IMG/VR virus record: IMGVR_UViG_3300032265_001739
Coordinates: 1-21,805 of that record
Source of the DNA: a virus
Reading direction: 5' to 3' (one strand)
Length of the DNA stretch: 21,805 nucleotides
Position 1 is the first letter of the stretch; every line of letters begins with the position of its first letter. Made by a program: the position numbers and the translations under genes. Positions 1-21,805 of this stretch are shown one piece after another. The notes below the pieces were generated by a model, which saw nothing but the letters and a program-made list of their open reading frames with translations, made no database searches and was not told the DNA's origin.

Positions 1-306
1 CAGATCCGTAGCGGCAAGGCCCTTGCAGAGGCAGCAGGTCGCGAGATGTACGCTAAGATTGGCGAGCGCGATGCCTGTGGCTTTGGTTGGGTTGATGTCT
101 ATGTAGACCGCACTAACTCAAAGCAGGCGCAGGAGTTGATCAAAGCAGGCTTCCGCAAGGACTACAAACCCAAATGCCTCAGCATGTGGGACCCAGCTGG
201 CGTGCCTACTCAGAGCATCTCAGTCAAAGAAGCGGGTGCCTATGCCTACGCAGAGTACCTGAGCAAGCTGGGCTTGAAGGCCTACGCTGGAAGCCGTATG
301 GACTGA
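1..306 (+). CDS. Unknown phage protein, C-terminal part (5' end outside the window)
   Basis: The frame is open from base 1 and ends at TGA 304-306, so at least 101 codons are present and the start lies outside the window. An internal ATG at 46 is not needed as a start. The visible protein is soluble and mixed in charge. It has a short VDVYVDR strand followed by a helix (SKQAQELIKAGF) and an Ala/Tyr-rich stretch near the C terminus. I recognise no family. It is on the same strand as the ATPase operon but is separated from it by a promoter overlapping a hairpin, so the two are probably different transcription units. Codon use is GC-richer than in the right half of the window, like the next three genes. 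Confidence 0.75.
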   Translation, partial: QIRSGKALAEAAGREMYAKIGERDACGFGWVDVYVDRTNSKQAQELIKAGFRKDYKPKCLSMWDPAGVPTQSISVKEAGAYAYAEYLSKLGLKAYAGSRMD

Positions 307-317
307 AGGGTCTTTGA

Positions 318-346
318 TTGACAGGGGAGCGATCCCCTGTTATAAT
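318..346 (+). promoter_or_regulatory. Consensus sigma70 promoter (TTGACA-17-TATAAT)
   Basis: TTGACA lies at 318-323 and TATAAT at 341-346 with exactly 17 bases between them, a perfect match to the bacterial sigma70 consensus. It is 36 bases upstream of the ATPase start at 382, and an AAAGG ribosome-binding site is present at 370-374. A host-RNA-polymerase early promoter is the natural reading. An overlapping CTTAAATA at 352-359 resembles a weak T4-late octamer, so late expression is also possible. The spacer is almost filled by an inverted repeat, described separately. Confidence 0.85.
321..340. repeat. 8-bp inverted repeat with a GCGA loop inside the promoter spacer
   Basis: ACAGGGGA (321-328) and TCCCCTGT (333-340) are perfect reverse complements around the tetraloop GCGA, which is of GNRA type. 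The repeat fills the region between the -35 and -10 hexamers and takes in the last three bases of the -35. It could be an operator for a dimeric regulator, or a hairpin ending the upstream transcript. The tail after it (TATAATA) is not a good T-run, so I favour a regulatory site over a classic terminator. Confidence 0.7.
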
Positions 347-381
347 ACATACTTAAATAACACACACTGAAAGGCAAATAA

Positions 382-1251
382 ATGGCTAAAGCATCACACA
401 AACCTTCCGCTGTTACCAGCACCGTTATCGAGTTCGACACAGAAGCTGTGGCTCGTAAAGAAAAAGCAATCGCCGCTGAATCAGATCAGAGCATACTGGA
501 TCGCTTGAATGAGCGTTTTGATATCCTCACTGAGATGACCAAGGCTGTGAAGTCTGGCGATGTCCGTGCTATGATCGTCAGTGGCCCTCCAGGCGTGGGC
601 AAGAGCCACAATGTAGAGGCAGTACTGCAAAAGGACGGCCTGTTTGATACCCTGGGCGAACGCAAGCCCAAGTTCGAAGTGGTAAAGGGTGCTATGAGCT
701 CCATCGGACTCTACAGTAAGCTCTACGAGTTCAGCGACGCTAAACATGTACTGGTGTTTGATGACTGTGACGACATCCTGCAGGAAGAGCTGAGCCTTAA
801 TATTTTGAAAGGCGCCCTGGACTCAAATGCTCGTCGTTTCATCAGCTGGAACACTGATAGTCGCATCCTGCGTAGTGAAGGTATCCCAGATCGCTTTGAG
901 TTCAAGGGTGCCGCTATCTTTATTACCAACATCAAGTTCGAGCATGTTCGAAGCAAGAAGCTGAAGAGCCACTTGGATGCGTTGGAAAGCCGTTGCCACT
1001 ACATGGACTTGGAGATGGATACCCAGCGTGAAAAGATGCTGTGGATCAAGAACATCGTGCAGAAGGGCATGTTGGACCGTTACGAGTTCAGTGAGATCAC
1101 CAAAGATGAAGTGCTGGATTTCATCAACAAGAATAAGGACACTCTGCGTGAGCTGAGCCTGCGTATGGTCTTGAAGATCGCTGATCTGCGCAAGGCATTC
1201 CCCAACACTTGGATGGCGATGGCTCGTACTACCTGTATGCGTCGAGGCTAA
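382..1251 (+). CDS. AAA+ family ATPase
   Basis: This 289-aa P-loop ATPase is probably an energy-dependent remodelling factor; its target is unknown. Walker A is GPPGVGKS at residues 68-75, followed by a hydrophobic strand ending in the Walker B VLVFDDCDD at about 123-131. A sensor-1-like strand IFITN ends at N183, and ESR at about 202-204 could supply the arginine finger. The C-terminal 80 residues are helical and charged, as in an AAA+ lid. The first 40 residues are low in structure. It is too short and too different to be the T4 clamp loader gp44. The start has AAAGG seven bases upstream and lies behind a consensus sigma70 promoter. The small membrane gene follows three bases after the stop, so they are probably co-transcribed. 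The AAA+ fold is certain, the role is not. Confidence 0.85.
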   Translation: MAKASHKPSAVTSTVIEFDTEAVARKEKAIAAESDQSILDRLNERFDILTEMTKAVKSGDVRAMIVSGPPGVGKSHNVEAVLQKDGLFDTLGERKPKFEVVKGAMSSIGLYSKLYEFSDAKHVLVFDDCDDILQEELSLNILKGALDSNARRFISWNTDSRILRSEGIPDRFEFKGAAIFITNIKFEHVRSKKLKSHLDALESRCHYMDLEMDTQREKMLWIKNIVQKGMLDRYEFSEITKDEVLDFINKNKDTLRELSLRMVLKIADLRKAFPNTWMAMARTTCMRRG

Positions 1252-1254
1252 AGA

Positions 1255-1554
1255 GTGGAGCGTATAGTCTTATACGCTTCACTGGGTGCCCTACTCAGTG
1301 CCTATGATGTCAAGTGGGACTCCGCAGAGTTCTGGTGCATCCTGGGCCTGTTTTGGGTCAGTGAAGTCATCAACAGATTCGAGGGTGCCAAGATGGGTGC
1401 GGGCCGTGTGCTTGAACTCAGCATGTGGCAGATCGCCCGCATCAAGTCACAGATCGAACGATTGGATCGAGAACAGAGCAAGACTGCAGAGCAAGAGCTG
1501 GCTGACCTAGAAGCAACACTGAAGAACAAGGACAAGCACGATGACCAACAATGA
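1255..1554 (+). CDS. Small membrane protein with a C-terminal coiled coil
   Basis: 99 aa, starting at GTG 1255 three bases after the ATPase stop. Residues 4-17 and about 27-39 (FWCILGLFWVSEV) are hydrophobic and look like one or two membrane segments separated by a short acidic loop. Residues about 55-95 are a charged amphipathic helix rich in Glu, Lys, Arg and Gln, likely a cytoplasmic coiled coil. The architecture resembles small phage membrane proteins of many kinds (spanin-like, holin-like or host-envelope effectors), but nothing identifies one of these. Its tight position behind the AAA+ gene suggests that the two act together. The 3' end overlaps the next gene by 14 bases. Confidence 0.6.
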   Translation: MERIVLYASLGALLSAYDVKWDSAEFWCILGLFWVSEVINRFEGAKMGAGRVLELSMWQIARIKSQIERLDREQSKTAEQELADLEATLKNKDKHDDQQ

Positions 1555-1831
1555 TCAAGACTACGGGCAGTACCTATGCCAATACATAGGCCCGGACACT
1601 AGCCAGTTCAAGCCTACATGCTGTAATCCTACAGCAGACAAGGATGCCAGCTACTGCGTAGAGCACGGGCGCATAGTCTATCAACAGGGCACAGCACGCC
1701 GCAAGCGTCACAAAGAGATACGCACCGTGGACAAGGTCAGACTGGTAGAGCAACTGATGATGGACGCCATCGCAGAGCTGGAAGCTGAAGGTTTCGACTG
1801 CTACGGTGAACGGGCTCTTGATTTGGTTTAA
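1541..1831 (+). CDS. GcrA-like zinc-binding domain protein
   Basis: 96 aa. The N-terminal half has a Cys/His pattern: CQY at 13-15, CC at 27-28, then YCVEHGRIVYQ at 38-48, followed by a basic patch (ARRKRHKE). This recalls the C-terminal part of GcrA, the alphaproteobacterial cell-cycle transcription factor, where a CQWP element is followed by a Cys and a YCxxHxxxxYQ element. The N-terminal helix-turn-helix of GcrA is absent. A regulatory or nucleic-acid-binding role is likely by inference. The C-terminal 40 residues form an acidic helix. It overlaps the preceding membrane-protein gene by 14 bases and is the last gene of this operon. The match was judged by eye and could be another treble-clef zinc protein. 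Confidence 0.55.
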   Translation: MTNNDQDYGQYLCQYIGPDTSQFKPTCCNPTADKDASYCVEHGRIVYQQGTARRKRHKEIRTVDKVRLVEQLMMDAIAELEAEGFDCYGERALDLV

Positions 1832-2067
1832 CCAGACCGGTGGTGGTGGCCAGGTGGGATGGGGGGCATGTACGCAAGCATGCAACCCTAACCCGCTAGC
1901 TTGCATGCCAAAAGTTCTCAAATAATCCCCGCAAAAACCCCTAAATAAAAGTCGACTTAGACTAGATCACCTGGGGCCGAGATCTCGATACCTCTAAAAT
2001 TTTGCGCGGCAATTTTTTGCCCACTATATAGACCTCGGGCCCGCTGGCATCGCGTAAATACAACCAT
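1832..2067. promoter_or_regulatory. Non-coding region crowded with perfect palindromes
   Basis: I see no convincing gene in these 236 bases. They hold the 10-bp palindromes AAGTCGACTT (1949-1958) and CGAGATCTCG (1978-1987). They also hold the 8-bp palindromes AAAATTTT (1996-2003), CTATATAG (2024-2031) and CGGGCCCG (2036-2043), and shorter ones including GCATGC twice, GCTAGC, ACCGGT and TGGCCA. A bulged hairpin pairs 1865-1879 with 1899-1909 (11 bp, with TACG bulged). GGGGCCGAG (1973-1981) pairs with CTCGGGCCC (2034-2042) with one mismatch. A weak TTGC-GCG-GCAA stem followed by TTTTTT at about 2002-2018 may terminate transcription. Possible roles are an operator array, an origin, or a structured RNA. 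Confidence 0.6.
2053..2060 (+). promoter_or_regulatory. T4-late-like octamer (CGTAAATA)
   Basis: CGTAAATA ends seven bases before the ATG at 2068. It matches the last six positions of the T4 late octamer TATAAATA. There is no Shine-Dalgarno sequence before that ATG. If active, transcription would begin within about two bases of the start codon. Confidence 0.35.
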
Positions 2068-2979
2068 ATGCTAAAACAACTGCGCAAAACCTGGCTACAA
2101 CACAAGAAAGAACTGCCGCCCAGTAAAGAACTAGCTGTCTACGGTGATTCATTTGTAGATCCCAATTGCAGTGCCGTTACCAGTTTAACAAGGTCAGATC
2201 TAGCTGAACACTACTACATATCTGCTTGGAGCACACAGTTAGTAGCACACTATTCACCAGAATACACCAAATCTATTAGGGACTATAAAGCCGCTAGTCG
2301 TCCGCATGTCTACGGTCGTTCGGGCGCCAGCAATTGGTACACCTATCAGCGTTTCCTCGACACGCATCATCTCTACAAGCGTATAGTATGGGTTTGGACC
2401 AATAAATCGCGTTGGCCCCATCTGCCCAAGGGTCTAGAAGGACATAACTTCAACACTACCAACATGCACACGATTATTGAAAAACAGCGTCCATATCAAA
2501 TAGATCAGCCATTGGTAGAGCTCCTGGAGCAGTGCAACGGTGTATATCCATTGATCTTTACCGATGAACTACTGGACTTTATCAATGCTGGCATATTTCT
2601 AGATGTACAACAGCGTTGTCGAAGTCGTGGTATAGCCTTGGTAAACATCACCATAGATGATGATCACACCAGCGCATGGCCCGCTACGGACTATCCCATG
2701 CTGAGAGGGCTTAACAATGTCAGTTGGCGTGAACAATCAGGTGTTGATGATCAGCTGATGCGTGACATCATCAATGAGCAATTTCTAGTGGAAATGCGTA
2801 GCTGTCACCTCAACGCAGCCAACAATCGTCTGCTCTGCCAGTTGGTTGTCAATCACCTGGATCAAAACTCTGCCTGCTATCGTAGTCTACCCGATGACTA
2901 CACCTGGGATTGGTCAGTGGATCCCTTGGTGCAGGAGTTCTATTCGAACTATAAACAGCTTGTGTCTACATCAAAATAG
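2068..2979 (+). CDS. SGNH/GDSL-hydrolase-like protein
   Basis: 303 aa. Block I is AVYGDSFVD with candidate nucleophile S28, in the GDS setting typical of SGNH hydrolases. Block II is GRSGASNW with G86 and N89, and a hydrophobic strand ends in VWVWTN at 107-112. These proteins are usually esterases or acetyl-transfer enzymes acting on carbohydrate, lipid or peptidoglycan acyl groups. The normal DxxH near the C terminus is not clear: RSCH at 244-247 keeps the His but has Arg in the Asp position, so activity is uncertain. The GASN motif is shared with the two other SGNH-like proteins of the window (13397-13993 and 20810-21520). No Shine-Dalgarno sequence precedes ATG 2068. No signal peptide is visible. 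Confidence 0.7.
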   Translation: MLKQLRKTWLQHKKELPPSKELAVYGDSFVDPNCSAVTSLTRSDLAEHYYISAWSTQLVAHYSPEYTKSIRDYKAASRPHVYGRSGASNWYTYQRFLDTHHLYKRIVWVWTNKSRWPHLPKGLEGHNFNTTNMHTIIEKQRPYQIDQPLVELLEQCNGVYPLIFTDELLDFINAGIFLDVQQRCRSRGIALVNITIDDDHTSAWPATDYPMLRGLNNVSWREQSGVDDQLMRDIINEQFLVEMRSCHLNAANNRLLCQLVVNHLDQNSACYRSLPDDYTWDWSVDPLVQEFYSNYKQLVSTSK

Positions 2980-2988
2980 CAGTATACT
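2960..2988 (+). promoter_or_regulatory. Probable sigma70 promoter (TTGTGT-17-TATACT)
   Basis: TTGTGT (2960-2965) and TATACT (2983-2988) are 17 bases apart. The -10 hexamer lies in the 8-bp palindrome AGTATACT (2981-2988), so it reads the same on both strands. It starts within the end of the SGNH-like gene, 24 bases before the coiled-coil gene, which has a good TAGGAG ribosome-binding site at 3001-3006. Confidence 0.5.
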
Positions 2989-3012
2989 AGACTATCTATA
3001 TAGGAGATTTAC

Positions 3013-3312
3013 ATGGAATTTTTATCGAGAATTTTTAATCTAGCAGTCAACAATGATCTAACCACAGAGTTTGATCGCGTGAAACAGCGTCATCTATTGG
3101 CTCGGAACAGAGTTGACGCCGCTCGTGTTGAACTGGCACGGGCCATTGAGGGTGCCGCTGAACTGGCAGAAGCTACTCGTGAGGCCGCTGAAGCCGCTGC
3201 CAATCACGCATCAGCAGAAGCACAACGACTGGCACAGGAGGCCCGTGTGGCCGCAGAATCAGCAGACTATCATCGTAGCCTGGTGGCTCGTAGGACTCCC
3301 ACACTGGATTAA
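3013..3312 (+). CDS. Ala/Glu-rich coiled-coil protein
   Basis: 99 aa. From about residue 20 to 92 it is one long amphipathic helix rich in Ala, Glu and Arg with hydrophobic heptad spacing, ending in a short RTPTLD tail. The repeated AxEAA/AELA units suggest a two-stranded or higher coiled coil. The N terminus (MEFLSRIFNLAVNN) is a short amphipathic or membrane-touching helix. The family is not recognised; small structural, scaffold-like or regulatory proteins can look like this. The start is well supported by TAGGAG seven bases upstream and a sigma70-like promoter. It is probably monocistronic, since a strong terminator stem lies at 3389-3419. Confidence 0.65.
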   Translation: MEFLSRIFNLAVNNDLTTEFDRVKQRHLLARNRVDAARVELARAIEGAAELAEATREAAEAAANHASAEAQRLAQEARVAAESADYHRSLVARRTPTLD

Positions 3313-3388
3313 AAATTTTTACCGCTCGGCGCTTCGCGCTCTCTGGGCCCGGGTTCCGAATTATCCTCAATTTTTAACCCGTTGAGAT
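3313..3388. other. Short GC-rich, palindrome-containing intergenic segment
   Basis: After the coiled-coil stop come AAAAATTTTT (3311-3320), a small GCGC-TTC-GCGC stem at about 3330-3340, and the overlapping palindromes GGGCCC and CCCGGG at about 3345-3353. CGGGTT (3350-3355) can pair with AACCCG (3376-3381). The combination of an A/T palindrome, a GC-rich stretch and GGGCCC is like that at 1996-2043. I see no gene. Confidence 0.4.
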
Positions 3389-3421
3389 AAGTACACATAT
3401 ATTTTTCCTATGTGTACTTTT
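3389..3421 (+). terminator. Intrinsic terminator
   Basis: AAGTACACATA (3389-3399) and TATGTGTACTT (3409-3419) form a perfect 11-bp stem around a 9-base loop and run into TTTTGTTT. It would end transcription of the coiled-coil gene. It also covers the ATG at 3412, which argues for the later start of the next gene. Confidence 0.8.
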
Positions 3422-3432
3422 GTTTATTTGCC

Positions 3433-3981
3433 ATGCTGATCGCCATCCGAGACCCCCATGATCCCCTGCTAGCTCTGCTGGCCGACGATCCCGTTAGACC
3501 CCATATTGATCCCCTGCTGAGAGTAAGTGGGCCACATCGTGTGTTTGCCCTAGTGGACCCCCTGACAGATCAGGTTCGGGCCATGGTCTGTGTGGCCTTT
3601 GGCAGTGAGGTGCCCACTGGTGAAAGTCAACTGTTTCTAATGGATCTGGACCTAGCCCGTGTGGCCGTGTTCTACACAGTTTGGAGCTACTCTCCTGGTG
3701 CAGGGCGTGAGATCATATTTGCCGTGCGTGAATGGATACTGGCTCACATGCCCCGTGTGGAGCAGTTTGTCACCTTGAGCCCTAAAACTGACATGGCCCG
3801 CAGATTCCATATCAAAAATGGGGCCCGTGAACTTAGAGTGAACGAAGATTCAGTAAACTACGAATATCCCGGTAAAGCTGGTCAAGATCCTCTAGTGCCT
3901 GATCATAGTCAGCAGAGACCTGTATCGCTCGACCCCCAGCCGCTCGCCACTGCTCACAGTTCTGTGGCCGATCATCAATAA
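3433..3981 (+). CDS. GNAT-like N-acetyltransferase domain protein
   Basis: From ATG 3433 the protein has 182 aa. The upstream ATG 3412 lies inside a terminator stem, so I reject it. The strand-helix order fits a GNAT fold: an AMVCVAFG strand at 50-57, a strand at about 67-71, a helix at 92-105 (GREIIFAVREWILAHM), a strand VEQFVTLSP at 109-117, a helix with MARRFHIKNGARE at 121-133, and a final strand at 135-145. The RFHIKNGA segment is like the C-terminal motif of GNAT enzymes. The acceptor is unknown. Residues after about 146 are Pro, Gln and Ser-rich and antisense to the conserved end of the nucleotidase gene, so they are probably a read-through extension. No Shine-Dalgarno sequence is evident. 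Confidence 0.5.
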   Translation: MLIAIRDPHDPLLALLADDPVRPHIDPLLRVSGPHRVFALVDPLTDQVRAMVCVAFGSEVPTGESQLFLMDLDLARVAVFYTVWSYSPGAGREIIFAVREWILAHMPRVEQFVTLSPKTDMARRFHIKNGARELRVNEDSVNYEYPGKAGQDPLVPDHSQQRPVSLDPQPLATAHSSVADHQ

Positions 3982-4363
3982 GTATGTCTCCGGGCAGGCA
4001 GTGATGTTGTTTGTCCACTGAGTAGGGTCCAAAGCGCACACGCTGATCGGGATAGTATTCCTGGATCCAAAGGATCTTGTCATGCTGGCAATCGGGTATA
4101 TCGTTCTTGTGGGGTATGGCTGTGAGCATGTACATGTCCCAACCTAGGTCATCTACAAATCGCTGGGCCTTGAGCATCATGAGGTCAGCCTTGGGCATTT
4201 TTGGCAGCTGACGATAGAGATTGGGAACTTCCCGCAGTCTCTGCCATTCTGCGTCTTCCCAACGATCCAGGGCACTGTTGAATTTCTTTGAATCCAGCTT
4301 TTGACGAGCAAAGCCGTCGAAGTCGGCCACTACTCCGTCCATGTCTACATAAATTGTTGCCAT
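3833..4363 (-). CDS. 5'(3')-deoxyribonucleotidase-like HAD phosphatase
   Basis: 176 aa. HAD motif I is DMDGVVADF at 7-15, with nucleophile D7 and acid/base D9. Motif II is LTAIP with T81, motif III is DKQHH with K118, and motif IV is DILIDDRPQN with D130 and D131. The order and spacing match the small deoxyribonucleotidase (NT5C) family, which removes the 5' phosphate from dNMPs. In a T4-like phage it would adjust nucleotide pools during replication. AGGAAA lies upstream of the ATG. The gene follows the nucleotidyltransferase gene by 24 bases on the same strand. Its last 149 bases overlap the convergent GNAT-like gene; motif IV lies in the overlap, so this frame is the constrained one. Confidence 0.85.
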   Translation of the reverse strand: MATIYVDMDGVVADFDGFARQKLDSKKFNSALDRWEDAEWQRLREVPNLYRQLPKMPKADLMMLKAQRFVDDLGWDMYMLTAIPHKNDIPDCQHDKILWIQEYYPDQRVRFGPYSVDKQHHCLPGDILIDDRPQNCEQWRAAGGRAIQVSADYDQALEDLDQLYRDIRSLLNLRSL

Positions 4364-4387
4364 CTGTGATAATTTCCTATAAAAGAG

Positions 4388-5086
4388 CTACTGCTGACTA
4401 ATACTTAGTTCGGTGTCATGTAGTCGATTGATTAACTTGACTATGCCCTTTATTGTACTATCATTTCTGAGACTTTTATAGACTAAATTTTCCACACTGA
4501 ACTCACCAGCGGGATTCTTGAGGCCCAGCTTGCGATATCTGCGTAGCAGACTCAGGCTGGCTCTACAGGCAGTTAAATTACCAGTTTTCATGGCCTGCTT
4601 GATGAGATTTCTCCAGGACTGGGCTAGTTCTTCAACTTGACCCATATCATGAGGAGGTATGTCTTTTACCGGCTCCCTGATCCAATGATCTGTCAGTAGG
4701 CTGTAGCTGGCCGAGACAGCAGGGTGCCGTTGATCTTCTACATAGAGCTCCACGGGTATGCCGCGGATCTTTAGGCTGTATTCTTCCTTGTAGAGCAGAC
4801 GCTTGGTGTCAAACAGTTCTGCGGCTTCGCGATCACAGCTGACTGTGTCAAAGTCCGCTATGAGATGTAGATCCAAATCCGAATGTTCAGTATAGGTATA
4901 GGCCGCATTGCTGCCGGCTACCACTAGATCCTTAACAGTAAATTCTATACCAATATAACGGTAAAAATCCTGGGCAATTTTGATCAGGCTTCTTTTGACT
5001 TCGGGGCGCAGTTTGCCCTCATGCCAAAGGCGTGGGTTCAGTTCCGAATGTAATTCAATTGGGGCGGCAAACTCGTTTAGGCTCAT
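4388..5086 (-). CDS. Nucleotidyltransferase-fold protein (DNA polymerase beta superfamily)
   Basis: 232 aa. The nucleotidyltransferase signature is VVAGSNAAYTYTEHSDLDLHL at about 55-75: GS at 58-59 with the metal-binding pair D70 and D72. A third acidic residue is E113 in the strand PVELYVED. This is the minimal catalytic core of the polymerase-beta-type nucleotidyltransferases. The C-terminal half (from about 145) is helical, as in many such enzymes where it binds the acceptor. The substrate is unknown; candidates include RNA ends, tRNA, a protein or a small molecule. The start has no Shine-Dalgarno sequence, and AATAAATA ends seven bases before it. The nucleotidase gene follows on the same strand. 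Confidence 0.75.
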   Translation of the reverse strand: MSLNEFAAPIELHSELNPRLWHEGKLRPEVKRSLIKIAQDFYRYIGIEFTVKDLVVAGSNAAYTYTEHSDLDLHLIADFDTVSCDREAAELFDTKRLLYKEEYSLKIRGIPVELYVEDQRHPAVSASYSLLTDHWIREPVKDIPPHDMGQVEELAQSWRNLIKQAMKTGNLTACRASLSLLRRYRKLGLKNPAGEFSVENLVYKSLRNDSTIKGIVKLINRLHDTELSISQQ

Positions 5087-5093
5087 AGTCGTT

Positions 5094-5101
5094 TATTTAT
5101 T
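5094..5101 (-). promoter_or_regulatory. Late-promoter-like octamer AATAAATA (minus strand)
   Basis: On the minus strand AATAAATA ends seven bases before the ATG of the nucleotidyltransferase. It fits the NATAAATA form of T4-type late promoters. If used, the mRNA would have almost no leader. Confidence 0.45.
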
Positions 5102-5102
5102 G

Positions 5103-5110
5103 GTTAAATA
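5103..5110 (+). promoter_or_regulatory. Late-promoter-like octamer GTTAAATA (plus strand)
   Basis: GTTAAATA ends five bases before ATG 5116, which has no Shine-Dalgarno sequence. It sits next to the oppositely oriented AATAAATA in a 29-base divergent gap. Confidence 0.35.
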
Positions 5111-5115
5111 ATCAT

Positions 5116-5685
5116 ATGAGCATGAGTTGGAACAATTATCAAGGTCACCTAATAGCAAGTCATCCTTGCAATCCTCAGGATGAGCATCATCATTCAGTCA
5201 TTCTAATGGTGAACCATACACCCGATACCGCAGTGGGGCTACGAATCAATCAGTTGGTTAATATCCCTGTACTTAAGAACATAGTCAACGAAAATCTAGG
5301 CATTGACTATCACAGAGACGACCCTTTGTACAGCGGAGGGTCTTCCAGCGCCAATAAGATACATGTGATACACAGCATGGATTGGTCGGGTCTGAGCACG
5401 GTGCAGATCACTGATGATATTGGCATTACCAATGATATCAGTGTGTTTGCCGCCCTAAGCAGAGACGAAGGACCCGAACATTTCAAAGCCTGCATGGGCT
5501 TTTGGTTTTGGGCCAACGGACACTTTGATCTACAGATGAATCACAAGATACGCCCGCAGGAGTCCAGACATCGCTGGGAACCTGTAGAAGCCACTATTGA
5601 AAACACTTTCCAAACTCCCGAAGTACTGATGTGGGATCGGGTCATAGAAGAAAGTGCCAAGATGCAGATCAACAGTTGGTTTTAA
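5116..5685 (+). CDS. YqgE/AlgH family protein
   Basis: 189 aa. The N terminus has GHLIASHP at 10-17 followed by SVILMVNHTPDTAVGLRINQ at 27-46, which corresponds to the conserved start of the YqgE/AlgH (UPF0301, DUF179) family: a secured strand, SVI.. and G.x.N. DPLYSGGSSS at 69-78 corresponds to the family's P.Y.GGPV, KIHVIHS to its F.LH strand, and FKACMGFWFWANGHFDLQMN at 123-142 to the Gly/Trp-rich LGYxGWxxGQLE region. The family has no settled biochemical function; AlgH was linked to alginate regulation in Pseudomonas. In a phage the job is unknown. There is no Shine-Dalgarno sequence. The stop overlaps the convergent helicase stop by four bases (TTAA). Confidence 0.75.
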   Translation: MSMSWNNYQGHLIASHPCNPQDEHHHSVILMVNHTPDTAVGLRINQLVNIPVLKNIVNENLGIDYHRDDPLYSGGSSSANKIHVIHSMDWSGLSTVQITDDIGITNDISVFAALSRDEGPEHFKACMGFWFWANGHFDLQMNHKIRPQESRHRWEPVEATIENTFQTPEVLMWDRVIEESAKMQINSWF

Positions 5686-7133
5686 TCCTTTTCGGGATTG
5701 ATATTCTGTAGCATCTTACGCATCAAGGGTGCTTCTGATTTAGGTTTGGCTGCGGCAATCTTGCCAACACTGATACCCTGTGTGGGATCAATTTCTCCTG
5801 TTTCTGGATCCACTGTGCCTGTACTGACCACACTGGTTCTCTTGAATCCCGAGTATAAGTTATTGGACTGTGTTTTTTGTTGACTGAAAGATGACTCTTG
5901 TTCTTCTTCGCCTAGATCAGTGATACGCAGAGTATCCAAGTTAAACTCTAGTTCGACCTTTTGACCTACACCGCTGGAACTACGAGTTTTCATAAACTGT
6001 ATCTGATAGCGTCCGCGTTCTTTCATAGCCCTACTGGTAAAGATACCAATCACATTATCCGCTGTCATGATCTTTGACAAACCGCCCGAAATATGACTGT
6101 GATCAAACTCAATTTCCTCAACAGCACTACGATTTAACTGACTCGCTGTAACCGTGATACATTGTGTTTCCATTGCTAGATTTCGAATCTCTTCTGATAC
6201 ATATTTGTCTTTTACAAACAGATCGCTGGGCGATACCTTCACTGATAAAGGCATCATCAAATCGAGGTAATCTATTAATAAAACATCGGGTTTCACGCCT
6301 TTTTTGACCTGATATTCTTTCAAATAGGCTCGAATATCGTTACAATTTTTCCCCGAAGGCATATACTTAACTTGCAGGTTTCCTGCCTTTTTACCCAGCA
6401 TTTTAACCTTGAGTTCAACATCATCGATGCTCTTGAAAATCTCTCGGGTACCAATACCTGTGGTCATACTATCCAATCGCATGGCCACTAGTCCTTCGCT
6501 CAACTCAAATGTTAGGTATAGGACATTTAGTCCCTGTAGGGCCCAGTTAACGCCGAGATTAGCCAGGAACAAACTCTTACCACCGCCCGATCCTGCACAG
6601 AAAATATTCAACTCGCCACGATTAAATCCACCGTACAGCTTTTTATCAATGCTGGGCCATCCTGTTGAAATTTGTCCATTACCATCTTTCAATTTGGTCA
6701 AACGACTTTTGGGATCTTCAAAGTAATCTGTGCCCATGTCCTTATTCAAACTAATCTGGATAGCATCCTTAATCAGCTTTTCTACAGGGCCATAGTCACC
6801 CGCATCCAATAGGTCACTGCTTTTGATGATCGCTCGTTCTAGCCCCTTGTGTCGACTAAAAGTCTCAAACTCATCCATCAGCCAATCATAATTTTCCTTG
6901 GGCAGAGCAACAGGATTAAAGTCACTGTTAGTTGACACATTGACAATATTAGCCTCGGGCATGACCTTGTATTCATCAACATATTTGTTGATAAATTCTG
7001 CGGCGTCTCTTAGCTTTTGATCAAAGTTTTCAGGATCAAAAATGTTCTGTACTCGGATAAAAGTTTCCGCATCACTGAGAAACATTTCCAAATACAATTT
7101 CTGCATTTTATAGTCGTAGTTTGTTTTAGTCAT
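5682..7133 (-). CDS. 41: Replicative DNA helicase, T4 gp41/DnaB type
   Basis: 483 aa. The N-terminal 140 residues are helical, as in DnaB-type helicases. The RecA-like core starts at TGWPSIDKKLYGGF, with Walker A AGSGGGKS at 180-187 and Walker B DVLLIDYLDL at 283-292. The motif TASQLNR is at 329-335, and FMKTRSSSGVG at about 380-390 holds a candidate arginine finger, R384. This is a ring-shaped 5'-3' helicase that unwinds the fork and partners with the gp61 primase, whose gene lies directly upstream with an 8-base overlap. The C-terminal 70 residues are low in structure (Gln, Ser, Lys and Pro-rich), a probable flexible tail for partner binding. The ATG start is set by the primase overlap. Confidence 0.95.
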   Translation of the reverse strand: MTKTNYDYKMQKLYLEMFLSDAETFIRVQNIFDPENFDQKLRDAAEFINKYVDEYKVMPEANIVNVSTNSDFNPVALPKENYDWLMDEFETFSRHKGLERAIIKSSDLLDAGDYGPVEKLIKDAIQISLNKDMGTDYFEDPKSRLTKLKDGNGQISTGWPSIDKKLYGGFNRGELNIFCAGSGGGKSLFLANLGVNWALQGLNVLYLTFELSEGLVAMRLDSMTTGIGTREIFKSIDDVELKVKMLGKKAGNLQVKYMPSGKNCNDIRAYLKEYQVKKGVKPDVLLIDYLDLMMPLSVKVSPSDLFVKDKYVSEEIRNLAMETQCITVTASQLNRSAVEEIEFDHSHISGGLSKIMTADNVIGIFTSRAMKERGRYQIQFMKTRSSSGVGQKVELEFNLDTLRITDLGEEEQESSFSQQKTQSNNLYSGFKRTSVVSTGTVDPETGEIDPTQGISVGKIAAAKPKSEAPLMRKMLQNINPEKD

Positions 7134-8121
7134 CTATACCTTCAAGTTTTTTCTTAATTAGATTTATTTTTATCTCTCCCGAGACTCTATAGTGCAAGAT
7201 CGTGGCTAGCGCATAGAGCCTTCCATATCGTTTAACTGCATCGGCAACATCCTTGATATCATCACCCCAAGGAGGCAAACTGGCTGACCAATTATTCTTT
7301 ATCGCATACTTCAACAGTTGGGCACCGGGCTTGTCTCGATCAGGTACAATGATTACCTCTCGATTCAATGCGTTCAATCTCATGACCTGTACATCGCTGA
7401 TCTCATTATGCATCACAGCACAGCTATCAACTGCGACAGCATCAAACTGTCCTTCTACCACTATGACAAATTTTCTTTGATAATCTTGATGATCAATATT
7501 GAATACACACCCAGGTTGGCTATGTGTTAGATACTTTGGTTTGCCATCTTTGATCTTACGACCTGTGTAGCCTACTATTTTACCTTCGTGATAGAATGGT
7601 AGTATCACACGATCTCGATAACCTGGCTCCGGACTCCAAAACCAAGGATACCAATCTATGCTCATACCTCTACTGTCAATGTAGTCAATCACTGATAAGA
7701 AATCTGGTTCTACACAGCCTGTCATGGCCCATTCTTTGATACTCTTGGCACCTTCGGGCAAAGGCCTTTCTTCCAGATCAAATTTTAATTCTTTAACAAC
7801 CGGTGCCTGCTCATCCCTCAATCTAAGAGCAACTAGACCCAGTCTTCCAATTTCTAACTCTGTCATACCTAGCCAGCTGAACATCTGCTTGGTATTGTTG
7901 CTGAGTAAATTGCCCGGAGTCCATCCTGCCTTGAAGTTGCAGTTGAAACAGTTATATTGAAATCCGCCCTTTTGATTGGGCAGTATGCCACCACGCATGC
8001 GAGTATCTTGGCTGTTACCTCTATGATGACAGCAGACAGCATTGAACGAAATCCAGCCGCTGAGCGTAGACTTTCGTTTAGGTGGCAAGAGAGCCATCAC
8101 TGTTGCATAGATTTCATCCAT
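7126..8121 (-). CDS. 61: DNA primase, T4 gp61 type
   Basis: 331 aa. The N-terminal zinc-binding region has CCHH at 30-33 and CFNC at 58-61, matching the Cys-rich template-reading domain of DnaG/gp61 primases. The catalytic TOPRIM domain has FVIVVEGQFDAV at 218-229 with E223, and IIVPDRDKPG at 257-266 with D261 and D263, which bind metal. It makes RNA primers for lagging-strand synthesis and works with the gp41 helicase encoded just downstream. The length is close to the T4 protein (about 340 aa). A second ATG four bases into the sequence is out of frame. The stop overlaps the helicase ATG region by eight bases, indicating coupled translation. Confidence 0.93.
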   Translation of the reverse strand: MDEIYATVMALLPPKRKSTLSGWISFNAVCCHHRGNSQDTRMRGGILPNQKGGFQYNCFNCNFKAGWTPGNLLSNNTKQMFSWLGMTELEIGRLGLVALRLRDEQAPVVKELKFDLEERPLPEGAKSIKEWAMTGCVEPDFLSVIDYIDSRGMSIDWYPWFWSPEPGYRDRVILPFYHEGKIVGYTGRKIKDGKPKYLTHSQPGCVFNIDHQDYQRKFVIVVEGQFDAVAVDSCAVMHNEISDVQVMRLNALNREVIIVPDRDKPGAQLLKYAIKNNWSASLPPWGDDIKDVADAVKRYGRLYALATILHYRVSGEIKINLIKKKLEGIDD

Positions 8122-8130
8122 GCTACTAGT

Positions 8131-8970
8131 TTAACTTCTGTAAAGGACTTTGTCAAGCGACCCGTAGTATGCAGGGTTGTTATTGGTAGAATCAGTTGGG
8201 CCTTTGGCCGGAACAAACTTGAATCGCACATATGAATATATACCATTCCAATTTAAATAATCGACTCCTTTGAAGCCATTGTAGTTTAAAGTGGCAATGG
8301 TATAATAATTGTGCATATTGGTACTGTTGTCTAGTGTACCTTGTACATAGACTGTACCTTTGAAATTGGTCATGTAGATAGCCGCAGTATGCAGAGCTGT
8401 ATTAGCCTTAAACTCTGGATATGCATAGACGTCGCCGCTGGTAAATTCGTAGACCATACTGCCTTGGTTATACGAATGTTGAAAGCTGACTACTTCTTGA
8501 CTGGGCTTTAATACAGGATTGATATCTTCTAATAGTTGAAGTGTTCCTGCTATATTATAGTAGGTATTTGAGTATGCAGGCAAGTAAGTTCCGTCAGCGG
8601 GATCCTGATATTTGATACTGTACTGATAACTAGACTTTGGTAAATCTAATGTATCGCTTTCTGTTAGGATCAGTTCAGCTAGTCCCCGTAACCCTAGTGT
8701 TGATCCGTCATCAATTACTACCAGTTGTTTTTCCAACATCAACATTTGGTTGCTAGCATCAAACATACTGAACACAAATGTCTGTGTATTCGAAATAGGG
8801 ATACGCTTTTGATCGCTGTTTTTAAACTGCACACGGATCTTGTTTTTGATTCCTTTTTGTACTTTTAAATCGTTCTGATACATGACCCTATTGGCTCCCC
8901 TGGTGGTAAAATCCAAATCTAATATTACGTCGAGTTTATTAGAGTATAAATAGATTGGTAAAGTTTGCAT
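8131..8970 (-). CDS. Beta-rich protein, possible virion or baseplate component
   Basis: 279 aa. Nearly all of it is predicted beta strand, with many Tyr, Asn, Thr and Ser and few long helices. Residues 1-150 look like one sandwich domain: KLDVILDLDF, IRVQFKN, TFVFSMFDA, QLVVIDDG, SYQYSIKYQDPADGTY. This pattern recalls the N-terminal domain of phage baseplate upper proteins (BppU type). Residues from about 160 form a second sandwich (AAIYMTNFKGTVYVQGTLDN, then YSYVRFKFVPA), like a carbohydrate-binding or fibre domain. The assignment is structural inference only. No Shine-Dalgarno sequence is present, and AATAAATA lies five bases before the ATG, which fits late expression of a structural gene. 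The primase gene starts nine bases downstream. Confidence 0.5.
   Translation of the reverse strand: MQTLPIYLYSNKLDVILDLDFTTRGANRVMYQNDLKVQKGIKNKIRVQFKNSDQKRIPISNTQTFVFSMFDASNQMLMLEKQLVVIDDGSTLGLRGLAELILTESDTLDLPKSSYQYSIKYQDPADGTYLPAYSNTYYNIAGTLQLLEDINPVLKPSQEVVSFQHSYNQGSMVYEFTSGDVYAYPEFKANTALHTAAIYMTNFKGTVYVQGTLDNSTNMHNYYTIATLNYNGFKGVDYLNWNGIYSYVRFKFVPAKGPTDSTNNNPAYYGSLDKVLYRS
8945..8952 (+). promoter_or_regulatory. Perfect T4 late promoter octamer TATAAATA
   Basis: TATAAATA on the plus strand is identical to the T4 late (gp55-dependent) -10 element. It is 39 bases upstream of ATG 8992 and points towards it, lying inside the first codons of the divergent beta-rich gene. Confidence 0.6.
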
Positions 8971-8975
8971 AAGAG

Positions 8976-8983
8976 TATTTATT
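8976..8983 (-). promoter_or_regulatory. Late-promoter-like octamer AATAAATA (minus strand)
   Basis: On the minus strand AATAAATA ends five bases before the ATG of the beta-rich protein gene. The usual distance from a -10 element to the transcription start would place +1 on the A of that ATG. No Shine-Dalgarno sequence is present. Confidence 0.5.
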
Positions 8984-8991
8984 GAATAACA

Positions 8992-9366
8992 ATGTCATCA
9001 TCGAGTAGCTTCCAACAAAATCATCCATTCATCGCCTGCATTAAGTCTAACGACATAGAATATGTGGGCATCGTTGTCAACTTCGATGATTATGTGGTCA
9101 GCATGTATGATATCAGTATGATAAAAACAGATGTTGAAAAATCTAGATTTCTTGAGCTAGGTGAAGTTTGGTGGTGGGAAAGCAATCGTCGAATCCCTAT
9201 TAATATTTTTTTAAAACAGGACATGAGTCCGTTTAGATATACCATTAAGACATTTAACAGCAAGGATGTAGAGGTGGTGTTCGGACCTACAGTAAACCTC
9301 AGCGATATCGCAGAAAAGCGAATCAAACGCAAATCAATACAGTTAGTTAGAGCTGTTCGACGCTGA
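8992..9366 (+). CDS. Conserved-looking small protein of unknown function
   Basis: 124 aa. It opens with a Ser-rich stretch (SSSSS), then a beta-rich core: PFIACIKSNDIEYVGIVV, YVVSMYDISMI, an aromatic LGEVWWWESN at about 56-65, IPINIFLKQ, and a strand EVVFGPTVNL. The basic C-terminal helix is KRIKRKS...RAVRR. The core could be a small barrel, but I do not recognise a family. It is the only plus-strand gene between the primase region and the right edge, and has its own perfect TATAAATA octamer upstream. Its last 24 bases overlap the 3' end of the convergent DnaE-like gene. No strong Shine-Dalgarno sequence is visible. Confidence 0.6.
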   Translation: MSSSSSFQQNHPFIACIKSNDIEYVGIVVNFDDYVVSMYDISMIKTDVEKSRFLELGEVWWWESNRRIPINIFLKQDMSPFRYTIKTFNSKDVEVVFGPTVNLSDIAEKRIKRKSIQLVRAVRR

Positions 9367-9996
9367 CATCTTTTCGCAGATTAAATTCATCTGCACTACA
9401 ATCACATGCGCATAGGCAATGGCATGCGCTTTCTTAAAGTAGTACTCGTCATTCTCCGGCTTCGTCCATATCTCTGTCATCACCGAGTGCCAATCTTTCC
9501 CAATCAGATAGCGTTTGGCAGGGCGTATCATAGCCAAAACTGCCGCTAGTTGGGATATCGTTGTCGGTTTCATCTGACGTAATATAGCGCCATGTCCGTT
9601 GAGGTGAAATAGTAAATTGCTGAAATCGTCCTGCTCTAAAAGGTCCCATAGAGGTTCGGTCTCCATTAATTGTCTTAGATGTGTTTCATCTCGAACATCA
9701 TTGTACACACTGACATTCAAGAAATCTATTTTAAAATAGCCACGATCTTCTGCTTCCTTATAATCTAGGCTAGCAGTATTAGTTAATGGATTAACTGGGA
9801 TAGCAGTACAATATACGCCTGAATTGTGCTTTTTAAAAATGCCATCTTGATCGATCATGGCCGCAGGAGTATGCTCGATAATATCGAGTATTTTTGTCCT
9901 ATCGGCAAAGTCTATATCAATATCCGGCAATTCTAATCTCGTCGTATGATGGTGCGTAGTTACCCAAATGTTGCACAGTGATACCTGCGGCAACAT
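9343..9996 (-). CDS. Miniature DNA polymerase III alpha (DnaE)-like protein
   Basis: About 195-217 aa depending on the start. Motifs are collinear with the catalytic core of bacterial DnaE: LPDIDIDF (two metal-binding Asp), HNSGVYC, GYFKIDFLNV (third Asp), then LLFHLNGHGAI..MKPTTISQLAAVLAMIRP, which parallels the GVFQ..G.R..L..LKP..feDliA..ALyRPGP element. Last comes KKAHAIAYAHV, parallel to the FNKSHAxAYA element. DnaE is usually over 1,000 aa with PHP, fingers and OB domains; here only fragments of palm and fingers remain and the distances are shortened. Polymerase activity is doubtful; a regulatory or vestigial role is possible. The start is uncertain: ATG 9996 overlaps the kinase gene by 80 bases, while TTG 9930, just before LPDIDIDF with GAG upstream, overlaps by only 14. 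Confidence 0.7.
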   Translation of the reverse strand: MLPQVSLCNIWVTTHHHTTRLELPDIDIDFADRTKILDIIEHTPAAMIDQDGIFKKHNSGVYCTAIPVNPLTNTASLDYKEAEDRGYFKIDFLNVSVYNDVRDETHLRQLMETEPLWDLLEQDDFSNLLFHLNGHGAILRQMKPTTISQLAAVLAMIRPAKRYLIGKDWHSVMTEIWTKPENDEYYFKKAHAIAYAHVIVVQMNLICEKMSASNSSN

Positions 9997-10687
9997 TAGC
10001 AAATATTATAGCTTTTTTTATGTCATTTGTATATAGGTATTGGACAGTTAATGCGGATAGGAATGTATCACCTGCTCCACAGACATCTGTAACTTCTACC
10101 TTTTTGGTAGGATAAATCTCATCCCATAATCTAGCACCTTGACTGCCCAATGTGGTAATCACTCCGGAACACTCACTTGTGAGTTTACTATATTCTAATT
10201 CATTGATCTTGACCCAAGCGCCTTGGAATCGAGACAAGTCAGTTTTCTTTGTATCAATAAACACAGGACAGCTAACCCCGGCAATCACTTCTTCAATTAG
10301 CTCGTAGCTGACTGTACCTTTATTATAATCACTGATAACCACAGCATCATACATGTTAGGTATAGCTGTATCAAATTGGATAGGATCAGATTGCATGTCG
10401 TTATCAATTCTTACAATCTGTTGTTTGCTACGGCTATCAATCAATCTAGTTTTGACAGAAGTATCTCCAAACAGATAACTCACTTCACAGCCCAGTGCTT
10501 CTAGATTATCGAAAACATTACCGGCCATTCCACGACGTTCTTCCTTGTATCTAGGAACAAACACAGGAATAGGTGCTTCGGGGCTGATACGATCTACAGT
10601 ACCAAACTGATATACATCGGTACAGTTATCCCCGATTAATAATATCTTGAATGGTGTTTGTGGTTGAGTATTGTTCAATTCTGTCAT
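9917..10687 (-). CDS. PfkB-family sugar kinase, heptose-7-phosphate kinase (HldA/HldE N-domain) type
   Basis: 256 aa, shorter than the about 318-aa kinase domain of HldE. Family landmarks are ILLIGDNCTDVYQFG at about 15-29, RISPEAPIPVF at 33-43 (as in HldE, where this follows the DRxxxG strand), GMAGNVFDNLEALG at 53-66, a strand AVVISDYNKG at about 115-124, and the PfkB signature DVCGAGDTF at 201-209 with catalytic D207. It would phosphorylate D-glycero-D-manno-heptose 7-phosphate at C1. The gene overlaps the upstream adenylyltransferase by 62 bases: its N terminus and the conserved STTNTI end of that enzyme are read from the same DNA. The missing 60 residues are mostly from the middle. Another sugar substrate cannot be excluded. 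Confidence 0.8.
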   Translation of the reverse strand: MTELNNTQPQTPFKILLIGDNCTDVYQFGTVDRISPEAPIPVFVPRYKEERRGMAGNVFDNLEALGCEVSYLFGDTSVKTRLIDSRSKQQIVRIDNDMQSDPIQFDTAIPNMYDAVVISDYNKGTVSYELIEEVIAGVSCPVFIDTKKTDLSRFQGAWVKINELEYSKLTSECSGVITTLGSQGARLWDEIYPTKKVEVTDVCGAGDTFLSALTVQYLYTNDIKKAIIFANVAAGITVQHLGNYAPSYDEIRIAGY

Positions 10688-11027
10688 AGTAAATTACTTT
10701 ATCGCAATATTGATGTGCTGTTGATTTACGATCTTTTTTCCAATCGCTGCCTTTTACATAGATGTCGGGCTGATATTTTTTCATCAGTTCGATCAGTTCT
10801 TCTGTGCTGTCAAAGAAATAAACTGTATCTACACAGCGCAGACTTTCTAACATGAATCGTCTGTCGTTTTGATTATTGACGGGACGAGTAGGTCCTTTTA
10901 ATTCTGTTACACGGCGATCAGTATCTATTGCTACTAGCAGATGATGCCCGAGACTCTTGGCATACTGTAACATCTGAAGATGTCCTCTATGCAAGATATC
11001 GAATGTTCCATTAACCATTACCTTCAT
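10626..11027 (-). CDS. hldC: Heptose-1-phosphate adenylyltransferase (HldC/HldE C-domain)
   Basis: 133 aa, the normal length of the RfaE2 domain. NGTFDILHRGHL at 6-17 is the nucleotidyltransferase motif with H13 and H16. KGPTRPVNNQNDRR at about 44-57, the DTVYFFD strand, the DIYVKGSDWK segment and the C-terminal STTNTI all match the HldE adenylyltransferase domain. It joins AMP from ATP to D-glycero-beta-D-manno-heptose 1-phosphate; a GTP-using HddC-type preference cannot be excluded. In many bacteria this domain is fused behind the kinase; here it is a separate gene placed in front of it. Its ATG overlaps the epimerase stop by four bases (ATGA), so the three genes are translationally linked. 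Confidence 0.9.
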   Translation of the reverse strand: MKVMVNGTFDILHRGHLQMLQYAKSLGHHLLVAIDTDRRVTELKGPTRPVNNQNDRRFMLESLRCVDTVYFFDSTEELIELMKKYQPDIYVKGSDWKKDRKSTAHQYCDKVIYYDRIEQYSTTNTIQDIINRG

Positions 11028-11791
11028 GGATAGTGCTTTCTTAATCGAGTCACATCTGCACAGGTGTAGGTTTGATATTGGTTTTTAACTGCATCGGGCA
11101 TGGGAATATATTCAATACGGGCATTATACATGGCCGCATACAAATCTGCAACTTCTTGGAAGCTCATAGTTTCACCAGTTCCGACATTCCATAATCCGCT
11201 TTCGTATACATCAAAAAACTTTCTATGAACTTCGCATACAGTTTCTACAGGAACAAAATCTCTTAGATAATTTTCACTACCTTCAAATAGTTTAATTACT
11301 CTCGTTTCTTTTGCCTGACGTTCGAACTGTGTAAATGGACTTGCCTGATTACCCTTGTGTTCTTCGTGGGGACCATAGACATTGAAGTATCTGAACCCTT
11401 GTACAAATATGCCGGGCCAGTTACCTTCAGCGACATATTTGTCAAAGAGATATTTGGTCCACGCATAGGGGCTTAGAGGATCTACGGGTGCAGTTTCTTT
11501 AAAATTTGTTTTTAAACCGTAGACACTGGCACTGCTGGCATATTGAAAGTTAACACCTTTTTCTCGGCATTGATGCAACAACCATACACTGAAATCATAA
11601 TTCTGTTCCATTATCTTTTCAATGTTGCGTTCTGTAGTAGAGCTAATAGCACCTAGATGTATGACCCAATCGAGGCCTGTGACATCAGGGTATGTTTCGC
11701 CCCATTCGAAAAATTTTAAATCATGGTCAGACAGATGCTGGATCATATTTTGACCTACGAAACCTCTATCTCCTGTGATTAAAATTCTCAT
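11024..11791 (-). CDS. hldD: ADP-L-glycero-D-manno-heptose-6-epimerase (HldD)
   Basis: 255 aa from ATG 11791, which overlaps the preceding stop as TGATG; a TTG just upstream is less likely. It is a short-chain dehydrogenase fold with the NAD(P)-binding ILITGDRGFVGQN at 3-15 and HLGAISSTTE at 45-54, the HldD-specific Ser/Thr-rich segment. The catalytic pair is Y109/K113 in YAWTK, with SSASVYG at 86-92. GFRYFNVYGPHEEHKGNQAS at 132-151 is also characteristic of HldD. It inverts C6 of ADP-heptose to give the form used in lipopolysaccharide core. It is about 55 residues shorter than the E. coli enzyme. It leads a tight hldD-hldC-kinase cluster. Confidence 0.9.
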   Translation of the reverse strand: MRILITGDRGFVGQNMIQHLSDHDLKFFEWGETYPDVTGLDWVIHLGAISSTTERNIEKIMEQNYDFSVWLLHQCREKGVNFQYASSASVYGLKTNFKETAPVDPLSPYAWTKYLFDKYVAEGNWPGIFVQGFRYFNVYGPHEEHKGNQASPFTQFERQAKETRVIKLFEGSENYLRDFVPVETVCEVHRKFFDVYESGLWNVGTGETMSFQEVADLYAAMYNARIEYIPMPDAVKNQYQTYTCADVTRLRKHYP

Positions 11792-12018
11792 CAAATAACT
11801 CTACCTAGGCCTAACCAAATTAATTTATCCAACTCGTCTTGATAATCATGATTACCTAGCCTGCGCTTGAGCCAGATTTTCTCAAGTAACTCTTTAGAGT
11901 CGTCTGAACCTTCTACTGGTAGTGAACTGCGACTTGCTAATTCGTCAAGTAGATCCTCAGTATCAAACTCACTTAGATCAACATCTACTTCTACTTCTGT
12001 GTAAATTGTTTTATACAT
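11791..12018 (-). CDS. Small acidic protein of unknown function
   Basis: 75 aa. An upstream start at 12090 would overlap the cupin gene by 71 bases and lacks support, while ATG 12018 has AAAGG at good spacing and starts two bases after the cupin stop. The protein begins MYKTIYTEVEVDVDLSEFDTEDLLDELASR, an alternating acidic strand and a helix, followed by a second helix near the C terminus (LLEKIWLKRR). Small phage proteins with a VDVDLSEFD-like start are common in my experience but have no known role. It lies between the cupin and the epimerase and is probably translated from the same mRNA. Confidence 0.6.
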   Translation of the reverse strand: MYKTIYTEVEVDVDLSEFDTEDLLDELASRSSLPVEGSDDSKELLEKIWLKRRLGNHDYQDELDKLIWLGLGRVI

Positions 12019-12019
12019 A

Positions 12020-12382
12020 TTAACCTTTCTGGCTGTCGCCTTTTGCCACACGATAGTTGTCTTCAACTGAATCGGGGGTGCTAACTTCAATTAGGGCACC
12101 TTCCTCGATGCAGATAACCTGATGAGGAAATAACGGAGGATTGTGCCATACATCGCCCTTTCTAATGAATTGACTGCCTTGACTAGCATCTTTGGTATTA
12201 ATAAATTTAACTTCAAACACCCCCTCTAGTACAAACCATGTCTCATCTTTTTCACTATGGAAGTGCATACTAAATTTTGCATCTTTATTGAACTTTAGTA
12301 TCTTACCACAGTACTTGTCATTAGAGGCAAAAATAAATTCATGCCCCCAACCTTTTTCTACGAACCCATTTAATCTTGTCAT
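12020..12382 (-). CDS. Cupin-fold protein, possible sugar isomerase or epimerase
   Basis: 120 aa, a single cupin barrel. The metal site is MHFHSEKDETWFVLEG at 39-54, with H40, H42 and E47, plus H87 in PLFPHQV. The N-terminal KGWGHEFIF and the GDVWHNPP turn resemble the C-terminal domain of type II mannose-6-phosphate isomerase/GDP-mannose pyrophosphorylase. Its position two genes upstream of hldD suggests a step in supplying or modifying the heptose or another sugar. No GmhA (sedoheptulose-7-phosphate isomerase) gene is visible, and whether this cupin could fill that gap is speculation. GGAG precedes the ATG. Confidence 0.75.
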   Translation of the reverse strand: MTRLNGFVEKGWGHEFIFASNDKYCGKILKFNKDAKFSMHFHSEKDETWFVLEGVFEVKFINTKDASQGSQFIRKGDVWHNPPLFPHQVICIEEGALIEVSTPDSVEDNYRVAKGDSQKG

Positions 12383-12718
12383 TTAATAATCTCCACCACA
12401 CATCTTTAATAATAGTTGATATTGCTCCCATGCTTTCTTTACAGCTGGAACATTGTTGCGTATTTCTATCTCTTTGTATATATTCGATGTAGCCGCAATC
12501 CTCAGTAGATCTGATAAGTTCTCTTCCGGTAAATGTATTGCAACTGCTTTTACATCTTCAATTTCAAGTTCTGGACGAAGCCCTCGATCCTCATACCCGA
12601 TGGTATAGGCTACATCTTTCCACCATGTATCGGGCAAAGGTTTTGTTCTACGAAATCGTCGAGGGCTATCTTCGATAATAGCCTGAAAACTTTCACAAAA
12701 TCTAGCCTTATTACTCAA
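12383..12718 (-). CDS. Unknown phage protein, TTG start
   Basis: 111 aa from TTG 12718. A start at 12814 would overlap the zinc-finger gene by 104 bases; TTG 12718 lies in TTGAGTAA, overlapping that gene's stop by eight bases, with ACAGGA directly upstream. The protein is helical and charged: a first segment with SPRRFRRTKPLPDTWWKDV, then EIEDVKAVAIHLPEE, and two C-terminal helices ending KMCGGDY. I recognise no family. It sits in the replication block between the zinc-finger gene and the cupin, with no gap to either, so a DNA-related role is possible but not shown. Confidence 0.6.
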   Translation of the reverse strand: MSNKARFCESFQAIIEDSPRRFRRTKPLPDTWWKDVAYTIGYEDRGLRPELEIEDVKAVAIHLPEENLSDLLRIAATSNIYKEIEIRNNVPAVKKAWEQYQLLLKMCGGDY

Positions 12719-13400
12719 TTCCTGTCTCCGAACAAATTTCTTTAACCAGAGCAACATCAGCCGGTTCTGATTTGAATTTTTTAATCCAATAGGGCAAATC
12801 AAAAGCAGGCGCAATTAGATTTAATTGCTCGTCACTCATACCACTCACCATTGCCTGCCCTGTAACACTATTCAGAATAACCCACGGGCTTATCTTGCCA
12901 TTTAGAATGTCATGTACCGCTCTGTTAAGACTTACATATCGAAAGTAGTGTGCAAAATTTGCATTTTGCTCATCGGCCCATTCCATCATAGTCTGTATTG
13001 ATCTTTGCACCGCAGATTCAACAGGTTCTACCTTAATCATCTCATAGAGATACTTTTCGTAAAGTTCATCTCTGCACCAATGATCCAATTTAACACCGCT
13101 CTTGATTACATAGTCAACAAACTTTTCTGGATATAGCGGATTGACATTGTTTAAAAAACTGCCAAACTTTACAAAGGCATTATAGTAGGCAGTATCACAG
13201 AATTCTTTGTAGGTCTTATTTTTCTTTCCGCCTTGTGCCAACTGCCAGAATCGATTAAAAGCCATAAAACCTGCTTGAACACGCTTTTCTTTTTCTTGTA
13301 AAGCTCGTCTTTTCTTTTCACACATGTGAGCATATAGAGTTTTCTCTTGCATGAAACTCTTGTTACAATGAACACAGGTAAATGGTTGATCTAATTTCAT
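12711..13400 (-). CDS. C2HC zinc-finger protein of unknown function
   Basis: 229 aa. The N terminus holds one zinc finger: FTCVHCNKSFMQEKTLYAHMC, with C9, C12, H25 and C27, a C2H2-like spacing with a terminal Cys. A basic helix follows (KKRRALQEKEKRV). The remaining 180 residues are mostly helical and include clusters of aromatic residues (FAHYFRYVS, ISPWVILNS). I do not recognise the fold; no nuclease or ATPase motif is visible. DNA binding is the simplest inference. The stop of the SGNH gene overlaps its ATG by four bases and its own stop overlaps the next TTG start by eight, so it belongs to a tightly coupled replication-block operon. Confidence 0.7.
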   Translation of the reverse strand: MKLDQPFTCVHCNKSFMQEKTLYAHMCEKKRRALQEKEKRVQAGFMAFNRFWQLAQGGKKNKTYKEFCDTAYYNAFVKFGSFLNNVNPLYPEKFVDYVIKSGVKLDHWCRDELYEKYLYEMIKVEPVESAVQRSIQTMMEWADEQNANFAHYFRYVSLNRAVHDILNGKISPWVILNSVTGQAMVSGMSDEQLNLIAPAFDLPYWIKKFKSEPADVALVKEICSETGIE

Positions 13401-13993
13401 TCTGTGATTAATTGATATATCTGTTTTGCAAACTGGCTGTGAGAATTCGGTCCTGGATGTACAGTATCATTGCCTCTGTCGATTACATTTAAATTAGGTT
13501 GTGTAGCATAATTTCTATCTACACTTGTCCATTGGGGGCAGTCAGTTAATAAAGATTCAGTTTGATTTATAGAAAAATCATAGTTTCTAATTTTTTTGTT
13601 TTCTAAAAACATTTTAGCATGATGAATATATAATGTACACCTTACAAAATTATCTCGATCGCTGTGAGCAGATGACCAATTAAGTAATCTACGATGCCCT
13701 TCCGGATCTCTAAGTTTATCCATCCAAGGACCTATTCTTAAAAATGAATTGTTTGTATCAAATACTAGATCTCTTTCTTTAAATGTCCATAAGATGACAA
13801 CTATATCGCTAGAACTAAAATCAAAATTTAGAATATTATAGAGTATTTCTAAATTACTTGCGCCAGCAAGACCGTTATTAACAGATTCCAATTTTAACAT
13901 ATTACCTAGTACGGCTGTCCAAGATTCGGCCAGAGGATTACTCAATCCCCTGCCGGCTGTCCACGAACATCCAAATGTAATTAGTCGACTCAC
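13397..13993 (-). CDS. SGNH/GDSL-hydrolase-like protein
   Basis: 198 aa from GTG 13993, which overlaps the preceding stop as GTGA. Block I is TFGCSWTAG with candidate nucleophile S10, where Cys replaces the Asp of GDS. Block II is GLAGASN with G44 and N47, followed by a strand VVILWTF at 65-71. The C-terminal catalytic pair is DTVHPG with D176 and H179, so a complete Ser-Asp-His set is present. Predicted activity is ester or acyl hydrolysis; the substrate is unknown. The gene is unusually AT-rich compared with its neighbours on both sides and sits between replication genes, which suggests acquisition by transfer. It shares GASN with the other two SGNH-like genes. Confidence 0.78.
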   Translation of the reverse strand: MSRLITFGCSWTAGRGLSNPLAESWTAVLGNMLKLESVNNGLAGASNLEILYNILNFDFSSSDIVVILWTFKERDLVFDTNNSFLRIGPWMDKLRDPEGHRRLLNWSSAHSDRDNFVRCTLYIHHAKMFLENKKIRNYDFSINQTESLLTDCPQWTSVDRNYATQPNLNVIDRGNDTVHPGPNSHSQFAKQIYQLITE

Positions 13994-14454
13994 TCGTATT
14001 CTTTCCGTTGCTTTTTATCAAGACCCATTTTATCAAACAATTCTTCTTTGTCTGATTTACTCATCATCGAAGCTATCTGTTTGATATCATCCATCTTCAT
14101 AGCAGGATAAATTTCGCACAATAGTTTTTCGATCTTATTGGCCTTGTCTTTTTTACCTGCGGCTAGATAGGGGTGATATGTAGATATACCTGCCCCAGTA
14201 GCCGCAAAAAGTTTCCACAACAATGCCTTGTGATTTTTGCTAAGATCAAAGTGATTTTTATTTACAAATTCGTTAGTAGTCTCTACAAACCATTCTTGAA
14301 TATCACGATCGCCTGCACAGCTGGCAGTATATCTCATCAAGATATAAGGACTAAATGCTTTCTTTTCTTCGTCTGTAAGATTATCATAGAAATCGTAGTT
14401 CTTTTGATCTACTGCATTAAGTTCTCGTTTGATATCAAGTTTTGCTGTTGCCAT
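13990..14454 (-). CDS. Probable clamp-loader small subunit (T4 gp62-like)
   Basis: 154 aa from ATG 14454. A GTG at 14493 would overlap the upstream gene further and has no better ribosome-binding site. The protein is all helical: YDFYDNLTDEEKKAFSPYILMRY at about 20-42, WFVETTNEFVN, LLWKLFAATG, a basic GKKDKANKIEKLL segment, and a C-terminal MDDIKQIASMMSKSDKEEL helix pair. The layout (FSPYxxxRY, then a helix with xxNE, then a basic turn and small helices) resembles the gp62 proteins of marine T4-like phages, which with gp44 load the gp45 clamp. The similarity is in pattern rather than clear identity, and gp44/gp45 are not in the window, so this is tentative. Confidence 0.5.
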   Translation of the reverse strand: MATAKLDIKRELNAVDQKNYDFYDNLTDEEKKAFSPYILMRYTASCAGDRDIQEWFVETTNEFVNKNHFDLSKNHKALLWKLFAATGAGISTYHPYLAAGKKDKANKIEKLLCEIYPAMKMDDIKQIASMMSKSDKEELFDKMGLDKKQRKEYE

Positions 14455-14722
14455 CGTCTTTATCTTTGCTAAGGTAGTACTGTACTTTAACACGATCTAG
14501 GGCCTGTTGTAAAGCCTTATCGGTCTTGGCTGCTCTCCGAATTTCCCCCCAAAGTTTATCATCCATTAGGTGGTCTCGTAACGGGCGGCCGTCACTGGTT
14601 CGAGAATCGTAATCATAACCGATCTCTTTTCTTGTACTAGGATCCGCCCCAAATTCTCGAGCATAGACAATTCCGCCTGCTCGTTCATAGATATATTTTA
14701 CACCTGGTTTTAAATTGCCCAT
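14435..14722 (-). CDS. Conserved hypothetical phage protein
   Basis: 95 aa. The sequence has a recognisable style: GVKYIYERAGGIVYAREFGADPSTRKEIGY, then DGRPLRDHLMDDKLWGEIRRAAKT and a C-terminal helix ALDRVKVQYYLSKD. I recall similar short proteins from T4-like phages but know no function. It is mixed in charge with a beta hairpin at the start and helices at the end. It overlaps the following clamp-loader-like gene by 20 bases and starts one base after the preceding stop. Its steady position among replication genes suggests a role in DNA metabolism. Confidence 0.65.
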   Translation of the reverse strand: MGNLKPGVKYIYERAGGIVYAREFGADPSTRKEIGYDYDSRTSDGRPLRDHLMDDKLWGEIRRAAKTDKALQQALDRVKVQYYLSKDKDDGNSKT

Positions 14723-14723
14723 A

Positions 14724-15227
14724 TTACCAACACTTAGTATAATCTACAATCTCACTTTGTCTAGAAACTTCTTTTACAAAGTATGCACAGCTTGGACCTT
14801 GTCCATCATGTAGTGGTGTGCATAATAATTGTCCAGGACGCATCTTGGGAAAATACCATTTTACATCTTGATAGACATCGATGATATCAATTTCAAAAAA
14901 TTCCGGCCTAAATCCGCTTAGGGGATTAAAACAAAATGTCTTAAATCCTCGATCATTCAAACTGGTTAGGGGCAAGACTTCCATTTCAGGCCCTTCGGGA
15001 TCCCCTACAATAGTACACCAATCTAATGGCATAGTCAGTTCGTGTGGACCAATTCTCAATACCGTCGCCGGGCCAGTAAAACTCTCCAAGAAAATTAATG
15101 GTATGAAAAAGTAATCGGGATTAGCATTGTCACTGTTATCTAGTACTGAGAATCTCAAGTCCTCGTCTATCTCGTCTGGTAAATCGTTGAGATGAAAAAT
15201 TTTATTATCTAATGTTAGAATCTGCAT
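14724..15227 (-). CDS. Conserved hypothetical phage protein
   Basis: 167 aa from ATG 15227, which shares one base with the uvsW stop (TAATG); a start at 15338 would lie inside uvsW and is rejected. It is beta-rich with an acidic beginning (NDLPDEIDEDLRFSV), then FFIPLIFLESFTGPATVLRIGPHELTMPLDWCTIVGD, VLPLTSLNDRGFKTFCFNPLSGFRPEF and DVYQDVKWYFPKMRPGQLL, ending VKEVSRQSEIVDYTKCW. Many Pro, Gly and aromatic residues point to a compact globular domain. I believe proteins like it occur beside uvsW in marine T4-like phages, but I know no function and see no catalytic motif. Confidence 0.65.
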   Translation of the reverse strand: MQILTLDNKIFHLNDLPDEIDEDLRFSVLDNSDNANPDYFFIPLIFLESFTGPATVLRIGPHELTMPLDWCTIVGDPEGPEMEVLPLTSLNDRGFKTFCFNPLSGFRPEFFEIDIIDVYQDVKWYFPKMRPGQLLCTPLHDGQGPSCAYFVKEVSRQSEIVDYTKCW

Positions 15228-16693
15228 TATTGGTATTTGACCTTTTGAATTGTAAAGGGATATTTCGCATCCTTGTAAAACTTTTTGCGTTCTGTAAGGT
15301 GACGTTTGGCATATTTTGTTGATGCTGTGACATCCCAAATTTGTACGAAGTCTTTATCGTCGGCTTTCCGAATACCGCGTCCAATTGATTGTATAACGCG
15401 GACAAAGCTCTTTCCGGGCTCAAGGAGAACCAGATGAAAAATCCGAGGAATATTAATACCCACAGCGGCCACACCATAAGTTGCCACAATAATCTTATTG
15501 TCAACTGTTTTAACTTCGTCATATTCTGCCTTGCGATCTTTTGTTTTTACTTCGCCTGAAATAAACACTGCATCTGGCAATGTTTCTACTAGATTTTTAC
15601 CCGAGTCAATACGATTAACAAGAACTAGCGTGTTTCCTGTTTCTGCAATGCCCTGTATTAGGTCACTAACATACTGCATCCTATCTTTGTCAGTGACTAA
15701 GAATTTCAATTCCTCTGCATAACTACCAAATTCCTTCCATTCGGCGGTCTGTACAATGTTAACATGACAATTACTCAGTACACCTTTTTCTTGTAATTCG
15801 TGTGCGCTGACTCTGTGAATAACTTCTCCTAGGCTAGCACGAATACTTTGAAATTCGTGGTCTGCTTTTGGTACTGTTCCTGTTAAGCCCCAGCGAATTG
15901 GTGTTTTTGCAAGGTTATGTGTCAGTAGAGTTTTCAGCACTTCTGCCTTGGCCATGTGAACTTCATCGACCATCACACATTGTACATTGTCCAACAACAT
16001 TTCAATTTTCGCACTGGCTGCTTCGTCCCAGTTTTTGCTATTTTTATCTAAAATATTCAAACTTTGCCAAGTGCAAATTGTATGCATCTTGTTTAGATCT
16101 TTTCTATCACCATAGTAAACACCTACGTCAAGACCGCAGTTGATAAAATCTTCTTCTGTTTGTTCAACTAGTGATTTATTAGGAACAATGGTTATTGTTC
16201 GACCGTATTTTTCACAGATTTTTGCCAGAGTTGCGGTGGTAATGGTCTTGCCAAAACCCGTAGCGATTTCTTGTATACATTGAGGATTGGCTAAAAATTT
16301 ATTGATCACCTCAGTCTGATCATCTCGCAATCTGATCTTTTCACCTGCAAAGCGATGACCTACTGGCCAGGTCTGATCACCCCAAAAATCTTCAAAAATT
16401 TCACTAAATTCTAGGGCACCTGCTTGACGCAGATCTTCTACTTCGATGTTAAAGTTTTTACTTTCTAAATATTCCAATACCTGTGGAAGCATGCTGAGGT
16501 AAGTTGTGCCCCCAAGACCAAAAAAGCTCACAGTACCATCCCATCGACCTAATTTATAGGCTGGACGGAACCGAGCAGTAGGGTCCTCATACTTGAACTT
16601 TTTAACCAAGGCCTTGCGAGTGTCAAGATCTAGATTTTCTATCTTGATGTTAACTTCATCCTTGATAACAATTTTACATGATGACAAAAGCAA
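15227..16693 (-). CDS. uvsW: UvsW-type DNA/RNA helicase (superfamily 2)
   Basis: 488 aa. The N-terminal domain (to about 115) resembles that of T4 UvsW, with FKYEDPTARFRPAYKLGRWDG. Helicase motifs follow in order: Walker A ATGFGKT at 144-150, DEVH box at 243-246, motif III TGT at 271-273, ATYGVAAVGI at about 404-413 and motif VI QSIGRGIRK at 435-443. UvsW unwinds branched DNA and R-loops, and in T4 it drives the switch from origin- to recombination-dependent replication. The start is TTG 16693 or TTG 16687; the former overlaps the upstream gene by 20 bases. The uvsX, UvsY-like and HARP-like genes lie upstream in the same block. Confidence 0.92.
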   Translation of the reverse strand: MLLSSCKIVIKDEVNIKIENLDLDTRKALVKKFKYEDPTARFRPAYKLGRWDGTVSFFGLGGTTYLSMLPQVLEYLESKNFNIEVEDLRQAGALEFSEIFEDFWGDQTWPVGHRFAGEKIRLRDDQTEVINKFLANPQCIQEIATGFGKTITTATLAKICEKYGRTITIVPNKSLVEQTEEDFINCGLDVGVYYGDRKDLNKMHTICTWQSLNILDKNSKNWDEAASAKIEMLLDNVQCVMVDEVHMAKAEVLKTLLTHNLAKTPIRWGLTGTVPKADHEFQSIRASLGEVIHRVSAHELQEKGVLSNCHVNIVQTAEWKEFGSYAEELKFLVTDKDRMQYVSDLIQGIAETGNTLVLVNRIDSGKNLVETLPDAVFISGEVKTKDRKAEYDEVKTVDNKIIVATYGVAAVGINIPRIFHLVLLEPGKSFVRVIQSIGRGIRKADDKDFVQIWDVTASTKYAKRHLTERKKFYKDAKYPFTIQKVKYQ

Positions 16694-17858
16694 ACTCCAT
16701 TTCTTTAGATTTTCCTGAAAAATTTATTAAATTATGGTGTCTTGACAGGTATTCTCTAATCGAATAATGCACACCGCCAATTCCTAGGTTTAAAATACAG
16801 TTAAATTTTATATTAGATTTTAACACAGGCTTGGGTAATTTACTACTGATAAAAACTACCTTCGTTTTGTCAGAAATTGGCGAATTTAAGGCCTGTTTTT
16901 TAACAAAATCGTTAAATTCTTTGCCAGTTTCGGTGGGTAAACGGAACATGACACTCATCTCACTATCATTGATACCCATTTGATGGAAAAGATCATAACT
17001 TTCTAGTAATGTGTTAAGCTCAGAGCCGCCGGGTATAACAACCATACAGGGCAACATATTTTTTACCAGCTCGGAAATGTCAGAAAACGGTATTTTTTCA
17101 GAATTTATGTTGAAGCCGGTATCGACACTAGATTTTAAAAATTCTATGACCAAGGGATCAGTGGTGTCTTGATTCAATACTGCATCAATCTCATCTGACC
17201 ATACCGTGATTCCATATTTTCTTGCCGCGAACAGTGATTCGATTATGTCCACACCTTGAAAATTAGGCAAATTTTTATGCACATTTTTAAATTTCGGAGT
17301 ATTATTTTCTAGCACTACCATAGGTACAAAATTTTCAACATCTTGCTGAATTTTAGCAATTTGATTTTGATAATTTAAAAATTCTTCGTCAATCGTCCAC
17401 TCATTTTTTAAACTAAGGTCAGAGACGAATTTAATATTGGCTTCACAAAGGGCAAATATCCAAGATTTTAGATCTTTGTTCCATACTGCCGGACCTAATT
17501 TGTTTTTAGTATTACGAATATCTGCTATAACAGATTCGTCATAGGGAAATTCTACCTTAATAATTTTTCCGTAGGTGTTATCTGGCAAAATACTTATTCT
17601 ACGAGAATTAGTAATTTTTCTAATGGCTAATTTGAACTTGGGGGTCTCTAAAAATCCACTAACATCAGAATTTAGGCGAGCTGATAATGTTGTAGAATAT
17701 CTTTTTAATATCTTGACTGCTAGGTCGGACTGTTTTTCTGTAAATGCCGATCCTCGACCTGTTTGATCACAAAAACTCAAGACTATATTATGGTCCCAGT
17801 TGTTAAGGGTACCAATTCTTAGTCTAGCAAGTTCAAAAATTAGGTCTTCAATGTACAT
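16674..17858 (-). CDS. HARP-domain-like protein of unknown function
   Basis: 394 aa. Residues about 96-150 (KIIKVEFPYDESVIADIR...VWNKDLKSWIFAL) resemble the HARP domain, which precedes the helicase in annealing helicases such as SMARCAL1: a strand with FPY, a helix, then W/yd...K.W.F. Before this there is an FTEKQSDLAVKIL segment. The C-terminal 200 residues alternate strands and helices (CMVVIPGGSEL, KVVFISSK, FNCILNLGIG) like a nucleotide-binding or helicase-type core, but no Walker motifs are present. The gene is AT-rich, has its own extended -10 sigma70 promoter behind a terminator, and overlaps uvsW by 20 bases, so the two are probably translated together and may cooperate on branched DNA. 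Confidence 0.55.
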   Translation of the reverse strand: MYIEDLIFELARLRIGTLNNWDHNIVLSFCDQTGRGSAFTEKQSDLAVKILKRYSTTLSARLNSDVSGFLETPKFKLAIRKITNSRRISILPDNTYGKIIKVEFPYDESVIADIRNTKNKLGPAVWNKDLKSWIFALCEANIKFVSDLSLKNEWTIDEEFLNYQNQIAKIQQDVENFVPMVVLENNTPKFKNVHKNLPNFQGVDIIESLFAARKYGITVWSDEIDAVLNQDTTDPLVIEFLKSSVDTGFNINSEKIPFSDISELVKNMLPCMVVIPGGSELNTLLESYDLFHQMGINDSEMSVMFRLPTETGKEFNDFVKKQALNSPISDKTKVVFISSKLPKPVLKSNIKFNCILNLGIGGVHYSIREYLSRHHNLINFSGKSKEMEFAFVIM

Positions 17859-17863
17859 GATTT

Positions 17864-17892
17864 ATTATAGCATAAAAATAGGCAAAGATCAA
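17864..17892 (-). promoter_or_regulatory. Sigma70 promoter with extended -10 (TTGATC-17-TATAAT)
   Basis: On the minus strand TTGATC (17887-17892) and TATAAT (17864-17869) are 17 bases apart, with TGC directly before the -10. Only five bases separate the -10 from the ATG of the HARP-like gene, so +1 would fall on or near the A of that ATG. The -35 overlaps the terminator stem. Confidence 0.7.
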
Positions 17893-17901
17893 ATCTTTGC
17901 C
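17873..17901 (-). terminator. Intrinsic terminator after the UvsY-like gene
   Basis: On the minus strand GGCAAAGAT and ATCTTTGCC form a perfect 9-bp stem with a 3-base loop (17881-17901), followed by TATTTTTATG. It lies just downstream of the UvsY-like stop at 17907. The -35 of the next promoter is inside the hairpin. Confidence 0.8.
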
Positions 17902-17906
17902 CATTG

Positions 17907-18362
17907 TTATAAACTGATATCTTCCAAACCTGCGGCTCGAAGTTTGATGATATTACTTAACTGCCACTGCTTGATGTCAAGACCTTTGATAATTCCCAGC
18001 CATTGATTTCGTAGCATGGCAAATTCATTGATAATTTTCTCCATATCAATGACATCGGGCTCACCTTCCACATATTTTTCACAATCTCGACTACTCAATG
18101 CCCGTTGGTAAGTTTCCAAGTATTTTCTAAATGCTTTAGACCTAATACGGCGTAGCTCAATGTTTAAATATTCTAAGATTGCTTCAACTTCTTGCAGTTG
18201 ATTGAATCGTTGCTCAACAATACCGGGAAGTTGAGCAGAAGCCTTTTCTACATTTCCGTGTACTTTGACTTCTGCTCTAGCCTGGTCTAGTTCATTGTAA
18301 AAATGATCTAAACAGTTCGGAAGGTGCGCTATGTCTTTGCTAACTTTAGCGTACCAAGACAC
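17907..18362 (-). CDS. Probable UvsY-like recombination mediator
   Basis: 151 aa from GTG 18360-18362, with GAGGA upstream. It is all helical and charged, with a central long helix RFNQLQEVEAILEYLNIELRRIRSKAF and a C-terminal MLRNQWLGIIKGLDIKQWQLSNIIKLRAAG at about 117-147. T4 UvsY (137 aa) also consists of helices with a C-terminal segment ending IKHIQDMRAF that helps it oligomerise and load UvsX onto gp32-covered DNA. The similarity is in length, helix pattern and C terminus. Synteny supports it: uvsX is two genes upstream and uvsW two genes downstream. A terminator directly follows the stop. Confidence 0.5.
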   Translation of the reverse strand: MSWYAKVSKDIAHLPNCLDHFYNELDQARAEVKVHGNVEKASAQLPGIVEQRFNQLQEVEAILEYLNIELRRIRSKAFRKYLETYQRALSSRDCEKYVEGEPDVIDMEKIINEFAMLRNQWLGIIKGLDIKQWQLSNIIKLRAAGLEDISL

Positions 18363-18364
18363 AA

Positions 18365-18610
18365 TTAATCCTCGCCTTCGTAATAATCTACATCGTCATC
18401 TAATTCATCGTCTTGTTGCTCTTCTTCAACAACAGTTTCGATGGCTAGATCCAAATGTGGATCATATCCCATCAGTCCTTCAAGGATCGAAATTTCGACA
18501 TCTTTGCCTAGTAAGAAGTCTACATAGTGTGCCGCAACCGCTTCGCGATTTTTTTCTGGAACATATTCTCTGAATACATCCCATAGTTCAACAATCAAAC
18601 TTTCTTCCAT
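18365..18610 (-). CDS. Small acidic protein of unknown function
   Basis: 81 aa. Its ATG shares one base with the uvsX stop (TAATG). Residues 1-55 are helical (SLIVELWDVFREYVPEKNREAVAAHYVDFLLG), followed by a strongly acidic tail (EEEQQDDELDDDVDYYEGED). Such tails often bind a basic protein or imitate DNA. Position between uvsX and a UvsY-like gene suggests an accessory role in recombination or late transcription, but I recognise no family. Confidence 0.65.
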   Translation of the reverse strand: MEESLIVELWDVFREYVPEKNREAVAAHYVDFLLGKDVEISILEGLMGYDPHLDLAIETVVEEEQQDDELDDDVDYYEGED

Positions 18611-19668
18611 TATACTTCATCCTCTGTTTCTTCAATAGTTACTGTGGGTCTTACTGTTGATTCATCCCATTCTTCCATAATCAAACGAAGTTTATCTTCC
18701 GTCCAATTTTTACGGAATTCTGCAAGGATTTCTCCAGTGGCCTTACTGGTATATGCCAGTTTATTTCCCACTTTAGATAATACACCCATCTTTTCAAACA
18801 TGTCAACCAGACCAGAGGTTGGCGCCATACCTGTTGAATAAGGAATCTTAACTTGTACGGTTTCAAAAGGTTTTGCGTAGCGTGTCTTCATGATCTTACA
18901 AGCTGAACGAATACCTAATACATCACTGACTTTGTTGCCGTCTTCGTCTTCCTTTAACTTCAACTTCTTCATGGCAACCACAATAGAAGATGCGTAAACA
19001 AAACCCTGTCCACCTGATATTTTGTCGTCTGGATCAAACATATCTTGACTTGCGTATGTGTGATTTGTACAAACCATACCTACATTGTAGCTGCCAAACA
19101 TGTTTACACAGTTACGAACAAGACTTGTAAGTGCTTTGGGTTTACGACCCATGTCGCCCTTCATCTCACCTGCTTCAAACTGATTGACATCTGTGGGAGT
19201 CAATAACATACCCAATGAATCAATTACAAACAACACCTTGGGACGATCAGCGTCCGGCATGACTTTGTACTCTTTCATGAATTCACTAATAGTCTTAGCT
19301 ACATCATCAATCATGGCCATGTTAAGTTTTAACAGCTTATCATCGCTAGTATCCACACCCAAGTCTAGCAACCACTTTTCATCAAGAGCATTTTCACTGT
19401 CAACAAGGATGACATAAATGCCTTGTTCTTGAGCCGCCTTAATAATATTGCCTGAGCAGATATATGATTTACCCGCACCAGACTCTCCAGCAAATACCGT
19501 CACCTTACCTAAAGGGACTCCCTTAAAGAAGTCCCCCGAGATAAGATAGTTTAGGGCATAGTTGCCAGTTGAGATCCAATCTGTTGGATCGTTGAAACCA
19601 ATTCCTAAGCCATCAATACTTTTAGTGATAGACTTACGGAACTTCGATAAATCGAAGGCCTTTACCAT
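18610..19668 (-). CDS. uvsX: UvsX, RecA-like strand-exchange recombinase
   Basis: 352 aa, close to T4 UvsX (about 390). Walker A is GESGAGKS at 61-68, the catalytic Glu region is DSENALD with E92, Walker B is VLFVIDSLGML at 145-155, and the motif CTNHTYASQDMF is near 199-210. DKISGGQGFVYASS follows, as in UvsX/RecA. The C terminus is acidic (EETEDEV). It coats single-stranded DNA, displaces gp32 with UvsY's help and catalyses strand invasion for repair and recombination-dependent replication. AAAAGGAG lies before the ATG, a strong ribosome-binding site, 13 bases after the gp32 stop. Confidence 0.95.
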   Translation of the reverse strand: MVKAFDLSKFRKSITKSIDGLGIGFNDPTDWISTGNYALNYLISGDFFKGVPLGKVTVFAGESGAGKSYICSGNIIKAAQEQGIYVILVDSENALDEKWLLDLGVDTSDDKLLKLNMAMIDDVAKTISEFMKEYKVMPDADRPKVLFVIDSLGMLLTPTDVNQFEAGEMKGDMGRKPKALTSLVRNCVNMFGSYNVGMVCTNHTYASQDMFDPDDKISGGQGFVYASSIVVAMKKLKLKEDEDGNKVSDVLGIRSACKIMKTRYAKPFETVQVKIPYSTGMAPTSGLVDMFEKMGVLSKVGNKLAYTSKATGEILAEFRKNWTEDKLRLIMEEWDESTVRPTVTIEETEDEV

Positions 19669-19681
19669 AGTCTATCTCCTT

Positions 19682-20689
19682 TTAGTTTTGTTGACGCTTA
19701 CGGATCATCGCAATGATGTCTGCGGCACGGCTTGAAGCATCACCACCCGAGGCTGGTGTATCTTCTTTAACTGCTGTTTTTGCTACTGGTGCTGGATCAG
19801 CATCAAACGGAGCATCATCTTCATCTTCTGCTACTGGAGCAGGTGCTGGACGAGCTACCGCAGGACGAGCTGCCGGAGCTGGTGCATTACCATTACCACT
19901 GCCGCCTCTCATGCCGTCTGGTTTAAAGTATTGTCCCCAACGGTCCATATCAAATGCTTCGCCATCGACAGATGCTTCAAACATTTCTTTCATAACCTTC
20001 AGTTCAACATCACCTGGTTTCTTAGGCAGGAAGTCACTCAAATTAAACAAACCATATTGTTCAATTGCGGCTTTTTCTGCTTCGTTCAAGGCACGCTCAC
20101 GACGTCCCCAAGTACTAGTAGAATAGTCAGCATAACCGCCTTTAGATGTTTTTGCAATCTTGAAGTCCAAGCCACGGACATAGTCTGTTGGCAATTCTTC
20201 AATTTCACTATCCATCAATGCGTTTTTAACAATGTTAAAAATTTGACTACCAATGATGAATCGACGAATTGGATTCTCTGGAGTCTTGTCTTCTTGGAAT
20301 TTTGAATCAACAACAAAACCTTGGAACAGATAAGACTTTTTCTTCCAGTACTTACGACCCATGTCTTCCAAAGACTTATCTTTGAACCATGGACGAACTT
20401 CTGTAAGAATTGGGCATGTCTCACCCCACATTTCCATGCAAGGAACTTTTACAGTTACTGGACGGGAATTAGTATCACCTTTCACACCTGCAAAAGGCAA
20501 GTTAATGATCGAGCGTTCGATCCAGAAAAAAGTGTTGTTTGGGTCTGCATCGGGTAAGAAACGGACAGTTGCCGTTGCACCTTCTGCTATGTTCCAGTGG
20601 GGATAAATTGCGTTATCACCAGCGGTGTAGTTTTGAGTTGCTTGTGCGCTTGATTGAAGTTTAGCGCGAATTTCTGCTAGAGTTGCCAT
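19682..20689 (-). CDS. 32: gp32, single-stranded DNA-binding protein
   Basis: 335 aa. Core features match T4-type gp32: FLPDADPNNTFFWIERSIINLPF, WGETCPILTEVRPWF, then MGRKYWKKKSYLFQGFVV at about 109-127 and RFIIGSQIF. The T4 zinc site (H-C-C-C) is not complete: only C84 and C92 are seen, so it is probably zinc-free. After residue about 268 there is a long Ala/Pro linker (APAPAARPAVARPAPAP), an acidic stretch (EDEDDAPFDAD) and a terminal helix SSRAADIIAMIRKRQQN. It protects single-stranded DNA and organises replication and recombination partners. AAGGA precedes the ATG. The AU-rich leader fits the known self-repression of T4 gp32 translation, though no clear pseudoknot is seen. Confidence 0.93.
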   Translation of the reverse strand: MATLAEIRAKLQSSAQATQNYTAGDNAIYPHWNIAEGATATVRFLPDADPNNTFFWIERSIINLPFAGVKGDTNSRPVTVKVPCMEMWGETCPILTEVRPWFKDKSLEDMGRKYWKKKSYLFQGFVVDSKFQEDKTPENPIRRFIIGSQIFNIVKNALMDSEIEELPTDYVRGLDFKIAKTSKGGYADYSTSTWGRRERALNEAEKAAIEQYGLFNLSDFLPKKPGDVELKVMKEMFEASVDGEAFDMDRWGQYFKPDGMRGGSGNGNAPAPAARPAVARPAPAPVAEDEDDAPFDADPAPVAKTAVKEDTPASGGDASSRAADIIAMIRKRQQN

Positions 20690-20752
20690 AATAGTTTTTC
20701 CTTAATGTTTAAATTATGCCTCTTCTTTAAAGCCGACTGACTAAAAAGAAAA
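20690..20752 (-). promoter_or_regulatory. gp32 5' leader
   Basis: On the minus strand the leader begins with TTTTCTTTTT (the tail of the terminator), then AGTCAGTC, a possible UUCUUU...AAAGAA stem, and an A/T-rich stretch to AAGGA before the ATG. Low structure near the start is what gp32 autoregulation requires in T4. No strong pseudoknot was found by eye. Confidence 0.4.
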
Positions 20753-20782
20753 ATGTGTGCATAGGGTTAAGTATACACACAT
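20743..20782 (-). terminator. Intrinsic terminator between the SGNH gene and gp32
   Basis: On the minus strand ATGTGTG (20776-20782) pairs with CACACAT (20753-20759), 7 bp, extended by a mismatch and three more pairs (TAT/ATA) around an 8-base loop. TTTTCTTTTT follows at 20743-20752. It is placed to end the SGNH-like transcript and contains the -10 of the gp32 promoter. Confidence 0.75.
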
Positions 20783-20798
20783 CTATTTATCATTGCAA
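20770..20798 (-). promoter_or_regulatory. gp32 promoter (sigma70 TTGCAA-17-TATACT)
   Basis: On the minus strand TTGCAA (20793-20798) and TATACT (20770-20775) are 17 bases apart. The expected start, near 20763, lies in the terminator loop, so the mRNA would carry only one arm of the stem. GATAAATA (20784-20791), a possible late octamer, overlaps the spacer and -35 on the same strand. Confidence 0.65.
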
Positions 20799-20809
20799 TA
20801 GTCAAAGTG

Positions 20810-21520
20810 CTAAATTTTGATTTTATTTTGCCAACAACTGAACTCTTTGGCAATCATTTCAGCTGTCCTGCGTCCAAAATGATGGAAATCTCTAGCTCGA
20901 TCAACCATTTCAGGAGGGTGGAAGAATTTTAAACCCTCAAATTGATGCGCAATTATTTTTTTGGATAATCTGGATGCCTGGGGGACAATTGAGTGTATAG
21001 TACACAAATTAGTATCAGCCGCTGACACTTTATCTATATTATTTTTTAAATTTTGTAGGTCATCAAAATCAGCAACATCAAAATTCAGCGTTCTGTCTTC
21101 GTCGAGTTTGCTAGTATCGGGGTCTTCCCTACGATGAGGATAACTCCACATAATAAACATAGACTTAGGATTAAAACTAGTTAATATATATTCAGCTCTC
21201 CTGGCTATCCAGTCGTTGCTAGCACCATTCATACTGACATTAATCGTTCGCTGATTTAGTTCTCGTTCTAATACCTGAGGCCATATTTCGTCAAATGGTT
21301 GTCCTAGGCCTTGAGTAAAACTATCTCCTAAGCACCATAATTGATTTGTTAAATCAGAAGGCCAGTCATTATCTCTGTAGCCCCATTTATTATATTGGTA
21401 TGATATTTCGCGGGGAAAGTTTAAAAAATGTGTCTTGGATAGACAACCCTCAAGACTATCCAAACCGCAGGTTGTTTCAAATTTATTAGTATATTTCTTT
21501 AACCTAAGGCTAGATAACAT
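20810..21520 (-). CDS. SGNH/GDSL-hydrolase-like protein
   Basis: 236 aa. Block I is LWCLGDSFTQG with candidate nucleophile S67, block II SMNGASND with G99 and N102, a strand FIMWSYP at 122-128, and DFHHFG near the C terminus with D211 and H214, so the full Ser-Asp-His set is present. The first 55 residues (FLNFPREISYQYNKWGYRDNDWP) have an FNxxGYRD-like element often found before the GDS motif in hydrolases of this superfamily that act on surface polysaccharides. No signal peptide is visible, so it would act in the cytoplasm or as part of a virion. It shares GASN with the other two. A terminator lies just after its stop. Confidence 0.82.
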   Translation of the reverse strand: MLSSLRLKKYTNKFETTCGLDSLEGCLSKTHFLNFPREISYQYNKWGYRDNDWPSDLTNQLWCLGDSFTQGLGQPFDEIWPQVLERELNQRTINVSMNGASNDWIARRAEYILTSFNPKSMFIMWSYPHRREDPDTSKLDEDRTLNFDVADFDDLQNLKNNIDKVSAADTNLCTIHSIVPQASRLSKKIIAHQFEGLKFFHPPEMVDRARDFHHFGRRTAEMIAKEFSCWQNKIKI

Positions 21521-21532
21521 ACTAGATCCAAA

Positions 21533-21805
21533 TTATCTATTTAGGCCTGCCAGTTTTAAGATATCTGCCATTTCTGGTACGACCTCTTTTGGTCGACCAT
21601 CTTTGCCCATAACATCACCGTGGCCCAAATCTAAACGAGCCTTGTGGTCTTCGATCCTACGCTCAAGTTCCTTCATTTTGGCAACATCGTGTTGTTCTTC
21701 TGCTTGTTGGTAAAATTGCGTTAATTTTTGTAGTTGCGGACTTGCTTCATATGCCTGATTAGCTAGGTGATTATTTACACCCCATAGGGCCGCGATAATT
21801 GCCGC
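21533..21805 (-). CDS. Unknown phage protein, C-terminal part (5' end outside the window)
   Basis: The minus-strand frame is open from the right edge to TAA 21533-21535, giving 90 codons. It starts AAIIAALWGVNNHLANQAYEA, then a charged coiled-coil-like helix (QQAEEQHDVAKMKELERRIEDHK), and ends DGRPKEVVPEMADILKLAGLNR. The family is not recognised; the long helix and its place upstream of gp32 fit many small phage proteins. The SGNH gene starts 12 bases downstream on the same strand, so the two probably share an mRNA. Confidence 0.75.
   Translation of the reverse strand, partial: AAIIAALWGVNNHLANQAYEASPQLQKLTQFYQQAEEQHDVAKMKELERRIEDHKARLDLGHGDVMGKDGRPKEVVPEMADILKLAGLNR

What the first reader, a model, noticed from the sequence alone, without database searches (positions are those of the whole stretch)
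1832..2067. Dense cluster of perfect palindromes in a non-coding stretch
Seen: two 10-bp and three 8-bp perfect palindromes lie within 1949-2043, with several 6-bp ones, a bulged 11-bp hairpin (1865-1909) and a near-perfect 9-bp long-range repeat. Phages often avoid 6-bp palindromes because of restriction, so this enrichment is striking. Possible meanings: operator array, replication origin, packaging site, or a structured non-coding RNA.
Basis: seen in the sequence. Interest (0 to 1): 0.62.

Follow-up and report, generated by a model that had tools for sequence, protein, structure and literature searches.

The report
T4-like phage site shared with islands
The palindrome-rich gap is a single-copy DNA control site conserved across many freshwater relatives of phage T4, and the same site sits in small tRNA-integrated islands in bacteria that look like parasites of these phages, so it probably marks where phage DNA is copied or packaged.

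Summary
1949-2043 contains the five perfect palindromes, and 1832-2067 has 10 palindromes of at least 6 bp (4.2 expected) and 5 of at least 8 bp (1.1 expected). The individual palindromes are not what is conserved; only AGATCT is (34 of 51). What is conserved is an ~85-bp core with fixed spacing (1957-2041: TTAGAnTAGATCACC..GGGG..GAGATCTC..TTTTGCGCrGCAATTTTTT..TATAGACC). Upstream of it lie a hairpin, a repeat-bearing G-poor stretch and a G-rich stretch. The core occurs in 66 of 80 relatives, once per phage contig (11 contigs of 52-355 kb), between the T4 NrdC.10-type operon and the DnaB/primase genes. It shows no RNA covariation and is not tied to a downstream gene. Unexpectedly, the core also lies in bacterial chromosomal islands of Limnohabitans and Methylophilaceae. 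Two of these are delimited by perfect tRNA att repeats (8.8 and 10.6 kb). The islands have an integrase, a short tyrosine recombinase, a gp44-like or NrdC.10-like ATPase, T4-type late-promoter genes and, in one, Zorya genes, but no recognised capsid or terminase gene. I read them as satellites of T4-like phages carrying the helper's cis site. Best guess for function: replication origin (about 0.45), with a packaging site as main rival. The function is not shown.

The parts
382..1251 (+). AAA+ ATPase gene, homologue of T4 NrdC.10 (PHROG 1250), in the operon that ends at the element; its protein brought in the 80 relatives
1541..1831 (+). gene D, 96 aa, weak GcrA-like C-terminus (below Pfam cut-off); last gene before the element, found in 76 of 80 relatives
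1832..1864 (+). G-rich stretch directly after the stop codon; in several relatives (L002, L005, L007, L042, L046) it contains a GCACCTGG...CCAGGTGC-type stem followed by T5-T8, i.e. an intrinsic-terminator shape
1865..1909 (+). hairpin ending in the conserved GCATGCC motif; stems differ in sequence between relatives (44 distinct arms in 56) but pairing is kept (stem >=6 in 68% vs 7% of shuffles)
1910..1956 (+). G-poor A/C/T-rich stretch; in relatives carries variable numbers of short direct repeats (8-mer repeats in 38 of 79, 4.2 expected; L050 has 7 tandem 20-mers)
1957..1987 (+). left half of the core: TTAGACTAGATCACCTGGGGCCGAGATCTCG
1996..2018 (+). right half of the core: AAAATTTTGCGCGGCAATTTTTT, two A/T tracts around TTGCGC(G/A)GCAA; partial copies recur downstream within about 1 kb in many relatives
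2024..2041 (+). end of core, CTATATAGACCTCGGGCC; TAtA-GACC consensus with slightly variable spacing
2054..2059 (+). TAAATA, T4-type late-promoter-like hexamer 8 nt before the ATG of gene E (2068); outside the core
5682..8121 (-). DnaB-like helicase (5682-7133) and primase (7126-8121), the conserved replication cluster on the far side of the variable region downstream of the element

Best explanation
SHOWN: 1832-2067 holds one copy of a multi-part cis element of a group of freshwater T4-like phages. An ~85-bp DNA core has fixed spacing and near-invariant blocks, with a hairpin, a repeat-bearing G-poor stretch and a G-rich stretch upstream. It occurs once per phage contig, at the 3' end of the NrdC.10-type operon. 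The same core lies in bacterial integrative islands that have tRNA att repeats, integrase, T4-type late promoters and T4 replication-ATPase homologues but no recognised virion genes. INFERRED: the islands are satellites of these phages, and they carry the site because it makes their DNA a substrate for the helper's machinery. INFERRED, most likely function: a replication origin. The core recruits a phage initiator or the T4-type replisome, with the neighbouring hairpin/AT-rich DNA as entry site. Satellite DNA carrying it would be copied into concatemers during infection and packaged by headful. From my own knowledge, plasmids carrying a T4 origin are replicated and transduced by T4 in this way.
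For: Conservation at nucleotide level in 66/80 relatives while adjacent gene D is only ~30-64% identical in protein. 40 loci are hit by blastn at E<=1e-3, more than any tested coding stretch of the window except the ATPase. Exactly one full copy in each of six 151-355-kb contigs, and one in each matching record of a 25-record search, with a partial second copy next to it in most. Not an RNA: 0 pairs predicted in the core, covariation signal mainly between neighbouring columns, no Rfam match, hairpin mispairs 7 G:T vs 6 A:C. Not tied to a gene: the next gene is same-strand in 41 and convergent in 26 of 67, while the upstream gene is same-strand in 62 of 67. Lies between the NrdC.10 operon and DnaB/primase, within 1.4-7.1 kb of a local extremum of cumulative GC skew in 6 of 6 contigs; T4 oriE, oriF and oriG lie near strand switches and skew shifts, and T4 minimal origins are ~100 bp (PMC3016281). 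Iteron-like direct repeats upstream, as at T4 oriE (PMC3016281). Islands: core in Limnohabitans and Methylophilaceae genomes, island limits and tRNA att repeats, gp44-like or NrdC.10-like ATPases, 8-fold excess of TAAATA-N2-9-ATG starts inside islands.
Against: No replication assay, marker-frequency or coverage data were available. GC skew follows gene strand, not replication, and the strand switch here is convergent, whereas the T4 review describes the strand-switch origins as lying at transcriptional divergence. No MotA homologue was found (but that search rang in no control genome) and no convincing sigma-70 -10 box lies at the right place. The AT-rich dip just downstream of the core is seen only where the next gene is co-directional. 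Known satellites mostly share the helper's packaging site rather than its origin (own knowledge), and the satellite PLE has its own initiator and origin (PMC7145576). Only a subset of the island family carries the core: none found in 20 further DUF6641 regions. One 323-kb and one 77-kb phage contig of a related clade lack it.
Confidence: 0.45

Rival explanations
1. Packaging-initiation (pac-type) site: the terminase recognises the element on concatemers, and satellites carry it so that helper capsids package them.
For: Sharing the helper's packaging signal is the usual way satellites parasitise phages (own knowledge; PICI and PLE papers PMC6092414, PMC7145576 describe packaging in helper particles); one copy per genome; core DNA-like; in G115 the element is ~340 nt from the island end. 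ICP1's pac site lies in an ORF-less gap (PMC7145576).
Against: The element is 19-32 kb from the large-terminase gene in all nine contigs (element positions). T4 itself packages without a strict site (own knowledge). Contig ends do not coincide with the element.
Confidence: 0.25
2. Transcription boundary and control region: a terminator (G-rich hairpin, Rho-type C-rich stretch) closing the early operon, followed by a phage-inducible promoter (TTGCGC-N17-TATA-like right half) that satellites borrow to sense infection.
For: Terminator-shaped stems with T-runs in several relatives; C-over-G bubble before the core; TTGCGC about 17-19 bp before TAtA; in islands L257, L258 and L263 the core lies 200-420 nt upstream of, and co-directed with, a tyrosine recombinase gene.
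Against: Downstream gene convergent in 26 of 67 phage loci and in island L260, where the integrase ends against it; only one or two copies per genome, unlike a promoter class; -10 lacks the final T; sequence conservation far exceeds what a terminator needs.
Confidence: 0.17
3. Structured non-coding RNA (or structured 3' UTR of the operon).
For: Hairpin upstream of the core kept with changing sequence in most relatives; G-rich and C-rich flanks can pair slightly better than shuffled.
Against: No predicted pair in the most conserved part, no G-U bias in the hairpin, fold no better than shuffles, no Rfam family.
Confidence: 0.06
4. Recombination site acted on by the islands' short tyrosine recombinase, e.g. 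to insert into or be resolved from phage DNA.
For: Short tyrosine recombinase in 6 of 9 element-bearing island regions, within ~0.5 kb of the core in three.
Against: No homologue of that recombinase in six phage contigs, so the phages would not keep the site for it; the recombinase is 2-4 kb away in three islands; many islands with the recombinase lack the core.
Confidence: 0.05

Closest known systems
Phage T4 replication origins (oriF/oriG type: middle promoter plus unwinding element; oriE: iterons)
   Same: ~100-bp non-coding DNA in a T4-like genome, near a strand switch and a skew extremum, repeats upstream, next to replication genes
   Different: No MotA box or MotA homologue found; T4 origins share no common motif and several are active per genome, whereas this is one highly conserved core; strand switch is convergent; origin activity untested
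Helper packaging sites shared by satellites (P2/P4 cos, PICI cos or pac)
   Same: A single cis site common to a phage group and to small integrative islands that lack virion genes
   Different: Helpers here are large T4-like phages, the site is 19-32 kb from the terminase gene, and no cut or terminus has been mapped
PLE satellites of Vibrio phage ICP1
   Same: Islands of ~10-20 kb that would parasitise a virulent myovirus
   Different: PLE has its own RepA initiator and own origin (PMC7145576); no core-like element is described for it, and no RepA was seen in the two delimited islands here
Rfam RNA families
   Same: none above threshold
   Different: best sub-threshold hit is a chance plant miRNA model (11.2 bits, cut-off 60)

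Membership tests
T4-type replication origin (oriF-like) | ~100-bp non-coding cis segment in a T4-like genome | tested here: met
   core ~85 bp, fixed spacing, T4-like proteins around
T4-type replication origin (oriF-like) | middle-mode promoter (MotA box at -30 plus sigma-70 -10) | tested here: inconclusive
   TTTGCGC and TAtAgA-like boxes present but no MotA match and no good -10; MotA family search found nothing, without a positive control
T4-type replication origin (oriF-like) | A+T-rich unwinding element downstream of the promoter | tested here: inconclusive
   stability minimum ~105 nt after the core start in 43 loci, but not in 29 loci with a convergent gene
T4-type replication origin (oriF-like) | drives autonomous replication during infection / R-loop | not testable with these tools
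   needs infection assay
pac-type packaging site | next to or inside terminase genes (typical, not universal) | tested here: not met
   large terminase 19-32 kb away in nine contigs
pac-type packaging site | virion DNA ends at the site | not testable with these tools
   no reads or virion termini available
structured RNA family | base pairs supported by covariation | tested here: not met
   0 pairs in core alignment of 51; MI mainly between neighbours. Upstream hairpin does covary but without strand preference
phage satellite (islands L257-L264, L239) | integrase and attachment-site repeats at a chromosomal locus | tested here: met
   48-bp tRNA-Pro repeat (10.6 kb island, G115) and 45-bp tRNA-Phe repeat (8.8 kb island, G426), integrase genes; the other islands were not delimited
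phage satellite (islands L257-L264, L239) | no complete set of virion genes | tested here: met
   no capsid, tail or terminase PHROG in the two delimited islands
phage satellite (islands L257-L264, L239) | signals or genes matched to a helper phage | tested here: met
   element core; TAAATA late-type starts 1.86 vs 0.23 per 10 kb outside; NrdC.10/gp44-like ATPases
phage satellite (islands L257-L264, L239) | induction by, and packaging in particles of, a helper | not testable with these tools
   needs infection experiments

The most novel reading that the evidence does not exclude
A previously undescribed family of T4-like phage satellites in freshwater Burkholderiales (Limnohabitans, Methylophilaceae), integrated at tRNA genes and in one case carrying Zorya, parasitises T4-like phages by carrying the phage's own single-copy replication or packaging element and by writing late genes, some with capsid-targeting-like N-termini, behind T4-type late promoters.
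Probability: 0.55. Interest if true: 0.85.

Novelty: new variant of a known kind. Interest (0 to 1): 0.74.

Why it matters
If right, this is a sequence-defined, single-copy cis element common to a large group of environmental T4-like phages. T4's own origins share no motif, so such an element would make origin or packaging function testable by comparison. It would also point to satellites of T4-like phages, which I did not find described, and explain what they steal. It adds a defence-carrying mobile island family to abundant freshwater bacteria. It also gives a cheap marker (one core per genome) for finding helper-satellite pairs in metagenomes.

Tried and rejected
(1) Palindromes as operators: individual palindromes are not kept in relatives, so rejected. 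(2) RNA: Rfam at gathering and permissive thresholds, single-sequence folds (8, 9), RNAalifold (27), mutual information (44), G:T vs A:C test (56): no support in the core. (3) Protein-coding core: indels between relatives are not multiples of three and no conserved ORF was seen. (4) GC-skew origin signature: skew follows gene strand; third-position skew of genes on either side gives no consistent shift. (5) Packaging site beside terminase: terminase is 19-32 kb away. (6) Promoter of the next gene: next gene variable and often convergent. (7) Cultured relatives: no nucleotide match in 50,697 phage records; PA5oct, among the closest cultured NrdC.10 homologues, lacks the element. (8) Relatives through gene E: none. 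(9) Weak bacterial hits L252-L256 (E 2.5e-4 to 9.4e-4 per genome) show none of the island genes nearby and are taken as chance. (10) Paper searches on T4-like satellites, conserved intergenic elements and DUF6641 gave nothing on this element.

Full report
OBSERVATION. The five palindromes of 8-10 bp in 1949-2043, the extra 6-bp ones and the bulged hairpin are present. The density is above dinucleotide shuffles (>=8 bp: 5 vs 1.07 for 1832-2067, P 0.004) and is the highest in the window, although the stretch was picked after the fact. Relatives give an independent check: in 72 homologous stretches palindromes of at least 8 bp are 2.8 times expectation, while 395 random stretches of the same loci give 0.9. 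The single palindromes are mostly not conserved. The excess comes mainly from GATCTC-type, CTATATAG-type and AAAATTTT blocks of a conserved core and from hairpin arms upstream.

SETTING. The window is a 21.8-kb virus record from a T4-like phage: UvsX, UvsW-like helicase, gp32-like SSB, DnaB-like helicase and primase. The gene at 382-1251 is homologous to T4 NrdC.10 (PHROG 1250). Its 80 best relatives in IMG/VR are fragments of 4-355 kb.

THE ELEMENT. blastn of the gap against these relatives found it conserved, mostly on the same strand. A profile built from it finds a full core in 66 sequences, the window included; with a second set fetched by pattern there are 125 loci and 80 distinct cores. 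The consensus is c.agTTAGA.tagAtCaCCaggggccgaGaTCTcca...c.......tttTGcgc.gcAattTTTt........ta.A. Spacing is almost fixed up to the second T-tract. Upstream, relatives share, with changing sequence, a G-rich stretch after a stop codon, a hairpin ending in GCATGCC or CGCTTGC (stem >=6 in 68% vs 7% of shuffles, 44 distinct arms in 56) and a G-poor stretch with direct repeats (8-mer repeats in 38 of 79, 4.2 expected). Six contigs of 151-355 kb hold exactly one full copy. A model search of 25 records found one full copy in each of the 12 that matched, usually with a partial right-half copy just downstream, and none in a related clade that includes a 323-kb contig. Other non-coding gaps of the window are less widely conserved, and adjacent genes C, D, G, H and J match fewer relatives at DNA level than the core does.

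DNA, NOT RNA. RNAalifold on 51 cores predicts no pair, covariation is mainly between neighbouring columns, and the gap folds no better than shuffles. Mispairs in the upstream hairpin are 7 G:T and 6 A:C, so neither strand shows the wobble bias an RNA would. No Rfam family matches.

NOT A GENE'S PROMOTER. The upstream gene is co-directed in 62 of 67 loci; the downstream gene is co-directed in 41 and convergent in 26, and its identity varies (automatic ORF choice, so approximate). Some relatives insert genes between gene D and the element.

THE SURPRISE: BACTERIAL ISLANDS. A 21-base exact pattern of the core was found in two bacterial assemblies, Limnohabitans sp. Jir72 and a Methylophilaceae MAG, and profile scores confirmed them. 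Scans of 301 and 187 genomes of the two families added more. After inspection, nine regions hold the core, and all but L264 (DUF6641 by tblastn only) carry clustered genes of a shared set: a short tyrosine recombinase (6), DUF6641 (6), a small MRFYEF-type gene (5), a larger integrase, and a gp44-like clamp-loader ATPase (L259, L260, L263) or, in L258, an NrdC.10 homologue 32-36% identical to the phage gene. Two islands are delimited by perfect repeats of tRNA 3' ends: 48 bp of tRNA-Pro, 10.6 kb, and 45 bp of tRNA-Phe, 8.8 kb, with the core inside. No capsid, tail or terminase family was found in them. L258 sits beside what reads as guaA on a 1.3-Mb contig and carries ZorA, ZorB and ZorC. Inside the islands, starts of the form TAAATA-N2-9-ATG are eight times denser than in flanking DNA (1.86 vs 0.23 per 10 kb). 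This is the late-promoter grammar of the phages, where TAAATA scores above the control hexamers. Several of these genes begin MRFYEF, MRINEI, MRITEI or MKISEI, which recalls the capsid-targeting N-terminus of T4 internal proteins (own knowledge; untested). The island family is wider than the element: 20 further DUF6641 regions in Methylophilaceae, several with tRNA repeats, gave no core hit. So this version of the core is carried by a subset, as expected if each satellite matches its own helper, but that is inference.

MECHANISM. A cis site kept once per phage genome and also carried by islands without virion genes is most simply a site through which phage machinery takes up DNA. In T4, about 100 bp suffices for an origin, oriE has iterons, and oriE, oriF and oriG lie near strand switches (PMC3016281). 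Plasmids carrying a T4 origin are copied and packaged on infection (own knowledge), so an origin alone would serve a satellite. I therefore prefer origin (0.45) over packaging site (0.25) and a transcription-control region (0.17). Shown: conservation, single copy, DNA-level constraint, sharing with islands, island anatomy. Inferred: satellite status, helper identity, origin function. Weak points are listed under evidence against, chiefly the convergent strand switch, the lack of a clear promoter/unwinding pair and the absence of any functional data.

NOVELTY. Sharing a cis site between helper and satellite is a known principle. A conserved single core for T4-like phages and satellites of T4-like phages were not found in the papers searched, a search limited to open-licence full text.

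Noticed in passing
window 2054-2068, 5101-5116, 5086 (-), 8970 (-); six phage contigs: Late-promoter-like TAAATA lies only 5-9 nt before the start ATG; if read as in T4 (own knowledge of the start position) these late mRNAs would be leaderless or nearly so. TAAATA before ORFs of at least 60 aa is more frequent than all seven control hexamers.
   Followed up: partly
window 318-346: Perfect sigma-70 promoter (TTGACA, 17 bp, extended TG, TATAAT) before the NrdC.10-type gene.
   Followed up: no
L258 13863-18337: ZorA, ZorB and ZorC (Zorya type I) genes next to a T4-like satellite-type island beside guaA.
   Followed up: partly
L257, L260, L261, L262, L263, L264, L239: Small island genes behind TAAATA with N-termini MRFYEF, MRINEI, MRITEI, MKISEI, and a second family starting MNNY/MNDY; some N-termini resemble T4 capsid-targeting sequences. 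Window gene 4388-5086 (-) starts MSLNEF.
   Followed up: partly
L275, L276, L281, L292: DUF6641 islands without the core, with 39-64-bp (L276 longer) direct repeats, mostly tRNA pieces, 8-13 kb apart in Methylophilaceae genomes: a wider island family.
   Followed up: partly
left ends of L003, L005, L010, L024, L043, L059, L068 and the window: Many phage contigs end within a few kb upstream of the NrdC.10-type gene, at scattered positions; probably a hypervariable early region that breaks assemblies.
   Followed up: no
L047 and L050, upstream of the core (~7395-7560): Six to seven tandem copies of AAATGATTCAAACCTTCCCC in the G-poor stretch, a lineage-specific expansion.
   Followed up: no
window 3313-3435: Second non-coding gap with short (about 32 nt) matches in 13 relatives; an AAAAATTTTT palindrome at 3310-3321 recalls the A/T tracts of the core.
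   Followed up: no

Follow-up and report, generated by a model that had tools for sequence, protein, structure and literature searches.

A candidate catalytic half of a trans-split, minimal DnaE-type DNA polymerase in an uncultivated virus

In 2021, Iyer et al. predicted that group 2.2 jumbo phages encode a split, minimal DNA polymerase III alpha subunit (Pol III alpha), and suggested that this minimal form could be ancestral to bacterial Pol III (PMC7824862); earlier genome papers had noted one of the two pieces as a truncated Pol III alpha (PMC5259590, PMC6102473). We found no laboratory follow-up of this prediction in the literature, within the open-licence text searched. The gene described here, mini-DnaE, lies in a 21,805-nucleotide (21.8-kb) fragment from an uncultivated virus with ∼54% identity to the nearest isolate, Sinorhizobium phage Phosso; we refer to this whole stretch as the window. 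Mini-DnaE belongs to the family of the C-terminal half, or C-half, of the jumbo-phage system (phrog_11778), the family of the N-terminal half, or N-half, being phrog_11127; it has the Asp triad but none of the remaining Pol III domains. In its large relatives the two proteins are distantly encoded and, wherever this was searched, accompanied by a family B polymerase. The split arrangement is thus already predicted in print, and the window adds a member to it.

Bacterial DnaE1 and DnaE3 and the full-length phage DnaE (phrog_405) have palm motifs in common with the phage pair and in the same order (PDxDxDF with Asp405, HxxGV, KxDFL, RP and FxKxH...Y), but the pair lacks the PHP, thumb, full fingers, HhH, clamp motif and OB parts and carries its GS motif on another polypeptide. 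Cyanobacterial DnaE is likewise encoded by two genes, the halves of which are spliced into one full-length chain by a split intein; its break lies far downstream, whereas the phage break falls inside the palm, and the phage chains have clean ends that leave no room for an intein. The palm logic of a GS helix combined with an Asp triad is also common to the DNA polymerase beta superfamily nucleotidyltransferases, while the sequence likeness of mini-DnaE is specifically to DnaE.

Mini-DnaE, which we interpret as the catalytic (C-terminal) half of a split minimal Pol III alpha, is a 195-aa ORF on the minus strand (9343..9930 including the stop codon) that starts with the TTG at 9930. The initial annotation had worked with a longer ORF beginning at a TTG at 10002, which we regard as a mis-start because the start codon of 71 environmental relatives is almost always at position –2 from DIDIDF, and at –1 in a few. 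From the TTG at 9930 the protein opens M-P-D-I-D-I-D-F, i.e. in effect with the catalytic β-strand. At its 5′ end the gene shares 14 bases with the upstream heptose-kinase-like ORF (9917-10687), and at its 3′ end it shares 24 bases with the 3′ end of the convergent gene at 8992-9366.

All the motifs quoted in the initial annotation lie in a single open frame of the minus strand and follow the DnaE order. With a profile of E. coli and phage DnaE, mini-DnaE is the sole match in the six-frame translation of the window (E = 3e-10). The DnaE relationship that the annotation proposed to check by profile was borne out by the PHROG search (phrog_11778, 5e-69) and by hhalign of 46 relatives against a DnaE alignment (P = 9e-7), but the Pfam matches stayed sub-threshold (14.1 bits for PF07733 and 12.9 bits for PF17657). 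Of the 3,218 ORFs ≥120 aa in the sequences collected, 111 have the five motifs in order, with at most one such ORF per record, none of the 111 longer than 300 residues and all of them coming from records fetched as members of this family. Judged by these sequence comparisons, mini-DnaE is homologous to DnaE, and the likeness of its motifs exceeds chance.

The DnaE motifs are distributed along the chain as follows, all on the minus strand. PDIDIDF (9907..9927) holds the first two catalytic Asp (E. coli D401 and D403) together with D405, and the corresponding D3, D5 and D7 are invariant in 72 sequences. HNSGV (9814..9828) is the counterpart of DnaE HAGGV (H511, G514), with H35 present in 72/72, and KIDFL (9718..9732) is that of KFDFL, comprising K553 and the third catalytic Asp D555 (K67 and D69, 72/72). 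The stretch GHGAI...KP...LA...AMIRP (9520..9597) aligns to the 614-640 region of DnaE, which ends in RPGP (R639), and FKKAHAIAY (9412..9438) to FNKSHSAAY of the O-helix, with the steric-gate His (E. coli H760) and Y764 (H169 and Y173, 72/72). In E. coli numbering, the equivalents of D401, D403, D405, H511, K553, D555, R639, H760 and Y764 are all invariant among the 72 sequences, in agreement with the earlier claim that all three catalytic Asp (D401, D403 and D555) are kept. Asp at residue 405 marks DnaE, its place being taken by Asn in PolC (PMC3919608), and E. coli H760 is a putative steric gate against ribonucleotides (PMC8485763). Mini-DnaE accordingly has the features of family C, namely Asp at 401, 403 and 555, the DnaE-type Asp405 and the steric-gate His, each in 72/72. 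The suggestion that the gene evolves under purifying selection also held, as pairwise Nei-Gojobori estimates, a simple method, gave a median dN/dS of 0.127 (range 0.05-0.25, 126 pairs).

Large parts of DnaE are missing from the chain. The distance from PDxDxDF to HxxGV is 25 residues as compared with 104 in E. coli, i.e. the thumb is lost, and that from RPGP to FNKSH is 25 residues as compared with 113, i.e. a fingers segment is lost. On alignment to mini-DnaE no clear counterpart was seen of the fingers residues Q687/E688 (YQEQ) and R709 (LRRAMGKK), nor of R390/R396, which adjoin the split point, and for this reason the canonical DnaE mechanism should not be assumed. The chain is too short to hold the PHP, HhH, clamp-binding and OB regions; PHP and (HhH)2 domains, nearly universal in C-family DNA polymerases (PMC3919608), gave no match in either the 195-aa or the ∼175-aa chain. 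Also missing is the GS triphosphate-binding motif, which precedes PDxDxDF in every DnaE aligned. In Pol-beta-fold enzymes this motif holds the incoming triphosphate. The initial description of a shrunken palm/fingers core hence stands insofar as the protein is a reduced relative of the DnaE palm and fingers, but the palm is not complete, the GS helix being encoded in the relatives by a second, unlinked phage gene.

This second gene emerged from a PF07733 search of nine phage genomes that carry mini-DnaE, each of which holds a second small ORF covering profile positions of about 16-98, the stretch just ahead of the catalytic strand. These ORFs are the N-half (phrog_11127, ∼175 aa). The N-half carries an invariant GxGRGSS, and its chain ends about 33 residues later at ...EFLK/R. 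By HMM alignment this end falls in the helix at E. coli DnaE residue 392 and the C-half starts at residue 400, so that the two chains follow each other along the DnaE palm, only ∼7 residues apart. The break lies at the same point in every lineage, and no fused form was seen among 84 N-half and 71 C-half loci. Profile search of the window gave no N-half on this 21.8-kb fragment. The model of the N-half is confident (pLDDT 91.5), and Pol III alpha accounts for each of the 15 best PDB matches (with 5lew, probability 1.0 and 3.5 Å over 97 columns); the N-terminal ∼95 residues of the N-half have no Pfam match. Modeled as a single chain with AlphaFold2, the C-half reached a pLDDT of 75 overall, with values <50 at residues 1-8, the catalytic strand, and 64-68, the stretch just ahead of the third Asp. 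A Foldseek search of the PDB with this model returned no significant match, DnaE chains recurring among the weak hits. The low pLDDT of the catalytic strand in the isolated C-half model would fit, rather than prove, a need for the partner.

The two halves travel together. Both are present in 23/23 records of ≥200 kb examined, which comprise nine isolates, three IMG/VR contigs, eight contigs found via the N-half, KP13-7, RAS14 and the MAG G022, the last being 2.4 Mb over several contigs; a 181-kb contig with both halves is not counted in the 23. Taken by route of discovery, both halves occur in 4/4 IMG/VR contigs of ≥180 kb found via the C-half and in 8/8 contigs of ≥200 kb found via the N-half, while shorter contigs frequently hold one half only, as expected of fragments. 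The 141-kb phage Slickus01 has both halves about 11 kb apart with a clamp-loader gene between them, so the split system is not confined to phages >200 kb. Among 50,697 phage records the counts of the two halves by host genus are 34/34 for Escherichia, 11/11 for Pseudomonas, 8/8 for Erwinia, 8/8 for Salmonella, 3/3 for Xanthomonas and 11/10 for Klebsiella. Part of this co-occurrence reflects common descent. In IMG/VR the C-half has at least 584 confirmed matches, and its identity across phages of very different hosts is ∼40-77%. Cellular homologues of the C-half amount to 12 loci only, all in MAG records, and these are probably misbinned phage contigs, as indicated by the record titles and by one MAG in which a single other contig carries both an N-half and a family B polymerase. 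Four PHROGs of phage DNA polymerases, phrog_13169, phrog_11165, phrog_12219 and phrog_21652 (463, 782, 823 and 476 positions, respectively), are of partial DnaE length, which may point to additional forms of DnaE that are split or reduced.

The initial annotation had expected a T4-like phage to have a family B polymerase, and one was indeed found in all large relatives searched: 9/9 isolates, 4/4 large IMG/VR contigs and 5/5 further records, which are the records that this search covered. No family B polymerase was seen among the genes of the 21.8-kb window fragment.

The surroundings of mini-DnaE in the window are those of a T4-like replication cluster on the minus strand, with genes for a gp41-like DnaB replicative helicase (5682..7133, phrog_19), a gp61-like DNA primase (7126..8121, phrog_47), a syntenic putative virion structural protein (8131..8970, phrog_14467), a UvsW-like helicase (15227..16693, phrog_16), a UvsY-like recombination mediator (17907..18362, phrog_231), a UvsX-like recombinase (18610..19668, phrog_97) and a gp32-like single-strand binding protein (19682..20689, phrog_1192). 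In the window and in nearly all isolates read, the C-half is followed in order by the convergent gene, a structural or hypothetical gene, the primase gp61 and the helicase gp41, and the N-half precedes a gp44-like clamp loader or AAA-ATPase in 5/5 isolates read, so that each half has a replication cluster of its own. Between the N-half and the gp44 clamp loader, most isolates have a gene annotated as GroES-like or head morphogenesis, a possible chaperone link. The convergent antisense neighbor (8992..9366, plus strand) matches phrog_11637 and is found at the 3′ end of mini-DnaE in nearly all relatives examined, overlapping it in most; this conserved antisense overlap is worth explaining.

Several further features of the window deserve mention. 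Directly upstream of mini-DnaE lies an ADP-heptose cassette (9917-12382, minus strand) made up of a heptose-7-P kinase-like gene shorter than HldE domain I (9917-10687), a separate heptose-1-P adenylyltransferase (10626-11027), an HldD-like epimerase (11024-11794) and a cupin (12020-12382), all on the minus strand; no such cassette is annotated at the corresponding place in the isolates read. Just upstream of UvsW, a 394-aa protein (16674-17858, minus strand) has no Pfam or PHROG match, part of it resembling by eye a HARP-like or inactive helicase segment, and at this site 121Q and RaK2 have a DnaQ-like exonuclease. Finally, the gene at 4388-5086 (minus strand, phrog_36119) gives a weak match to NTP_transf_2, a Pol-beta-like nucleotidyltransferase family.

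On the strength of these comparisons we take the gene to encode the catalytic half of a minimal DnaE-type (family C) polymerase that is split in trans into two chains; these would associate and act as an accessory polymerase, and we assign this reading a probability of roughly 0.78. In the proposed mechanism the two chains would come together and complete a Pol-beta-like palm, in which the GS helix of the N-half would hold the triphosphate, the Asp triad of the C-half would bind the metals, and the O-helix with its steric-gate His would select dNTPs. The paired chains may then add dNTPs to DNA as a low-processivity accessory of the T4-like family B replisome, serving in short gap filling, repair or the synthesis of one strand. 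We favor an accessory over a main replicase because the thumb, the clamp-binding and PHP regions and most fingers elements are absent. A bolder version, which we put forward tentatively and at somewhat below even odds, is that a heterodimer of the two chains (about 175 and 195 aa) is an active DNA polymerase and one of the smallest in family C. It would dispense with the thumb and the canonical dNTP-side fingers segment, would serve as a dedicated second polymerase in the T4-like family B replisome, and might be a survivor of the minimal form from which bacterial Pol III arose.

The same losses, which affect the thumb, the YQEQ/R709 elements of the fingers and the clamp-binding motif, would, along with a family B polymerase that is always there where searched, also suit a model in which the halves assemble but are a catalytically weak or a non-polymerase nucleotidyltransferase, or a replisome regulator, retained because they bind DNA, dNTP or the family B polymerase. 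We consider this model unlikely, since no sequence in the close alignments has lost any of the metal-binding Asp, the GS motif or the steric gate, and a ribose-selecting steric gate would be needless in a regulator. The initial annotation had offered two other explanations. If the C-half acted alone as a decoy or partner of the host DnaE, its resemblance to segments of that protein would make sense, as separate pieces of DnaE might, in theory, compete for binding partners, yet the N-half accompanies it in 23/23 large records, it lacks the DnaE segments for clamp, tau and epsilon binding, and its ∼40-77% identity is kept across phages of very different hosts, which leaves this idea highly improbable. 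That mini-DnaE is a degraded relic of a full-length phage DnaE would account for its shortness and its large deletions relative to DnaE, but is scarcely credible in view of the low dN/dS, the invariant catalytic residues in 72 sequences, the identical split point in every lineage and the hundreds of intact copies in viral contigs. Both explanations are thus disfavored by the co-occurring N-half, the replication-gene neighborhood and the invariance of the catalytic and steric-gate residues.

To the published prediction of a split polymerase, our analysis adds the exact and invariant split point, the retention of the steric gate and of the DnaE-type Asp405, the loss of thumb and fingers segments, the abundance in IMG/VR, a non-jumbo phage with both halves, the conserved location of each half and the restriction of cellular loci to MAGs. 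The split point, the steric gate and the thumb and fingers losses translate into concrete, testable predictions. An active pair would amount to a very small family C polymerase whose active site is divided between two proteins. One could then ask which parts of Pol III catalysis really needs, and whether a core of this kind gave rise to bacterial Pol III. Such activity would also mean that these phages have a replisome that mixes a family B replicase with a bacterial-type polymerase.
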